Source: Metallosphaera tengchongensis (GTDB lineage: Archaea > Thermoproteota > Thermoprotei_A > Sulfolobales > Sulfolobaceae). Taken from it: a DNA stretch of 64,000 nucleotides. The notes beneath the pieces were generated by a model that saw only the letters and a program-made list of their open reading frames with translations, searched no databases and was not told the DNA's origin. A program made the position numbers and the translations under genes. Below are positions 1 to 64,000 of the stretch, one piece after another (position 1 is the stretch's first letter; each line of letters opens with the position of its first letter). Where the stretch lies: contig NZ_CP049074.1 of the NCBI RefSeq assembly GCF_013343295.1, positions 2,027,501-2,091,500 of the forward strand. Reading direction: 5' to 3'.

Positions 1-957
1 ATCTTCTACATCAACGTACCCATAGGGATAGTAGCCTTAGTCCTGGGTATCAAGAACATTAAGGACGTGAATAAGGTCCCCAGGAAGCTGGACATCACGG
101 GGTCTCTCACCCTAGGGGTCGGACTGACTCTCATATCCTACTCATCAATTTCCATGGCCAGTGCTGGATCATCCTTGGTGTCAGACGTCTTACTCCTGCT
201 CGGTTTGGCCTTCGTAGGGGCCTTCATCTTTAACGAGACGAGAGTGGAGAACCCCATGATAGACCTCAGGGCGTTTAAGTACAGGCTCTTAGCTTACTCC
301 CTGACTGCCAACTTTATGCAGGGGATCGGAGGTATGGCCATCACTTTCCTCCTCATCATGTACCTTCAGGGCGTGAGGGGTCTCTCTCCCCTCGACGCGT
401 CCCTGGTCCTCCTTCCTGGGTACGTCATAGCCAGTTTTCTGGCCCCTTACATGGGGAGACTTACAGACAGGCACGGTTCCAGGTGGCTCTCCACAATAGG
501 GATAGGCGTGATCATGCTATCAGTCCTCCTCTACTACCTGATCTTGACCCCAGACACGCCCTACTACCTAATCCTACTTGTGGCAGGGGTGAACGGTGTG
601 GGGTCCGGGATGTTCTGGCCATCCAACACGAGCGCTATCATGTCCAGCGCTCCAAAGGGCTACTTCGGGTCAATCTCAGGGCTCTCCAGGACCCTGGGAG
701 GTGTAGGGATAATACTAAGCTACGTGGTATCACTCTCAGTGGCAGCTGCTGCGATACCTAAGAGCGTAGCCTTCGAGATATTTCTGGGTACCTCCAAGCT
801 AGATGGAGGTCTTTCCTCAGTCTTCGTGACGGGGCTACACCTGGCGTTCCTCATATCAGCAGTCATCTTGGGGCTGGGAACTGTCTTCTCCTTCATGAGG
901 GGGAAGGACGTGAGGACAGGGAAAATGGAGGAGTTGGAGAGACCTGGACAAAAGTAG
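1..957 (+). CDS. MFS drug/solute efflux transporter, DHA2 (EmrB/QacA) family, 5'-truncated by window edge
   Basis: The reading frame is open from base 1 and ends in TAG at 955-957, so the gene starts outside the window and about 318 codons are visible. The first visible residues read IFYINVPIGI, the hallmark of DHA2-family carriers (14 transmembrane helices), where it lies after the fifth or sixth helix. The rest holds about eight or nine hydrophobic segments and the loop motif GRLTDRHGSR, an MFS signature. The product is expected to be a proton-coupled exporter of drugs or small organic compounds in the cytoplasmic membrane. An internal ATG/GTG near 67 is not the true start. The substrate cannot be told from sequence. 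Family assignment is confident. Confidence 0.88.
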   Translation: MFYINVPIGIVALVLGIKNIKDVNKVPRKLDITGSLTLGVGLTLISYSSISMASAGSSLVSDVLLLLGLAFVGAFIFNETRVENPMIDLRAFKYRLLAYSLTANFMQGIGGMAITFLLIMYLQGVRGLSPLDASLVLLPGYVIASFLAPYMGRLTDRHGSRWLSTIGIGVIMLSVLLYYLILTPDTPYYLILLVAGVNGVGSGMFWPSNTSAIMSSAPKGYFGSISGLSRTLGGVGIILSYVVSLSVAAAAIPKSVAFEIFLGTSKLDGGLSSVFVTGLHLAFLISAVILGLGTVFSFMRGKDVRTGKMEELERPGQK

Positions 958-1041
958 GTTGGGTATATAGGCCTATATTCTTTATTTTTTATCTATAGGG
1001 AATCCTTTAATTCTAGGACTGGATGTAGGCATAGAGGACAA

Positions 1042-1623
1042 ATGAAAGCTAAGTTGTTCATCTTTCTTGTGCTCCTCGTGCTCTCCTCTTTTTTTGTAAT
1101 AGGTAAAGCAGAAACTCCCCAGGGGACTGCTACTCCCATTAAGCACGTGGTGTTCATTGAGCTGGAGAACCACGCTTTCGACAGCATTTTCGGTACCTAT
1201 CCCTTTGGGTACCCAGTCCTGGAGAACAACATCACCCTGAACTTGATGAGACCAGTTAACTACGTGTACAACCTTTCCGTACTCCAGCTCTTGGATCAGG
1301 GCGGGAACGTGTCCTGGGTCTCAGTCCAGTACGGGGACAAGGTACTCCACCCATACTATGCAGGTAACGTGGTCCTGAAGGACCCTGTAGAGGGTTACGT
1401 CAACTACCACGTGGACTGGGACTACGGGAGGATGGACGGATTCGTCAACGGTTCTGGGCCACAGAGCCTAGCTTACATATCTTACGAGCAGGCACCAGCC
1501 TTGTCAGCAGTTTCAGTCAGAATATTGAGTTTATATAACTCCATATCAAGATCTTATACGATGCTAGGACCAAAAGAGGTATGGGAGAGACTGGGCATAT
1601 CCTACCTTCCGTTGTGGACTTAA
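1042..1623 (+). pseudogene. Secreted phosphoesterase (acid phosphatase/phospholipase C family), 5' half, split by an IS607-like insertion
   Basis: The ATG at 1042 is followed by a clear signal peptide (KLFIFLVLLVLSSFFVIG) and then KHVVFIELENHAFDSIFGTYP. That is the metal-binding N-terminal motif of the PF04185 phosphoesterase family (E-N-H...D...FG). True phosphatase sequence runs to about 1507. The residues after that are encoded by the left end of a transposable element, including the start of its TnpA, until a stop at 1621. The other half resumes in frame at about 3398. Joined, the product would be about 530 residues with a signal peptide and C-terminal anchor, an extracytoplasmic phosphatase. 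The gene is almost certainly inactive as it stands. The family call is firm, the substrate unknown. Confidence 0.85.
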
Positions 1624-2110
1624 GTTAAACAGGGTTAGGGAAGCCTGTCGTCCTAGAGAGAGGTAAATGGGGTTTAGGCAAGACGTGGGGAGGTTAGTGG
1701 GCACGGTGAAAAAGAGGAAGGTGGCCCTCTACGCTAGAGTGTCGTCAGACGCACAGAAGGACGAGCTAAAACAGGTCTACATAAAGGATAGAGTGAAGGA
1801 ATATGACCTTGTTACTACTGACATGGTCCAGGCCTGGACATGGAGAGGAAGGAATCCCGAAGACTGAGGATGGCCCTCTACGACGAGGTCTCTAAAGTCG
1901 CGTTTAGGCACAGGTCAGTGGGTCCAGCTCCGGGGTAGTGGAGGAGGTGTGTGAAGCTCATAACTGCGGAATCCAGGTCTTGGAGGGAGAGGACAGGACT
2001 CAGAGCGGGAAAGTCTAGGACTTAATCGCAATACTTTCGTGATTCAGTGGGTGAGTTATATGGAACCAGGGAGTACGAGGAGGTGAAGGGATGCGTCGAG
2101 GAGATTAAGG
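1561..2110 (+). pseudogene. tnpA: IS607-family serine recombinase TnpA, decayed
   Basis: Starting at ATG 1561 the frame gives MLGPKEVWERLGISY, the MerR-like helix-turn-helix that opens IS607 TnpA proteins, then stops at 1621. In another frame, near 1700-1770, comes the catalytic-domain start KKRKVALYARVSSDAQKDEL, whose YARVS contains the nucleophilic serine. Further broken stretches near 1870-2110 still read like the rest of the recombinase (for example EEVCEAHNC and LEGEDRTQSGKVQD in shifting frames). Several frameshifts and stops mean no functional recombinase. The order tnpA-tnpB is that of IS607. Confidence 0.8.
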
Positions 2111-2191
2111 ATTAACAGCTTCACACCACCAGAGGAGTCCATCTACTTAACTTACGCTGTCAAGAACGAGAGGAGGGGAGAGACACTCCTC

Positions 2192-3391
2192 TTGATAAGG
2201 GAGTATAAGAGACTGTTGGACAAGGTGTTAGACCACTTGTGGAACAAGACGAGGGTAGAAGTAGAGAGCATTACAGACAGGAGGGGAAGACACCACAAGA
2301 GAGTGAGGGTGACCCTTCCAAAAAAGAAGGAGGTGTACAAGGGGTTGAGGGACCAACTAGAGGAGGTGAACCCACTGGCATCACACTACGTAGACAAGGC
2401 TATAAACGACGCGTTCTCCATCTTGAGGTCCTGGAGGAAGAGGGCGATAAGGGGTAGGGTGTCCCTAGGAAAGCCTAGGTTGAAGAGACCTTACGTTAGG
2501 GTTAAGTCTACGCTCAGGAAGGTGGTCAAAGACGAGGTAAGGGTCACGGTAAGACCTCACGAGTACTTGACCTTTTCGTGGAGGGGTGCGTGGTTTAAGG
2601 ATAGAGTTAAGGGTTTAGAGCTTGGTGAGCCAGTGATCAAGGAGGATAAAGTGTACTTGCCTTTCCGTTATAAAGTACCGAAACAGACTCCCTTGGACTT
2701 CCTAGCAATTGACTCAAACCTCTTCGCCCTAGACGCCTACGACGGTGAGAAGTTCGTTACCTTCTCACTCAAGGGGTTATACTCCCTGAAATACGGTATG
2801 GTCAAGAAGAGGGGTAAGGTACAGTCCTTCGCGTCTAAGCACGGTAAGAAGGGGAGAGAGCTGTTGAGGAAGTACTCCCACCGAGAGAGGGACAGGGTTC
2901 TGGACTATGTGCACAAGTTTGTCAACGCTCTACTTGAGCTATACCCCTTCACCACCTTCGCAGTTGAGAGACTGGACAAGCAGGACATGTTTAAGAACGC
3001 TAGCAGTAAGCTGTCTAGGAAGATCTCTAGGACCGTGTGGAGGAGTGTACACAAGGTACTCAAGTATAAGGCCCTCCTTTTCGGCTCCCGCGTCTTCGAG
3101 GTCAACCCATACCTTACCTCTAGGTCTTGCCCCAGATGTGGGTTTATATCCCGAAAGGTAGGTAAGACCTTCGCCTGTGAGAGGTGTGGGTTTAAGTTAG
3201 ACAGGCAGTTGAACGCTTCCCTGAACATCTACCTAAAGATGTGCGGGTTTCCCCACCTAGACGGTATTCCGTCTAAGTGGGTCGGGGTTACCCCGCTAAT
3301 GGGGCGGAGGAGGATGAAGGTGAAGAATTCACTCGACTCCCGTGAGGCCCAAGGGTTGAGGATTGATATCAAATTATATGAGATCCGATGA
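2192..3391 (+). CDS. tnpB: TnpB RNA-guided nuclease-like protein of the IS607-like element
   Basis: This is a 399-residue frame from a TTG. The frame stays open upstream and reads TPPEESIYLTYAVKNERRGE, so the original start was probably near 2111, where an ATT now stands in place of ATG. RuvC-like motifs are present: FLAIDSN (first Asp), TFAVERLDKQ (Glu), and LDRQLNASLNIY (last Asp). Between the last two lies the zinc finger CPRCG...CERCG. TnpB proteins of IS200/605 and IS607 are RNA-guided nucleases that help keep the element at its donor site. All catalytic residues seem intact although tnpA is dead, so the nuclease could still be made if translation starts. A 3' fragment of a close relative lies at 54936-55333. 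Confidence 0.85.
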   Translation: MIREYKRLLDKVLDHLWNKTRVEVESITDRRGRHHKRVRVTLPKKKEVYKGLRDQLEEVNPLASHYVDKAINDAFSILRSWRKRAIRGRVSLGKPRLKRPYVRVKSTLRKVVKDEVRVTVRPHEYLTFSWRGAWFKDRVKGLELGEPVIKEDKVYLPFRYKVPKQTPLDFLAIDSNLFALDAYDGEKFVTFSLKGLYSLKYGMVKKRGKVQSFASKHGKKGRELLRKYSHRERDRVLDYVHKFVNALLELYPFTTFAVERLDKQDMFKNASSKLSRKISRTVWRSVHKVLKYKALLFGSRVFEVNPYLTSRSCPRCGFISRKVGKTFACERCGFKLDRQLNASLNIYLKMCGFPHLDGIPSKWVGVTPLMGRRRMKVKNSLDSREAQGLRIDIKLYEIR

Positions 3392-3397
3392 AACCCA

Positions 3398-4531
3398 AAC
3401 CCCCTATGGGACTACGCGGAGGAGTACACCCTCTTCGACAACTACTTTTCCCCTGAGCTCTCTGTCACAGTACCCAATAGGATAGCTTACATCACTGGTT
3501 TCCCAACCGTAGCGACAAACGACTCCCCACAGTTCGGGTACATCCCTGCTAACGAGACCGTCCTGTACCAGCTCACCGAGAACCAAGTGAGCTGGGGGTG
3601 GTACCAGTACGGTTACTCCAAGGACTTCCAACTCCTGTCCCCAGACCTCTACCTGGGGTATAACAACACTGCCCCCCTTCCAGTGAGCTTGATTAAGGGC
3701 TCCTCAAGTTGGGACGCGAACTATCACGACATCTCAGACTTCATTAGCCAGGCTGAGTCTGGGAACCTCCCCTCAGTGTCCTTCGTGATGTTCACTGGGC
3801 CTTACGGGTATGACGACCACGTCCCCGGTTACGATATGCACCCTCCTTTCAACACTACACTCTCTCAGCTTGCCCTCATCACGGTGATCAACGCGGTCAT
3901 GAGGGGGCCTGACTGGAACTCGACAGCGATATTCATAACCTTCGATGAAGGAGGAGGTTACTACGACCCGGTACCTCCACCGATCTTCTACGGTTATGGG
4001 CTAGCTAAGTCCTCTACGGTACCAGGGATGGATGGTTACTTCACAGTGGGGCAAAGAGTACCCCTCATCTTAATATCACCTTACGCCAAGGAGGGTTTCG
4101 TGGATAACTACACGTCCTCTGGGTACTCCATACTGGCCTTCATCGACTACAACTGGCACCTCCCTGCCCTCAACCCGATTGTAAAGGAGTTTGGCTATAG
4201 CGGAATCCTTGAAGCCTTCAACTTCACCTCCCCTAGGCCTCCCATTATCTTAACTCCTGAGAACTGGACCTACCCTATACCCCTACAGTACCCCATCCAC
4301 CAGGGCTATGTCGCTACGATAAACAATAACTACACCATTTACCAGGAGATGTACAAAGCGTTGGGTATGGGGAATTACTCTCCTCCACTACCGTTCATAA
4401 AGGCTGACGCTTACGCGCAACCCTCGGGACAAGGGACGAACGGTAACGCGTTTTACCTTGTGTTTATCCCACTCTTGCTGGTGATAGGAGTAGCTGGACT
4501 GTCGGTAGCGTTGTTGAGTAGGAAAAGGTAA
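3398..4531 (+). pseudogene. Secreted phosphoesterase, 3' half after the IS607-like insertion
   Basis: In frame from 3398 the sequence reads PLWDYAEEYTLFDNYFSPEL, which is the natural continuation of the N-terminal half ending near 1507. Then follow GPYGYDDHVPGYDM, FITFDEGGGYYDPV and QRVPLILISPYAKEGFVDNY, all typical PF04185 segments with the metal-binding DE and H residues. The C-terminus is a membrane anchor (FYLVFIPLLLVIGVAGLSVA) with a basic tail SRKR, so the intact enzyme was tethered outside the cell. Near 3587 there is a GTG in frame that could start a partial product lacking signal peptide and active-site N-terminus. It would not be exported or active. Confidence 0.85.
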
Positions 4532-4569
4532 GAAGTTTTTCTCAGGTTATCAGCCTTGCGTTTCTCTGG

Positions 4570-4974
4570 TCATATCTTCCTCTTTATCCTTTCGAGCCTG
4601 ATTACTTCGTTGAAGTCCTTGGAGAAGCTCTCAAGCCATCTCTTGAGGAGCCCCTTGGATAGGAACCCCATCCAACCCTCATAATCTAGAGTTATCCTCA
4701 CCTCTTTGTCCAGTAGCGTTATCGTGATTCTACCAGTACCGGTGCTTTCTCTGAAAACTAAGGTGAAGGGATAGGTTATCTCGTTGACAGAGAAGAACAC
4801 GTTCCCGTAAATCCTGTGCTCAAAAGTTAAGTATTTGGCGACCCCGTTAAAGGAGGAACCCATAACCTCTAATTTCCTTATTGTTGGGAACAGCCTGGGT
4901 AATAAGAAGGATGGGTCAGAGAGGATCACCCTCAAGGATTCTACACTGTGTTCCGTATTTATTGTGATTATCAT
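4570..4974 (-). CDS. DUF3211-like SRPBCC-fold protein
   Basis: This is a 134-residue cytosolic protein starting MIITINTEHSVESLRVILSD. The alternation of short beta strands with a long C-terminal amphipathic helix (GLLKRWLESFSKDFNEVIRLERI) fits the START/SRPBCC helix-grip fold. The opening resembles the Sulfolobales family DUF3211, for which I recall a solved structure from S. tokodaii. Such folds bind hydrophobic ligands in a cavity, but no substrate is known here. The gene is convergent with the phosphoesterase (39 bp between stops). On the minus strand AT-rich TATA-like sequence at about 4985-5008 precedes the ATG. Family membership is from memory of the N-terminal pattern. Confidence 0.6.
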   Translation of the reverse strand: MIITINTEHSVESLRVILSDPSFLLPRLFPTIRKLEVMGSSFNGVAKYLTFEHRIYGNVFFSVNEITYPFTLVFRESTGTGRITITLLDKEVRITLDYEGWMGFLSKGLLKRWLESFSKDFNEVIRLERIKRKI

Positions 4975-5439
4975 ATTAGTTATTACTTATATATATCATT
5001 TTTAAGCCTTAATGCTTACTTATTCCTCATTAAATCCGAGTCTATTCATTATATAGTAAAAATTTTAATCAACTTGGAAGTATTAGAGCGTTACGTGGGG
5101 TTAGAGCGTCATGTAGACCACGGATTTAGACTGAACAAACCGCAGTACATATTGTATATAATATAAATGAAATACGCTAAGTCCCATTGTCTGTCCATTT
5201 AACACTTGGGTACCCAGTCTTCGTCTGCATAAGGCCTCACGTAATCTAGTCCTACTTAAACAGAGGATATACCTAGACTCGGACACCGTTAGGCTCACGT
5301 TCCCCAGACCCTATCGACCGTCCAAGGTCCTCTAACTTTAACGCTTTGCCTACATCCTCCTATGGTTAGCTATAAACTACTATATAGTCATATAACTCTA
5401 TATATGTTAAAGTTTTTTCCTCCTGACCTAACTAAGCCC

Positions 5440-6276
5440 ATGGATTTCATAGAGTTGGCAATAGTCCTAGGTATAGTCCAGGGAGTTAGTGAGTGGCTAC
5501 CCATCAGTAGCAAGACCCAAATCCTCCTAATCTCCAGCCTATTGCTGGGCCTCTCTTTCTCTACGGCCTATGCCTTCGGCCTCTTTATGGAGATTGGGAC
5601 TCTGATAGCTGCTATCCTCTACTTTAGGAGGGAGTTAATGAAAGTGTTAAAGGCTCTCGTTGGGAGAGGGGACGAGGAGAGCTTGGTGCTACTCAAGTAC
5701 CTCTTGATAGTCACCGTTGTGACAGGAGTCGTAGGGGTACCGCTCTATCTCCTAGTGGAAACGTCAGTCTCAGGAGACGTTGTTGGACTTCCCATGACGG
5801 TGCTCGGTTTGGTCCTGCTGACCGATGGAGTCTTGATCCACGTGTCTAGGAGGAAGTACACCCCAAGGAAGAGCCTGAAAGAGATTTCAATGAAAGAGGC
5901 AGTAGTCGTAGGCTTAGCCCAGGGACTAGCTGCCCTCCCAGGGGTAAGTAGGTCCGGTATGACGACCTCAGCCCTTATCCTCCTAGGTGTAAGGCCGGAG
6001 GAGTCCTTCAGGCTCTCTTTCATATCCTTAATACCTGCAGCCTTGGGGGCTATTGGGGTCACAGTACTCTTCAGTAAGCATGAGGTAGTAAGTAGCTTGA
6101 GCTACCTTAGCCCAGATGGGTTAGCCATATCCATGATCGTAGCAACCGTAGTGAGCTTAGCTTTCATCAACGTCCTCCTTAGGTTCGCTAAGTCCAACAA
6201 GGTCCTTCTCCTCGTGTTTACCATGGGAGTACTTGCCTTGATCAGTGGGATCACGAGTATGGTTTTAGGTTTTTGA
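5440..6276 (+). CDS. uppP: Undecaprenyl-diphosphatase (UppP/BacA family), probably acting on archaeal polyprenyl diphosphate
   Basis: This is an integral membrane phosphatase with about eight helices. Two family motifs are visible: GIVQGVSEWLPISSKTQ near residues 11-27 and PGVSRSGMTTSALI near 170. It would recycle polyprenyl diphosphate carriers used in S-layer and pilin N-glycosylation. I chose ATG 5440 (MDFIELAIVLG), because the 26 residues in front of it are atypical and contain the promoter-like AT-rich stretch 5380-5405. Compared with the bacterial enzyme, the first Glu of the ExxxE motif is Gln and the His of SSTGH is Gln, while the second Glu and the Arg of SRSG remain. The family is certain, the catalytic detail open. 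Confidence 0.85.
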   Translation: MDFIELAIVLGIVQGVSEWLPISSKTQILLISSLLLGLSFSTAYAFGLFMEIGTLIAAILYFRRELMKVLKALVGRGDEESLVLLKYLLIVTVVTGVVGVPLYLLVETSVSGDVVGLPMTVLGLVLLTDGVLIHVSRRKYTPRKSLKEISMKEAVVVGLAQGLAALPGVSRSGMTTSALILLGVRPEESFRLSFISLIPAALGAIGVTVLFSKHEVVSSLSYLSPDGLAISMIVATVVSLAFINVLLRFAKSNKVLLLVFTMGVLALISGITSMVLGF

Positions 6277-6660
6277 AGCTCTAACTCTTGTCTAACGTGG
6301 GAATTGCAGGGCTTGGGTTTCATGGTGTTAACGTCTGATATCGATCCCTAATCCCTGGTCTTCACAGAAGACAAGGAGGACTCTTAATAACGACCGTTAG
6401 CTTGAGAATAATGGGTAAGAGTTCTCACACCCCCGGTCTGAGCTTGTCCCTCTCAGGACATACCCACATTGAGGAAGGTCTCTTTCTGGTGTTATCATAG
6501 ATCACGGTGCATAAGATCATATAAACTCGATGATATGACTGAAACTGGTGGATACTGGGAAACCCCATCCGTCAAGTTAACGAGGTGACTTAAGCCTTCG
6601 CCCAATGATAGGTTGGATAGTTCTCCAGGACTTTCAACTCTTATTAACTAATTTCTCCTA
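6277..6660 (+). other. Intergenic region without recognisable gene
   Basis: This is 384 bp between uppP and htpX. There is no convincing reading frame, tRNA or repeat. The last 20 bases before the htpX start (TTATTAACTAA) are AT-rich and could hold its promoter. Confidence 0.5.
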
Positions 6661-7605
6661 GTGATGTCAATGGACCCTAAAAGTAAACTCCTACTGAGCA
6701 TGGTAATCTCTACTCTCCTCGTAGTGTTGTCGGAGGGACTGATCCTACTGGTCATAGCGTCGATATTGAAAGTCCCCGTCCTCTTCATGATACCTGCGTT
6801 GCTAGTCTTCTGGCTCATACAGTACCTGATCTCCCCATACTTAGTTGGGAGAAACTCCTTGGAGGTTAGCCCCGGTGGCCAGTACGGTTGGCTCTACAAC
6901 TTAGTGGCGGAAATAGCCTTGAGGTCAGGGGTTAAGCCCCCGAGGGTGTTCCTAGTCGACTCCCCTTATCCTAACGCCTTCGCCTTTGGTAACTCCCTGA
7001 CCGGAAGAAGGGTCGGGATTACCGTCCCTCTCCTGGAAATACTCAACAGGGAGGAGCTGGTTGCGGTGATTGCCCACGAGATAGGTCACATAAAGCACAA
7101 GGACGTGGAAATAGGGATGACATTGGGTTTAATCCCGACTGCCCTAGGGTACATTAGTACGCTCCTGCTCAACTTGGGCTTCTTCACAATATTGCTAGCA
7201 GCTGATGAGGTGGAGTTCTTAGCTGCTCTACTACTCATGGCCCTTGGAACAGTGCTCTTTATCGTTACGTTTACCCTCCAGATCTTCGTCCTATGGTTCA
7301 ACAGGCTTAGGGAGTCCTACGCGGACTATCACTCTTTCTCCCTACTCGGTGAGGGTTCTGAGGCCCTACTTACAGCCTTGGCGAAGATTGAAATCTATAT
7401 GCAGAAGGTGAGGCTAGACCCCTTTACGGGGATAATAGTGACTGCAGCACCAGTGAAGGTGGAGGAGGAGGACCCTTACCTCCTTGTCAAGGAGTGGTTG
7501 AGGAAAAAGGTCAGCGTTTTCACTGACATACTCTCCACGCACCCTCACCCAGCCAGGAGGGCTCAGATGATTGAGACCCTGCTGGAGGGAGGTGACCGAG
7601 GTTAG
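6661..7605 (+). CDS. htpX: Membrane zinc metalloprotease, HtpX/M48 family
   Basis: The protein has 314 residues with two N-terminal transmembrane helices, then the zinc motif HEIGHIKHKD (HExxH at about residues 139-143), two further hydrophobic segments, and the third ligand Glu in RLRESYADYHS near residue 219. This order is that of HtpX, the membrane-bound protease that removes misfolded membrane proteins with its active site in the cytoplasm. The C-terminal STHPHPARRAQMIETL is the usual M48 ending. The start could be GTG 6661, ATG 6664 or ATG 6670. The gene stands alone. The assignment is confident. Confidence 0.9.
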   Translation: MMSMDPKSKLLLSMVISTLLVVLSEGLILLVIASILKVPVLFMIPALLVFWLIQYLISPYLVGRNSLEVSPGGQYGWLYNLVAEIALRSGVKPPRVFLVDSPYPNAFAFGNSLTGRRVGITVPLLEILNREELVAVIAHEIGHIKHKDVEIGMTLGLIPTALGYISTLLLNLGFFTILLAADEVEFLAALLLMALGTVLFIVTFTLQIFVLWFNRLRESYADYHSFSLLGEGSEALLTALAKIEIYMQKVRLDPFTGIIVTAAPVKVEEEDPYLLVKEWLRKKVSVFTDILSTHPHPARRAQMIETLLEGGDRG

Positions 7606-7694
7606 GAGACTCGATACGTGGATGAGAGGATAATGTGCTTTAAAAGCTCACCTTGAGCTATGCTTATCCACTTTCCACGTTGGAAGATCACTTG

Positions 7695-7729
7695 ATAAAA
7701 GAACGGCAGGCTTTGCCCTTTGTGGTGGG
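7695..7729 (+). repeat. IS200/IS605-like left-end hairpin motif (type A)
   Basis: The sequence begins ATAAAAGAACGGCAGG and continues with a stem-loop ending TGGTGGG. The same AAAAGAACGGCA-hairpin unit recurs at 44976, 50391 and 63986 in this orientation and at 47802 and 51706 in the opposite one. In the best-preserved case (50935-51706) it forms the left end of a TnpB-type element, which is why I read it as a left-end remnant. Confidence 0.55.
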
Positions 7730-7733
7730 TAGC

Positions 7734-7786
<53 letters not shown>

Positions 7787-8575
7787 TCCTCCATAACAGT
7801 GACCTAAACTCGTTTACTTTGCCAAGGCATCCTCAGGAAAAGAGAAAGGTAAAAGTTGTGACCTAGACCGAAATTACATCGAAATAAAAAGCAGCTCCAA
7901 CTTGGCATAGGATTAGGGAACGAATCCCCGCGAAACAACGTTAATGTACTCTATTCCATCGTGAGGACCCAGGGACTTTATCTGCACCCTATCATACACC
8001 TCCTTCGTTGAGGAGGTTCCATTAAATTAAGTGTTGCCTACTCACTAACCTGGAACACATGTTTAGGGTAATATAAAAAGGGAAGAAAACCCTAACTTCA
8101 TGGCTGAGAGATGGCAGAGGTCTATTGTCTAGTGCTTTGAAAGTCAAAAGAGTCAGTAGCTGAGGGTTATTACAAAGGAGACCGAAAGTTCTGACTTGTT
8201 TTAACTCCCCAGTTAAATCCCAAACAATACCTCAGCGTCTTGTTACGTGTCATCCTGGACCTTCTAAATCCGATGAAACTCACCTACTTGGAAACCGGTA
8301 CTTCCCGAAAACACGTTCCCCACAAGGTTTGACCACTTAGGAAACTATATCGTGGACTTCTCCACATAGGAATTCGTTATCACACCTATCTAAGCGTATG
8401 GGAATTAGGAGTCTCAACCGTTTACTTGGTTTTACCCTCACATCATCTCCTAAGACAAGGTTTACCGCAAACTAATTGATGCTATCACGATTTAGACCTA
8501 AGCGTGACCCTCCTTTAGGACTGGGAGGAGGTCGGATTACAAAAATTTCATTATTTCCGCCTTTCTTCTATACCC

Positions 8576-10327
8576 ATGCAGACCACCAGAATGCTTTGTC
8601 TCAACAACGAGTTCACTGGTGCCCTCATTCACGGCACCGAGATCGTGTGGTTACCCTTTCCCAGATACGATTCCTCCCCGGTTTTCGCTAAACTCTTGGA
8701 CGAAGAGAGGGGAGGTTCCTTCTTAGTCGAGGGAGAGGTTGAGTCTCAGAGTTACCTTGTACCTAACGTAGTTGAGACCAAGTTAAAGGGGGGAGGTGAG
8801 GTCGTGGACCTACTCCTCAGGGGCGAGCACGCGTTAGTAAGGAAGATCAGGGCACCCAATCCCTTGAAGATGAAGGTCAACGTGACCTTCAATTACGGGA
8901 GGGACAAAGCCAAGGTTCAGAGGCTCGCCAAGGGCATTTACAAGTTCTCCAACCCTGAAAACTCAGAGTTCCTAGAACTCCACATTCTCTTCCCGGAGAT
9001 GGACGAGGAAACGTGGACTGTCAGTGGGGAAGGTTACGTTTTCCTGGGGCACTTCAGTGACGATAGGTTCGGGATATACGGGAAGGACGTTAAGTTCGAC
9101 CTGTCTAGAGGTTTCGAGAGGACGATCTACTACTGGAGGAGCCAGCTAAAGAGAGGTAAGTCCAGAGGGAAGGTAGCCAAGTTGGAGCTCTCTGGCCTCT
9201 CTGGGGAGGAGTTACTTAACGCCTATGACACCTCAGTGGGCGTACTCCTGGGCTTACTCTACAATCCTACCGGGGCAATTGTTGCAGCCCCCACGACTTC
9301 TCTCCCAGAAATCGAGGGCGGGTCTAGGAACTGGGACTACAGGTTCGCGTGGGTCAGGGACTCAGCGATTGTGGCTGATGCCCTGATCTCCGCTGGATAC
9401 CTCACGGAGGCAAGGAGGATACTTGACTTCTTTTCGAGGATGGTGTCCTTCACCACTAAGCCCTTCCTCTACCCTCTCTACGCAGTAGACGGGTCCGTCC
9501 CTCCCAAGGAGGTTGAGATACCTTGGCTCTCAGGATATTTAAACTCTAGACCGGTGAGGGTAGGGAACGCAGCTGCAGCTCAGCTCCAACTAGACCTCGA
9601 GGGGTTCTTCATGGACGCCCTCCACAAGTATTTCGTCGCTACGGGGGACACGAATTACGTGAGGGGCCATCTAGATGTGATAGAGTACATAGCCGACTGG
9701 GTCTCAGAGAACTGGAAGCTCGAAGACGTGGGTATATGGGAGGAGAGGGGTGTGAGGGCCCACTACACACACTCCAAGGTGATGATGTGGGTTGCACTTG
9801 ACAGGGCAGGCAAGATCATGAAGTCCTTGGACAGGGAGAACCGGTGGAGGGACTCCAGGAACGAGTTAAGGGAGTGGATAAACGAGAACCTGGTCAAGGA
9901 GAGGTTCCTGAAGAAGCCTGGGAGCGAGGAGGTCGACGCGGCCCTCCTCACCTTACCCCTTTACGACTTCGTGGAGGTTACGGACCAGAGGTTCCTTAAC
10001 ACCCTATCGGAGGTGGAGAGGAGGTTGGTGGTGAAGGGTCAGGTAAAGAGGTACGAGAGGGACTTCCTCGGGGAGGCTAAGTACCCCTTCACTCTGGCTT
10101 CCCTATGGCTAGCTAGAGTCTACCTTAGACTAGGAAGGATGGAGGAGTCCGCCAAGATAGTCTCCGGAATCCTGGAGGCCACCGGGGGCACTTACCTAGT
10201 CGGGGAGCACATCGACCCAGACAGGAAACAGTTCACCGGTAACTTTCCCCAAGCCTTCGCGCAGGCGAACTTGATATTGACGTTGAGGGAAATGGCGAAC
10301 GCCACGGTAGGGGATGCGGAGGAGTAG
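8576..10327 (+). CDS. Glycoside hydrolase family 15 enzyme (trehalase or glucoamylase)
   Basis: The protein has 583 residues and no signal peptide, so it is cytoplasmic. It has an N-terminal beta-sandwich (residues 1-200) and a C-terminal alpha/alpha barrel. Motifs include RNWDYRFAWVRDSA near 251, GIWEERGVRAHYTHSK near 386 with the catalytic acid Glu, and GEHIDPDRKQFTGNFPQAFA near 545 with the catalytic base. GH15 includes glucoamylases, glucodextranases and the archaeal/mycobacterial trehalases. In Sulfolobus acidocaldarius, cytosolic GH15 proteins have been shown to be trehalases, so turnover of the stress sugar trehalose is the leading guess. The start is ATG 8576 or ATG 8591. The gene is solitary. 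Confidence 0.87.
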   Translation: MQTTRMLCLNNEFTGALIHGTEIVWLPFPRYDSSPVFAKLLDEERGGSFLVEGEVESQSYLVPNVVETKLKGGGEVVDLLLRGEHALVRKIRAPNPLKMKVNVTFNYGRDKAKVQRLAKGIYKFSNPENSEFLELHILFPEMDEETWTVSGEGYVFLGHFSDDRFGIYGKDVKFDLSRGFERTIYYWRSQLKRGKSRGKVAKLELSGLSGEELLNAYDTSVGVLLGLLYNPTGAIVAAPTTSLPEIEGGSRNWDYRFAWVRDSAIVADALISAGYLTEARRILDFFSRMVSFTTKPFLYPLYAVDGSVPPKEVEIPWLSGYLNSRPVRVGNAAAAQLQLDLEGFFMDALHKYFVATGDTNYVRGHLDVIEYIADWVSENWKLEDVGIWEERGVRAHYTHSKVMMWVALDRAGKIMKSLDRENRWRDSRNELREWINENLVKERFLKKPGSEEVDAALLTLPLYDFVEVTDQRFLNTLSEVERRLVVKGQVKRYERDFLGEAKYPFTLASLWLARVYLRLGRMEESAKIVSGILEATGGTYLVGEHIDPDRKQFTGNFPQAFAQANLILTLREMANATVGDAEE

Positions 10328-10528
10328 GAAACCTAGGGGTGTCTATGGACGTGGGTTCCAGCTCATGGATATCCACGTCCTAGACTACGTCACATTATCC
10401 CTTCGTGTCTAGGAGTTGTTCGGGAGAACTTTGACGAGTCTGGGTGAACGCTTCCTCGGTCTAGGTTTCGCTCTCCTGTGTTTGCAGTCTTGATTTTTTT
10501 ATAAAGTTCATACAATTTAGTACCAAGC

Positions 10529-10576
10529 TGACCTCCTTCCCGCCCTGAAGGGCGAGGCTTGTCCTTCATTTGTCAA
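10529..10576 (+). repeat. IS605-like right-end hairpin motif (type B)
   Basis: This is nearly identical to 7739-7786: GACCTCCTTCCCGCCC, loop TGAA, GGGCGAGGC, then TTGTCCTTCATTTGTCAAG. It lies about 200 bp after the GH15 stop and before the convergent methyltransferase gene. The 370-bp gap holds nothing else I can recognise. Confidence 0.55.
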
Positions 10577-10700
10577 GATCACTGAAAAGGGCCCTAACCC
10601 CGGTGGTCTGCTTGAACAAGGTACTCTAACAGGGGGAGTGACTTCCTAGAACTCTACACAGCCCTCCCATGGGGGGTCAGACATCACGTTGAAGGTAATC

Positions 10701-11240
10701 TCATTTCTCCAAAACCGCCCAGAACTCCATGAACGACTCCCCGGACCTCAAGACCTTAAACCTGGAAATCAACCTTTTCCATTCCTCCCCGTTCACGTCT
10801 CTCGGGTCCTTTCCCCTACCTCTCCTGGAACTCACGTAGGCCTTTCCTCCCCTCTTCATCACCCTGTAGGTCTCATTCATAGCCCCCTCATGGTCTACAA
10901 CGCAACAGAGCACTAGGTTGGAAAAGACGAAGTCGACGCTCTCGTCCTTCAGGAAAGGGAGGTTACTTGCGGAAGCCACGATGGGTATCACGTTTTGAAA
11001 TGACTTAGCCTTCAACCTTTGCACTGCCCGGGGGTCAGGGTCTACAGCCCAGACAGTCCCCCGCTCCACTAGGGAGGACAGTACGCCCGTGAAGAACCCT
11101 GGTCCAGAGCCTAGATCCAACACGGTCATACCAGGGCTTAACAAGTCCTTAAACCTGGCTACTACCCTAGTGGGTGGAGTAATTACTTTCCTCAAGGGGT
11201 TGTCCAGGAAAAACGGTGGGATAAACCTGTCGTTCTTCAT
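10701..11240 (-). CDS. Class I SAM-dependent methyltransferase
   Basis: The protein has 179 residues. Motif I is VLDLGSGPGFFTG (SAM-binding GxGxG), motif II the acidic strand end VDPDPRAV, and motif IV DFVFSNLVLCCV, followed by MKRGGKAYVSS (post-motif strand). The layout matches methyltransferase domain 11/25 proteins of the ubiquinone/menaquinone methyltransferase-like group. At 179 residues it is little more than the Rossmann core, so the acceptor substrate cannot be guessed. The start MKNDRFIPPFFLDNPLRKV resembles short Sulfolobales methyltransferases. It is monocistronic. Confidence 0.8.
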   Translation of the reverse strand: MKNDRFIPPFFLDNPLRKVITPPTRVVARFKDLLSPGMTVLDLGSGPGFFTGVLSSLVERGTVWAVDPDPRAVQRLKAKSFQNVIPIVASASNLPFLKDESVDFVFSNLVLCCVVDHEGAMNETYRVMKRGGKAYVSSRRGRGKDPRDVNGEEWKRLISRFKVLRSGESFMEFWAVLEK

Positions 11241-11423
11241 GGGTTTTAAGTCTCCTGCTCTGAATTAAGCTTGATCCAAAGACTTTTTGTCCCTTCCCCT
11301 GATAAAGGGGACAGCAAAGTTATAGGGGAGAGGAGGTCATAACTAGCTGAACTACCCCTTCAACGTACCCCTAGAGGTTGAGGTCTTTCTGTCCTAAAGT
11401 TTTGATCTATATCATTCTCTACA

Positions 11424-12602
11424 CTAGTCCATTTCCTTTTTAACAAGTTCTTCAGCAATTTTTAATAAATCTTCAGGCCCTAGACTCAGATCTCCGTAGT
11501 CTTCAGGCCTCTCCTTAAGGCTTATCAACCCCGCTTTTTCAGCTACCTTTGCCATCCTCTTTACAGCCTCTTTAGCCTCACTCCTTGAAAACTCGCCCAT
11601 CTTTACCTCAAAAGCCCATATAGGCTTCCTCTTCTTAACTAGGATAACGTCGATGTCCTCCTTTTCGGAATAGTACTGAACGCTACCAAAGTAATTCGCC
11701 AGCATTTCACCTACGCTGAACTGAACTTCCCTCCCTATTGGTAATTCCCTTACGTTTGCCTCCCTTTCACTTACTAAGTACTTGCTCTCTGCGTATAAGA
11801 TAAGGGACAGGACTGGAGATCTAATCCCGTAGTGGTAACCCCTTGATATAAGGGGGACCTTCCTCACCAAGCCCATCTTATACAGCTTATTTACCATTGA
11901 AGAGATCGTAGCCTCGCCTCCCTGGGGCTGAACAATCCCGCTGATCTCAGAGGTCTTCCATATCCCTTCCCCTAAGAGCAACAGGATCCTGTAGTAGATA
12001 TCCGTGAGATACCTCTCCTCCTCCTTGAAGACTTCTCCTATGAGACCCTTAGCTACCAGCGACAACTCCTTAATCTTATCCAAAATCTCGCCGTAAGAGT
12101 TCTCGAACCTTATTATCCACGGGTCCCTATAAATTACTGACAGTACTGGGTCACTCACTTGATATAGGACGTCCTCGTAAGAGATTATGTTTACCTCGAA
12201 GGGGAGAAAGTAACCTAGTAGGGGGCTGTTCCTATCGAAGACCTTGTTTACTATACCGTAACTTGAACCGAGGGCTAAGAGCGTTCCACCGCTCCTCGAC
12301 CAGTTGGATATTACAGAATAATAGCTCTCCGGGAGCCTTTGAAACTCGTCGATTACTGCAATCCCACCCTTCTTCAAAACCCTCTTAGTCTCTTCAAGGG
12401 CTTCGTTAACACCTACGAACTTGTCATCTAGCGTGACTGCGCTACTCTGGTCTGCGATCAAGAAATACGACTCAATCTTGTCCTTTAACGTGTTTATTAC
12501 CAACGTGGTTTTGCCCGTCTTCCTCCTACCGTAGACCAATACCCAACCTCTCAAGCTCTTCTCTAACTTCTTCTCTTCCCGTCTCTTAATATATAGTCTC
12601 AT
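11424..12602 (-). CDS. Archaeal AAA-type ATPase with C-terminal DUF234 domain
   Basis: The protein has 392 residues. Walker A is YGRRKTGKTTLV (residues 24-35) and Walker B is GGIAVIDEFQRLP (near 100). A winged-helix segment follows in the middle, and the C-terminal DUF234 domain contains PIWAFEVKMGEFSR. The E-x-K in a beta strand resembles the core of PD-(D/E)XK nucleases, to which DUF234 is structurally related. Such STAND-like ATPases are very abundant in Sulfolobales and may act as regulators, toxins or defence genes. Function is unknown. The promoter carries a palindrome and a repeated box (12601-12645) that suggest autoregulation. A truncated homologue sits at 29473. Confidence 0.82.
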   Translation of the reverse strand: MRLYIKRREEKKLEKSLRGWVLVYGRRKTGKTTLVINTLKDKIESYFLIADQSSAVTLDDKFVGVNEALEETKRVLKKGGIAVIDEFQRLPESYYSVISNWSRSGGTLLALGSSYGIVNKVFDRNSPLLGYFLPFEVNIISYEDVLYQVSDPVLSVIYRDPWIIRFENSYGEILDKIKELSLVAKGLIGEVFKEEERYLTDIYYRILLLLGEGIWKTSEISGIVQPQGGEATISSMVNKLYKMGLVRKVPLISRGYHYGIRSPVLSLILYAESKYLVSEREANVRELPIGREVQFSVGEMLANYFGSVQYYSEKEDIDVILVKKRKPIWAFEVKMGEFSRSEAKEAVKRMAKVAEKAGLISLKERPEDYGDLSLGPEDLLKIAEELVKKEMD

Positions 12603-12645
12603 AGGACTAGTCCTATAAGACTATATACTACAAAACTATAAGACT
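12601..12645 (-). promoter_or_regulatory. Promoter/operator of the DUF234 ATPase gene
   Basis: The perfect 16-bp palindrome ATAGGACTAGTCCTAT (12601-12616) touches the start codon. Immediately upstream the 10-mer CTATAAGACT occurs twice (12613-12622 and 12636-12645, plus-strand notation), flanking the TATA-like stretch CTATATACTA. A protein bound here would cover the transcription start of this leaderless gene. The binding protein is unknown and may be the ATPase's own winged helix. Confidence 0.45.
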
Positions 12646-12927
12646 GTCGTTGGACTTGACGTTGGACTCGAGTGAATTGACTGATCTAGTGTAGGGACAA
12701 AGGATTAATACTCTCCTAAGGTATAGTCGTTTTACCTCCCACGCTAAGGGTCTTGTTACTGTCGCGTAAGCTTAGCTCACGTTTTTCTTGACGAGGGCAA
12801 ACCTACAAAGGACCTGCTGGATAGGTAGACAGACTCGATCTGACTCCTTCCATACTAGGTTTCCCTTACTTTGTAAAAACTCCCGGTTTTTGAAAAAGTT
12901 TTTAAAGTACTAAGTGATAGAGATATT

Positions 12928-13545
12928 ATGGCATACCCGCAGGAATTTGAGGCGTTTAGGTTGCTTAGGAACGGTATTGTTTTCGCGATCCTAGCCTATC
13001 CCCTAGCAGGGATTAGTATTATCAACATTTTTGTCCCTTTTCAATTTTCAATTTTCTATGGAATAATCATTACTGTACTGGGAGCCATATTATCTATCTT
13101 GGCTTTGATCAGAATGTACAGAGGTTTCTCCCTCCTTCAACCCTACGTGAATAACATGAACCTTGGGAAGATCGGGGTGATTTTGGCGGTAATACCGATA
13201 CTCAACTTCGTAGGTACCATTCTAATTGGGGTATCTCTGTACCTTATAGGGGAAAAGTACAACAACGGTACCCTAAAGATTGGGGGCATCATGGCCGCAA
13301 TACCGTTCGTTCTAATCATGTCGGAGGGGCTAATTATATCATCGATGGGTGGGCCAGTTTCTACATTATCTTTCTTCGGGCTAATTACATTGTCTTATTT
13401 AGAGATTGGTGGCATCATGGCCGAAATAGCGTTCAGTCTCACGTTGATAGGGCTAATTATATCTTACTTGGGTCTAGGTTCAATAAACCCGTCCCTATCC
13501 CAGACGCCACAACCTCAAAACCCAACCTCAAAACCCCACGTCTAA
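12928..13545 (+). CDS. DUF973 membrane protein, first of a tandem pair, 3' end decayed
   Basis: The protein has 205 residues and at least five membrane helices, starting MAYPQEFEAFRLLRNGIVF. The central part is nearly identical to the second copy (13850-14647), including GFSLLQPYVNNMNLGKIGV. It differs from it by an extra hydrophobic repeat (GGIMA...FGLITL...GGIMAEIAF). The frame ends early at 13545 because a linker segment was lost. The DNA from 13560 to 13770 still matches the extracellular C-terminal domain of copy 2 (RIRIDTATLEGTNNYSV) but is out of reach of the frame. The product may be a truncated membrane protein. DUF973 function is unknown, and the family is typical of Sulfolobales. 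Confidence 0.75.
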   Translation: MAYPQEFEAFRLLRNGIVFAILAYPLAGISIINIFVPFQFSIFYGIIITVLGAILSILALIRMYRGFSLLQPYVNNMNLGKIGVILAVIPILNFVGTILIGVSLYLIGEKYNNGTLKIGGIMAAIPFVLIMSEGLIISSMGGPVSTLSFFGLITLSYLEIGGIMAEIAFSLTLIGLIISYLGLGSINPSLSQTPQPQNPTSKPHV

Positions 13546-13750
13546 CGTTAACCCCACCTACCTACCCTCAAGGATAAGGATAGACACTGCCACTCTCGAG
13601 GGGACTAACAACTACTCGGTGAACATTACCCCAGTCTACCTTCAGCCCGGAAACAACGTGATCACTGTGACGTTTGCTTTCCATGTCTCAGCGGGAGGGA
13701 CTCAGAGGATAAGGCTAGTCCTCGAGAACGGTAGCACGGTCTACGTGTTG

Positions 13751-13785
13751 CTGACTTCCTCCCAGTCATAAATGCCGAGGTCTCC
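13751..13785 (+). repeat. Degenerate IS605-like right-end hairpin motif between the DUF973 copies
   Basis: The sequence CTGACTTCCTCCC ... TGCCGAGGTC keeps both outer parts of the type B motif, but its loop is replaced by AGTCATAAA. It sits exactly at the junction of the tandem duplication, so it may have been involved in, or arrived after, the rearrangement. Confidence 0.35.
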
Positions 13786-13849
13786 CTAACTTTGTAAAAA
13801 CTCACGATATTTTGAAAAAGCTTTTAAAGTACAAGGAGATAGAGATATT

Positions 13850-14647
13850 ATGGCATACTCGCAGGAATTTGAAGCGTTTAGATTGCTCAGGGGCGGAATT
13901 GTTTTCGAGATCGTAGCCGCTCTCCTAGCTGGGATTGGTATCATTAGCGTCTTTGTCCCCTCACTAGTTTCAATTTTCTTTGCGATAATTATTATTGTAC
14001 TGGCGGTGATATTCGCCATCCTAGCGTTGATCAGAATGTACAGAGGTTTTTCTCTCCTTCAACCCTACGTAAATAACATGAACCTTGGGAAGATCGGCGT
14101 GATTTTGGCGGTAATACCGATACTCAACTTCGTAGGTACCATTCTAATTGGGGTATCTCTGTACCTTATAGGAGACAAGTACAACAACGGTACCCTAAAG
14201 ATTGGGGGGATTCTGACCGCAATCCCGTTCGGTCTCATCACATTCATAGGGCTAATTATATCTTACGTGGGTTTGGGTTCAATAAACCCGTCCCTATCCC
14301 AGGCACCTCAACCTCAAAACCCAACCTCTAACGCTAACCCCACCTACCTACCACCGCAGCCGACCCAGGGGCAGGGACAACCTCAAGTATACCAAGTTGG
14401 ACAGGGGACGATAAAGGGGAACATGGCGAACTTCACTCTCTACTCCTCCGCAAGGATAAGGATAGACACCGCCACTCTCGAGGGGACTAACAACTACTCA
14501 GTGAACATTACCCCAGTCTACCTTCAGCCCGGAAACAACGTGCTCACTGTGACGTTTGCTTTCCCTGTCTCAGCGGGAGGGACTCAGAGGATAAGGCTAG
14601 TCCTCGAGAACGGTAGCACGGTCTACGTGCTAGCGAACCCTTCCTAA
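13850..14647 (+). CDS. DUF973 membrane protein with C-terminal extracellular beta domain, intact copy
   Basis: The protein has 265 residues. Residues 1-155 form about five membrane helices (MAYSQEFEAFRLLRGGIVF..., GFSLLQPYVNNMNLGKIGV, GLIISYVGLGSI). Residues 155-185 are a Pro/Gln-rich linker (PPQPTQGQGQPQV). Residues 185-265 are a small beta-rich domain (ATLEGTNNYSVNITP, VFPVSAGG-like strands, VLENGSTVYV). The gene is leaderless, with TATA box TTTTAAAG about 25 nt before the ATG. DUF973 proteins are uncharacterised and mostly confined to Sulfolobales. The C-terminal domain might sit outside the membrane, but the topology is inference. Confidence 0.8.
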   Translation: MAYSQEFEAFRLLRGGIVFEIVAALLAGIGIISVFVPSLVSIFFAIIIIVLAVIFAILALIRMYRGFSLLQPYVNNMNLGKIGVILAVIPILNFVGTILIGVSLYLIGDKYNNGTLKIGGILTAIPFGLITFIGLIISYVGLGSINPSLSQAPQPQNPTSNANPTYLPPQPTQGQGQPQVYQVGQGTIKGNMANFTLYSSARIRIDTATLEGTNNYSVNITPVYLQPGNNVLTVTFAFPVSAGGTQRIRLVLENGSTVYVLANPS

Positions 14648-14803
14648 GCTATACCTTTTTTAGTAATATATTGCAAAAGGACTGACTACATGCGCAGAAC
14701 TTAGCTAGTAAAATTTCAAAGATCTTTTAAAATTTTTATACACATAAAAATTAGGTAAATTTAAATAGTATGAATAACATCCACGGTTAGCGGTAGTGAG
14801 AGT

Positions 14804-15271
14804 TTGGGATTCCAAGGGGGAGTCGTTTATCTAGGTGTAATTGGTGCCATAGTTGTACTGAGTTCGCTAAGGACTGTTTATGGGAGGAAGTACAGACCTA
14901 CTCGGGTAGTCCTGAGACCTCTCCTTTACCTAGTGCTCGGTGCACTCGTCACTCTACAGGACCTAGAAGCCCTTCCCCTGGTATCCATAGGGTTTATAGC
15001 TGGGCTCGCCCTCGGCTTAAGATTAGGAGTCGGATCTACGTTATTCCTGAAGGAGGGAACTCTCTACTACAAGAGGTCTATCCTCATTTACGTCCTATGG
15101 TTGTCCCTGTTCTTAGTTAGGGTTGGGATCGAATCGTTGGAACCTAGTGGACTTAATCTCGTTGAGATTAGTATCCTAGACTCTAGCCTAATGTTCTCAT
15201 CTGGACTCCTTATTGGCGAGTCTTTTCATTTAGTAAGAAAAGCCAGGGAATTCGGAAAGGGGAAACCCTAA
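14804..15271 (+). CDS. Uncharacterised membrane protein (four or five helices)
   Basis: The protein has 155 residues with helices at about 8-20, 34-52, 58-75, 90-105 and 130-145. The stretch RTVYGRKYRPTRVVLRPLLYLVLGAL vaguely resembles the CcdC/DUF1453 group. I would not insist on that. The only initiator in frame is TTG 14804, as stop codons lie just upstream. The promoter could be the AT-rich region 14720-14765. It is convergent with the E1 beta gene, with a decayed hairpin at 15300-15336 between them. Confidence 0.55.
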   Translation: MGFQGGVVYLGVIGAIVVLSSLRTVYGRKYRPTRVVLRPLLYLVLGALVTLQDLEALPLVSIGFIAGLALGLRLGVGSTLFLKEGTLYYKRSILIYVLWLSLFLVRVGIESLEPSGLNLVEISILDSSLMFSSGLLIGESFHLVRKAREFGKGKP

Positions 15272-15299
15272 GATCTAGGATGTAATACTACCCACGTTT

Positions 15300-15336
15300 T
15301 AAATGAAGGAGAAAGCCTCGCGGGGAGGTCTGATCC
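15300..15336 (-). repeat. Inverted, decayed IS605-like right-end hairpin
   Basis: AAATGAAGGAGAAAGCCTCGC followed by GGGGAGGTCTGATC is the reverse complement of the type B motif with its loop deleted. It lies between two convergent genes and could act as a terminator for either. Confidence 0.4.
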
Positions 15337-15342
15337 AAGAAA

Positions 15343-16341
15343 TCACTTCACCAATTTCTTTGCCTCCTCGTAGATCCCCTCTACGCTGGGTATAGCTCTC
15401 CTCTCCAAAGGCTCTGAGAAGGGTATTGGGACGTCTGGCACAGCTAATCTGGCAATGGGAACCTTCAATTCCTTAAGCGCCTTGGCTTGTATCCTGAAGG
15501 CAAGCTCTCCCGTCATACCGTAGCTCATATAGTCCTCATCGACTATGAGAACCCTTCCAGTCTTCTTAGCTGACTTGACGATGGTCTCCTCGTCTAGGGG
15601 GACGAGGGTTCTCGGATCTATTACCTCCGCTGAGATCCCTTCCCTCTCCAAGAGTCTAGCTGCTTTCAAACTCCTGTGGACCATCAGGGCAGTAGAAACA
15701 ATCGTAACGTCATCACCTTCCTTGACAACCCTAGCCTTCCCAAACTCTACCTCATAGGGCTCATCAGGGATCTCCTCCACTTGGCCCTCGAATGGTAGAA
15801 ACGGAAGCCCAGTCAAGAGTTTATGTCCAAATACGATGACAGGGTTCGGATCCCTAAGGGCCTTGATTACCAGGCCCTTTGCATCGTACGCTGTTGAGGG
15901 AACCACTACCTTAAATCCGGGGAGGTGAGAGAACAACCCGTACAGCACCTCCGAATGTTGGGCTGCGTCACCGTACCCTCCACCTATGGCAGTTATGACT
16001 GTGACGGGCATTGCGAATTGACCCCCGCTCATATAGTGGTTCTTGGCCATGTGATTGAACATTTGGTCGAAACCTGCTCCCAGAAAATCCACGAACATCA
16101 AGGAAATAACCGGGTGAAGTCCGCTGGCAGCCGCTCCGACTCCAAGACCCATGAAAGTCTGCTCCGTAATTGGGGTGTCCAAAACCCTTTTCCTGCCGAA
16201 CTTATCAAAGAGCCCCATGGTGAACCCGAAAACAGCGCCCCAATAGGTCACGTCCTCCCCGATGACCATTACCCTATCGTTCCTTTCCATCTCCTGCTCT
16301 ATCCCTTGGGATATAGCCTGGGATATACCTCTGACTTTCAC
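15343..16341 (-). CDS. 2-oxoacid (pyruvate/acetoin-type) dehydrogenase E1 component, beta subunit
   Basis: The protein has 332 residues, the normal length for E1 beta. It opens with SQAISQGIEQEMERNDRVMVIGEDV, contains the TPP-site residues in DTPITEQTFMGLGVGAA and GGGYGDAAQHSEVLYGLFSHLPGFKVV, and ends with the transketolase C-domain (VIDPRTLVPLDEETI). With E1 alpha it forms an alpha2beta2 thiamine-diphosphate enzyme that decarboxylates a 2-oxoacid or cleaves acetoin. The GTG start overlaps the E1 alpha stop (GTGA), so the two are translationally coupled. No lipoyl E2 or E3 gene follows, the next gene being on the opposite strand. Confidence 0.9.
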   Translation of the reverse strand: MKVRGISQAISQGIEQEMERNDRVMVIGEDVTYWGAVFGFTMGLFDKFGRKRVLDTPITEQTFMGLGVGAAASGLHPVISLMFVDFLGAGFDQMFNHMAKNHYMSGGQFAMPVTVITAIGGGYGDAAQHSEVLYGLFSHLPGFKVVVPSTAYDAKGLVIKALRDPNPVIVFGHKLLTGLPFLPFEGQVEEIPDEPYEVEFGKARVVKEGDDVTIVSTALMVHRSLKAARLLEREGISAEVIDPRTLVPLDEETIVKSAKKTGRVLIVDEDYMSYGMTGELAFRIQAKALKELKVPIARLAVPDVPIPFSEPLERRAIPSVEGIYEEAKKLVK

Positions 16342-17375
16342 GCGAAGACACCCCTCAACGCTTCTTCTGGTTCCGGTAGAGGGCTCTCCATGGCGTAGTC
16401 TATAGCCTCCTTTACCTCCTTCTTCGCATCTAGCTCAACCCTGTTCATAGTATCGTCGTCTGCGAAGCCTAGCCTCAGCAGCCTGTTCCTCAATCTCCTC
16501 AAGGGATCTAGCTGTGACCAGAGCTCAACTTCCTCCTTTGTCCTGTACTCCTCACCGTCTCCCTCAAAGTGCCCAACGTACCTGTAAGTCAAGGCCTCAA
16601 TGAGGGTGGGCCCTAGACCTTTCCTCGCCCTGTTAATGGCTTTTCTTGATGCCTCATAGACGTCTAATACGTCCATTCCGTCCACGAGGTAGGAAGGGAC
16701 GTTAAAAGCCAGACCCTTCTGATAGTGGAAGGTCGTAGGCATCACGAGTGACTTCGGGGTCGAGTCAGCATACTTGTTATCTTCTATCACGATTATTAAG
16801 GGAAGCTCCCAGGCGCTAGCCAGGTTCAATGTCTCCGAGAACGTTCCGTGATTGGCTGCTCCTTCACCGGCGAAGGCAAATGCAACGTTATCTCTCCCCA
16901 GGTACTTGTTGGCGAAGGCGGCGCCTGCAGCTTGCGGGAATGAGGCCCCAACTATTCCACTGCACGCGAAGTTCTTAGATCTATCGAAGAGGTGCATGTG
17001 ACCTCCCTTTCCTTTACAGAGCCCATTGGACTTCCCGAAAATTTCGGCTGCTAGCCTCTTGAGGTCAACCCCCTTAGCGATGGCATGGTGGTGTGGTCTG
17101 TGGGTACTTACCACTGTGTCCCCTTCCCTCACGTCGTGAAGGGAACCCACTGCGATCGCTTCCTGACCAATGGAGAGGTGCATCTCTCCCCTTATTAATC
17201 CTGTTGCCATATTGAAGGGATTTTTCCCCTCATGATAGACTTTCCTTAGACCTTCCTCAAAGAACCTTATTGTGGCCATTTTCTTGTAGATCTGGACTAG
17301 ATCACCGGGTTTCAGACCTAGGTTTTCAATCTGGTAATTTAAATCCTTTAAAGAAGGTTCGGGTTTTATGATCAT
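16338..17375 (-). CDS. 2-oxoacid (pyruvate/acetoin-type) dehydrogenase E1 component, alpha subunit
   Basis: The protein has about 345 residues from ATG 17375 (MIIKPEPSLKDLNY). This start follows a TATA-like TTCTTAAAC at roughly -25, and the longer frame to 17438 runs through that promoter. Conserved parts are MATIRFFEEGL, STHRPHHHAIAKGVDL (TPP pocket), GKGGHMHLFD, ACSGIVGASFPQAAGAA, and the TPP/Mg motif FAGEGAANHGTFSETLNLAS...IEDN, in which the usual GDG is GEG. The HMHLFD-GIVG pattern is closest to acetoin dehydrogenase and pyruvate dehydrogenase E1 alpha, and less like branched-chain enzymes. The substrate remains open. Confidence 0.9.
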   Translation of the reverse strand: MIIKPEPSLKDLNYQIENLGLKPGDLVQIYKKMATIRFFEEGLRKVYHEGKNPFNMATGLIRGEMHLSIGQEAIAVGSLHDVREGDTVVSTHRPHHHAIAKGVDLKRLAAEIFGKSNGLCKGKGGHMHLFDRSKNFACSGIVGASFPQAAGAAFANKYLGRDNVAFAFAGEGAANHGTFSETLNLASAWELPLIIVIEDNKYADSTPKSLVMPTTFHYQKGLAFNVPSYLVDGMDVLDVYEASRKAINRARKGLGPTLIEALTYRYVGHFEGDGEEYRTKEEVELWSQLDPLRRLRNRLLRLGFADDDTMNRVELDAKKEVKEAIDYAMESPLPEPEEALRGVFA

Positions 17376-17438
17376 ATTATATATAACTTTATGTAGTTTA
17401 AGAATTTTTTGGTTTATTTGAATGTTAGCATATATCAA

Positions 17439-18626
17439 TTTTATTGTTATTTAAAAAATAAAACCAAACTATGATCTACTCATGATAAGGTGAGATATGA
17501 CCTAGGGAGAAGGACAGGGCGAATTCACCATAATAATTAGACACGTCTTTCCGTCAAGCGGGTCACAATAGACGAAAGCCTATCTCTAGGGGAAAGCAGG
17601 TCAGATCCTCGACCCTTATCTAGATCAAGTGGTAATGGGTTACGTCCTTTTCTACTTTCCCTCAACCATGTAAGGAGATCATCAGGGGAATTCATAAAGC
17701 CAGTTATTAATCTCCGAAGGAGGGGTTTAGTCCTCACCCTCTGCCCAGTACCATTTTAGGGACGCTATAGAAGTGTATAAGAGCTTGTTTAAAGGCCCTA
17801 AGAGGTGTAAGAATCCTAGAGCCCGCATGGGTAGGACTGGGGTCACCCACACAGATACCTTTCGTACCCTGGGTTACCTACCGTGTTTAGGGCTGTTTAA
17901 CCACGACTTGTACTTTGCGATAGCGACCCTATAGCAGTCTCGGGCGACTTTAGAAGGTAGATGGGACCTTCTCTGAGCCTCGTAAGAACCCTTGTTCTTA
18001 GGATAAGAAATAAGGTAATCAGTGGTCTTGAATCTCATGAATGTTCACCTTGGGACATAATAGCGTTGATAAACGGGGACGTATGGTGGGGTAACATTAG
18101 AATGATATTATAGTAACGTCACCTCGTCAAGCGGCAACCCTAGATAGACTTCTCTAAAGGATGATTGGCCCACAGTGATGCTAGGAGTCGAGGAGTCGTT
18201 CCCGATTATTATGGCCTGCTCCAAGCCCTTATGGACAAGGCCATCGTCCTACGGGTTACCCTTAGGAGAGGGCTTCCTCTCTACCTAGAGGGGCAAGACC
18301 ACCAACCGGTGCTGGTCACATGCATCGTCTATGGTCCTCCTAGGGAGTCATGGCCCTAAAAAGACCAAACCTCCAGCTCCTTAAGGGCTATCTCTAGTCT
18401 CCAGTCGGATTATTAGGACGCTCCAGTTAGTCCTATCTCCTTGTTTGGGGGCGATCCCTGCGTTTGCCGTGAGACTGCGAAGACACAGTACCCACTGACC
18501 TCCTGCATAGTGTGACTTTCCTCACGTAGGAGGGACGGGTTCATATGCCCTTTTCACCTTCAGCGTAAGGGAGTTTTCTACCAAGGATAAAAAGAGTTTT
18601 ATATGTGGGTAACAGAGTGGGTAAAC
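17439..18626 (+). other. 1.2-kb gene-free region with a NiCoT gene fragment
   Basis: No credible gene could be read here. It contains a 70-bp piece matching the 3' end of the nickel/cobalt permease gene (18049-18118, listed separately), so at least part is decayed coding DNA. The last 30 bp contain the TATA-like TTTTATATG (18596-18604) for vapB. Confidence 0.5.
18049..18118 (+). pseudogene. Relic of the 3' end of a NiCoT permease gene
   Basis: The segment from CTTGGGACATAATAGCG through GATAAACGGGGACGTATGG to ATTATAGTAAC aligns with 20443-20513 inside the intact NiCoT gene. I count about 85% identity with one single-base gap. The relic is in the same orientation and ends with stop codons. It implies an older duplicate or a previous copy of the transporter 1.4 kb upstream. 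Confidence 0.7.
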
Positions 18627-18866
18627 ATGGGAGAGGAGATAGTGACCATGGACGAGAGGGGGAGGATCACGATACCTAAGGAGATAAGGGACGCGATGAA
18701 GACGAAAAAGTTAAAGGTAAAGCTTGAGGGACAAAACATAGTCTTGGAACCCGTGATAGAGGACGTGGACAAATATTACGGCTTCTTCAGGAAAGATATA
18801 GGTGATATAGACGTGGACAAGGTCTTGCATGAGTCACTCTCTGAGTCGATGGGGTATGACCTCTAG
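18627..18866 (+). CDS. vapB: VapB-type antitoxin with AbrB/MazE (SpoVT) fold
   Basis: The protein has about 79 residues from ATG 18627 (MGEEIVTMDERGRITIPKEI). The longer frame from 18603 begins inside the TATA box TTTTATATG, so the inner ATG, about 25 nt downstream of it, is preferred (leaderless). VTMDERGRITIPKEIR is the swapped-hairpin AbrB DNA-binding motif. The C-terminal acidic tail (DVDKVLHESLSESMGYDL) is the expected toxin-wrapping part. Its stop overlaps the vapC start, the usual antitoxin-toxin arrangement. It should repress its own promoter with VapC. Confidence 0.85.
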   Translation: MGEEIVTMDERGRITIPKEIRDAMKTKKLKVKLEGQNIVLEPVIEDVDKYYGFFRKDIGDIDVDKVLHESLSESMGYDL

Positions 18867-19242
18867 GTACTTTGATGTTAACGTTTTCGTGTACTATTTG
18901 ACTGGGGATAAGACCAATGGCCCTAAGGCTAGGCATTGGTTCCATGTGACCGAAGAGAAGTACACTTCTTCGATAACCCCTTTATTGGTGACTGTTGTGT
19001 TAAGTAAGGTACTGGGCAGACCCGTGAGAGACCACGCACTGGCCAAGGACGTAGTGGACGCTTTTAGCTCAGTCGGGGTAAGGTACTTGGACCTCCCTCC
19101 CTGGGACGAGATAACAGAGACCATGGGGAAGTATAGATTGGACTTGGAGGACTCAATACACGTTGCTACAGCCATTAAGAACAAGTTAGACCTAGTGAGC
19201 AACGATGAAGAACTGAAACGTAAAGTGAACGCGGTGTTCTAG
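18856..19242 (+). CDS. vapC: VapC-type PIN-domain ribonuclease toxin
   Basis: The protein has about 128 residues from ATG 18856 (MTSRYFDVNVFVYYLTG), which overlaps the vapB end. The first PIN acidic residue is in YFDVNVFVYYL. The later ones are in YRLDLEDSIHVATAIKN and LVSNDEELKRK. The second conserved position, normally Glu in a segment like SVITxxEV, reads SSITPLLVTVVLSKV here, so the Glu seems to be missing. PIN toxins cleave RNA with a metal bound by these acids. Activity may be reduced. Otherwise length and order are normal. Confidence 0.83.
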   Translation: MTSRYFDVNVFVYYLTGDKTNGPKARHWFHVTEEKYTSSITPLLVTVVLSKVLGRPVRDHALAKDVVDAFSSVGVRYLDLPPWDEITETMGKYRLDLEDSIHVATAIKNKLDLVSNDEELKRKVNAVF

Positions 19243-19440
19243 TACTATCATTTGTTTATTTACCTGTTTTCCTCATTCGTTGATTTTCTTCGTTCATTTT
19301 ATCTATCTGTTGATGTAAAATCTAAGCTTTCAAAGGTACAGGTCGACTATTACGTCCACGGAAAGGGGGTGGAGGACTAAGTCTTGAGCATCAGATATTT
19401 CAAGTTATGTTCAGTCCACTGAATTTATTTTCAGATAAAA

Positions 19441-19466
19441 TTTCTGTACATATTTTCTGTACATAT
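19441..19466 (+). promoter_or_regulatory. Tandem 13-bp operator-like repeat upstream of the NiCoT permease
   Basis: TTTCTGTACATAT occurs twice with no spacer (19441-19453 and 19454-19466). Each copy contains the palindrome TGTACA. The TATA box TTTTAAAG (19481-19488) follows 15 bp later and the ATG is at 19513. The position directly upstream of BRE/TATA suits a metal-responsive regulator controlling nickel or cobalt uptake. The regulator is not identified. Confidence 0.55.
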
Positions 19467-19512
19467 ACAACGATAGATAGTTTTAAAGTCTGGATGGCCT
19501 ATCCATATCTAG

Positions 19513-20580
19513 ATGGGTAAGGTAGTTAAGCAGAGGGTAATGGCTGGACTACTTTTCTACGTTAGTGAATTTATAATAACTTCAATATTAATGGTATGGC
19601 TGTTCCAAGTATCTCAGGCCGTAGGGAACATAGAAGTCCATATAAAAGGTCTTTTAGCAAGTTTTTTGACATTAGGGATCTTAGCGTACCTCTTCGGTCT
19701 TAGGCACGCCGTAGACGCAGACCACCTAGCTGCAATAGATAATTCGACTAGGAAGCTTGTTCAGGAGGGTAAGTCATCACTATTCACTGGGTTATTTTTC
19801 TCATTAGGGCACTCTACTGTAGTAATCCTTCTTTCAGTAGCATTGATGCTTGCCACTCGTGCTATAGAGTCTAGTATCCCTCAACTCGAAAATGTAGGGT
19901 CTATTATAGGGACGTTAGTGAGTGGGTTCTTTTTATACATCATAGGTTTTCTCAATTTTATCGTATTAATTGAAATATACAAGTTGTTTAAGGAAGCAAA
20001 AGAAGGCAAAATGAACGAAGATAAGTTGAACGATACCTTATTGAAAAGAGGTTTTATGAATAGGTTTTTTAAAAATCTGTTTAAAATAGTAAACAGCCAG
20101 TACTACCTCTATCCTATAGGGTTCTTGTTTGGTCTAGGTTTCGATACTGCCTCTGAGACCGCCCTCTTAGCTATTAGTGCAGGGACTGCAGGTGCGTTCA
20201 CCAGGATACCATTATGGACGCTGTTGGTCTTCCCCCTTCTCTTTACGGCTGGTATGACTCTTATAGACACTACTGATGGTCTCTTCATGAACGGAGCGTA
20301 TAGATGGGCGTTCATGGGACACCCTATAAAGAAAGTCTGGTATAACCTGACAATGACTGTGATATCTGTTTTGGTCGCGTATGTGGTTGGCAGTCTAGAA
20401 CTCCTGGGACTAGTGCAGTCAGAGTTTAACTTGAACGGAGGACTTTGGGACGCAATAGCGTTGATAAATGGGGGCGTATGGTGGGGGAACATTGGAATAA
20501 TAATTATAGCAACATTTGCAATAGTATGGGTTTCATCTATAATTATTTATAAAACAAAAATTAGAAAGTATGAAATATAA
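19513..20580 (+). CDS. Nickel/cobalt permease, NiCoT family
   Basis: The protein has 355 residues and about eight transmembrane helices. The signature RHAVDADHLAAIDNSTRKL (residues 64-82) is the HX4DH metal-selectivity motif of helix II in NixA/HoxN proteins. A second family motif, LGFDTASETALLAIS, and a third, LFTAGMTLIDTTDG, follow. The protein imports Ni2+ and/or Co2+ at high affinity for enzymes such as urease or hydrogenase and for cobalamin. The gene is monocistronic, preceded by the tandem repeat at 19441 and a TATA box. Its codon use is more AT-rich than its neighbours. A relic of its 3' end lies at 18049-18118. Confidence 0.93.
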   Translation: MGKVVKQRVMAGLLFYVSEFIITSILMVWLFQVSQAVGNIEVHIKGLLASFLTLGILAYLFGLRHAVDADHLAAIDNSTRKLVQEGKSSLFTGLFFSLGHSTVVILLSVALMLATRAIESSIPQLENVGSIIGTLVSGFFLYIIGFLNFIVLIEIYKLFKEAKEGKMNEDKLNDTLLKRGFMNRFFKNLFKIVNSQYYLYPIGFLFGLGFDTASETALLAISAGTAGAFTRIPLWTLLVFPLLFTAGMTLIDTTDGLFMNGAYRWAFMGHPIKKVWYNLTMTVISVLVAYVVGSLELLGLVQSEFNLNGGLWDAIALINGGVWWGNIGIIIIATFAIVWVSSIIIYKTKIRKYEI

Positions 20581-20658
20581 TATATAAGTGTTTTTATTTT
20601 TAATTCCATGTAATAGAGTTAAATATGTGCTTTATAAATGGGAAGAAAGCTGTGGTGG

Positions 20659-20910
20659 GCAGTTTCAGCGAGAGTGTTAAGTTTATACAACTCCATCTAA
20701 TGTTTTTGCATAATGCCGGATGTGGGTATGTATCCCGAAAGGCTTGCATACGGACAGCCCAAGATGTGCAGGTTCCCCTACTTAGACGGTATCCCGTCTA
20801 GGTGGGTTGGGGTTACCCCTTGGGGCGGAGGAGGGTGAAGGAAGACCCGCTCTCCTCCCGTGACAAGGGTTGATGATCGATATCAAGTATGAGACCCGAT
20901 GAAACCAAAC
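20659..20910 (+). mobile_element. Short non-autonomous (MITE-like) derivative of the IS607-like element
   Basis: This is about 252 bp. It begins GCAGTTTCAGCGAGAGTG, as the left end of the element at 1508, and ends GATGAAACCAAAC, as its right end. The interior joins the left 80 bp to DNA matching the zinc-finger region and tail of tnpB (from GATGTGGGTATGTATCCCG, and the GGTTGGGGTTACCCC segment). Everything between has been deleted. A closely similar copy lies at 51121-51380. It must rely on a TnpA from elsewhere to move. Confidence 0.8.
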
Positions 20911-20958
20911 CCCAAGGAAAGATCTATGATGTGTTGATATACCCCAAGCTGAGCGAGG

Positions 20959-21408
20959 TTAGACGAGATCGTAAGATATCTCGAGGAGCTTTTTGGAGCT
21001 CCTAAAACGCCAGTCCTTTACCTCAACTTTCCCTATTTCCCCTGTGTAGTTAGTGTGTGGTTTGTTGCAGGCGTTCACGTTCCAACCCGGTATTACAACG
21101 ATACTGAGGACCTTTACCTCAGGGGGGACCGGGAAGAGGTCGTACATCTCATCTCCATACTTCCTTTCAGCTTCCTCCCTGGGTAACTCCTCCTTAATTA
21201 TTGCAACGTTCTCCTCAATCTTCCTGTTGGCGAGAAGATTTATCTCACCGATCTCCTCCTCAGAAGGCTTTCTATCATGTTGTACTGTCAACCTCCCGTG
21301 ACTTCCGCTCACATAAACGCTAGCCGTCCACTTTGCCCCCAGTACCTTCCTGACAGATCCCTTGAGGACGTGGAGAGCTGTGTGAGTCCTCACTTCTACT
21401 TGGTCCAT
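20959..21408 (-). CDS. Alanyl-tRNA editing protein, AlaX-type (short form)
   Basis: The protein has 149 residues. The zinc/active-site motif HxxxH is present as [13 protein letters not shown] (residues 8-20), and the second metal motif as [13 protein letters not shown] near residue 114 (CxxxH). These correspond to the editing domain of alanyl-tRNA synthetase. AlaX proteins hydrolyse Ser-tRNA(Ala) or Gly-tRNA(Ala) in trans. At this length it is of the small AlaX type. The promoter has the TATA-like CCTATAATG about 25 nt upstream on the minus strand. It is monocistronic. Confidence 0.85.
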
Positions 21409-21685
21409 GAACTCAGGTAGAATAGTACATTATAGGTTTTTCCTAGGGAGATACGTGAAGTCGATCACGTTGATTTTTCGTCTTTAAAACCCCAGACCAG
21501 CAAGAGATCCGAGAGGGGAAGTTGAGTGACCTCCTTTTCCCTCTTCACGTTTTCTTCCTAGAGCGTGGAAAACTAGCCCTTTAGCTAGGAGGAGATCGGG
21601 TAAAGAACACTTTAAGCATTGAAGACGCCTGGATTTTCAAGAGTCGGGATTAAGACTTTTTTGTCTCCACAGCAATTACAATATC

Positions 21686-21919
21686 ATGAGAATTGAACTG
21701 GACCTTACGGGCCTGTGTTGTTCTGTTCCTCAGATGCTAGTGTACTCAAACCTAAAGAAGATGAAGGAGATGGACATCCTGGAGATCGTGGTCGAGAAGG
21801 GCAGCTCTCAGGAAAGGGACGTTTTGGAAGTGCTAAACTACTTTGGTCTTGAGCCCCAGGTCTCAGAGAGGAACGACGGTAATGTTGTGTACCTAGTCTC
21901 GAAACGGAGGACATTCTAG
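21686..21919 (+). CDS. TusA/SirA-like small sulfur-carrier protein
   Basis: The protein has 77 residues. LDLTGLCCSVPQMLVYSNLKKM is the TusA-like two-strand/helix start, where the CPxP motif appears as CSVP preceded by another Cys. Then come a beta strand (DILEIVVEKGSSQERDVLEVLNYFG) and a final strand (VVYLVSK). TusA-family proteins carry persulfide sulfur on the first Cys of this motif. Sulfolobales use several in sulfur oxidation and thiolation. The substitution of the first Pro by Ser is unusual. It is adjacent to the ETF/FixCX operon but convergent with it. Confidence 0.72.
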   Translation: MRIELDLTGLCCSVPQMLVYSNLKKMKEMDILEIVVEKGSSQERDVLEVLNYFGLEPQVSERNDGNVVYLVSKRRTF

Positions 21920-21972
21920 GATTTCATAAAATAAACCTCTTTATAACTTGAGGAAGACCTCTAGTGCTAAGG

Positions 21973-22260
21973 TCAGCCGTACCTCAACGACATCCCCAGC
22001 CCGTACCTTGGGAAGCTCCAGACTATGTTCTGGTATGGGCAGGCGATCCTGCACGCTCCGCACTCCACGCAGTTCTCATAGGAAAGCACTAGCCTCCTCC
22101 CGTCCCATGTATAGACGTTGGCAGGACACACCAGTATGCAGGGTTGGGGCTCACCATTCACCTCCTTACACTTCTGGCAAGTAGCGTTATCCTTCACGCT
22201 TAGGTGTGGTCTCTCGTCCCTCTTGTACCTTAACGTGTAGAGCTTCTCCTCAACTCTCAT
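21973..22260 (-). CDS. fixX: FixX-like ferredoxin of the ETF-quinone oxidoreductase
   Basis: The protein has about 95 residues from ATG 22260 (MRVEEKLYTLRYKRDE). That ATG overlaps the fixC stop as ATGA, so I prefer it to the longer frame starting at 22305. The protein has a Cys-rich stretch CQKCKEVNG...CILVCP and the iron-sulfur motif CVECGACRIACPY. FixX docks with FixC and carries electrons from the flavoprotein to quinone. It is the last gene of the ETF-fixC-fixX operon. Confidence 0.87.
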   Translation of the reverse strand: MRVEEKLYTLRYKRDERPHLSVKDNATCQKCKEVNGEPQPCILVCPANVYTWDGRRLVLSYENCVECGACRIACPYQNIVWSFPRYGLGMSLRYG

Positions 22261-23423
22261 GCTGTCACCTCCATTAGGAGAAGGGCGTGTTTCATCAACT
22301 TCCACGGGTTTTCCCTGATCCCAGACATGGATATACTCCCCCCAGTCCAGGAGGTGGCGACGTCAATGGCTGAGGAGACGTAGAACCTGAGGTTCTCCTC
22401 CTTTACCAACTCCCTGATCAGGGACCTCCCCTTCACGATCTGGGATATTTCAGGATCCCTAAGGAGAGACCTCTCGTACCCTTCACATCCGTCCCTGGCT
22501 ACGCTCTCCCCTGCTAGTGCCCCTGAGATCACTGCAGGTCCGATCCCGTTGAAAGTGATGGGGTTCACTAGGCCAAGGGCGTCCCCGACTAGGTAAACGT
22601 TTCCTGAACAAGGCCTCCACTCAGGGTACCCGTTCTCTGGTATGATCTTAGCTGAGTACTCCCTCAGGGAAAAGCCCTTCACGAGTTCCGGTATACCTAG
22701 GTACCTCTTGACTTCCTCCAGGACGTCTTGCGGTCTGAGCTTATGTCTCAGGAGCGACCTCATGTGCACTCCTATCCCGAAGGCTATGGAGTCCTTATAG
22801 GTGTAGAGGAACCCGGCCCCCGGCACAGGGTCCTGGAAGAGGTACCTGACCGAGATCCCCTCTAGGTCTGAGGATAGCCCTAACCTCTTGTTTACCTCGT
22901 CCTTGTTAAGGGAGTACACCTCCTTAACGGTTTGCACGGTCTCCTCTGGGGTCAGGTCCCTCCTCAGACCCATGTCCATAGAGACGAGGGGATTAGCCCC
23001 CTCAGCTAGGATTATTGACTTACCATACACCTCCCCCCTGTCAGTGACGACTTTTTCTCCCTCTACCTTAAGCGCAGTCGTCTTGTTTAGGACCAACGCT
23101 CCTGCCTGTTCCGCTTGGGAGGCCATCCACTTGTCCAGCTTCAGTCTCCCTGTGGTGATTAGCCTATCCCTAGGTCTCACGTTTATCTCCACCTCACCCT
23201 TTCCCAACACTAACCTCACCCTCCTCACTTCCCTCTCCAACGGGGGCTCCGCCCCGAAGACCCTCAGGTCCTCAACCCTCACCATTGCCCCTGACACGTT
23301 TTTAGCCCCAGGTTCGGACCCCCTCTCTATTACCAGGGTCTTTAACCCCATCTTGGACGCCACGAGTGCTGAGGCGCTCCCAGCTGGTCCTGACCCTACT
23401 ATTATTAGGTCATACATGCTCAC
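22257..23423 (-). CDS. fixC: FixC-like flavoprotein (ETF:quinone oxidoreductase family)
   Basis: The protein has 388 residues. It begins with the FAD-binding Rossmann motif DLIIVGSGPAGSASALVA and ERGSEPGAKNVSGAM, typical of the FixC/geranylgeranyl reductase superfamily. The second FAD motif is NVYLVGDALGLVNPITFNGI near residue 270. Together with FixX it would pass electrons from ETF to the membrane quinone pool (caldariella quinone in this order). Translation is coupled to ETF (ATGA overlap at 23420-23423) and to fixX. No transmembrane helix is seen, so it is a peripheral protein. Confidence 0.9.
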   Translation of the reverse strand: MSMYDLIIVGSGPAGSASALVASKMGLKTLVIERGSEPGAKNVSGAMVRVEDLRVFGAEPPLEREVRRVRLVLGKGEVEINVRPRDRLITTGRLKLDKWMASQAEQAGALVLNKTTALKVEGEKVVTDRGEVYGKSIILAEGANPLVSMDMGLRRDLTPEETVQTVKEVYSLNKDEVNKRLGLSSDLEGISVRYLFQDPVPGAGFLYTYKDSIAFGIGVHMRSLLRHKLRPQDVLEEVKRYLGIPELVKGFSLREYSAKIIPENGYPEWRPCSGNVYLVGDALGLVNPITFNGIGPAVISGALAGESVARDGCEGYERSLLRDPEISQIVKGRSLIRELVKEENLRFYVSSAIDVATSWTGGSISMSGIRENPWKLMKHALLLMEVTA

Positions 23424-25210
23424 AACCTCCTCAAGAGCTCTGGGACCACCTTGAACAGGTCCCCTACCAATCCGTAGTCGCAGTTGCTGAATATCTGCGC
23501 CTCAGGGTCCTGGTTCACCGCTATGACCTTCCTTGCCCCGGAAATGCCCACTAAGTGCTGGACTGCCCCAGAGATACCCAGGGCTAGGTAAAGCTTAGGT
23601 CTTATGGTCACCCCGGTCTGACCCACCTGCCTGTCTTTAGGGTACCAACCTGAGTCTGCTAGGGGCTTCGTTACCCCCACGACTCCCCCGAGTCTGCTCG
23701 CTAACTCCTCAGCCATCTTTATGTTCTCAGGGTCCCTTATACCCCTACCCACGCCCACCACGACATCAGCCTCGGCTAGGACGTTCCTCCTCTCCAGTTT
23801 CCTGTGCTCCAGAACCTTGAACCTAGTGAATAGGTCCTCCACTTCCTCCCTGATAACTTCCCCCTTCCTCTCCAGGAGTATTGGCCGGAATACTCCAGGT
23901 CTCACGGTCACCATCACTGGTCTGCTCTTGGGGCATACGATCGTTGACATCTCCTTCCCCCCGAAGTCCGGCCTAGTGGAGTTCAGGACTCCCTTGTCGT
24001 CCACATCGAAGCTCGTGCAGTCAGCTATGAGGCCAGTGTCAACTGTGATGGCTGTGGTTGAGGCTAGTTCCCTGGAGTTCCTTGTCCCAGGGAAGAGTAC
24101 TGCCTCAGGTTGGTATTTCCTCACCAGTTTAGATAGGGCTTGGGTGTAGACGTCGTTATCGTAGAGGTTGAAACCCTTGGTCACCCCAACGTAGACCTTG
24201 TCAGCACCGTGCTTGAATGACCCCTCCACCGCGTTGTCCACGTTGTCCCCAACCACCACTGCAGAGAGGGAGGTCGACATCAGGTCAGCTATTCTCCTCC
24301 CCTCAGCCATTATCTCCCATGAGGCTGGGTTCACGGTGGTATCCATGTGGTCCACGTAGACCCAGACCTCTCCCTTTACCTTTACCTTAGGTTCCGGTTT
24401 TACGTACCTCTCCTCATACCCCTGGTCTCCCTGCAGGGACTCCCTTATCTTCTGGACCAACCACTCAACAGCGTCCGGGTCTTCCAGTCTCTTGACCTCA
24501 GGGTTCCTGGTCTTGGGAGGAGGGTGTACCTTTATGACCTTGGTGGGTGAACCTGCCAGGCCTATCTTACTGGGCTCGGCCCCAATGTCCTCCTTGGTGA
24601 GCTTGGGTATCTTGGCTGTCTTTGCCCTGATCAGGGAGTTTATGTCTGGTTCCCTGGGTCTCCCGGTCTCCAAGATAGTGAGGACTGCAGGTATCGGGAG
24701 CTCCACCACCTCCTCCTCGTTCTCAGTAGCCCTCACAGCGACGACTCTCCTCTGGTCGAGTTCCTTGACCTCCTTTACGTAACCTAGGACGGGTATTCCC
24801 AACCATTTAGCAGTTTGAGGGCCTACCTGCTCTGTCTCCCCGTCCACAGCTCTCCTCCCGAACAGGTACAGGTCGGCTCCCCCGAGCTTCGTGATGGCCT
24901 TAAACAGCGTGTAGGAGGTAGCCCAGGTGTCAGCCCCAGCCATTGCCCTGTCCGTGATCAGGTAAGCTTCGTCTGCCCCCATAGCTAGGGCGTCCCTAAG
25001 GGCCAGTTCACCCTGCGGGGGGCCCATGGTGATTACCGTCACCTTGCCCCCGAACCTTTCCCTAAGCCTTATGGCCTCCTCAATCGCGTACAGGTCTGGG
25101 GGGTTCACAACTGCAGGAACCCCTTCCCTCACCAACGTGTTCGTCACGGGGTCAACTCTCAAGTCGTCAGCGTCCGGGACTTGCTTAATTGAGACTATTA
25201 TTCTTACCAT
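23420..25210 (-). CDS. Fused electron transfer flavoprotein, beta-alpha (FixA-FixB) chain
   Basis: The protein has 596 residues. Residues 1-255 are ETF beta: IIVSIKQVPDADDLRVDP, then ITMGPPQGELALRDALAMGADEAYLITD and FGRRAVDGETEQVGPQ. After a linker (RESLQGDQGYEERYVKPEP), residues 275-596 are ETF alpha, ending with the FAD-binding part GQTGVTIRPKLYLALGISGAVQHL and AVNQDPEAQIF. ETF collects electrons from acyl-CoA dehydrogenases, such as the one at 36897, and delivers them to FixC/FixX. The fusion of both subunits is characteristic of Sulfolobales. The promoter has GAATATATATATG about 28 nt before the ATG. Confidence 0.93.
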   Translation of the reverse strand: MVRIIVSIKQVPDADDLRVDPVTNTLVREGVPAVVNPPDLYAIEEAIRLRERFGGKVTVITMGPPQGELALRDALAMGADEAYLITDRAMAGADTWATSYTLFKAITKLGGADLYLFGRRAVDGETEQVGPQTAKWLGIPVLGYVKEVKELDQRRVVAVRATENEEEVVELPIPAVLTILETGRPREPDINSLIRAKTAKIPKLTKEDIGAEPSKIGLAGSPTKVIKVHPPPKTRNPEVKRLEDPDAVEWLVQKIRESLQGDQGYEERYVKPEPKVKVKGEVWVYVDHMDTTVNPASWEIMAEGRRIADLMSTSLSAVVVGDNVDNAVEGSFKHGADKVYVGVTKGFNLYDNDVYTQALSKLVRKYQPEAVLFPGTRNSRELASTTAITVDTGLIADCTSFDVDDKGVLNSTRPDFGGKEMSTIVCPKSRPVMVTVRPGVFRPILLERKGEVIREEVEDLFTRFKVLEHRKLERRNVLAEADVVVGVGRGIRDPENIKMAEELASRLGGVVGVTKPLADSGWYPKDRQVGQTGVTIRPKLYLALGISGAVQHLVGISGARKVIAVNQDPEAQIFSNCDYGLVGDLFKVVPELLRRL

Positions 25211-25409
25211 GAATACTCAATGATAATTACGAAACTCGCATATATATATTCTACTACGAATATTGCAGACATAACTAGGAAATTTTAATTCAGGCCCTGG
25301 AATAAGGTAGGGCAATAGTCCTGTACATTTCTGAAGGGCTTCGGTTAAACCCTAGGAAAACCGACAAAGAGGCTGACGTGACTTGACGACTCCTCCTAGT
25401 ACCATGGGA

Positions 25410-27008
25410 CTAAGGTTCCACAAAGTTCTCGTGGAGGATTTGGTAATAGGACGTGGTGTTATGTACCACGAAGTAGAGGGGAATCGCCTCCACGTAGCCG
25501 AATCCGCCATCCACGATAACTGTCTGACCGACTACCAGGGGAGTGTCTATGACCAAGTCCTGTCCAGTCGGATAGAGGTTCACCACCTTACCCGTAGATG
25601 CGTTGATGACCTGGATGTACTGGAAGTCGGGGTTCAAGACGTAACCGTCCACATACGTAGGGCCTATGAGCCCCGGTGCCAGCTTCACTAGACTATCGTT
25701 CCAGATAAGCCTCCCGTTACTCAAGTTGAGTGCCATTATTAGGCCATCCTTTCTATCGTTTACCATGACGATACCGTGGACTATGGCTGGGCTCTCTCCG
25801 TTGTTTGCCCCCGTTGGGACAGCGTACCCTGAGACGTTTCTCACCCAGATAATCCTCCCGTTGGTAGCGTTCAAGGATACCACGATTTCCCTGGCCAACG
25901 TCTCATTCGGTAGAATACCGTGGCGTATAGGATAACCTGAGATGAACCCGTCCACGACGTAGTCTCCTGAAACAGCCATTACTGCGTCTCCAGGACCAGA
26001 ATCGTAAGTGAAGGGCAAGTATGTTCTCCAGACCACCTTTCCATTGGTACTTACCCCCACAATGCTTGAGACGTTTACGGGGTAGGATGAAGAAAACCCA
26101 GCTACTATAATTGGACTAGTCAAGTTGACGTAGTCCAGGCTCGCCATATTTGCTGTCCCGAACGGACCCAACTTCCACTCCAGCTTTCCGGTCGTGGCAT
26201 TCAGGGCGTAAATGAACCCATCACCGTCATCGAAGTATATCGTCCCGTTAAGTATGAGCGGGGTAGGCATGACCTGGGACTTGGTCACGAAGAACCAGAT
26301 AGGTCTTCCGTCGGAAGCGTTTAGGGCCATGAGCCCTGAGAGGCCGGTGAACTGCCCCCTATGACCCCCTCCGTATGCGTTCAACAACCCCTGACCGTAG
26401 GTGAAGAACGCCCCTCCTAGACCCACGTAGACAATATCGTGGTATATGAGGGGTTGGGACATTAATGTACTTGGGATCATGTCGATGAACACCGGCTTTC
26501 CGTTCTCTGCGTCAATGGCGTAGAGGAAACCGTCGGAAGCAGCTATGTACACCATCCCGTTGGCGTAAGAGGGAGGGACGGCGTCTCCCATCATCTGGAC
26601 GTAACCTTCCCTGAACTGTGGGGTGTAGTCCTTAATCAAGTTCACCCAACCGCTGATGTTTCCTAGCTGGAAAGCTGGCATCTCCTGCTGGAAGACCCAG
26701 CTCACGTTTAACTCCCCAGGTATTGACGGGACCCTGTTGGTGGAATTGTCAAAAAGCGTCCAAGACCCGTTGGTAAGACCAGGTGAGTTCTCTTGGAAAT
26801 AGGTAACGCAGACAGGAAACCCATCAACCGTGTAAAGGGAGGAAGGAGACGACTGGACCTTGTAGAGCAAGACCGACGGGGAGCGTCCCTGCACCCCGTT
26901 TGAGTTAACGTGGGAGGTGAAGTACAAAAAACCCACTGCAGTCCCGATCCCTAACCCAACAATTAAGGCTATTACGACGCCTAACCAATTTCTTAACTGC
27001 ATGGACAT
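25410..27008 (-). CDS. Membrane-anchored PQQ-type beta-propeller protein
   Basis: The protein has 532 residues. An N-terminal signal anchor (LGVVIALIVGLGIGTAVGFLYF) is followed by repeats ending in the PQQ-enzyme consensus: GFLYAIDAENGKPVF, GLMALNASDGRPIW, FIYALNATTGKLEW, VVSLNATNGRIIW, LIMALNLSNGRLIW, YIQVINASTGKVV. These are blades of a seven- or eight-bladed propeller like that of alcohol dehydrogenases or BamB. I see no clear catalytic Asp or PQQ-binding Cys pair, so it could be a dehydrogenase or a structural/binding protein of the cell surface. Many N-x-S/T sites suggest glycosylation. The TATA-like CTTATAAAT lies about 22 nt upstream. Confidence 0.82.
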   Translation of the reverse strand: MSMQLRNWLGVVIALIVGLGIGTAVGFLYFTSHVNSNGVQGRSPSVLLYKVQSSPSSLYTVDGFPVCVTYFQENSPGLTNGSWTLFDNSTNRVPSIPGELNVSWVFQQEMPAFQLGNISGWVNLIKDYTPQFREGYVQMMGDAVPPSYANGMVYIAASDGFLYAIDAENGKPVFIDMIPSTLMSQPLIYHDIVYVGLGGAFFTYGQGLLNAYGGGHRGQFTGLSGLMALNASDGRPIWFFVTKSQVMPTPLILNGTIYFDDGDGFIYALNATTGKLEWKLGPFGTANMASLDYVNLTSPIIVAGFSSSYPVNVSSIVGVSTNGKVVWRTYLPFTYDSGPGDAVMAVSGDYVVDGFISGYPIRHGILPNETLAREIVVSLNATNGRIIWVRNVSGYAVPTGANNGESPAIVHGIVMVNDRKDGLIMALNLSNGRLIWNDSLVKLAPGLIGPTYVDGYVLNPDFQYIQVINASTGKVVNLYPTGQDLVIDTPLVVGQTVIVDGGFGYVEAIPLYFVVHNTTSYYQILHENFVEP

Positions 27009-27611
27009 TTAATGTAACTAACAATTTATAAGATTTTCTCGTGTTAATTAAATTTTTATTAAATTATCATGCAGAGGTGTTCTGTAGAAGTTGGAGAGGA
27101 ACTAGTGGGGTTAAGCGCTTTGAGAGCTGGGCCCAACTCTCAAGGTCATCGACGGGTAAAACGTCATCCCCCAGGTCTAGGACGAGGCTTACAGACCGTT
27201 CTGACTCCTCAGGGTGAGGTCTGCATTCCCTCTCTGACCCTAGCGAAAGATAGATGTCCTCTCCAGTGCTAGACAGTCTCGATCATCTCTCATGACCTTG
27301 AGGAAACCCTTATGAGGGCTACCTTAAGCAGAGATGGGGCAGTACCGTATGGACCCTAAAACACGGAAGGGGCTAAAACCTGGGGGTAGCCTTCGACGTT
27401 GCCGTGAATTTTCTATTACTAATTTCTGTTTATTTAAACTCCACCATATTCCTTTCCTATTGTTTGTTAGAAAATAATCAAACTTTCCCTGGACTTAGTA
27501 GTACTCAGTATGAAGATTTGCTAAAAACTTAATCTTATTTTTAGATATTTTTAACCTAGAATAGGGCTAATATTTTTTAATAATTTAGAGAATCCCATCA
27601 TCGAGAAAAAA
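27009..27611 (+). other. Divergent intergenic region between the PQQ propeller and amt genes
   Basis: This is about 600 bp with no credible gene. The ends hold the divergent promoters: a TATA-like stretch at 27025-27037 for the minus-strand gene, and ATATTTTTTAATAATTTA at 27571-27588 for amt. The middle shows no clear repeats. Confidence 0.5.
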
Positions 27612-29078
27612 ATGAAAAGGATATATGTGTTACTCCTAATCCCCCTTTTTATGGGCTTCATAGCCCTAGGTTCGACCAACTCCACTCTTCAACAACTAAA
27701 TCAGAGCATAGCTGCGCTGTCCAACCACACTGCTGACTACCCTGCGGTCTCTGTCCCCTCCTGGCTTGACACTGGAAGCAACGCGTGGATGTTGACCGCA
27801 GCGACCTTCGTGGGTCTCCAGAGCGTCCCTGGTGTGGCGCTCTATTACGCTGGGCTTTCCAAAAAGAAGTACGCTATAAACAGCGCCATGATGGTGTTCT
27901 ACGCGTTCGCCGCGGTGTTGGTAATATGGATGATTGCTGGGTACAACTTCGGGTTCGGGAAGCCCCTCCTGGAGATAAACGGTTTCGGGATATTGGGTTC
28001 CCCCACACCTGCAACTGCAGGACTGTATGAGGGATCCCAGACCATATACGGGCCAGGGAACGTTCCGTTGGACATCCCGACCTCCACGTATATATTCTTC
28101 CAGTTCGTGTTCGCTGCCATAACTCCTGTGCTGTTGGCTGGCGGTGTCCTGGAGAGGATGAACTTCAAGGCTTGGATGGTCTTCGTGCCCCTCTGGTCCC
28201 TCCTAGTGTACAGCCCCGTAGCCTATTGGCTATTTGCAGGAGGGTGGTTGAACCAGCTGGGCGCAGTTGACTTCTCTGGCGGTTACGTCATCCACGTTGA
28301 CGCCGGTGTCGGAGCGTTAGCTGCGGCCCTCGCCGTGGGACCGAGGATGGCGTCCGAGAGGAAGCTAGAGGCGCACAGTTTACCCCTAATACTAGCCGGT
28401 GCTGGCCTCATATGGTTGGGGTGGGACGGTTTCAACGGTGGAGACCCAGGAGGGTCCACCATAGACGCGGCGATCGCTGTGTTAAATACCAACATTGCGA
28501 CAGCAGTAAGTGCCATAACCTGGATGTTAATGGATATGAAGTTCTTTGGTAAGCCCTCCTTGGTGGGAGCTACTTCCGGAGCCATAACTGGTCTGGTAGC
28601 CATAACCCCAGCGGCTGGTTACATAAACGGGTTCTACGCGATGTTGATAGGGATAGCTTCAGGATCCCTCCCCTGGTTAGCCCTGTATAAACTAGAGCCT
28701 AAGTTCAGGATAGATGACAGTCTAGGCGTGTTCTCCACCCACGGTATAGCTGGGATCGTAGGGGGTATACTGACAGGTGTGTTTGCAGACCCCAACGTGA
28801 CAAAGTACGTGGACCCTGCGTTGGTAGGAGCTCTATACGGTAACATAGCGCAAGTGGGCATACAGGCCCTGGGAGCAGCGGTGGTGTTCGTCTACGACTT
28901 CGCAATAACGTACGGTCTTCTCAAGGCAATAGGGCTGTTCATACCTCTTAGGGCACCTCCGGAGACCTTGAACGTAGGAGACTACGCAATGCACGGAGAG
29001 GTAGCTTACTTAGAGACCACCACAGGAGGAGAGGAGACAAAGAAGGCGGAGGCTGAAGAGAAGAAGAAAGAGGAGTGA
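27612..29078 (+). CDS. amt: Ammonium channel/transporter, Amt family
   Basis: The protein has 488 residues with an N-terminal signal sequence and 11 predicted helices. Family motifs are [60 protein letters not shown] (first pore His) and [19 protein letters not shown] (second pore His). The C-terminal cytosolic tail keeps the conserved GEVAYLE region and ends in a Glu/Lys-rich stretch (EEKKKEE). It conducts ammonium/ammonia as a trimer. No glnK/PII gene is adjacent, so PII control is not evident. The start follows GAGAAAAAA with little SD character. Confidence 0.94.
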
Positions 29079-29472
29079 AACTTTAATTTCCTCGCTATTT
29101 TTGACCGTTTTTTTGGAATTTCGTTTTTGGCGTAGTTGCTGTTTAACGCTCTCTTGCCAACCAGTGAAGGTTCCCCTACACGAGGTTCCCATGTATTGTG
29201 AGAGGAAACCACATACCAGTGAATGTAAAGTTTTTAGGAGTTAACCCGCACATCTCAAGTTACCTTACTCCCTTTCGGGATAAACACCCTCTTCACTCCT
29301 ACCCTTACCAGGACGTCCACATAATATTATAGTCCGCGTAAGGACTCCGTTAAAGATGAGGAAAGCTTAGCCCTTCTAGGAAAGAAATTTGGGATCTCCA
29401 ACCTTCATAAATACAAGGAGGTTCTGGGACTGTGGAGCCGACGTGGGAGTAAAAGCCATATTAGTAACTAAT
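29079..29472 (+). other. Intergenic region after amt
   Basis: This holds a T-rich run just after the amt stop (GCTATTTTTGACCGTTTTTTTGG, 29094-29116) that could terminate transcription. Nothing else is recognised before the broken ATPase. Confidence 0.4.
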
Positions 29473-29913
29473 ATGGGTATATGTAAAACCTTTGATCCCT
29501 ACCCCAAGTCCAGCAGGGAGGAATTCTTTGATAATGAAGAAGTCTTAGACAACGTGGAGAAACTATTGGAAGGTAAGTTCTGGCCCTTGATAATAGGCCC
29601 TAAGAGGACTGGGAAGACCTCAATCCTTAAAATAGTAAGTAAAGAGCTCAATGGAGTCTACGTTGACGCTACCGGGATAAACTCCCTTAGGACACTAGCG
29701 AACGAGCTGGTCGACTCACTCAGTTTTAGAGTCCTGGTTGACCTGAGGATATTGAAGGTTGAGGTTACCAAGAGACCAGTCAAGGGGTTACAGACTATTC
29801 TGAGCAAACTTGGAGGATGGATCATATTAATAGATGAGGTGCAGAACATAGTCTCACCCTGGTTTATCTCATTCCTTTCCAGCGCATATGGGTCTTTATG
29901 TACCTGTTGCTGA
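29473..29913 (+). pseudogene. Truncated archaeal AAA ATPase
   Basis: About 147 residues are readable from ATG 29473 (MGICKTFDPYPKSSREEFFD). Walker A is IIGPKRTGKTSILK and Walker B is GWIILIDEVQNIV. The frame then ends abruptly with SSAYGSLCTCC at a stop, whereas family members run to about 350 residues with sensor, winged-helix and C-terminal domains. A type B transposon hairpin follows 105 bp later (30019), so loss by transposon-related rearrangement is plausible. Probably non-functional. Confidence 0.72.
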
Positions 29914-30018
29914 ACTTCTGGAAAGGTAGAGACTACGATAGTCCTTATGAAGGGCGCGATGAAGCAGTCTAAGAGAGGACCAAGAGGTCTGTTACTTTTA
30001 CCACTCTAACTGTCCAGA

Positions 30019-30060
30019 GGACTTCATCCCCGCATTGAAAGGCGAGGTTTTCTTTTTCTT
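30019..30060 (+). repeat. IS605-like right-end hairpin motif (type B variant)
   Basis: GGACTTCATCCCCGCATTGAAAGGCGAGG followed by a T-rich run TTTTCTTTTTCTTTT. It sits between the broken ATPase and the convergent thermopsin gene. The hairpin plus T-run could also serve as terminator for both. Confidence 0.5.
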
Positions 30061-30115
30061 TTATAAAAATTAAGATATGAAATTTTATGAATATTCCTAC
30101 AAAAAATCTTACTTT

Positions 30116-32140
30116 CTATCTTCTCCTTCTCCGACGCAAGAACCTTACTCCTAGGGCGATTATCACCACTATTATCACTAGGAAGACTGATCCTGCTGCA
30201 TCTGAACCTGACGAAGACTGTGATGACGGCGGTGAGGAGGTGGTGCTAGAGGTCTTCTGAGTGGTGGAGGAAGACTGAGTTCTGCTGCTGGAAGTGGTAT
30301 TCGTTGAGGTTGTCGTTGTCTTTGTTGTCGTAGTATTCGTGGTGGTGGTCTTCGTGGTAGTAGTATTCGTAGTGCTAGTCTTTGTTGTCGTAGTATTCGT
30401 GGTGGTATTATTTGAAACCTTGACACTCTTATGCCCGCTTACATTCTGTGGAACAGCATAAGAATAGTCTGGTTGGCCCACTGATAATGAGGCCAAACCG
30501 TCTCCTAGATATGTTACATGGACGTTAGTGGTAGCCTCTGCTGTGTCACCGCCGAAGGTGTAGTATGAAGGGAACGGTACATAGGTATTTGTTGAAATAT
30601 TATAGTAAAGCAGGCCTATTTCCGCATTCAAGCTCTGAAACTGGGTTACCTCACCGTTTCCACCTCCTCCAAACACAAGTTCAGCATCGTAGTAATGACC
30701 AACTGTGGAGTTTATGCCCGCAGGAGTATATGTATATCCTGACACAGCAAAACCCGCAGCCTCCACAGATGGATCGTGTATCATGATTGTGTCAAACGTA
30801 TATGGGGTGGGATTGGCTATGGAGGATCCGTTCTGTAGAACTGTGATTATCATCTTTATCTGGACACCTTGACCTTGAATAACGGTTTCATTCATCCCGA
30901 GGATAAAAGAGAAGGGCAGCTTGTAGTTTAACAATGGCAGATTTAAGTAATTTTCATAATAATAGTGTTGGTCAACATATCCATTGGGAGAGGTTATGCT
31001 TGTGTTTGAGAGTGTTGCACCATCCCCAGAAATATTAAGGACGCTATCTAATAATCCAACTAAGGACTCATTGGTGAGGAACAAAAGGACGTTCTGGGGC
31101 CAATAAACCTGTATCCCGTTGTTCGAGTCTACAACCACAAGTACTAGGTTGAGCTGAAGAGAAGCCATATATGGGTTTGATAAATTCGCAATAAATGCAG
31201 CCGTGGAGTTATACGCTAAGATCGAAGTTATGTTGGCCTCACCCATCACGCTACTAGTTACTACATAATAAGGCGTTGGCGTACCACTCTGGTTTAACAC
31301 CCCATATGACGCCAGGCCTGTGGGGGCACCCTGTTTTCCAGATAATTCATGGTAAAGGTATGGGTTCACGTACTGAGGGTTGATATGGTACTCAAAATAA
31401 ACGAATGCGGGCGTGGGATGTGGATTAAGGATCCGAAGGTAATATATGCCCCTGTTCAAATCCTTAAAGGTGTAGTTATACGATACAAGGCTCAAGTTGG
31501 TTATGGTCACAGGTGGGGACTCAAATACCGTTGACTGACTTGTGAGATCGATTAGCTGATACACCACAGTCTGATTGGAGGCACCTAGCACAGTCAGGTT
31601 AAAAGGTGATCCGAGAGTGGCATAATGGAGGGGAATAGAAATGTCCCTATCAGCAGGGACTGTAACATACGCACCCGCATACTGTGTTCCATTAACTACC
31701 TGTAAGCTACTTGTCACATTAAGATATATATAGACATCAGCAGGTCCATTATAAGCGTACACCACTAGGTAATACGTCCCCTCAGTGAACAGCACCCCAT
31801 CTAAGTTAAGGGTACCGTTCTGTTCTGCTATACTGTTCCCGTTGATAATACCGGTAGAATTGAACTCGTTGAACTGCTGGGCCGTCATTATAGCCGTAGC
31901 AACGGAGATGTTACTTTCAGTAAAATAGACTCCAATAGTCGCATTGGGACTAGTGTTAGGCACTGTGAACTGATAAAAGAAGAAATAATTCGCTGGTATA
32001 GCCTCTGTGACGTTCTCAAAGTAGTGTATAGAATAGCTATTCTGTTGAGCCGTAACGGGGGTAACGTTTGTGGGTATACTAAGAAACTGGGTTGTCATGA
32101 AAAATACTAAAAGAATGGACAACCAACGATTATATTTCAT
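30116..32140 (-). CDS. Thermopsin-family (peptidase A5) secreted protein with Ser/Thr stalk and membrane anchor
   Basis: The protein has 674 residues. A signal peptide (LSILLVFFMTTQFLSIPTNV) and an N-terminal beta domain (residues 35-230, prepeptidase-like) are followed by the thermopsin domain: GAPTGLASYGVLNQSG, then GYVDQHYYYENYLNLP, GHYYDAELVFGGGGNGEV and YYTFGGDTAEATTNVHV. Residues 575-640 are a Thr/Ser/Asn repeat (TNTTTTKT units), probably a glycosylated stalk. A terminal helix (AGSVFLVIIVVIIALGVRFL) has a poly-Arg end. Thermopsins are acid proteases acting outside the cell at low pH. The TATA-like GATTTAAATA lies about 25 nt upstream. Many N-glycosylation sites. Confidence 0.85.
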   Translation of the reverse strand: MKYNRWLSILLVFFMTTQFLSIPTNVTPVTAQQNSYSIHYFENVTEAIPANYFFFYQFTVPNTSPNATIGVYFTESNISVATAIMTAQQFNEFNSTGIINGNSIAEQNGTLNLDGVLFTEGTYYLVVYAYNGPADVYIYLNVTSSLQVVNGTQYAGAYVTVPADRDISIPLHYATLGSPFNLTVLGASNQTVVYQLIDLTSQSTVFESPPVTITNLSLVSYNYTFKDLNRGIYYLRILNPHPTPAFVYFEYHINPQYVNPYLYHELSGKQGAPTGLASYGVLNQSGTPTPYYVVTSSVMGEANITSILAYNSTAAFIANLSNPYMASLQLNLVLVVVDSNNGIQVYWPQNVLLFLTNESLVGLLDSVLNISGDGATLSNTSITSPNGYVDQHYYYENYLNLPLLNYKLPFSFILGMNETVIQGQGVQIKMIITVLQNGSSIANPTPYTFDTIMIHDPSVEAAGFAVSGYTYTPAGINSTVGHYYDAELVFGGGGNGEVTQFQSLNAEIGLLYYNISTNTYVPFPSYYTFGGDTAEATTNVHVTYLGDGLASLSVGQPDYSYAVPQNVSGHKSVKVSNNTTTNTTTTKTSTTNTTTTKTTTTNTTTTKTTTTSTNTTSSSRTQSSSTTQKTSSTTSSPPSSQSSSGSDAAGSVFLVIIVVIIALGVRFLRRRRRR

Positions 32141-32768
32141 AGTATAATTGATTCAAAATCTATATTTAAATCTAATCTTTAAGAAGTTGAACACAACCAT
32201 AGATCTATTATCACGCCGTTCTCTCTAGGCCTTTCATGTTTGACTACTTTGGGAGAGTGACAAAGGAAAGGCGAATCTAACCCTTTAGGACGGGAGCAGG
32301 TCAGTGAAAACTATTCATAAAGAAACTTTTCCTAATATAATCTAGAAGGACTTAAACCTTCAACTTCTGCACGCTCAGTCAGGCTACGAAGACTTAGGGA
32401 AAATATTCCAAGGGATGAATCTAGAGCTCATGGTAACAGCCCAAGTATACGAAGCTGTGTGAGGGACGCCGATTAACTCCGCTATTTTGTGGTGTACTGT
32501 ACCTTACTCACGGTTCACTGTCCATCCCTTGCAGTTCTCCTGACCCACTCCCTAGATTAATGAGAGAGTTTCCGTCTTAACTCACTAATTGAAGGACAAA
32601 ATGTTTAGGGCTATCCCTCCTCCCGTCACTCCAGGTCTAATCCACCGGAGGCCGTCCAAACCTCGCCACTAATGACGCCCATAGGCAACGTAGTCATGAG
32701 AATAACAACTGTTCCGTCCAGGGACTTGGGCAACTAAAGCTTTATTCTTGTCATGAACAAAGTCCCCC
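32141..32768 (+). other. Gene-free region between thermopsin and MFS genes
   Basis: This is about 630 bp. The first 35 bp hold the thermopsin promoter (minus strand). I found no readable protein, hairpin family member or RNA gene in the rest. Confidence 0.5.
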
Positions 32769-33896
32769 GTGAGAAAAGAGATCTTCCTGGGGTGGTTTGG
32801 GACATTTCTGCAGTTATTAATAAGGTCGAGCTGGGGAGTGATCTCCGTTCCCTTAGCGACTGTCCTTCACCTCAACTCCCTGGGTATTGGCCTGATCGCA
32901 AGCGCCTTTTACCTGGGCTACGTCGTTACCTCCATCCCTTGGGGGGTGACCATTGACAGGTTCGGCCCAACCAAGGTTATCTCCTTGTCCTCCCTAGTCC
33001 TCCTCATCATCAACTTGTTGCTCTTCCTCAACCTAAGCTCCTTCACCTTAGTCTTCATAGCTTACCTCATGGAAGGGACGATAGCATCTGGGATATTCCC
33101 GTCGGCTATGAAGGTGGTGAGCTTGACTGAGAGCGGGTCGGGTCTGGTCTCATCCATAGCACTGTTGGACGGAGCCCTCCCGGTGACCATCCTCCTTCTT
33201 GGGGTTATCTCCCCTGTGCTCATCAAGGACTGGAGGTACCTCTTCCTCGCCCTCTCACTGGGATTCGCTATAGCCCTGATCCTTAGCTTAAGGGTTAAGG
33301 TGAATAACAGACCTATTGGGGTAAGACGGTCACTGACCATCCTGATGGACAGGAGGGTTGCCATAGCTACCGCAATGAGGTTTGGGGAGATGTGGTCCAC
33401 GTGGGGTACCATCACATGGATATTCCCTCTACTGGTCCTATACCGGCACGTATCTACCTCCCTTTCTGGCGTCTTCTTGCTCCTCTTCGGGCTTGGTCAA
33501 CTCCTGGGGATATTGGCCGTGGGCAGGTTGGTCAATGTGATGGGGGATAAGAAGGTCATCCTGATAAACCTACTCGGTTTTCTCCTCCTGACCGGTCTCG
33601 TGGCCGTCACGACGTCAACTATGCTCCTCATGGTTGAAGCGCTACCTCTGGGCGTATTCTCCTTCGCCTTCAGACCCCCTACAGACGCGTTAATAATAAA
33701 GGTTAGCGGTAACTTGAGAGCTGGGACCAGTATCGGTTTCACCAATTCAGTCTCCCAGGTCGCTACAATGGTTGTTCCCAGCTTCATAGGGCTAGTCCTC
33801 CTGGCCACTCACAGCTTTCCACTTTCCATGGTCAGTTTGGACTTAGGGTGCATCGTTTCAATCATCTGTCTATTTCTAATTTATGGAGGGGCATAG
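32769..33896 (+). CDS. MFS transporter, 12-helix type
   Basis: The protein has 375 residues with 12 hydrophobic segments. The loop 2-3 region is YVVTSIPWGVTIDRFGPTKVI, an MFS motif (G-x-x-x-D-R-x-G-x-K), and the symmetric loop 8-9 reads GRLVNVMGDKKVIL. It begins at GTG 32769. The ATG at 32753 is in another frame. The length is short for MFS but complete. Likely substrate classes are organic acids or drugs, which sequence alone does not decide. It is separated by 500 bp from the CoA-metabolism cluster, so I do not count it as part of it. Confidence 0.8.
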   Translation: MRKEIFLGWFGTFLQLLIRSSWGVISVPLATVLHLNSLGIGLIASAFYLGYVVTSIPWGVTIDRFGPTKVISLSSLVLLIINLLLFLNLSSFTLVFIAYLMEGTIASGIFPSAMKVVSLTESGSGLVSSIALLDGALPVTILLLGVISPVLIKDWRYLFLALSLGFAIALILSLRVKVNNRPIGVRRSLTILMDRRVAIATAMRFGEMWSTWGTITWIFPLLVLYRHVSTSLSGVFLLLFGLGQLLGILAVGRLVNVMGDKKVILINLLGFLLLTGLVAVTTSTMLLMVEALPLGVFSFAFRPPTDALIIKVSGNLRAGTSIGFTNSVSQVATMVVPSFIGLVLLATHSFPLSMVSLDLGCIVSIICLFLIYGGA

Positions 33897-34408
33897 AAAA
33901 TAATATACGATGGGATATTTATACAAATAAAAGTTGAATCCATGAAAGGTTAATAACTATCTCCTCATCGAGATGAATAACATATTATCACACGGATATA
34001 GTTATTTAAAATTAATCAGAACTATTTAAATTAAGACCTATTTAGATGAATATTTTTAAACATTTTTTCTGTATCCTCAAATATTTTTATAAGACCTAGG
34101 AGAGCGTGTTGATACGATGGTGATCCTTAACATGGGTAGAGTTACACATGGATAGACTGGCAGGGAAGGTTTTCCTGCTTTAACCTGGTTACGCTCCGGA
34201 TCATCGCAACAAGGAAACCGATTTCATTGCTTCTTGCAGATACCTTCACGTGCAGTAAGTTGGTTCCATCAAAATTAGGAAACCTAGGAGCCGGTTTATT
34301 ACTTTTTCCCATCAGTATAGGGTCAGGGTTAACGTCTGCGTGGTAGTTCCTTCATACGTAGAGAATGCTCTGTCTAGAATAGTTTATAATTTTCATTACT
34401 TAATAGAG
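33897..34408 (+). other. AT-rich promoter region ahead of the CoA-metabolism cluster
   Basis: This is a strongly AT-rich stretch (33897-34090) followed by unassigned DNA. At 34380-34388 the TATA-like AGTTTATAA lies about 25 nt before ATG 34409, giving a leaderless transcript for the MaoC gene. Confidence 0.5.
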
Positions 34409-35461
34409 ATGGGTGACATTGTGGTATTTGGAGCCTTCGGTCCCTTTTTTGAGGACTTTGAAATAGGAATGAAAATCAAACACAGGCCTTGCCGTACTGT
34501 CTCTCAGTACGATAACGTGCTGTGGTCTGCGCTAACCTTGGACTATACTCCCCTATACCTAGACGAGACCTACGCGTCCCTGACTAGCACGGGGAGGATC
34601 TCAATAAATCCTAGATTCGTTCACTCCCTGGTGGTTGGTCTCTCCACTAGGGACACGAGCCTAAACACTATGGCGTTCCTTGGGGTAGACTACGAAAAGC
34701 TACACGCACCTGTCTTCCCTGGGGATACCCTATGCGTGGAATCGGAGGTTGTGACCAAAAGGGAGTCTAAGAGACCCAACGTCGGCGTAGTTAGCTGGGT
34801 AGTTAGGGCTTTCAATCAGAAGGGAGAGATTGTGTACGAGACCAAGAGGAGCAACCTCATTTACAAAAGGCAGGAGTCCCCCTGGATAAAGTACCTAGAG
34901 GCCAGAGACCTTGTAACCAAAAATAGGGAAAATAAGGACTACAGGAGAGACCCCATAGCCTCTCAGGAGCTGTCTCCTTCCCATCCAGGTTGGTGGGGGA
35001 GGTTCCTAGAGGACTTCTCCCCTGGTCAGGTCATGATACACAGAATTGGTAGGACAGTCTATCAATACGATAATCTGTTGAGCACTGTTGTCTCCATGAA
35101 CGTGGCAACTCTACATTTCGACAGCGAGTACATGCTCTTTCACGAATACGGCGAACCCGTAGTACAGGGACCCCTCGTCGTGGGGATAGCGTGCGGAATT
35201 TCCTCCACGGAACTTGGAGTAAACTTGGCTAGGGACCTAGGCATCAGGGAACTTAAGCTCACTTCCCCCGTCTTCGATGGTGACACACTCCACGCCAAGA
35301 CTGAAATATTGGGCGCGGAACCTCTGGAGACCACGGGAATAGTCAGGGCGAAGACCACCGTATTCAAGGACAACTTCTCCAAGGAAGTTGGAAGTTTTGT
35401 GAGGGAACTCGAGATTTACAGAAAGGGATTTTCCCCTTGGGTGAAAATATGGAAAGAGTGA
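34409..35461 (+). CDS. Double-hotdog MaoC-like hydratase (mesaconyl-/itaconyl-CoA hydratase-like)
   Basis: The protein has about 350 residues from ATG 34409. The frame extends upstream to 34340, but that part contains the TATA box. There are two homologous hotdog halves: FFEDFEIGMKIKHRPCRTVS...ALTLDYTPLYLD (residues 10-60) and FLEDFSPGQVMIHRIGRTVY...VSMNVATLHFD (residues 200-250). Each ends in a P-V-F-x-G-D-T-L segment. This layout is found in mesaconyl-CoA hydratase and related dehydratases of C5 CoA esters. In the MaoC consensus D...H...L the first half shows DYTPLYLD and the second NVATLHFD, so perhaps only one half is catalytic. First gene of the cluster; its stop overlaps the CoA-transferase start. 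Confidence 0.78.
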   Translation: MGDIVVFGAFGPFFEDFEIGMKIKHRPCRTVSQYDNVLWSALTLDYTPLYLDETYASLTSTGRISINPRFVHSLVVGLSTRDTSLNTMAFLGVDYEKLHAPVFPGDTLCVESEVVTKRESKRPNVGVVSWVVRAFNQKGEIVYETKRSNLIYKRQESPWIKYLEARDLVTKNRENKDYRRDPIASQELSPSHPGWWGRFLEDFSPGQVMIHRIGRTVYQYDNLLSTVVSMNVATLHFDSEYMLFHEYGEPVVQGPLVVGIACGISSTELGVNLARDLGIRELKLTSPVFDGDTLHAKTEILGAEPLETTGIVRAKTTVFKDNFSKEVGSFVRELEIYRKGFSPWVKIWKE

Positions 35462-36900
35462 GGTGTTCCCCCGACTCTTCCGGGGACCTCCTGGAGACCT
35501 TGAGGGCTCTCATACCGACAAACGGTGTGATAGCAGTAGGTGGAATGTCTGGTTCCTCCTTACCCAAGGTCTTTCCCAAGGTTCTAAAGGAGTTGTTAAG
35601 GGGAGGAGATTACTCCATTACTCTCCTCACTGGAGGCGCGACCTCGGAGTCATTTGAGGAGAGCATATCCGAAGTCTCGGGTTCTTTTAAGGCCAGGTAT
35701 CCCTTTCTGAGTGGGGGAGTCCACAGGGACATGGCCAACTCACTGTCCTTAAGGTTTTTCGACTACGGACTGTACAAGTTCAACAGAATGGTCAGAAACG
35801 GTTCGTTCAGTATCGATCTAGCCGTGATAGAGGGGACTGCCATAGATGACCAGTGTAGGGTCACTCCGTCCCTCTCCTTGGACTCCTCCACGTCCTTCTT
35901 GAAGGTAGCTAGAAAGGTCGTAGTGGAGGTTAACGTGTCCAAGCCTGACCTTGAAGGTATCCACGACGTAGTGGACGTGGACGGGCCAATTTCCCTAACC
36001 CGTGTCAGAGACAGGATAGGGTCCCCAAAGATTAGGATCCCTAAGGATAAGATATCAGGGGTAGTCATCTCCGACTCTAAGGAGAGCTCCTCAGGTGCCT
36101 ATAAAACCCCTTCGGTTGCTGAGGAGAGGGTGTCAAGAAACTTAATGGACTTCCTGGTCCAGGAGATAGGCAAGGGACACACGAGAGAGCTCTACGAGAG
36201 ATCAAGGTTTGTGATTCAGCCAGGTGCGGGGTCGTTATCCAGCGCCATGTCCACTGAGGTCCAGGAGAGAGATATGAGGGTGAGCATCTGGGCTGAGACT
36301 CTACCCGTGAAATGGGCATTTTTGTTGGGAGAAAAGGTGGACAGTATAACCTCTTCAGCCCTCTTCGCCCTCCACGGGGAGGAAAGGTACTTGGAGGAGT
36401 TCTATCAGGCCTTCTCCATGTTCAAGGACCTCACCATAAGGGGGCAAGAGGTCACCAACAACCCTGAGGTGATCCAGAGACTGGAGCTAGTGTCCATCCT
36501 CCAAGCAATAGAGGTCGACATTTACGGAAACGTTAACGTATCCCACATCGGTGGGAAGGTATATAACGGAGTTGGAGGGTCAGTGGACTTCGCTCCCAAC
36601 GCGTATCTGACCGTGATAGCCCTCCCTTCTACGACATCTAACGGAAGGGTATCTAGGGTATCCCCCATGGTAAGCCACGTGGACATACCAGAACACTACG
36701 TTGATGTGGTAGTGACGGACCAGGGATATGCAGACCTAAGGGGTCTCTCCCCGTCCGAGAGGGCTGAGCTCTTGATAGAGAAGTGCGCTCACCCAACGTT
36801 CAAGGACAGCCTCCTGAAGTATCACGAGAAGGTGAAGTTAAAGGGACATGAGGGGCACGACCTGGTGGAGATGTCGAGGATCTGGGGCGTGATAGCTTGA
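35449..36900 (+). CDS. Acetyl-CoA hydrolase/transferase family CoA-transferase
   Basis: The protein has about 483 residues from ATG 35449, which has GGTGA five bases upstream and overlaps the MaoC stop by 13 bp. The frame is also open from TTG 35437. Typical parts are NGVIAVGGMSGSSLPKVFP near the N-terminus, and the C-terminal domain EVTNNPEVIQRLELVSILQAIEVD, NVSHIGGKVYNGVGG and VVVTDQGYADLRGLSPSERAE. These belong to 4-hydroxybutyrate/succinyl-CoA:acetate CoA-transferases. The enzyme moves CoA from acetyl- or succinyl-CoA to a carboxylic acid through a glutamyl-CoA intermediate. Adjacent MaoC and acyl-CoA dehydrogenase genes suggest it activates the substrate of this pathway. Confidence 0.82.
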   Translation: MERVRCSPDSSGDLLETLRALIPTNGVIAVGGMSGSSLPKVFPKVLKELLRGGDYSITLLTGGATSESFEESISEVSGSFKARYPFLSGGVHRDMANSLSLRFFDYGLYKFNRMVRNGSFSIDLAVIEGTAIDDQCRVTPSLSLDSSTSFLKVARKVVVEVNVSKPDLEGIHDVVDVDGPISLTRVRDRIGSPKIRIPKDKISGVVISDSKESSSGAYKTPSVAEERVSRNLMDFLVQEIGKGHTRELYERSRFVIQPGAGSLSSAMSTEVQERDMRVSIWAETLPVKWAFLLGEKVDSITSSALFALHGEERYLEEFYQAFSMFKDLTIRGQEVTNNPEVIQRLELVSILQAIEVDIYGNVNVSHIGGKVYNGVGGSVDFAPNAYLTVIALPSTTSNGRVSRVSPMVSHVDIPEHYVDVVVTDQGYADLRGLSPSERAELLIEKCAHPTFKDSLLKYHEKVKLKGHEGHDLVEMSRIWGVIA

Positions 36901-38078
36901 AGGAGGTCCTGGAGGTCATAGGACACTCGGAGGAGGTAGACCTGCTACTCTCCTCGGTGGACAGCCTCATGGAGAAGTATAACGTGGGCTATTGGAACGA
37001 GATGGACAGCAAGGAGGAGTTCCCCCAGGAGTTCTTCAAGGAGTTCGTGGGAAGTGGCTTCGGCTCCATCCTCATCCCAAAGGAATTTGGGGGCGCTGGG
37101 CTCGGTACGAAGGAGGCTTCCCTGATCCTCAGGGAGATTAACAGGCTTGGAGGGAACTCCTACTTCGTTCACGGGCAGTATTACAACCTAGCCCTCCTAA
37201 ATAAGTGCGCCTCCCAGGAGCTCAAGGAAAGGATATTCCCCGAGATGGTCAGAGATAACTTGCTGGTCTTGAGCTTAGCCTTGACCGAACCTGAGGCTGG
37301 GTCTGAGAGTACGAGGATAACGACCTTCGCGGAAGAGAGAGGGGACAGGTACGTAATAAACGGTCGAAAGGTATTCATCTCAAGGGTGGACAGGACTGAC
37401 TTCTTAGTGCTGGTAGCTAGAACTAAGCCTTACAACGAGGAGAGGAAAACCGAAGGGATCTCCATGTTCCTAGTTGACATGAGGCAACTGAAGGGACAAG
37501 TTGAAATGAGGAGAATAAGGACCATGTCCAACACCGACGCCTATGAGCTCTACATCAACAACTTGGAAGTAACACGGAAGGACCTGCTGGGGAAGGAGAA
37601 CGATGGGTTTAAGTGCCTGTTGAGGTGCTTAAACGCGGAGAGGATAATGATAGCTGCAGAGATGGTAGGGAACACGGAGTACTTCTTGGAGAGGGCTGTG
37701 GACTACTCCCGGGAGAGAAGGGTGTTCGGAAGGCCTATAGGCCAGAATCAGGGAGTCCAATTCCCACTGGCCCAGGCTTACATGGAGCTCATGACTTCCT
37801 CAACTACCTTGAAGCAGGCACTGGACCTCTATGAAACCAGTTCCGATGAGAGATCAATAGGTACCTTCGCCAACATCGCCAAATTTAAGGCTACCGAAGC
37901 TGCCTGGTACGCTGGGAATGTGGCTATGGACGTTTACGGGGGGCTGGGGTATGCGCGGGACTTGGGTATTGAGAGGAAGGTTAGGGAGACTAGGCTCTTC
38001 CTCGTTGCTCCAATATCCAAAAACTTGATCTTAGCTGATATTGCCCATAACGTACTTAAGCTACCGAGGTCATTTTGA
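36897..38078 (+). CDS. Acyl-CoA dehydrogenase
   Basis: The protein has 393 residues starting at TTG 36897, which overlaps the preceding stop (TTGA). The family motifs are ALTEPEAGSESTRITTFAE (FAD/substrate loop), YVINGRKVFISRVDRTDFLVLVART, the signature ERIMIAAEMVGNTEYFLERAVDYSRERRVFGRPIG and the C-terminal VAMDVYGGLGYARDLGIERKVRETRLF. It oxidises an acyl-CoA to the 2-enoyl-CoA with FAD and should donate electrons to the ETF encoded at 23420-25210. The catalytic base region DVYGGLGYARD lacks an obvious Glu at the canonical 'YEG' position (YGG), as in some branched-chain or caffeyl-type members. Third gene of the operon. Confidence 0.88.
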   Translation: MKEVLEVIGHSEEVDLLLSSVDSLMEKYNVGYWNEMDSKEEFPQEFFKEFVGSGFGSILIPKEFGGAGLGTKEASLILREINRLGGNSYFVHGQYYNLALLNKCASQELKERIFPEMVRDNLLVLSLALTEPEAGSESTRITTFAEERGDRYVINGRKVFISRVDRTDFLVLVARTKPYNEERKTEGISMFLVDMRQLKGQVEMRRIRTMSNTDAYELYINNLEVTRKDLLGKENDGFKCLLRCLNAERIMIAAEMVGNTEYFLERAVDYSRERRVFGRPIGQNQGVQFPLAQAYMELMTSSTTLKQALDLYETSSDERSIGTFANIAKFKATEAAWYAGNVAMDVYGGLGYARDLGIERKVRETRLFLVAPISKNLILADIAHNVLKLPRSF

Positions 38079-38178
38079 TTTAATTTATATAAATTATATG
38101 AGTATATAAAGAGCAGGTAACCTAGCTGGATTGGATGGTTTCGCGAAAACCCCAACGTTCTCGTAAACCACGTTCATT

Positions 38179-39564
38179 TCAGCCCTCCTGCTCTGTCAAC
38201 CTACGCACTAAATCCTCGGCGTCCTTATAGTTGTAACTTCTAGATAGCTCTATTTTACTCGCCTCCATGGACCCTTCAGCATGCACCATGAGGGTGAGAA
38301 GGTAACCGGTCAGGTGACTGGATCCAAGTTCCTTAGCTATCTTCAGAAGCTTGACCCTCTCCTTTCCGTCCACTGCGCCTCTAAGATACTTAGATATAAC
38401 CTCTCCCTCAGGGCTAGACAGATCCTCCTCCGAGGGCATAGTACTTATTATACCCCCAGATATGTCTATAAGGTCCCTAACTATGTCGTGGAAATGGGCG
38501 TTGGAATAGAGTTTTCCCACGTTAGTGAAAGTGGGATTGGGTATAGCCACTTCCTCATCCACTATGGGATTCATGGCTGCGGCGATGGCTGTTGCTTTCA
38601 TGACTTCCTTGTACATTACTATGTCCACTATTTCGTCCCTAACCTGCTTCTCGTTCAGAATTCCGTTGGCTAACGCCATTAACCTTGACGCACCCAAGAA
38701 AAGGTTTGAGGTGGCTATCCTATACGAGACTGCAGTGAACCTATGGAACGTTGCGAATAAACTCGCCACTATTCCGCTATACTTAGTCTCCTTAAAGAGG
38801 AACACCCTGTCCCACGGTACGAAAACGTCCTGGAAGACGGTAAGGGTCTCCAACTCGTAGTCCTCCCTGGACAGAACTGACGAGGAGTTACCCTCCAGCT
38901 CGTCTATGGGTCTCACATACATTTTCAGTCCCTCAGCGTCAGCTGGAACTGCGAAGGCAATTGAGTACTCACCTTCTCCCTCTCTCATGGCCCTAGTCGG
39001 TATAACAATTATCTCGTTGGAGACTGCCCCTTGCGTGGTGTGGGCTTTGGCACCCCTTACCCTTATCCCCTTTTCATTGACCTCTGTGACCCTTAAGTAC
39101 ATATCTGGATCCTCTTGATCCCCAGGCCTCTTGGACCTATTTCCCTTTACGTCCGTCTGGGCTGTGGCCATGGTAAGGTCGTTCCTGGACACGTAGTCGA
39201 AGTAGGATGATAACCTCTTGAAGTAGTCAGTCCCTACCTCTCTGTCTAGCTTCCTGGTAGCGACCATGAGGGCGAATAAAGCGTCTGTACCTATCGCCTG
39301 GGAGATGTTGAAAACTCCGTTACAGTACATGGTGAGGCCATATATAAGCTCGTGTCTGTCTAGTAAGTCACGTGAGTTCCTGGGGACTGTGAAGAACTTA
39401 CTAACCCTACCCTCCGAGATCCTCTCTCCGTACTCGAAGAGCTTCGAGGCATGTTTTACAGCTACCCTCAGCGTAGGATGGACAGTAACGTCGACTAACT
39501 TTCCCCTATAATAAACTTTTCTTTTATCCCTCAACGACTCAATAAATTCGCCTTTTGTCCTCAT
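38179..39564 (-). CDS. 4-hydroxybutyryl-CoA dehydratase family protein apparently lacking the Fe-S ligands
   Basis: The protein has about 461 residues from ATG 39564 (MRTKGEFIESLRDKRKVYY). The frame to 39618 passes through promoter-like DNA. The family pattern is clear: DVTVHPTLRVAVKHASKLFEY, AQTDVKGNRSKRPGDQEDPD and VRGAKAHTTQGAVSNEIIV. In active 4-hydroxybutyryl-CoA dehydratase a [4Fe-4S] cluster is held by Cys99, Cys103, His292 and Cys299. Here the first pair shows a single Cys (TMYCNGVFN), and after the His of ATFHRFTAVSYR the seventh residue is Tyr, not Cys. It is thus a FAD protein of this fold or an HpaB-type monooxygenase-like paralogue with another reaction. It converges with the acyl-CoA dehydrogenase. 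Confidence 0.8.
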   Translation of the reverse strand: MRTKGEFIESLRDKRKVYYRGKLVDVTVHPTLRVAVKHASKLFEYGERISEGRVSKFFTVPRNSRDLLDRHELIYGLTMYCNGVFNISQAIGTDALFALMVATRKLDREVGTDYFKRLSSYFDYVSRNDLTMATAQTDVKGNRSKRPGDQEDPDMYLRVTEVNEKGIRVRGAKAHTTQGAVSNEIIVIPTRAMREGEGEYSIAFAVPADAEGLKMYVRPIDELEGNSSSVLSREDYELETLTVFQDVFVPWDRVFLFKETKYSGIVASLFATFHRFTAVSYRIATSNLFLGASRLMALANGILNEKQVRDEIVDIVMYKEVMKATAIAAAMNPIVDEEVAIPNPTFTNVGKLYSNAHFHDIVRDLIDISGGIISTMPSEEDLSSPEGEVISKYLRGAVDGKERVKLLKIAKELGSSHLTGYLLTLMVHAEGSMEASKIELSRSYNYKDAEDLVRRLTEQEG

Positions 39565-39866
39565 ATGTTCACTATCACTTATTAGGATAATTAATTTTCC
39601 TATCCATAGGTTGTTCAAGAGGTCGAGGAACTCATCGAACGCGCATCACGGTCTCTCTGCCTCATATCCCAGACTTTTCCTATGTACACAACCGTTGATA
39701 GAAGAGATTCAGACTTTGTCCTTTAAGGCGAGGGAGAGGTCAGAGGATCTATGGCACCCTCAGGAACTATTTAAGGGACTCACGGAATCCCGTTAAAAAC
39801 ATTAACCGCGTCACCATCGTTATTGACCTATTTAAGGTTTATTATTGTTGAAAATAATATATACCT

Positions 39867-40508
39867 ATGTATTCCAAATATCCTCTAAAACTGGTTTCAG
39901 TAAATCTCCTCCATGAGGGGTGCTGGACGAGTTACCTGAGCGATAGAATGGAAGTCATAGCCCATAAGACGAACGGGAGGATATACAGGGACTTGGTTTT
40001 GGGTGACCAAAGGGGGTTTACTGTCCTCAAGAAACTCGACGTAAAAACCAGGATAGAGGAGATACGCAACGTGAACTATCTAGAGGGGAATAAGGTCCTT
40101 GTTGACATGACTCTTTCCTATCATAACTCGATTTTCTCCATCCTTAACTTCCACAATATATTACTACTGGAACCGACCATTGTCCACGGAAACGAAATGT
40201 GGAACTTCCTGGCTTACGAGTATCAGGTCAGGGACGTGGTTAAGGAGTTGGAGGGAGTGGCAAAAATTAGGGATGTGTCTGTCGAAGACTATCACTATGA
40301 AAAGCTTACCGAGAACGAGCTGAAGACTCTGACCACAGCACTTGAAATGGGATACTATAACTTTCCAAGGGGGGCCAGTCTAAGGGACTTGTCAATGAGG
40401 TTGAAGAAACCCAAGAACTCGGTCATCCACGATCTAAGGAGCGGTGAAAGGAAAATAATCAGAGCTATGCTGGAAATGTTAAGGGGTGGACACCTGCGGG
40501 AAGCATGA
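39867..40508 (+). CDS. HTH_10 (bacterio-opsin activator-type) transcriptional regulator
   Basis: The protein has 213 residues. The C-terminal domain LTENELKTLTTALEMGYYNFPRGASLRDLSMRLKKPKNSVIHDL is the HTH_10 helix-turn-helix (residues 147-190) found in Bat-like archaeal activators. The N-terminal 145 residues are a mixed alpha/beta ligand-sensing type domain. It sits between the divergent 4HBCD-like gene and the MFS carrier, the best position for a pathway regulator. The TATA-like AATAATATATACC lies directly before ATG 39867. Confidence 0.83.
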   Translation: MYSKYPLKLVSVNLLHEGCWTSYLSDRMEVIAHKTNGRIYRDLVLGDQRGFTVLKKLDVKTRIEEIRNVNYLEGNKVLVDMTLSYHNSIFSILNFHNILLLEPTIVHGNEMWNFLAYEYQVRDVVKELEGVAKIRDVSVEDYHYEKLTENELKTLTTALEMGYYNFPRGASLRDLSMRLKKPKNSVIHDLRSGERKIIRAMLEMLRGGHLREA

Positions 40509-40643
40509 ACTTCTAACCTTAAGTGAATATAGGTGACCACTTCCTCAGTTTTATGAATCGTAACGTTAAATTGAAATTAAAAACTAGAGGATAACGCTTT
40601 TGTTAAGATATATTTATATAGTTGATTGGTTTATGAAACTATA

Positions 40644-42038
40644 ATGGCAGACTCTTCCAATTTAAAACAGTCTCCAGACTGGTACGTAGCTAGGGTAGAC
40701 AGGCTACCCACGTGGGGGTTGACCTACGCGTTGATATGGGCAATGGGGTTCTCATTTTTCATAACCCTCTACGACGTGATAAACGTGGGTTTCGCTCTTC
40801 CCTACATACCCTTCGTGGTCACAGCGGGTCAGGCATCGCTCATAGCCTCTCTGGGCCTCTTCGGTTACGTTGTCGGAGCGCCTATCTTTTCCTACATTGC
40901 TGACATAGTGGGAAGGAGACCGACCCTGATGTTTACAGCCCTCCTGACTGCCATAGGGAGTTTCGGGGACGCCCTCTCAGTCAACTATCCCATGCTTGCT
41001 GTTTTCAGATTTATAACTGGAATGGCCATAGGTGCTGACCTCGTACTAGTGATGACCTACATGGCTGAGATGTCCCCCGCCTCAAAGAGAGGACAGTACA
41101 CTAACCTGGCTTTCATAGGAGGTTGGGCTGGAATTGGAATAGGGCCTTTCATCGCTGCCCTCATCGTCACGTCAATCCCAGTGGTTGGATGGAGAGTGAT
41201 CTTTGTGGTTGGGGGGATCCTTGCGGGACTAGCCCTTGCCATAAGGGCCTATGCACCAGAGACCGTAAGGTTCTTGGCGGCCAAGGGCAATTTTGACAAA
41301 GCTGATAGCCTGTGCAAGGTGATGGAGGAGACTTCTATGCGGAGGGCTAAGCTAAACTCCTTACCTGAGCCCAACGTAAAGATGTACGGGGTAGCCAAGG
41401 AGAACCCCTTCAAGACCTTGGCGAAGCCAAAGTACTTGAAGAGGCTGATAGTCCTTTTCCTACTGATGTTCACCATTTACTTCATGGATTATCCTTTTCT
41501 AGTCTTGCCTGAAACGTGGGCAAAGGACATTCTAGGCTACACCGGTTCACTGCTATCGTCCACGATATTTTATTTCGGTTTAGCAGGAATAGGAGCTTTC
41601 CTAGGTGCTATACTGCTCAGGTTTATTATTGATAGGTTTGACAGAAGGTACATGACCATATTCGGAGTAGTGATGTTCATGATAGGTTCGGGTATCATGG
41701 CACTTGGTGGTATAGCTAGGAGTATTCCGACCTTCTTCCTTGGAGCCTTCATAGCTGAGCTTGTGGGAGTAGGGTGGTTTAATGTGTACTATTTACTGTG
41801 TAGTGAAAACTTTCCAACGCACGCTAGGGCCACTGGTTATTCCATAGCAGACGGGGTGGGACATCTGGGGGGAGCCATAGGACTCCTGGCGCTATTCCCA
41901 TTGATCTCGGTTCTGGGTAACGTGGGAGCGTGGGTGATCCCTTGGATTCCAGCGGTAATAATGGCCATTGTGACCGTTTTTGCCTTACCTAAGACCGTAA
42001 AGGTCAGGTTGGAGGAGGTGAACGAGGCTACAGACTAG
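40644..42038 (+). CDS. MFS carrier of the sugar/organic-acid:proton symporter type
   Basis: The protein has about 464 residues from ATG 40644 (MADSSNLKQSPDWYVARVDRL). The TATA-like ATATTTATATAG lies about 25 nt before it, so the upstream in-frame codon at 40626 is not used. It has 12 helices. Motifs include SYIADIVGRRPTLMFTALL (loop 2-3), FITGMAIGADLVLVMTYMAEMSP (SHS/AAHS family D/E-rich helix 4) and GYSIADGVGHLGGAIG. It is likely the import system for the acid degraded by the surrounding CoA enzymes. Substrate specificity is inferred from context only. Confidence 0.85.
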   Translation: MADSSNLKQSPDWYVARVDRLPTWGLTYALIWAMGFSFFITLYDVINVGFALPYIPFVVTAGQASLIASLGLFGYVVGAPIFSYIADIVGRRPTLMFTALLTAIGSFGDALSVNYPMLAVFRFITGMAIGADLVLVMTYMAEMSPASKRGQYTNLAFIGGWAGIGIGPFIAALIVTSIPVVGWRVIFVVGGILAGLALAIRAYAPETVRFLAAKGNFDKADSLCKVMEETSMRRAKLNSLPEPNVKMYGVAKENPFKTLAKPKYLKRLIVLFLLMFTIYFMDYPFLVLPETWAKDILGYTGSLLSSTIFYFGLAGIGAFLGAILLRFIIDRFDRRYMTIFGVVMFMIGSGIMALGGIARSIPTFFLGAFIAELVGVGWFNVYYLLCSENFPTHARATGYSIADGVGHLGGAIGLLALFPLISVLGNVGAWVIPWIPAVIMAIVTVFALPKTVKVRLEEVNEATD

Positions 42039-42255
42039 CCTAAATATAGTACTCAGTTATAAGGATAAATCCCCAAGCCAAGAGTTCTTTACAGGTAAGA
42101 CTTTCTTTTTCTAGTTGAACGGTATGAGATTATGGAAGCTGTTTCGGGGAAGTGAGGAGCTCCCTTGTTGTGCAAGTTTTTCTATCGCGTTTCAGAAGGA
42201 AAAGCCCTCACAGTCCAAGTGAAACTTAATAAGCTTCCTTTTCGTAGTATCCACC

Positions 42256-43020
42256 ATGTACAACCTGAAGGGAAAAGTGGTCGTGGTTACGGGTTCAGGG
42301 AGGGGTATTGGGAAGGAGATAGCCCTTGTAGCTGCTACTGAAGGAGCTAAGCTGGTTATCAACGCCAAGAAAGGGAGGGAGGAGATGGAAAAAACCGTCC
42401 AGGAAATCAGGGAGACAGGAGGTGAGGCTATAGGGGTTCTGGCTGACGTCTCCTCGGAGAACGGGTGTAATGATATATTCCACCAGACTGAGAATAGCTT
42501 AGGTAAGGTGGACGTGTTGATAAACAACGCAGGGGTTGGGATATATTCCCCCATAGCAGAGGTTGACGAAAAGATAATGGAGAAACATTTCCAGACAGAC
42601 TTTAAATCGGTCCTTTACTGCTCGAAGGCGGGAGCGTCAAGGATATCTGACGGTGGGGAGATATTGAACGTGGCTTCCCTAGCTGGTATCCTTCCATTTA
42701 AAGGGCTTTCCATCTACGGGGCCATGAAGGGAGCTGTCATAACCTTGACCAGGTACCTGGCCCTGGAGCTAGCCCCAAGGATCAGAGTCAACGCTGTAGC
42801 CCCTGGTCTTGTAAAGACGAGGATGGGAGAGAGCCTCCCCAAGGTGTGGGGCATGACAGAGGAGGAGTACGCCCAAAAGTTCACCCTCTCTGGGAGGATA
42901 TTGGACCCCAGGGATGTAGCTCAGCTGGTGATATCGATGTTGAAGGTGGAGGGTATGACCGGACAGGTGATTGTCATAGACTCAGGAGAGTCCCTCATGG
43001 GTTCTGTAGGAATTTTTTGA
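42256..43020 (+). CDS. Short-chain dehydrogenase/reductase (FabG-like, 3-hydroxyacyl type)
   Basis: The protein has 254 residues, classical SDR length. The nucleotide motif is VVVTGSGRGIGKEIAL (TGxxxGIG), followed by NNAGVG, catalytic Ser in LNVASLAGIL, YGAMKGAVITL (YxxxK) and the PG motif NAVAPGLVKTRMG. It likely oxidises a hydroxyacyl-CoA or reduces a ketoacyl thioester with NAD(P). The promoter TATA-like AACTTAATAAGC sits at 42222-42233, giving a leaderless ATG 42256. Its 3' end overlaps the convergent ligase gene by 26 bp. Confidence 0.88.
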   Translation: MYNLKGKVVVVTGSGRGIGKEIALVAATEGAKLVINAKKGREEMEKTVQEIRETGGEAIGVLADVSSENGCNDIFHQTENSLGKVDVLINNAGVGIYSPIAEVDEKIMEKHFQTDFKSVLYCSKAGASRISDGGEILNVASLAGILPFKGLSIYGAMKGAVITLTRYLALELAPRIRVNAVAPGLVKTRMGESLPKVWGMTEEEYAQKFTLSGRILDPRDVAQLVISMLKVEGMTGQVIVIDSGESLMGSVGIF

Positions 43021-44491
43021 CGTCCTCCCTGACCGTCTTTTTATCGAGTTTCCCAGTACTCGTCTTTGGGATGGAATCCACGAATATTATCCTGTCAGGC
43101 AACCACCACTTTGGGAAGGAGTTCAGTCCCTGCAAGTACTGGACTATCTCCTCCTGCGAGGTCTTTTCCTTGGCAACCACTAGGGCTACAGGTCTCTCCC
43201 CCCACTTGGGGTCTGGGACCCCGATGACCACAGCCTCGAGGACCTTGGGGAAGGACATTATGGCGTTCTCTAGGTCAACGCTGCTTATCCACTCCCCACC
43301 GCTCTTGATGAGGTCTTTCATCCTGTCGACTATCTTCACGTTCCCGTCTTGATCTATTGTGGCCACGTCCCCGGTCCTAAACCATGTGAAAGACTCTTCC
43401 CTTCCGTAGTACTTCCCAGTGACGAATGCTCCTCTAACCGCAAGTTCACCTACGGTCCTCCCGTCCCAAGGTAGCTCCCTCCCCTCGGTATCTAGGAGGG
43501 CTATCTCGAAGGCTGGTATTGGGTACCCCTGTTTTGAGAGCTGGTCTAGGTCATCCTTACCATTAACTGTGGCTATGGCCTCCGTCTCTGTCATCCCCCA
43601 TGCGTGGAGGATCCTGATGCCCAGCTTCCTCATTTCACGCATCAGTCCTCTAGGCGGTTCTGCTCCCCCCATCACCGCTGTCCTGAGCCTCCCTAAGTCC
43701 TCCTTCTCCTTTTGGACGTAGTTCATGACGTCAATCCAGACTGTGGGTGCACCAGCTGCAACAGTAACCCCCTCGCCCTTTATGAGGTCGACAAGTTCCT
43801 TCGCTCTAGGTCTCACCCCAGGTAGGACAAGTTTTGCCCCAGTCATAAGCGAGGCGAAGGGTATATCCCAACCGGATATGTGGAACATGGGTACCACGTC
43901 CAGGACAACGTCCTTGCCGGATATCCCCAACACGTCATTGGAGAGGAGGGCAAGGGAATGGATAAAGACGCTCCTGTGACTATATACTACCCCTTTTGGC
44001 TTCCCAGTAGTCCCTGAGGTGAAGCAGCTTACCGCTCCCTTCCTCTCGTCTACGTCGGGAAAGCCCTTAACGGGTCTCATAGAGTCCACCAACTTATCGT
44101 ACTCGGGGTTAAGGAGGAAAGTCCTCACCTTGGGCTTCACCGTCTCGTACACATCCTGGTCCACGAAGGCTGAGGAGTCGTGTAGTTGGTCTATTACGTA
44201 ATCAACTTCGTTTGGGTGGAACCTGACGTTTACAGTGTGCAGAACCCCTCCAGTGAGGGGCACTGCGAAGTAGAGCTCCAGGTGCCTATAGGTATTCCAC
44301 GCTATGGACGCTACCGGTTTACCAGCCAATTCCTCGCTGTACAGGAGGGAGGCTAGTCTCCTAACGCGGTTCGCAAACGTAGCGTAAGTAAAGGTCTTGG
44401 TCTCGTCAAGAACCCTGGACACGATGGTCCTGTCCGGGTAAAGTTTTTCTACTCTCCAAAATATGGACTTAAAATTAAGCTGGTAGTCCAT
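42995..44491 (-). CDS. AMP-forming acyl-CoA synthetase
   Basis: The protein has about 498 residues. The start is ATG 44491 (MDYQLNFKSIFWRVEK), because the alternative ATG 44506 lies directly on a TATA-like CTTAAAATATGG. Motifs are SCFTSGTTGKPKGVVYSHRS (P-loop), AWGMTETEAIATVNG, WFRTGDVATIDQDGNVKIVDR and PKTSTGKLDKKTV with the catalytic Lys. It activates a carboxylic acid to acyl-CoA via the acyl-adenylate. In Metallosphaera, relatives activate 3-hydroxypropionate and 4-hydroxybutyrate, among others. Together with the SDR, carrier and CoA-transferase it suggests a dedicated acid-utilisation locus. Confidence 0.88.
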   Translation of the reverse strand: MDYQLNFKSIFWRVEKLYPDRTIVSRVLDETKTFTYATFANRVRRLASLLYSEELAGKPVASIAWNTYRHLELYFAVPLTGGVLHTVNVRFHPNEVDYVIDQLHDSSAFVDQDVYETVKPKVRTFLLNPEYDKLVDSMRPVKGFPDVDERKGAVSCFTSGTTGKPKGVVYSHRSVFIHSLALLSNDVLGISGKDVVLDVVPMFHISGWDIPFASLMTGAKLVLPGVRPRAKELVDLIKGEGVTVAAGAPTVWIDVMNYVQKEKEDLGRLRTAVMGGAEPPRGLMREMRKLGIRILHAWGMTETEAIATVNGKDDLDQLSKQGYPIPAFEIALLDTEGRELPWDGRTVGELAVRGAFVTGKYYGREESFTWFRTGDVATIDQDGNVKIVDRMKDLIKSGGEWISSVDLENAIMSFPKVLEAVVIGVPDPKWGERPVALVVAKEKTSQEEIVQYLQGLNSFPKWWLPDRIIFVDSIPKTSTGKLDKKTVREDVKKFLQNP

Positions 44492-44506
44492 AATGGTTGA
44501 ATCCAT

Positions 44507-45102
44507 ATTTTAAGTTATTGCTGAATCCATATTTATTTATGAACAGTCCCAAAGCCAGTGTATTGCCTAGAACCGTGGATCAGGCTGTGAGATTAACCTC
44601 TAAACGTCTAGTCCTTGAATGGCTGGATAAAAGATTTTTAATTACCTCTTAGGTAAAGATAAATACTTTCTACACTTTCTGGACTTGCCGGTGAAGATCC
44701 ATTTTATTAAATATATTCTATGGGTGTCCATAGTAAACTTTAGACAATTTCTATAGATACGAATGATTTGAGACTTTTTTGAAAGATAGACCTAACTAAC
44801 TGGATATTATTTTACTTAAATATATTTTAAAACTGTCCCTAATGAAATAAACGTTTAAACAGTAGCCAAACCACGTAAATATATCCTAGAATAACGGACT
44901 ACCCACGTAATATTAAGTTAAACTCGGTTGATCAGACCAGCGCAAAGAAAGCTCTGGATATAGAGAAGATAGATTAAAAAGAACGGCAAACCTCGCTCTT
45001 TAAGGCGGGGTGAAAGTCAGTTATGTTTAAACAGCAACACTAAATTGAATAAGTTCCTCATCCACAAACTTTTATAATATACTCAAACGATATGCATTAA
45101 GT
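44507..45102 (+). other. AT-rich intergenic border of the accessory island
   Basis: This is about 600 bp of AT-rich DNA with no gene. It holds the ligase promoter at its left end and a type A transposon-end hairpin at 44976-45019. The TATA-like CTTTTATAATATAC (45069-45082) precedes the orphan gene at 45103. Confidence 0.5.
44976..45019 (+). repeat. IS605-like left-end hairpin (type A)
   Basis: AAAAAGAACGGCAAACCTCGC, then TCTTTAA, then GGCGGGGTGAAAGTC forms a stem-loop. It matches in reverse the copies at 47754-47802 and 51660-51706. It marks the left border of the AT-rich island. Confidence 0.6.
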
Positions 45103-45930
45103 ATGTGTCTTATTATAACATCAATAGTAGGGGTAGCAGGAACATTATCAGGAGTAGTATTAGGGACATTTCTTCAAAGAATACTCTTATTCCGTGACAT
45201 GGTTAAGTTAAAAATAGAAGATGATATTGAACGTCAGGTTTTTTCACAATCCATAAGGATAAGGCTTAGAGTCAGCTATAAGAAGGGTAATTTAGTAGCA
45301 CAAAGCGTAGTAGGCTTGCTTACTTTAGAAAAGGCGGAAAAGGTGATAAAAAACTATGCTATCTGTGAATTTAAAGAGAACAGGGACAATTGGCAGGCAA
45401 TAGTCTGTAAACAAGGTAAGTTTCAAGACGAAATAAAGGACGAGCCGTTACCGTGGCAAGTATGGAGCGATATAGGAAAAGGATTTAACGATATCACGTA
45501 CAGATATTCTACCTCAATTAGCAAGAAATCTTCAAATAAGATAGAGCTAATGGACATATATAAAGTAGTTCCTAATAATCCTTCTAGCAACTCTATCTCT
45601 TTAGTATGTCAAAAAACTCAGCAGAAGCCGAACCAAAACAACTCGAACCCAAATTATTTCTATATCTTAAGAATATTCGCTGAGTATGGCCCGGATCCAT
45701 ATTTGGCGAGGTTAATATTATTCTTACCAATTCCTCCTAACGACTTTGATAGTATCCTTATGAAAGTGAAAGTTAGTGGTACCAATGTTAAAGGTGCAGA
45801 AGAGAAAGGGGTTATAGTACAAAGTAATGGAAATGACTATGAAATCTGTTTAAAAGATAGAGAAATTATAAAAAAATGTAAAAAGTTTAGCGACCTAACA
45901 TCAAGTATAAATACCCTAGAATGCCACTAA
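45103..45930 (+). CDS. Orphan protein with N-terminal membrane segment
   Basis: The protein has 275 residues. I do not recognise a family. The N-terminus is one hydrophobic stretch (MCLIITSIVGVAGTLSGVVLGTFLQ) that could anchor it. The rest is a soluble, strand-rich domain with two Cys near the C-terminus and a Gln/Asn-rich loop (QKTQQKPNQNNSNPN). Codon use is clearly more AT-rich than the metabolic genes to the left, and a type A hairpin sits 85 bp upstream. Both point to recent transfer. A role in phage-host conflict is only a guess from location. Confidence 0.55.
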   Translation: MCLIITSIVGVAGTLSGVVLGTFLQRILLFRDMVKLKIEDDIERQVFSQSIRIRLRVSYKKGNLVAQSVVGLLTLEKAEKVIKNYAICEFKENRDNWQAIVCKQGKFQDEIKDEPLPWQVWSDIGKGFNDITYRYSTSISKKSSNKIELMDIYKVVPNNPSSNSISLVCQKTQQKPNQNNSNPNYFYILRIFAEYGPDPYLARLILFLPIPPNDFDSILMKVKVSGTNVKGAEEKGVIVQSNGNDYEICLKDREIIKKCKKFSDLTSSINTLECH

Positions 45931-46103
45931 ACTTCCTAACCGCGCTTGAACTAACTCTCTAATGCGATAGAACCTATCGCAGAACCGGTAGCTCAAGGCC
46001 CAGAAGAAGAAAAACTCTTTGCTTGTAGAGAAGAAAACTTCGTCCTCTATAGCATTTAGGACGTCAATTACTCAGTTGAGGAAAAAACACCTTCTTGATC
46101 TTA

Positions 46104-47285
46104 CTACCTCTTTCTCGCCTTTGCGAAGACTACAGCCGCCACTACAATGATCACCAACACAGCTACTATTACTGCCATTGTTGTAAAGTTAATGGAGAGG
46201 GAGCGTGAAGTCTTAGAGCTGGAGGGCGAAGTTTCCACGCTTGTCGTAGTGGACGTGTTCTCATGTTAAAAGTTACAGTAGAGGACACCGATGAAACGCT
46301 TGTAGACTGTGTGCCCAAAAACTCTATCTCCCAGTATAGTATTGCCCAGTTAGCGCCTTAGCCATTAACTGCATTATTTGAAGTGTTCCCTCCAACGGCA
46401 GTCCAGTACTCGCCAGGGGAGGGGTCGAACTTCAAATCGTAGACGAAAGTTTTGTTCTCCCCAGTGGTCAGGTCCTCGGTAAAAACTTTGAGTGCTCCGT
46501 TGTGGGAGAACGTCACGGACATCAACACGGCGTCGCCTGGTTTCGGTTCAAACCCGTAGCCTAGACCTATCTTGGTCACGTTAGGTGGGGTTTTGGGTGA
46601 AGTTAAGTTCACTATATATAGGTAAACGCTTCCTGAAAAACCAGGTAGGAAGTAGACCACTATGTATGGCGTTGTGGAGTAGGGGAAAGGCGTAGGCGTA
46701 ATTGTGTATTCACCACTTAAGAAAAACTCCCCTAGTTGGAAATTCTTGCTTGTTTCATTGCTTGTTGTTGGAATAACCTGAGTAACCCAATAGGGGATTG
46801 AGTGGTTGCCATAAGGGTATTGGCTGGACTCCGTCAGGAAGAGGTAAATAGACCAACCTTGAGTAGGGCCAAAATTTCCTTCATTGTTGTAAGTGCCTAT
46901 CACGTTCACATAAGTCTCATTCCCGTTGTATTCAAGGCCATAGGCCATTACAAGCCCTACATGTGCTAATGTCAGATAATTGTTTGGAACTGGAGCGAGA
47001 ACTAATGCGAGGCTACCGTTTACGAAGTTGCCCTCTAATGACGGAAACTTGTCGGTAGGAGTGGAGTAGGTATTTCCTGGCTTGTTAATATTATCAACAC
47101 AGGAAAACCCCTGGAATAGTAGGGAAGACATGTATACCCCAGATTTAGAGGCTTGAAATAGCACTTCCGTTGGTGAGCGGTAGACCCCCTTGGTAACTAT
47201 TTGAGTGCGTCAGATCCACAACTCCTGCCTGGAGGAGTAGCGCGGGAATGACAAGGACTTGAAGGAGTTTTCTTGAAATATACAT
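46104..47285 (-). pseudogene. Frameshifted secreted surface protein with signal peptide and C-terminal anchor
   Basis: Three pieces on the minus strand belong together. From ATG 47285 the frame reads MYISRKLLQVLVIPALLLQAG (signal peptide), then runs to a stop near 47155. A second frame (47164-46358, about 268 residues) carries the main beta-rich body, with many N-x-S/T sites and segments such as TLAHVGLVMAYGLEYNGNETY. A third frame near 46220-46104 encodes a Ser/Thr linker and a membrane helix (MAVIVAVLVIIVVAAVVFA) with basic end KARKR. At least two frameshifts separate them. The family is not identified, though the architecture resembles Sulfolobales thermopsin-like or S-layer-associated proteins. 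Confidence 0.65.
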
Positions 47286-47340
47286 GTTATAATGTACTTA
47301 ATAGAAGCTTTAAAAATTTTGCGGACTACTTCAGCTTACC

Positions 47341-47375
47341 TCCACCCCACCTTGAAAGGTATTGTAGTTCTTTCT
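47341..47375 (+). repeat. Degenerate type A hairpin copy
   Basis: TCCACCCCACCTTGAAAGGTA followed by TTGTAGTTCTTT matches the start and end of the 47754-47802 motif in the same orientation, but the stem is partly lost. Confidence 0.4.
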
Positions 47376-47639
47376 ATTATCTTACTCCTAGAAAATGGGA
47401 ATGGATATTACCTAGAAATAGAAAGCGTAACAATTAGACGCAAGGAGTCCTAAAACTCTACTAAGTTTCTACTACAGCTAGTAAGGAAGACATATTTCTC
47501 CTTGCACACTTGAGTAAGGTGATAGGTAAGACTGAGGGTAAATATTGCTGTAAAGGTCTCTTGTTCATAAGCAACTCTGGCTTAACCATTTTAACATTCT
47601 TCCTCGTCGATTCGTTTAACATTTCTATTATCTCTAACA

Positions 47640-47802
47640 GTTAAGTGCGCACACTCCCCTCTGGTATTGCGTGAGTAACGGTTGGCTCCCGCTACTCATG
47701 GTATTGAAGTTGACCAGAAGGGAGCTCCATAAGAAATTTAGGAAAAAAAGAGCTTAAGGACCTTCACCCCACCTTGAAAGGCTAGGCTTGCGGTTCTTTT
47801 TC
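47640..47802 (-). repeat. IS605-like left-end region with type A hairpin
   Basis: This 160-bp non-coding segment is similar to 51555-51706. Both contain GTGCG(C/T)AC(A/G)CTCCCCTC, TTGACCAGAAGGGAG, CTCCATAAGAAAT and AAGGACCTTCACCCC followed by the CTTGAAAGG hairpin and GTTCTTTT. In the 51555 copy a tnpB 5' end follows, so this is the left end of a TnpB-type element oriented to the minus strand. No tnpB remains next to this copy. Confidence 0.6.
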
Positions 47803-47840
47803 ACTATAATAAAGATGCATAATGGGTATTGACGTCTCTT

Positions 47841-48614
47841 TCAATCTCCTAGTAATACCTTAAGTGCGGCTATCTGCTTATTAAACACTTTCTCGGTGAT
47901 GTCTTTATTCGTAAGCATATAATGGATTGCTAACATGTCAAAATCTTCTATCTTCTTTCTATTGCATGCATCCTTGCTACTTAAATTTTCATACTGTTTT
48001 TTGATAGATCCGTAAGCCTCTTTAGGATCGTTAGATAAGTTCTGTAGCTGTAAACCTAATTTTCCCAATGAGTTCATTATTTGTTTGTCCCTAAGGAAGT
48101 CAAATACGTCTTCTTCAATCTCGTGCTGGGTAAACTGACTATTTCCTTTATTGCCGTTGAAGGTTATAATGATGCGCGTCTCAAGTTCAAAATTAAGGTA
48201 AAAGACTTCATCTCGTTTTATTTCCGTTACATTATAATGCTCTAGTGAGCTCCTCAGCCTTTGATACTTATCTTGGTTATCTATATCTCCTATGAACATT
48301 ACGTTCTTCAAGCTCCTTTTTCCCACTCCCTCTTGCAGTCCTCTTATTACGTTTTGCCAATTATCTATACCTTTTATCGCTGACTTTATGATGTTTATGA
48401 TCCTTTCACATTTAGTATAAACAATAGCGATTAGCGCTAATGTTATCTTGATGTCAAGGCTTCCGTCCATAACAACTATCGTATGTTCCCCAATTTCGCT
48501 CGTCCCCTGCAACCTAAGTTTGTGGCGACTCAGCTCCTTTAATATGCGTGAAAGGTGCGCATAATCTGTTCCAGATAAAAAGTTAACCTTAGCCAACCGT
48601 CTCTCCTCTGACAA
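47841..48614 (-). CDS. TOPRIM-like (DUF3226/DUF4435-type) partner of the lectin-domain ATPase
   Basis: The protein has 257 residues. Near its start AKVNFLSGTDYAHLSRILKEL resembles the first TOPRIM strand and helix (usual pattern FVEGxTD), although the catalytic Glu seems replaced. Residues 104-113 (NVMFIGDIDN) look like the DxD strand of the same fold, followed by a helix and the partner strand EVFYLNFELE. The C-terminal half is helical. TOPRIM-like proteins paired with an ABC/AAA ATPase are known from OLD, Gabija and PARIS defence systems. It overlaps the ATPase gene by 26 bp, so the two are co-expressed. Assignment is by pattern only, with moderate certainty. Confidence 0.55.
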   Translation of the reverse strand: MSEERRLAKVNFLSGTDYAHLSRILKELSRHKLRLQGTSEIGEHTIVVMDGSLDIKITLALIAIVYTKCERIINIIKSAIKGIDNWQNVIRGLQEGVGKRSLKNVMFIGDIDNQDKYQRLRSSLEHYNVTEIKRDEVFYLNFELETRIIITFNGNKGNSQFTQHEIEEDVFDFLRDKQIMNSLGKLGLQLQNLSNDPKEAYGSIKKQYENLSSKDACNRKKIEDFDMLAIHYMLTNKDITEKVFNKQIAALKVLLGD

Positions 48615-50337
48615 TCACTCTAGGGTCTACGTTTAACTTTAGGTATTTTGAAAGGTTGTCTATTTCTTTCTTGACAAGTTTACCATCATTTTTCACATCG
48701 ATTGCCAAACACCTTGCACCAAAATTTTCTATAATGTCCTCAGCCACAGCTAGGTTATGTGTAGTGATTACAACCTGTCCAGGTATGTTTTCAAACCAAG
48801 CTATTATGTGCCCCAACAGCTTTGGATTTAGATGGCTCTCTATATCGTCCCATAGTATTAGCCCAGGTTTCAAGTACTCATAGAGTAGCCTTACTGTCAA
48901 GAATATCTGCAGTCCTTCCCCCAGGTCAAAGAGCCTCACTCTCTTACCGTCCGATCTCATTAAGTAGAAGGTGTTTTGTCCTGCAAAGGGCTCGAAAGTT
49001 ATTGTTGGTATGTACTCCTCGTTGTTCACTTCGTTAATATCTGAGATCACTTCCTTTATTACGTCTGTCATGTTCGATATTGTCTCCCAGTTATTTTCGA
49101 TATATGAAATGTACTTCCTTAGCAACAAGGAATTTACGAATAGTGCTCTTTGCTCACCTTCCGTGACCTCCTTATCTCCTTCTAAAACCTTTTTAATTAC
49201 GTTGTTCTCATACGTTATCTTAACCCTCCTTTTTCCTCCCTCTATCTCTACTGGAAGTTGAGTGTTATAGAAGTGGAAAAGGGACCTACTCTTTTGTGCG
49301 TTATTTTCGATACCGTGAAGATAAGCTAGGAGCTCGATAGAATCGTTGAAACCTGCTGGTCTTTGCTCCGCAGAGGCTAACAAGTAAAGGGCTTCGAGGA
49401 GGCTAGTTTTCCCTGCATTATTAGCTCCTATAATGACGTTAACTTTCCCTAAATCCACGCTTCCCTCCGAAATTCCCTTGAAGTTTTTGATTCTGACTTC
49501 CTCAAACCCTACCTGCTGGACTTCCTTTACCCCTAAATATTTACCGTCGTATAAGATTAAAGAATTTATTCTTATTCTGGAGCCCGCGGCACCGCTATTA
49601 CCCACCACGTATATGTGGCCAGGCTTACCGTTTGGCCCAAGATAGATAGGAGGCGTTCCAGCCATATCAAGAGAGACAGTAAGTGAGCCGTAGTCGTAGA
49701 CCACCTTTAAGGTATGTCTCCCTTTAACCTCACTGACGTGAACAGGTAACAGCTCGCAGTTCCCATCAGGATTTACTAAAACGATATCTTTTATAGGGCT
49801 ATTAGGGGTTTGTAATTTTCGAGAGTATATAGGGTTAAAACCCACAGCGTAGCTACCCTTTGCGTAATATTTCTCGCAACCGCCTAAGAGTTGACCATTA
49901 CAGTTAGTTTTAGAGTCGGGCTCACTTTCCGCTAAAAAGCCTACTATTAGGTTATCTCCCTCTCCTTCATAGGTGTAATCAACTTCTAAGTAAAATGACG
50001 GTCCTATTTCCTTATGTGTGAACAAATAGGTTGCAGTATTGGTTTCCCTGTTAATTAGCGTTCCGTCAAAACCTTGTAACTCCTTTGCGTCCTTACACTC
50101 CTCATATTTCACTACTTTAAAGTCATGGACTAGAAAATCTTTGTCGTCAGGGAGAGTGTCAGGTTTATCTTTAACAAGATAAATGTACGCTGTGCCTTTA
50201 TCTACATTTACGTAAACCTTTCCATTATGTGCTAAAGCCCTAACTAAATTATAGTGGTCATCATATACACCATAACCTTTAGCATCAAAGTCAATTATTG
50301 CTAGTCCCTCGCCCTCTACTTTAGCCCTATATATCAT
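48589..50337 (-). CDS. OLD/AAA_15-like ABC ATPase with N-terminal lectin-like beta-sandwich
   Basis: The protein has about 582 residues from ATG 50337 (MIYRAKVEGEGLAIIDFDAKG). The longer frame to 50478 crosses a transposon-end hairpin. Residues 90-265 look like a concanavalin/LamG-type beta-sandwich (FYLEVDYTYEGEGDNLIVGF, HTLKVVYDYGSLTVSLDMAG, IRINSLILYDG). From about 275 on comes an SMC/RecF-like ATPase: VRIKNFKGISEGSVDLGKVN, Walker A GANNAGKTSL (304-313), signature LFDLGEGLQ (469-477), Walker B LILWDDIESHLNP (Asp-Asp where Asp-Glu is usual), and ITTHNLAVAEDI. This is the core of OLD-family and PARIS-type defence ATPases. An N-terminal lectin-like domain on such an ATPase is not something I know. 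Confidence 0.75.
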   Translation of the reverse strand: MIYRAKVEGEGLAIIDFDAKGYGVYDDHYNLVRALAHNGKVYVNVDKGTAYIYLVKDKPDTLPDDKDFLVHDFKVVKYEECKDAKELQGFDGTLINRETNTATYLFTHKEIGPSFYLEVDYTYEGEGDNLIVGFLAESEPDSKTNCNGQLLGGCEKYYAKGSYAVGFNPIYSRKLQTPNSPIKDIVLVNPDGNCELLPVHVSEVKGRHTLKVVYDYGSLTVSLDMAGTPPIYLGPNGKPGHIYVVGNSGAAGSRIRINSLILYDGKYLGVKEVQQVGFEEVRIKNFKGISEGSVDLGKVNVIIGANNAGKTSLLEALYLLASAEQRPAGFNDSIELLAYLHGIENNAQKSRSLFHFYNTQLPVEIEGGKRRVKITYENNVIKKVLEGDKEVTEGEQRALFVNSLLLRKYISYIENNWETISNMTDVIKEVISDINEVNNEEYIPTITFEPFAGQNTFYLMRSDGKRVRLFDLGEGLQIFLTVRLLYEYLKPGLILWDDIESHLNPKLLGHIIAWFENIPGQVVITTHNLAVAEDIIENFGARCLAIDVKNDGKLVKKEIDNLSKYLKLNVDPRVIVRGETVG

Positions 50338-50390
50338 AATAGTAAATATGTGGTAAATTATAATATTCTTTTTGAGGCCTATCCAGTCTT

Positions 50391-50430
50391 GATAAAAGGG
50401 ACGGCAAACCTGGTCTTTTAAGGGGAAGAT
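50391..50430 (+). repeat. IS605-like left-end hairpin (type A variant)
   Basis: GATAAAAGGGACGGCAAACC, TGGTCTTTTA, AGGGGAAGATCG is a diverged type A motif. It lies 54 bp upstream of the lectin-ATPase start and points away from it. Confidence 0.5.
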
Positions 50431-50452
50431 CGCGTCCGTCCCAACGGAGTAT

Positions 50453-50857
50453 TCACACGTCCCTACACGTCTCCTCAAGTAGTTCCTTCCAGTCTCCTTC
50501 CATGACTTCCAAGCAGTACCTCTTCAGTTCCCTGACCTTGGCAGGGTCCAATAGGTGATGGAGCTGCGGTAAAGTCGAGTACCAGACCAGTCTCCTGACG
50601 TTGACGTCATCGTCCTTCAACATCTCTAATAAACAGTTCACCTTATCTCTAAGTTCGTCGTTGGAAATGGAATGGAGGTACTTAGCTAGTAGGTTCCAGG
50701 CCCTATACCTCGTCCCGTGGTCCCTGAAGCAAAGTAAGGAAAGAAGCAGCTTCAGGTCTCCGGACTCCACCAGTCTCTCAACCTTCAACCAAGCTTCATG
50801 CTTAATTTCCCTGTCCTTACTTTCCAGCTCCTTAATCAGATCTTCAGTGGAGTCCAT
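50453..50857 (-). CDS. Small HEAT-repeat protein
   Basis: The protein has 134 residues, all helical. Repeated units of about 35 residues are seen: DREIKHEAWLKVERLVESGDLKLLLSLL, DHGTRYRAWNLLAKYLHSI and DDDVNVRRLVWYSTLPQLHHLL, with the D-x-x-x-R-x-x-A(W) pattern of HEAT repeats. It probably mediates protein-protein contacts. It lies directly upstream of the lectin-ATPase module in the same direction but is separated from it by a transposon-end hairpin, so membership in the module is doubtful. Base composition is closer to the core genome. Confidence 0.7.
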   Translation of the reverse strand: MDSTEDLIKELESKDREIKHEAWLKVERLVESGDLKLLLSLLCFRDHGTRYRAWNLLAKYLHSISNDELRDKVNCLLEMLKDDDVNVRRLVWYSTLPQLHHLLDPAKVRELKRYCLEVMEGDWKELLEETCRDV

Positions 50858-50934
50858 GTTTATTTAATTCCATAAGAAAGTTTATAGAGTTTCCTGAAGC
50901 GGACTTGGTTCCGGTCAATGGTTAATAATCCCGT

Positions 50935-51706
50935 GTCTGACCTCTTCCCCGCCGTGACAAGGGTTCCGTCAAGGTCATGGGTGTTACTCCCCTTTTCAGG
51001 AGTCGCTCCGCTTGAAGAGACCAGAAGGAAGGGGAACTACTTTGGCGCGCTCACGGTTTTCCTTGTTGCTCCCTTCATTACGTTGAGAGCATTGTTGACG
51101 TTGTTGTGGAGCCGTAGTAAGCAGTTTCAGTGAGAGTATTAAGTTTATATAACTCCATCTAATGTTTTTACATAATGCCAGATGTGGGTATGTATCCCGA
51201 AAGGCTTGCATATGGATAGCCCAAGATGTGCGGGTTCCCCCAGTTAGACGGTATCCCATCTATGTGGGTCGGGGTTACCCCGCTAATGGGGCGGAGGAGG
51301 GTGAAGGAAGATCCGCTTGACTCCCGTGACAAGGGTTGAGGGTTGATATCAAGTTATATGAGATCCGATGAAACCCAAACCCCCAGCTCACCTTATACTT
51401 CTCATAGTACTTGTCCAGGTACCTTGAAGTTTACTCTCTTATGCCAGAGACACTTTTGCCTCCTCTCGCAGTTTACCTCGTTGTATAGCCTCGCTGATGC
51501 GTCTGCTAGCTTTCTTATTTTCCTCTGTTGTGCTCCGTTAAGAACTACCTGAGAGCGACAGTGCGTACGCTCCCCTCAGTTATTAGGGATAGGTCAGTTC
51601 TCCCTTCTCATCGAGGAGTTGACCAGAAGGGAGTTCCATAAGAAATGGTGAGAAAAAGAGTTTAAGGACCTTCACCCCGCCTTGAAAGGCGAGGTTTGCT
51701 GTTCTT
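50935..51706 (-). mobile_element. IS605-type (TnpB-only) element relic with a nested IS607-like MITE
   Basis: Read on the minus strand, it has a left-end type A hairpin (51706-51660), then 110 bp of leader, then the N-terminus of a TnpB protein (LNGAQQRKIRKLADASARLY near 51545-51470, running to about 51385). The reading is cut by the 260-bp MITE at 51121-51380. It resumes as a C-terminal tail (TTAPQQRQQCSQRNEGSNKE, 51120-50999) and ends with the right-end hairpin variant TGACCTCTTCCCCGCC at 50938. Most of tnpB is gone. This relic shows which hairpin type belongs to which end. Confidence 0.65.
51121..51380 (+). mobile_element. IS607-like MITE, second copy
   Basis: It starts GCAGTTTCAGTGAGAGTATT and ends GATGAAACCCAAAC. 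The interior joins left-end DNA to the tnpB zinc-finger/tail DNA at the same point as the copy at 20659, so both descend from one deletion event. This copy keeps GCTAATGGGGCGG, like the full element at 1508, whereas the other shows CTTGGGGCGG. It is inserted within a decayed IS605-type tnpB. Confidence 0.8.
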
Positions 51707-51710
51707 TTCA

Positions 51711-52352
<642 letters not shown>

Positions 52353-52937
52353 ATGGGTTGGAAAGGTGAGATAGAGGAGGAGCATGAGATAATTGAGAAG
52401 GCCACAAAGGCCTTGTTGTACTCCATGGCGATAAAGAGGTTGTTAGGGGACCCCTCTTTGTTTCAAGAGGTTTTACCTTTTTACGTAGACTTCTATAGGA
52501 ACTTCGTGGTGAGATGTCACCACAAGAAGGAAGACCTAATTGCAGAGGAGGCCAAGTTCGGTGAGGTCGTTGACCAACACCCCGCCCTCTCCAAACTGGC
52601 TGAGGACGCTTTCAAGAGGGAGGAACTCCTGGGGGACCTAGTAGAGGCCATGCTACTCCACGTGAAGGAGGAGAGGAAGAGGTGGCTGAGTAAGGTGGAC
52701 GGGGACTACAGCGAGATCCTAGAGGAGGTCGAGGAGGAGATAGGTACGGACGTCCATAGGAGGTACGTGAGCTTAGTCCAGAAGTTATACGGAAAAGTTA
52801 CTGAGAAATACGAGGTGACAGACCTCCTTGGAGGAAAACCTGGGGAGGGGAGAGGGGTACTCATAACTGATAAAGAGCCCCCTGCCCAGAGAAGGGTCCA
52901 AATATCCCAAGGGATATGGGCTTCCGTAGGTGACTGA
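52353..52937 (+). CDS. Hemerythrin-like (HHE cation-binding) protein 1
   Basis: The protein has 194 residues with a four-helix-bundle pattern. Candidate diiron ligands are EEEHEIIEK (His near residue 12), VVRCHHKKEDLIAEEA (His, Glu) and MLLHVKEERKRW (His, Glu). This order matches the HHE domain. The C-terminal 40 residues are an extra tail (TDLLGGKPGEGRGVLI). Such proteins bind oxygen, NO or iron, or repair Fe-S clusters. It overlaps closely with a second hemerythrin-like gene, so both are co-transcribed. Function in this organism is unknown. Confidence 0.78.
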   Translation: MGWKGEIEEEHEIIEKATKALLYSMAIKRLLGDPSLFQEVLPFYVDFYRNFVVRCHHKKEDLIAEEAKFGEVVDQHPALSKLAEDAFKREELLGDLVEAMLLHVKEERKRWLSKVDGDYSEILEEVEEEIGTDVHRRYVSLVQKLYGKVTEKYEVTDLLGGKPGEGRGVLITDKEPPAQRRVQISQGIWASVGD

Positions 52938-52938
52938 G

Positions 52939-53412
52939 ATGTCGTTGATTGACAGGCTGGTCCAGGACCACGCAGAGGAGGACGTTCTACTGGAGAAGGT
53001 CAAGGCCATCGTTGAGGAAGGACGGGGAGATGGACAGGTGATGGAGCTCATGGACAGGTTCTCTAGGAACTTGAAGTACCACATCTTCCTCGAGGAGGAG
53101 TACCTTTTCCCCATGATTGCGGGAGAGTACATATTTAGGTGGAACTTTGAGCTCATGAACCAGCACGTCGCTTTATGGAACTTGGTGGAAAAGATTGAGA
53201 GCTCATTCAGGAGGGGTGAATTAGAAGAAGTCAAGAAGTCGGTCTACCTCCTGAGCTCCTTATTGAAGGTCCACAACGCGATAGAGGAGAGGAACGGCAT
53301 ATATGAGGAGATAGGTAAGGCCCTGAAGGAGAGGGGAGGGATGGAACTCCCCTCCGAGATGCCTAAGGGCTGGTCGCCCAAGTTCATGACGACACCAACT
53401 TCGGAGGAGTAG
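52939..53412 (+). CDS. Hemerythrin-like (HHE cation-binding) protein 2
   Basis: The protein has about 157 residues from ATG 52939 (MSLIDRLVQDHAEEDVLLEK). The frame is open from GTG 52930, overlapping the previous stop. Ligand pattern: VQDHAEEDV, LKYHIFLEEEYLFPMI (the HxxxE/EEE-x-x-FP core of hemerythrin domains), MNQHVALWN and LKVHNAIEERNGIY. This is a complete HHE pattern. It is paired with the preceding gene, perhaps forming a two-subunit or a donor-acceptor pair. The FAD oxidoreductase 330 bp downstream may belong to the same redox function. Confidence 0.82.
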   Translation: MSLIDRLVQDHAEEDVLLEKVKAIVEEGRGDGQVMELMDRFSRNLKYHIFLEEEYLFPMIAGEYIFRWNFELMNQHVALWNLVEKIESSFRRGELEEVKKSVYLLSSLLKVHNAIEERNGIYEEIGKALKERGGMELPSEMPKGWSPKFMTTPTSEE

Positions 53413-53741
53413 GAGAAGAAACTGCTCTCCGTTAACTTAAGGGGCGAGTTAGTCCTTTCATTTACCTTGCTGATCCGTTTAACCCCTAAGGGTTCCTCCA
53501 GTCACCATATGGAAAGTTGAGGCCCTCTCCCCTCTTGAAAAGTTACCTTAAGTGCCCTTTTCCTCCTCGTCCCAAAACAGGGTAAAGTGGAGACGATTTG
53601 TAAAGGTATAGATCCAGGAAGGTCGGGAACACCTTTCTCAATGTAGGGGAGTAAGGGGACGTGAGACCTCGAGTAAAACCTTAATAACTGAACCGCTCAC
53701 TCTCTCTGGTTTCAAGCTCTATACTCTTGGAGGTGCTCTGC
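53413..53741 (+). other. Intergenic region between hemerythrin 2 and the flavoprotein
   Basis: This is about 330 bp with no gene recognised. It ends in the SD-like GGAGGTG (53729-53735) that selects the next start. Confidence 0.4.
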
Positions 53742-54896
53742 TTGAAGAAAGTCGTTATATTGGGAGCTGGATACGGTGGTCTAACTGTAGCCCACAGGCT
53801 GAGGGACTACTTCAGACCTGAGGAGATGGACGTGACAGTAATATCCAGGGAAAGGACAGTCTATGAGAACACGATATTCCCAGCACTCCTCACTGACGAC
53901 GTGAGGGAGGATGAGACTAGGTTTGACGCAATGGAGACCATGGGACGAAGGGGTAACCACTTCGTGGAAGCTGAAGTGGAGGAAATCCTAACTGAGTCAA
54001 ATGAGGTCCGTACTAGTAAGGGGACTTTCGACTACGACTATCTGGTAGTTGCACTCGGAGGGGCGTACGAGGAGAACTTCTCTAGTATCCCTGGGAGCGA
54101 GCACGCGTTCATGCACCATCCCCTCACGCATTTCCTGAGGATAAAGGAAAGGTTACTCTCCATGGACGAGGTCAACGCCGTTATCGGTAACTCTACGGGG
54201 AGCCCCATAGAAGGGCCATCGTACCAGTTGGCGCTGATTATCATGCACCAGATAAGGTCGAGGGGGATCAAGGGGAGCGTCACGTTAGTGACCCAAAGTC
54301 CAAAGGGGGTCTTCGGCATGATACCTTCACCAGGAGTCTCTGAGGCTGCGAACAGACTCTTCATGGAACAGGGGATAAACCTCGTAATGGGGGACTCCCT
54401 GGTGGAGGCTAGAAGAGATAAGGTCATCACAAAGAATGGTAGAGAGGTGGAGAGCAACTTAACGTCAATTCTCCCGAAACTCTCAGCCCCTAAAGTAGTC
54501 AGAGATGCCCTACCCGTTAACAAGGACGGATACGTGGACGTGGAACTACCTTCGTTCAGGGTCAAGGGCCTTCAAAACGTCTTCGCGGTGGGGGATCTGG
54601 CTCAAGGGATGGTACAAGCTAGGACTGCGAGGGGTGCTATGATTGCAGGTGAAAACGTAGCTTCCACGCTGGGGAAGGAACTGAAGGGAATCCAGAGGCC
54701 TCTATACAGACAGGGAGTCCTATGTGTTTTTCACGGAGGGGGGATAGCCGGTATGCTTAGGTTTGACGTAGACGAGAGACCTAGGGTGAACTTCGTGGTG
54801 AGTCCTATCTTCACTAAACTGAAAATAATCTACAGTAGGCTCCTGGTGAGGTCAGGGTTTAACGTACCGTACCACGCCGCACCGACGTTCGCGTGA
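53742..54896 (+). CDS. NDH-2/sulfide:quinone-reductase-like FAD oxidoreductase
   Basis: The protein has about 384 residues. The start is TTG 53742 (MKKVVILGAGYGGL), six bases after a strong GGAGGTG ribosome-binding site. The first FAD motif is VVILGAGYGGLTVAHRL, then YDYLVVALGGAYEE and the second FAD motif NVFAVGDLAQGMVQARTARGA. The central segment NSTGSPIEGPSYQLAL recalls SQR. The redox-active Cys pair of true SQR is not seen, as the only Cys near the C-terminus is VLCVFHGG. It thus fits NDH-2 or an SQR-like protein of unknown substrate, feeding electrons to quinone. The tail (SPIFTKLKIIYSRLLV) could bind the membrane. Confidence 0.82.
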   Translation: MKKVVILGAGYGGLTVAHRLRDYFRPEEMDVTVISRERTVYENTIFPALLTDDVREDETRFDAMETMGRRGNHFVEAEVEEILTESNEVRTSKGTFDYDYLVVALGGAYEENFSSIPGSEHAFMHHPLTHFLRIKERLLSMDEVNAVIGNSTGSPIEGPSYQLALIIMHQIRSRGIKGSVTLVTQSPKGVFGMIPSPGVSEAANRLFMEQGINLVMGDSLVEARRDKVITKNGREVESNLTSILPKLSAPKVVRDALPVNKDGYVDVELPSFRVKGLQNVFAVGDLAQGMVQARTARGAMIAGENVASTLGKELKGIQRPLYRQGVLCVFHGGGIAGMLRFDVDERPRVNFVVSPIFTKLKIIYSRLLVRSGFNVPYHAAPTFA

Positions 54897-54935
54897 AGGG
54901 AGTTGTCTGTACGTGTTTGCTGACGAGAAAATGAG

Positions 54936-55333
54936 GTTTAGGTTTCATCGGGTCTCATATAGCTTGATATCAATAAACTCTTGTCAGGAGGGTCTAGCGG
55001 GTCTTCCTTCATCCTCCTCTGCCCCAAGGGGTGACCCCGACCCACCTAGATTGGGTACCGTCTAAATGGGAACCCTCACATTCTCAGGTAGATGTTCAAT
55101 GACGCGTTCAACTGCCTGTCTAGCTTGAGACCACACCTCTCACAGACGAAGGTCTTACCAACCTTTCGGGATATGGACCCACTTCTGGGGCAAGACCTTG
55201 AGGTTAAGTGTGGGTTGACCTCAAGGACGCTAGAACCGTGTAGAATAGCCTTGTACTTGAGTACCTTGTGTATACTCCTCCACACGGTCCTAGAGATCTT
55301 CCTAGACAGCTTACCGCTAGCGTTCTTAAACAT
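54936..55333 (-). pseudogene. 3' fragment of an IS607-type TnpB gene with element right end
   Basis: On the minus strand the 85-residue frame MFKNASGKLSRKISRTVWRS... matches the last part of the TnpB at 2192-3391. In the zinc finger the second Cys is lost (CPRSG instead of CPRCG). The element end reads GATGAAACCTAAAC at about 54948-54936. Homology stops abruptly at 55333, so the 5' part of the element has been deleted. Confidence 0.82.
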
Positions 55334-55559
55334 ACTATTTTCTAGAGTCTCACAAGTTCCCTTGTCTCCTTCAGCAGGTTATTTGGGCATGCTCCCCCTC
55401 AACCGTGAGGGGACATATCGTATACCCTTTTTATACTTTGAGACAAGAGACTAGATGGGCGGTGTGGGATTTTAATTAACCTTTTCTCTGATTTCGATCC
55501 CGCCACCGTTCTTAACCCCTCTGTTCACAATATGAATATCAAAGACGTGTTTAGAAAAC

Positions 55560-55591
55560 GTGACCCTGCCTTGAAGGGCGAAGCTTTTCTC
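55560..55591 (+). repeat. IS605-like end hairpin (type B variant)
   Basis: GTGACCCTGCCTTGAAGGGCG followed by AAGCTTTTCTC. It is a short stem-loop just ahead of the promoter of the large thermopsin gene (TATA-like GTATATATAG at 55606-55615). Confidence 0.4.
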
Positions 55592-55637
55592 AATTTGCGA
55601 AGAAAGTATATATAGAGGGACTTCTGTTCTCTTTAAC

Positions 55638-58600
55638 ATGAGTAGAAATGCTATAACTTTACTCCTACTATTCTTCACCTTTTTATCAATAACCAACTTT
55701 ATTCCGACGGGATCCGTTCACCACCCTTTAAACGTCCACGGCTTTAACAACTTCTTTCCGCCCTCCAGACCTAACGCAACCTTGGCTGGAAAGTACTTCC
55801 CTGGAGGAGTTAGCGTGTATAACTACTACAGTAGTGAGCCTGCCCCAATGGGGATAGCTGACTACGGTATTGGCCCCAACGGCCCCTTCATTAGGACTAC
55901 TACCCAGTTCGAGGGAAAGGTAACGATTTACAACCTCTCCGCAGTTTCCAGCTTCAACACGCCATGGGTAACCTTCCAGCTCAACGTAGTACTCAACTAC
56001 CAGTATAACGGAAACACCTACGCGCTTTGGGCACAAGACGTCGCCTGGTATAATACGTTTAATCACACCGTGACTTTTGAGGATAACGTCTGGAACATGA
56101 CCGCCCCTCTTGCCAACGTTACGGGGGTCGTGGGGAATGGGGGAATCTATAACTCCAACTCCTCTACCTACTACGCCTATGGGGCGAACAACCTCCCGGG
56201 GAGCTATTACCAACTACCTCTACCTGGTACCTTCTACCTCCTAGTCAACGTTAGCGTCAACTCCTTGGGTCAGCCGGTCATATACTTCTGGTACAACGAT
56301 GGTTTTAACTGGGTGGAGTACGACGCGGTAACTGTTGCAAACGTGCGCTTGGCGTCAAACGTCTACTTCATGGTTAACGGTTTCCAGTACACGGGGGACG
56401 GACATTATTATGACGCGGAACTAGTGATGGGCGGCCCAGGGAGTGGCTCCTCTGCCTATATCTTCTCCTCCTCCACGTATTTGTCCCTCTTCTACTGGAA
56501 CGGACACAATTTCCAGGGGGTAGCGAACGCCTACAACTTCGGCTCGGACACTGCGGAGACCGTATCTCACGTAATCGACAATAATTACTACTACCTGTTC
56601 TCAGGTGAGTTGCTCGCAGGGGTCACTGCAGGGAATGGTACTCTAGGTAACCTGTGGGAGTCCAACACGGTCTCGACGTTGACAGTGACGACAGGAGTCC
56701 AGGACGGTTACGTACTAGTGTACAACGATACCTACCCCTACTCACCTAGTTACGAGGGCGATGCCATCCCCTTCGTCAACGGTTCGGCCACCTTGACTCT
56801 ATTCCCCACGAACTACGCAATCCTAGTCTACAACTCCCTGGGACAGCTGATAGGAGAAGCTAACGATGTCCTTTACCAAGGTGAGGTAACCTCAACCCCA
56901 GTGACTCAGTTCTCCCTGAGCGCCCCAGTGGTCCTCACTGAGAACAGCTTCTCCTTCTCTATACCCTTGACCATATACGCCTACGGTAGCGTAAGCCTGT
57001 CCGTAGTAGCACCCCCTGGGGTCTCTTATACATCCCCTACCCAGACATCAATAAACGGAGTGTCCACGGAGTACCTGGATGTGACGGTACCTGGCACTGG
57101 GACTTACAACCTCACGATAATCGCTTCTCTCTTCCCAGGGTTCTCTGTCGAGAGGACCGTGGAAGTTGTGACTGGTCCGCCTACAGCTCTCGTGAAGTTC
57201 TCTTATCAAGTTATGGGCCTGTCTCCTCCTACCTCTCCCACTGTCACTCTCGAGTTCCCCAACGGGACTATCATGAATTTTGTAATGCCCATTTCACTTA
57301 CTGTCCCCGTAGGTACCACCTACTCCATACAGCAGATAATTGGGACATCTCAGGGAATTAGGTGGGCGCTGCCGTCGATGGTTCAGGGTTCTATAAACGG
57401 TGACAGTTCGATTGAAGCGACGTATTACGAGCAGTTCTTGACGACGTTCAACTTCGAGGTGCAAGGGGGCCAGGGCTACGGCAACCCCACTGTTGGTTAC
57501 AACTATTTTGGTGGGGAGAACCATGTCACGGCACCTGCTACAGTGTGGGTCGACTATAACTCTCCCTACTCTTACAGTCAGACCTTGCCTAACTCCAACT
57601 CCCAGGAGAGGTGGATATCATACAACTACAGCGGGGTAGTCTCCTCCCCAAAGCCGGTCACTGTGCTCTACAACTACGAGTTATACGTTAACGTCATCTC
57701 CCCAATACCTGTGTACGCCCTGGTCAACGGTAGTAACGTGACGCTGTCCTCAGGATGGTACGTAGAAGGGACCTCCATTAACGTGGAGAACTTGGTGTAC
57801 TACGTTAACAACGTGGAGAGGTACGTCATTGCGTCAGTGTCCCCTTCAGGGGAAACAACCGTTAACTCACCGCTCTCCCTAACCGTGAATACCTTGAAGC
57901 AGTACTTCCTCACCGTGGACTCGTCAATACCTGTGTACGCCCTGGTCAACGGTAGTAACGTGACGCTGTCCTCAGGATGGTACAACTCGGGGACGAGGAT
58001 AGAGGTGGAGAACTTGAGCTACTACCCCTCCCAAGGGGAAAGGGAGGTCATAGTGCAGTTGTCCCCATCTTCCCTGACCCTCACCTCCCCAGACGTCGTG
58101 AAAGTCAAGGCGATTACCCAGTATTACGTCAACTTGACCTCAGACGTCCCAGTGTACGCTCTTGTAAACGGCAGTAACACCACGCTGAAGCCGGGATGGT
58201 ACAACAAGGGTACCTCCATCCAAGTGGAGAACATCACCTACTATCCCACCGCGGATACTAGGTACGTTATGGTGTCGGTGTTGCCATCTGAGTCAATGAC
58301 GCTAAACGGCCCCTCAAACGTGTTTGTAAACACCCTGAAGCAGTACTTCCTCACCGTGGACTCGTCAATACCTGTGTACGCCCTGGTCAACGGTAGTAAC
58401 GTAACGCTCACCTCAGGATGGTACAACTCGGGGACGAGGATAGAGGTGGAGAACTTGAGCTACTACGTGAGCTCCCAGGAGAGGTACTTGCCAACCTCCA
58501 TATCTCCAACCAGCTTTACCGTGGGATCTCCATCCTCCGTGAGCGTCTCAGCAGTCAAGCAGTACCTAGTGACTATAAACGGAATCTCGTCCTGGTACGA

Positions 58601-58838
58601 CCAGGGCTCTACAGTGACATTAAACGCTGCTGTCCCAATCTACGAAGTGGGTAAGTTCGTGGGTACTGACAACGTATCCCCAGGATCGACCCTGGTAGTG
58701 AACGGACCAATAGAGGAAACGCTCGTGGAGTCCCCCAACTACGGGTTCTTAGGCTCTGTAGGTGCTGTAGTTGTAGTAGTAGCTGTAGCAGGGGTACTTT
58801 TGACCAAGAAGAAGCCAGGTAAGTCAGGCAACACCTGA
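55638..58838 (+). CDS. Large thermopsin-family (peptidase A5) surface protein with four C-terminal repeats
   Basis: The protein has 1066 residues. After a signal peptide (ITLLLLFFTFLSITNFIPTG) comes the thermopsin domain (about 45-340): PAPMGIADYGIGPNGPFIRT, LWAQDVAWYN, GHYYDAELVMGGPGSGS and YNFGSDTAETVSHV. A middle beta region (350-680) follows, then four tandem units of about 74 residues, each with PVYALVNGSNVTL, GWYNSGTRIEVENL and SYY. They recall PEGA-type domains and are followed by a final helix (GFLGSVGAVVVVVAVAGVLL) with a basic end. It is an acid protease anchored to the cell surface, with the repeats acting as a stalk. Leaderless promoter 25 nt upstream. Confidence 0.88.
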   Translation: MSRNAITLLLLFFTFLSITNFIPTGSVHHPLNVHGFNNFFPPSRPNATLAGKYFPGGVSVYNYYSSEPAPMGIADYGIGPNGPFIRTTTQFEGKVTIYNLSAVSSFNTPWVTFQLNVVLNYQYNGNTYALWAQDVAWYNTFNHTVTFEDNVWNMTAPLANVTGVVGNGGIYNSNSSTYYAYGANNLPGSYYQLPLPGTFYLLVNVSVNSLGQPVIYFWYNDGFNWVEYDAVTVANVRLASNVYFMVNGFQYTGDGHYYDAELVMGGPGSGSSAYIFSSSTYLSLFYWNGHNFQGVANAYNFGSDTAETVSHVIDNNYYYLFSGELLAGVTAGNGTLGNLWESNTVSTLTVTTGVQDGYVLVYNDTYPYSPSYEGDAIPFVNGSATLTLFPTNYAILVYNSLGQLIGEANDVLYQGEVTSTPVTQFSLSAPVVLTENSFSFSIPLTIYAYGSVSLSVVAPPGVSYTSPTQTSINGVSTEYLDVTVPGTGTYNLTIIASLFPGFSVERTVEVVTGPPTALVKFSYQVMGLSPPTSPTVTLEFPNGTIMNFVMPISLTVPVGTTYSIQQIIGTSQGIRWALPSMVQGSINGDSSIEATYYEQFLTTFNFEVQGGQGYGNPTVGYNYFGGENHVTAPATVWVDYNSPYSYSQTLPNSNSQERWISYNYSGVVSSPKPVTVLYNYELYVNVISPIPVYALVNGSNVTLSSGWYVEGTSINVENLVYYVNNVERYVIASVSPSGETTVNSPLSLTVNTLKQYFLTVDSSIPVYALVNGSNVTLSSGWYNSGTRIEVENLSYYPSQGEREVIVQLSPSSLTLTSPDVVKVKAITQYYVNLTSDVPVYALVNGSNTTLKPGWYNKGTSIQVENITYYPTADTRYVMVSVLPSESMTLNGPSNVFVNTLKQYFLTVDSSIPVYALVNGSNVTLTSGWYNSGTRIEVENLSYYVSSQERYLPTSISPTSFTVGSPSSVSVSAVKQYLVTINGISSWYDQGSTVTLNAAVPIYEVGKFVGTDNVSPGSTLVVNGPIEETLVESPNYGFLGSVGAVVVVVAVAGVLLTKKKPGKSGNT
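57685..58560 (+). repeat. Four tandem intragenic repeats of about 222 bp
   Basis: Units begin at about 57685, 57897, 58121 and 58339. Units 2 and 4 share a nearly identical 125-bp block (from GCAGTACTTCCTCACCGTGG to GAGAACTTGAGCTACTAC) while unit 3 is diverged. That pattern suggests recent duplication or gene conversion between non-adjacent units. Confidence 0.75.
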
Positions 58839-59505
58839 CGAAAGGTCTTTTGCCCTTATGGACTTAGCACGTTTAAACGGACTTTTTCCCCCTGGTCCTC
58901 CAGAAAGATAGTTTAAAACTCGGAGCTTTTTACAGTCAAGGTCACTCTAGCATAGAGTATCACTTCCTTTTTACTATGCCATTAACCTCTCAACGTTCTC
59001 TTCCTCGGACCTCGATCTACAACTCTCTAGGACTACTGGCTTCGCCTTACCTGTTTGACGAAGGTCCATAGTGTTGTGTAGGACATTCCCAGCCTATCGA
59101 TACCTCCTTTGGTCTCAGCATCGTATAAGATATTGATATGTAGTTATGTAAACTATATTCCTACTCAAAGTGTTGGCAACGGGAGATCCTTGATTGCCCA
59201 AAGCTTCCTACTAATCCGGCGTCATTATAAGCACATGTAAGAGATGTAGTAAACTACCGAGCATGTTTTCGTCCTTGAGGTCCCATGAAATACAGAGTAA
59301 GTGTATAATAAGCTTGGATCTCTATTGTAATAGGATAACGATAAGCTTCTCCCTTTACGTGGGTAGGACGTAAGTTAATATCTGACTTTCACACCGCGAA
59401 GCCTTCCTTACTTCGCAAACAGCGATTTTTTATTTACAAAACTTCCTTCTTTTTTATGTCTATACTTCTCTATATCAATCCATAGCCATAGATCATTTAT
59501 GTCAT
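58839..59505 (+). other. Gene-free region between the thermopsin and the nuclease-like gene
   Basis: This is about 670 bp with no readable gene. Near 59383-59420 a GACTTTCACACCGCGAAGCC motif with an inverted CTTCGC follows, perhaps a decayed relative of the hairpin family. The AT content rises toward the right end. Confidence 0.4.
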
Positions 59506-60414
59506 TTGTGCTTAAATTTTACTTTTCCTATAACAGAATGGGTAACTTTGAGTCTTACTTCTATCATTAAAGCTGGTTTTGCAAATGTCATAGTTGAAGT
59601 TATTCCGATCCCGAAAGACTACTTTCAAGGCTCTAAGAATTGCATAGCCAAACCTAAGACTAAAAATTACTCTACAGTGGGTACAGCTTTTGATTACCTC
59701 TTAAGGTCCTACCTTAAATATCTTCACCCTGACGCTGAGGAGGTCTCAATAATAGGATTAACTAGCCTAAAGTTTGTAGAAAACAGAATAGATCAATTTG
59801 GAAAAATAAAATTAGAAAATAAAATGCTGGACAAAGATGATCTGAGATCAATAAAAAGAGTAGTGAAAGAATATCTTAAGGAAAAAAAGGAATACTTGGC
59901 TCAAGGTAAATTAACTAAGCGGTACGCGGAGCTAACCATGAAGTTCGCTAGACTTGACTCAATATATAGGGCAGGTATATATGAAGACGTAGATGCGCCA
60001 GTAGAAGAAGGTGATGTGGACGACCTTATAAATCTGTACAGTATAGTCCCAGATGAATTAAAGAACTTTAGTGGAAAATACTTGTTAAATCCACACTTTA
60101 GGGACGTATCTGATCTAGTTAGGGGAGCAGACGTGGACTTAATAATGGGGAATACAATGATAGACATAAAGACAACTAAGGGAATGGAATTAGACAAATA
60201 CACCTGGTCTCAACTAGTAGGTTATTTAATGTTAGCTGACGAGGTTAGGTCAAGGTATAGCGATTTTCCTTATATAGAAAATATTGGAATATATTATAGT
60301 AGGTATGGTAAGCTTTGGACTATTGGGGCTGATTATGTGAGAGGTAACTCACATTACGAAGAGGTGAAGAATCAACTTCTTTCATATAATAAAAAATCTA
60401 GCCTTCATAGTTAA
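59506..60414 (+). CDS. PD-(D/E)XK nuclease-like protein (RecB/Cas4-type core)
   Basis: The protein has about 302 residues from TTG 59506. No better initiator was found. The C-terminal part holds GADVDLIMGNTMIDIKTTKG, with D, then D-x-K in a strand, followed by YTWSQLVGYLMLADEV. This is the arrangement of RecB/Cas4-like nucleases (D, D/E-x-K, then a Q-x-x-x-Y helix). The N-terminal part is helical with GTAFDYLLRSYLKYLHPD. Codon use is strongly AT-rich, unlike flanking genes, so it is probably acquired. A function in DNA repair or defence is plausible. I cannot name a family. Confidence 0.62.
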   Translation: MCLNFTFPITEWVTLSLTSIIKAGFANVIVEVIPIPKDYFQGSKNCIAKPKTKNYSTVGTAFDYLLRSYLKYLHPDAEEVSIIGLTSLKFVENRIDQFGKIKLENKMLDKDDLRSIKRVVKEYLKEKKEYLAQGKLTKRYAELTMKFARLDSIYRAGIYEDVDAPVEEGDVDDLINLYSIVPDELKNFSGKYLLNPHFRDVSDLVRGADVDLIMGNTMIDIKTTKGMELDKYTWSQLVGYLMLADEVRSRYSDFPYIENIGIYYSRYGKLWTIGADYVRGNSHYEEVKNQLLSYNKKSSLHS

Positions 60415-61249
60415 ATTTCTATTAAGAAACTATTTCATTAATTTTATTGTCCTTACTCTTCTACCTTCATAGCTGGTGATAGGTATAGTTTGCTGAGACC
60501 AGTTATCCTGACTTGTAATAGGTCTATATTGGATTCTAGGTCCTCCCGTCCAAAGGGGTACCTCCCAACAATATAATAAGCCTTTTTGTACCTGCTCTAA
60601 TGGTAGAAAATGTTGGCGATTGCTTATCTGATGAGATCTCTGCTCGGGTGTTCGTGATAAGGGTTAAAGTAATGTCCTTATCTATTAAACTGGATACGTA
60701 GGTCCGTTGTTTTTAAGCTTCAAGGAGTCCCATTGAGAACCTAGTTCTTTAGGCCTAAGTCCCAGTACTTGATATTGAATTTCAGTAAAACGACATTGTA
60801 TGGCAAACGGTTAAAGCGCATAGAGAAACATTTAATTATACGACGAAATATTATAATTAATGGTTAGGAAAAAACAGAATATTGTATGAAGTTGATTCAG
60901 GGATTGGATAAATTAAGTCCTTTAAGGGCAGGCTATTTCATGGACTGCACCGAATTACTAAAGGGTAATAAATAGCTCTTCTGCTGTGATCTCTCGAACG
61001 TCTTAGGGTCAACCCTCGTCAAGTACTTAACTAAATCTGTATTTCATTTTAACTTATAGATTTCGAGTGTATTGTGCAAGAAAATTTTCGTCTTCTTGAA
61101 CTCCATGCTCGCTAGTTTTAAACTCTTAACCTCTTGCAAAGACCTTCAAATTCAACCTAGACTTATGCCTTATCGTACATCTTTTTCCCTCCAATTTTTC
61201 AACCATTTAATGTTACGTAAACATAAAGACCGCTCGTAAGGCATGAAGA
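60415..61249 (+). other. Gene-free AT-rich region after the nuclease-like gene
   Basis: This is about 835 bp with no readable protein. The first 30 bp after the stop are T/A-rich and may terminate transcription. Confidence 0.45.
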
Positions 61250-62050
61250 ATAATGCTAAACTCATAATGCCTAGAATAAAAATACTCAACATTAACTCTC
61301 GTCGACGAGTAAATGCTCCTTCAACTTATTCAACTCTGCTGTCTTCTGGAAATAGAGGTTAGTCGCTCTCTACTGTAGGACCACGGTAAAAGAGAATAGT
61401 ATCGTCTTCCACGGTAATAATAGCAAACGTATTGATGCTACCATCAACATGGCTGGACCCGTTGTCGGTAAAGACGACGAAAAGTACGTTAGAGCATCAA
61501 CTCGTTTAGAGGACGCCCACTACTACCGGTCACAAGTTGAGTCCCTACAGAAGGAGAATGAGAAGAGATGGAAATAGAACAGAATACTACGCAGGATAAG
61601 GTCGTACTACAAGAGAGCTGGGGACGTCCTAGAGGATTCCGCAAAAAAAGGTAGGTAAGTGGGTTGAGGTAGCTTACTCATTAAACGTCTCCGCCATCTT
61701 CCTTGACCACATCAACAACCCCATTGAGAGAGTGAAGAAGTTGCCCTCTGGGTTTAAGGATGGACTTTACCTCATGCAGTACCGTAGACCGCAGTACTGG
61801 ATTGAATCGCAAGCAAAGGACCTCGGACTCAAGGTAGTCTACGTTGACCCTCATTACTTCTCTACTCATTGACCTAAATGCGGTAATAACTATGAATTTA
61901 CATCAGAGGGGTTCTCTTCCTCTCTACTGCCTTCATATGGGAGATCTAACTCCGAATCGATGAGGAGAACTCTCCATTGTGGGGAGGAGGTCACGATTGT
62001 TACTGACTGCCCCGCTGCGAGGCGCTTTAAAGAAAGAGGATAGTGAAATA
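61250..62050 (+). pseudogene. Decayed IS605-type TnpB
   Basis: In shifting frames on the plus strand one can read VESLQKENEKRW, then SYYKRAGDVLED, then VEVAYSLNVSAIFLDHINN (RuvC motif with Glu replaced), KKLPSGFKDGLYLMQYRR, YWIESQAKDLGLKVVYVDPH and the first zinc-finger half (PKCGN) after a stop. These are characteristic IS605/IS1341 TnpB segments. At least four frame breaks make it dead. I see no intact ends. Confidence 0.7.
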
Positions 62051-62759
62051 AAGGGACGCTTTAGGACCACACAGCCCTACTAGAGTGGGGAAGTGAGCAC
62101 GATTTAGAATAAAATTGAATTTTATAGAGGTGGACGGGAGTGTCTTTACATGCCTAAAAGGACCAGAAGTCCTAACGCGGATCTCTTAATATCACACCTA
62201 CGAGCTTAAGCGCTCGACCTTGTCATACCGAGTCTGTTTCAGACTGACGTGAAGACCCCAATGGAGGGGTTTTGGGCCTCCTGGAGGTTGACGCGAGGCA
62301 TCATAGATTTCCTTCACTGTTCCCAATGCTAGCCAAGCCCTTATAGCGCGACGTAATGATACTGAGGATAGACCCGACCTAGTTGAGGCCTCCATAGCGA
62401 TAACAGGTGGTTAAAGGGCCTTTAACTTCGGAGGAAAGGCATCACGACCGAGTGGACCAAATCGAGACTAGTGGATATCCATCCCAAGGCTAAGTACTGG
62501 GAAGGCTTAGGAGAGACCCTTCCACTCCACTAACGCAAACGTTGCTATTCCAGCACAGATTGATGTCAGACTTCCCCGCCATGGCGAGGCTTGTCCTCCC
62601 TTACTCACTTTTAATTTCCTATTTTCAACCCTTGAAAGACGACCAAGTCCTTGAGTAGCTCACGTTTACCTTTTAGGTCTCTCCTTCCTGACCACCAACC
62701 AATCAGACACATCGACTCCCCCAATGAAAGTTTTTAAATCCTCGGGCCGAGCAGACCCT
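62051..62759 (+). other. Gene-free region before the last surface protein
   Basis: This is about 700 bp without gene. It includes a type B hairpin (62565-62606), and at its end the TATA box AGTTTTTAAATC (62729-62740) of the next gene. Confidence 0.45.
62565..62606 (+). repeat. IS605-like right-end hairpin (type B variant)
   Basis: GTCAGACTTCCCCGCCATGGCGAGGC followed by TTGTCCTCCCTTACTC: the outer parts match 7739-7786, the loop is shortened. Confidence 0.5.
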
Positions 62760-63902
62760 ATGAGGTCTCTCCTCCCCCTGCTCTTGCTTTTCCTACTCCT
62801 CCCCCTGCCCTCTTCCTCATTTTCGCCCACAAACTACGGCTACGAGTTCGGCTACGTCCCCATGGGGGGCATCCAGACGGTCGTGGTCCTTTACAACATC
62901 TCCTTAGCCCTTGGTTCCCCGGACATGTCCGTCCAGCAGAACGTTTGCCTTAACGTCGGAGGGCAGGAAGTGTTTGTGCAGAACGTACTCGAGCCACTGA
63001 GCTTGACCGAGTCCGGATGGCAAACAAGCGTTTACTTCAACGGGGCATACAACGAGACCAACTCCAACCTCCAGGGCCACGTCTTCAACCTCACCACCAC
63101 TTGGTACCAACAGGGCAATTTCACCGTAATCAAGTTCTACCTGTCCAACGGGACCTTTAAGGGGGAGAGGACCTACCTCCTCCCGGGTAAGCTCTTAGAC
63201 GTGGTCTTTTCAGGTTACACCACGGGCACAGTGGTAGGCGGCTTCGGTAACGGCATCACAGCCTACTTGGGCGAGGGCTTCAACGTCTCCATGGAGTCCT
63301 TCTACCTGTTCAACGGCACTTGGTACGTACCTCCCATAGCGTGGAGCGGTTGGGTCAACACTGGTGAAAAGGCCGTTGGTGGCTCAGCTTACTACTACGA
63401 CGGTAAGGTGTGGGTAGTGTTCGGGAACTCCACCTCCCCCCAGTTGCTCTACAACGTCAGCGTCGTGGTGGTAGGTAACCAGGTGTACACTTTCCCCAAG
63501 GATAGCCTGTGGGAGGCTGGGGGGAAATACTTCGTCAACTCAACGGACTACGTAGAGGGGGAGGTCCTTAGGCCCGTGGGTACCAACTACTCCTTTACCT
63601 TGGAGAAGAAGTACCAGGTGGAGTGCTCCTGTGTAATGGACGGGGTTAAGGGTAACGCGTTCTACTTGCCCTCCCCTGAGACTGTGTACGTAAGGGAGGG
63701 AGACAGATGCGTCGCGCTCTACGTGAACTCCAGCAGGGCTCTGGGGAACTCCACTGGAGTTGGCAACACCACCAACAGCGGGGTTGGGGGCGCGGTGCCA
63801 CACTCAGGTACAACTTCCCCAATTGACGTGAGCGTGTGGATATGGTCGGCTTTAGTAGTAGCCGCCGTTATTGCAGTGTACTTCCTGATGAGGAAGCGGT
63901 GA
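62760..63902 (+). CDS. Thermopsin-like surface protein with membrane anchor
   Basis: The protein has about 380 residues from ATG 62760 (MRSLLPLLLLFLLLPLPSSS, signal peptide). The TATA box TTTTTAAAT about 25 nt upstream rules out the in-frame ATG at 62724. The N-terminal part YGYEFGYVPMGGIQTVVVLYN and the repeated beta-strand pattern recall thermopsins (their P-x-G-I-A-D-Y-G reads here VPMGGI). Two segments with Cys (VECSCVMDG, GDRCVALYV) may form a disulfide. It ends in a Ser/Thr/Gly linker and a helix (VWIWSALVVAAVIAVYFL) with basic end. Many N-glycosylation sites. It may be a catalytically degenerate member or another S-layer-associated protein. Confidence 0.7.
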   Translation: MRSLLPLLLLFLLLPLPSSSFSPTNYGYEFGYVPMGGIQTVVVLYNISLALGSPDMSVQQNVCLNVGGQEVFVQNVLEPLSLTESGWQTSVYFNGAYNETNSNLQGHVFNLTTTWYQQGNFTVIKFYLSNGTFKGERTYLLPGKLLDVVFSGYTTGTVVGGFGNGITAYLGEGFNVSMESFYLFNGTWYVPPIAWSGWVNTGEKAVGGSAYYYDGKVWVVFGNSTSPQLLYNVSVVVVGNQVYTFPKDSLWEAGGKYFVNSTDYVEGEVLRPVGTNYSFTLEKKYQVECSCVMDGVKGNAFYLPSPETVYVREGDRCVALYVNSSRALGNSTGVGNTTNSGVGGAVPHSGTTSPIDVSVWIWSALVVAAVIAVYFLMRKR

Positions 63903-63985
63903 TTCTTGGTGTGGACAGCGTTTTCACACGCGAGGGCTTAGAGGTCCTTTCAATGGTGGAGAAATCTACTCTAGAGTGGAATGTG

Positions 63986-64000
63986 ATAAAAGAACGGCAA
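63986..64000 (+). repeat. Start of a type A left-end hairpin, cut by the window edge
   Basis: The last 15 bases ATAAAAGAACGGCAA match the outer part of the motifs at 7695 and 44976. An IS605-type element or remnant likely continues beyond the window. Confidence 0.45.

Follow-up and report, generated by a model that had tools for sequence, protein, structure and literature searches.

Two overlapping genes in the 64,000-nucleotide stretch of DNA analyzed here (the window), from the thermoacidophilic archaeon Metallosphaera tengchongensis, raise the question of whether a RecF/OLD-group ATPase with a lectin-like domain and a TOPRIM-like partner together form a defence module, as a first-pass annotation had proposed from the sequence alone. 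The known triggers of OLD/PARIS-type ATPases are confined to a few phage proteins, and if an ATPase of this kind carried a distinct sensor domain, the question of sensing would become directly testable. The two genes and their domains are as follows:

48589-50337, minus strand: ATPase gene, 581-582 residues (ATG at 50337, stop at 48589)
50095-50337, minus strand: small N-terminal beta module of the ATPase, residues 1-81 (from alignment)
49525-50094, minus strand: L-type (ConA/legume) lectin-fold domain of the ATPase, residues 82-271 (from the predicted fold)
48592-49512, minus strand: ATPase core of RecF/OLD/AAA_21 type, from about residue 276 to the end (from Pfam and motifs)
47841-48596, minus strand: TOPRIM-fold partner gene, 251 aa (TTG start at 48596, stop at 47841)

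The genes overlap by 8 nt, and the identical 8 nt overlap is found in the nearest MAG relative. Alignments show that the start of the ATPase (M-[IL]-Y-R) is kept among Sulfolobaceae relatives, as is the start context of the partner (M-[AV]-[KR]) among its own; longer versions of the two reading frames (to 50478 and 48614) are mechanical first-start calls. The GC content is 0.41 for the ATPase gene and 0.37 for the partner gene, against 0.48 for the whole window, in keeping with their initial description as overlapping AT-rich genes.

The C-terminal half of the ATPase matched the Pfam families AAA_21 (6e-25) and AAA_15 (5.9e-16), both well over the cut-off, and it carries the motifs that mark the RecF/ABC-type ATPase of the OLD family: Walker A (GANNAGKT, residues 304-311), the signature (DLGEGLQ, 471-477), Walker B (LILWDDIESH, in which WDDIESH is 496-502), and the H-loop (TTHN, 525-528). 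The second acid of Walker B is D. The Walker and signature segments of the RecF/OLD group that had been read from the sequence are thus supported by both the family match and the motifs. NCBIfam and PADLOC yielded only generic matches of the RecF/OLD/GajA/PtuA type, and the solved relatives retrieved by profile search were retron PtuA, SMC, Rad50, and one class 1 OLD protein. We considered a PADLOC match to AriA (1.4e-26) as evidence for PARIS and dropped it; it overlaps almost completely with the AAA_21 match, in residues as in profile positions, and looks generic.

We modeled the ATPase with AlphaFold2 on an alignment of five sequences, two of which bear the lectin domain. The model is poor overall (pLDDT 50.8), with values of about 55-70 across most of the lectin domain. 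In a Foldseek search of the PDB, residues 82-271 matched VIP36 best (2duq, E 3.6e-7, probability 1.00), and further top matches were ERGIC-53, Emp46p, plant lectins, and the archaeal 7elv (Methanocaldococcus jannaschii). VIA-align gave Z scores of 12.4-13.4 over 160-177 residues for dozens of L-type lectins. The region is therefore predicted, on a model with pLDDT of about 55-70 there, to form the ConA-like beta-sandwich of L-type lectins, as the first-pass annotation had suspected, and it did not turn out to be a housekeeping domain. Chance alone is unlikely to bring a weak model to a single superfamily; given the quality of this model, however, the lectin fold is not proven. Pfam gave no significant match for the lectin domain of any member, and profiles of the lectin domain and of the partner matched no PDB chain sequence. 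When the whole ATPase model was compared with a library of viral structures, the fold matches included Sulfolobales-virus proteins (a betalipothrixvirus LamG-domain protein and a betafusellovirus protein) and also a viral AAA ATPase.

Residues of the lectin domain that are invariant in all seven sequences include the patterns Y-E-G-x-x-D-N, C-x-G-x-x-L-G-G, and Y-Y-x-K-G, which suggests a surface or site under conservation. Judging from the pattern, we take the D of Y-E-G-x-x-D-N (the invariant D128) to stand at the position of the sugar-binding A-D-G of legume lectins. The legume metal-loop V-E-F-D presumably corresponds to V-G-F-[ND] here, with the Glu apparently lost; this equivalence comes from the pattern and not from a structural alignment.

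The lectin domain is absent from the homologue in G003, a genome of the same genus that has only a distant pair, and from every outgroup ATPase. The number of residues ahead of the ATPase strand is 93 in G003 and 1-9 in most outgroups; the small N-terminal beta module is partly discernible in the lectin-free G003 protein and missing from the outgroups. Lectin-bearing ATPases form one clade (support 100/99) that is sister to G003, and a lectin-domain profile run against 379 Thermoproteota genomes found no further clear case, with one marginal match (6.6e-4). Lectin-free pairs are spread over Thermoproteota plus Aciduliprofundum. We therefore conclude that an older pair acquired the lectin a single time, and that the lectin is a Sulfolobaceae-specific addition to a lectin-free archaeal arrangement. 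No OLD-type ATPase with a lectin domain came up in a literature search, which covered open-licence papers only and is thus weak evidence. Viral contigs contained no detectable relative of the whole ATPase or of the lectin domain, short matches to the ATPase core were all that a wider ATPase profile found there, and phage and plasmid collections contained no homologue at the sensitivity used.

The model of the partner is good (pLDDT 81.5, pTM 0.84). VIA ranked PH0156 (2p62, Z 10.1), BpOLD (9.3), XccOLD (8.2-8.4), and GajA (7.5) first, the OLD matches being to the TOPRIM-containing C-terminal regions, and unrelated folds start at Z 7.1. Foldseek alone gave no match to the partner model at E <= 0.001, and the partner itself matched no Pfam family. 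Its sequence contains a strand (38-42) followed by D44-G45-x-x-D48, a strand (98-104) followed by D104-I-D106, and further on N147-G148 and E159-E-E161; D48, D104, D106, E161, and N147-G148 are retained in all or most homologues. Intermediate sequences connect the partner to described families: in lectin-free pairs from four other Thermoproteota genomes, the partners carry the canonical E-G-x-x-[DE], two of them match DUF3226 over the cut-off (1.9e-11 and 5.9e-7), a third falls under it, and OLD-like_TOPRIM appears under the cut-off (7.6e-4) for homologous partners. The VIA ranking, the motifs, and the intermediate homologues, taken together, are the basis on which we assign a TOPRIM fold to the chain associated with the ATPase. 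The TOPRIM core glimpsed in the second protein is accordingly upheld, and the lack of any TOPRIM or nuclease fold, which would have counted against it, did not appear.

The active sites of both proteins are atypical. Where OLD proteins have the canonical TOPRIM glutamate, the window partner has D44 and relatives have N; the DxD motif (D104/D106) is kept. Within the clade of the window pair, Walker B reads D-D-[ILV]-E and the TOPRIM Glu is replaced by D in most members and by N in some, whereas in the other clade Walker B reads E-E-P-E (E-D-L-E in one case) and the TOPRIM Glu is retained. The branch between the two clades has full support (100/100), and so the Walker B and TOPRIM changes went together in this comparison. 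A motif alignment places the same D or N at the catalytic Glu of PARIS (E26 in AriB). Because AriB E26A is inactive (PMC12409363), a TOPRIM that lacks this residue might be impaired or dead, or its activity re-tuned. With DD in Walker B as well, catalysis may have changed or disappeared; judged by sequence, nuclease activity of the partner is not to be assumed, and the active site is the weakest joint of the nuclease reading. Related archaeal ATPase and TOPRIM pairs with canonical active sites occur at loci L198-L202 (G375, G277, G373, G325, and G263), and a different P-loop ATPase gene lies close by in three of them, on both sides in L202.

The two genes are strictly paired in many archaea. 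In all 17 archaeal loci with both full genes that we measured, the ATPase lies directly upstream of the partner on the same strand, with a gap of -29 to +25 nt, an arrangement of separate adjacent genes that is also that of PARIS. The partner profile matched in 18 of 398 Thermoproteota genomes, and genomes of Desulfurococcales, Bathyarchaeota, and Aciduliprofundum have paired loci as well. Among 31 Sulfolobaceae species, seven have the partner, seven have the lectin-bearing ATPase, and eight have the pair or its remains. By comparison, the single-chain Sulfolobales OLD gene cran1, which we used as a control, is present in all 31, and the window genome has its own copy elsewhere (G000 762124-763596). 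In the lectin-free pairs L191 and L196 (G361 and G139), the ATPase frame looks broken and the partner or part of it remains, and G008 carries a piece of a second, decayed partner-gene copy (L044, 2013688-2013837).

The surroundings of the pair bear the marks of mobile DNA:

47806-50423, no strand assigned: transferred module, the extent over which 89% DNA identity to G010 begins and ends (blastn)
47644-47800, no strand assigned: repeat, about 157 nt long, that adjoins the module on its left (79% over 157 nt), probably insertion-sequence debris
51560-51708, no strand assigned: direct copy of the 157-nt repeat, right of the module and of a HEAT-like gene
51110-51386, plus strand: IS605-type TnpB gene-end remnant beside the module, 87-89% identical to 20648-20916 and 3236-3404

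The lectin-ATPase is 88% identical between the window and G010, which belongs to another genus, against 58% for Cran1. This difference, and the confinement of DNA homology to 47806-50423, indicate a recent transfer of just these two genes. We considered a HEAT-like gene (50453-50857) as a third component and dropped it, as the homology to G010 ends at 50423, and we found no conserved third gene beside the pair. We also considered the module as transposon cargo; the repeats that flank it have few copies per genome and look like insertion-sequence debris. The accessory stretch recognized at the outset is a mobile segment scarred by insertion-sequence remnants. Synteny with G003 and G004 extends along the left flank to about 44.5 kb; because the oxidoreductase of the right flank lies elsewhere, no clean empty site can be drawn.

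Other traces of mobile elements occur in the window. TnpB end remnants that are 82-89% alike are scattered at 51110-51386, 20648-20916, 3236-3404, and 54935-55081. A short dispersed repeat with the core AACGGCAAACCTCGCCTTTCAAGGCGGGGTGAAG is present in both orientations at 44977-45018, 47338-47359, 47760-47800, 50393-50423, 51667-51708, and 30018-30062, with few copies in this genome and its relatives. A secreted phosphoesterase-like gene at 1042-4531 (halves at 1042-1623 and 3587-4531) is apparently interrupted by an IS605-type TnpB gene (2192-3391). The same accessory segment as the module contains an orphan reading frame (45103-45930, plus strand, 275 aa, GC 0.35) that matches no family.

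Gene damage is seen in three of the eight carriers. A frameshift disrupts the partner in G010, an internal stop codon breaks it in G030, and G028 has only the ATPase, interrupted near residue 293 by a TnpB-type insertion. Some of these breaks could be sequencing errors. Wherever pairwise dN/dS could be computed for a domain, it was below 0.5. Amino-acid identity is 49-87% for the lectin domain and 48-81% for the partner, which diverge faster than the ATPase core (72-89%); this pattern would fit an arms race that involves a sensor and an effector, without proving it. Some Sulfolobaceae copies lie near type III CRISPR cas10, HEPN/MNT genes, a macro-domain gene, or a DUF3800 gene. The pair recurs in other archaea, but we found no defence island there: the genes around the wider archaeal pairs appear ordinary and differ from locus to locus. 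Nor do the homologues always sit in a core locus; there is no single one.

We propose, with moderate confidence, that the two genes form a mobile sensor/effector module with a mode of action like that of PARIS, a split OLD system, and with the lectin domain as the ligand sensor. Sequence, predicted fold, and genome comparison supply its foundation: the gene order and overlap, the OLD/RecF-type ATPase, the lectin and TOPRIM folds, the strict pairing in many archaea, the transfer as a cassette, and the repeated inactivation. To these we add by inference that the proteins form a complex, that one is an effector, that the purpose is antiviral, and that there is a ligand. AriA senses, and binds and sequesters AriB until a phage protein triggers its release (PMC12409363), and it is on this analogy that we suppose the partner to be silenced until a trigger arrives. 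The ATPase would be the regulator and the TOPRIM-fold partner the effector, kept inactive by, or together with, the ATPase. A ligand that arises when the cell is attacked (a glycan, or a foreign protein, for instance one of the virion) would bind to the L-type lectin domain, this would alter the nucleotide-dependent assembly of the ATPase and free or activate the partner, and the activated partner would cut nucleic acid (DNA, or tRNA as AriB does), so that the infected cell is stopped. A bolder form of the proposal, which we think improbable, is a cytosolic archaeal immune receptor in which the L-type lectin detects foreign glycans or virion glycoproteins and triggers an Asp-based TOPRIM effector, in parallel to the lectin receptors of plants.

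Defence cannot be read from the fold alone, because the OLD protein Cran1 is essential, has a role in the cell cycle, and showed no antiviral effect (PMC12796447). That precedent, the ordinary neighbors of the wider archaeal pairs, and the purifying selection on all domains would all suit a cellular role (in DNA repair, the cell cycle, or the sensing of an internal polysaccharide such as glycogen) in which the lectin reads a host carbohydrate. A core function should be inherited vertically and stay intact, as Cran1 does, and a pair found in 8 of 31 species, transferred across genera, and broken in three of eight carriers behaves otherwise; we consider a cellular role unlikely. The patchy distribution and horizontal transfer are as would be expected of accessory defence genes, and it is this contrast with cran1 that leads us to favor an accessory, conflict-type role.

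The pair might instead be a toxin-antitoxin-like or plasmid-exclusion module (of the AbiEii/AAA_21 type) that persists through selfish stability and not through the sensing of a ligand, with the lectin fold as a mere scaffold for dimerization or protein binding. AAA_21 is a family of putative AbiEii toxins, the genes overlap tightly, the partner is the broken gene in two carriers, and the metal-site residues of the lectin are, by our motif comparison, not evidently retained. Against this, the lectin-domain residues invariant in seven sequences suggest that a surface or site is kept, and Pfam, PADLOC, and NCBIfam found no known antitoxin family in either gene, so that this explanation is doubtful. 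The partner could also be a catalytically dead TOPRIM, a regulatory or nucleic-acid-binding subunit, with the ATPase or an unlinked protein as the effector. The D (window) or N (several relatives) at the catalytic Glu position and the concerted EE-to-DD shift of Walker B in the same clade agree with that, but D48, D104, D106, E161, and N147-G148 are kept more than a dead site would predict, and we regard it as very unlikely.

The layout of an ATPase with a TOPRIM partner, likened at first to OLD, Gabija, and PARIS, held up in its anatomy at every point tested, and the module differs from each known system in specific respects. Class 1 and 2 OLD proteins and Gabija GajA share the ATPase superfamily and the TOPRIM fold (Z 7.5-9.3), but the module consists of two separate chains, has the extra lectin domain, and lacks an adjacent helicase gene. 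The UvrD/PcrA/Rep-like helicase of Gabija (class 2 OLD) has no counterpart here, as none of the neighboring genes (45103-45930, 46358-47164, and 50453-50857) matches a helicase family, and the transferred unit comprises the two genes only. Among DUF3226/PH0156-type TOPRIM proteins, PH0156 is the best fold match of the partner (Z 10.1), and two homologous partners match DUF3226 over the cut-off, but the window partner has neither a Pfam match nor the canonical Glu. The PADLOC candidates PDC-M38A/B and MADS mad3/mad4 likewise pair an ATPase with a TOPRIM-like protein; the ATPase matches M38A (4.9e-17) and related partners match mad4 weakly (5.9e-5 at best), but the ATPase matches are generic to the superfamily and the window partner matches neither model. 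Residues 82-271 share their fold with legume lectins, VIP36, ERGIC-53, and the archaeal 7elv, and differ in being apparently cytosolic and fused to an ATPase, with sugar and metal sites that are only putative.

PARIS (AriA/AriB, class 4 OLD) also has adjacent genes for an ABC/RecF-type ATPase and a TOPRIM protein; there, a hexamer of the ATPase sequesters the effector, which cleaves tRNA once a trigger has released it. The module departs from it in the replaced TOPRIM Glu, the DD of Walker B, and the N-terminal L-type lectin, which is undescribed for AriA; no partner scanned with Pfam matched DUF4435, the AriB-type domain, in proteins that are very divergent. PMC12796447 found OLD classes 3 and 4 in bacteria only, and reports of the split class are bacterial; the pair described here is archaeal. 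We do not claim membership in PARIS, because the catalytic Glu proved to be absent. Cran1 (class 5 OLD), from the same archaeal family, is likewise an OLD-type ATPase with a TOPRIM, but it is a single chain that is universal in Sulfolobales, vertically inherited, and essential, whereas the module is made of separate chains and occurs in 8 of 31 species. The pair belongs to a distinct archaeal clade of split ATPase/TOPRIM proteins in which both active sites have changed in concert, in the same host family where a single-chain OLD protein is a cell-cycle factor.
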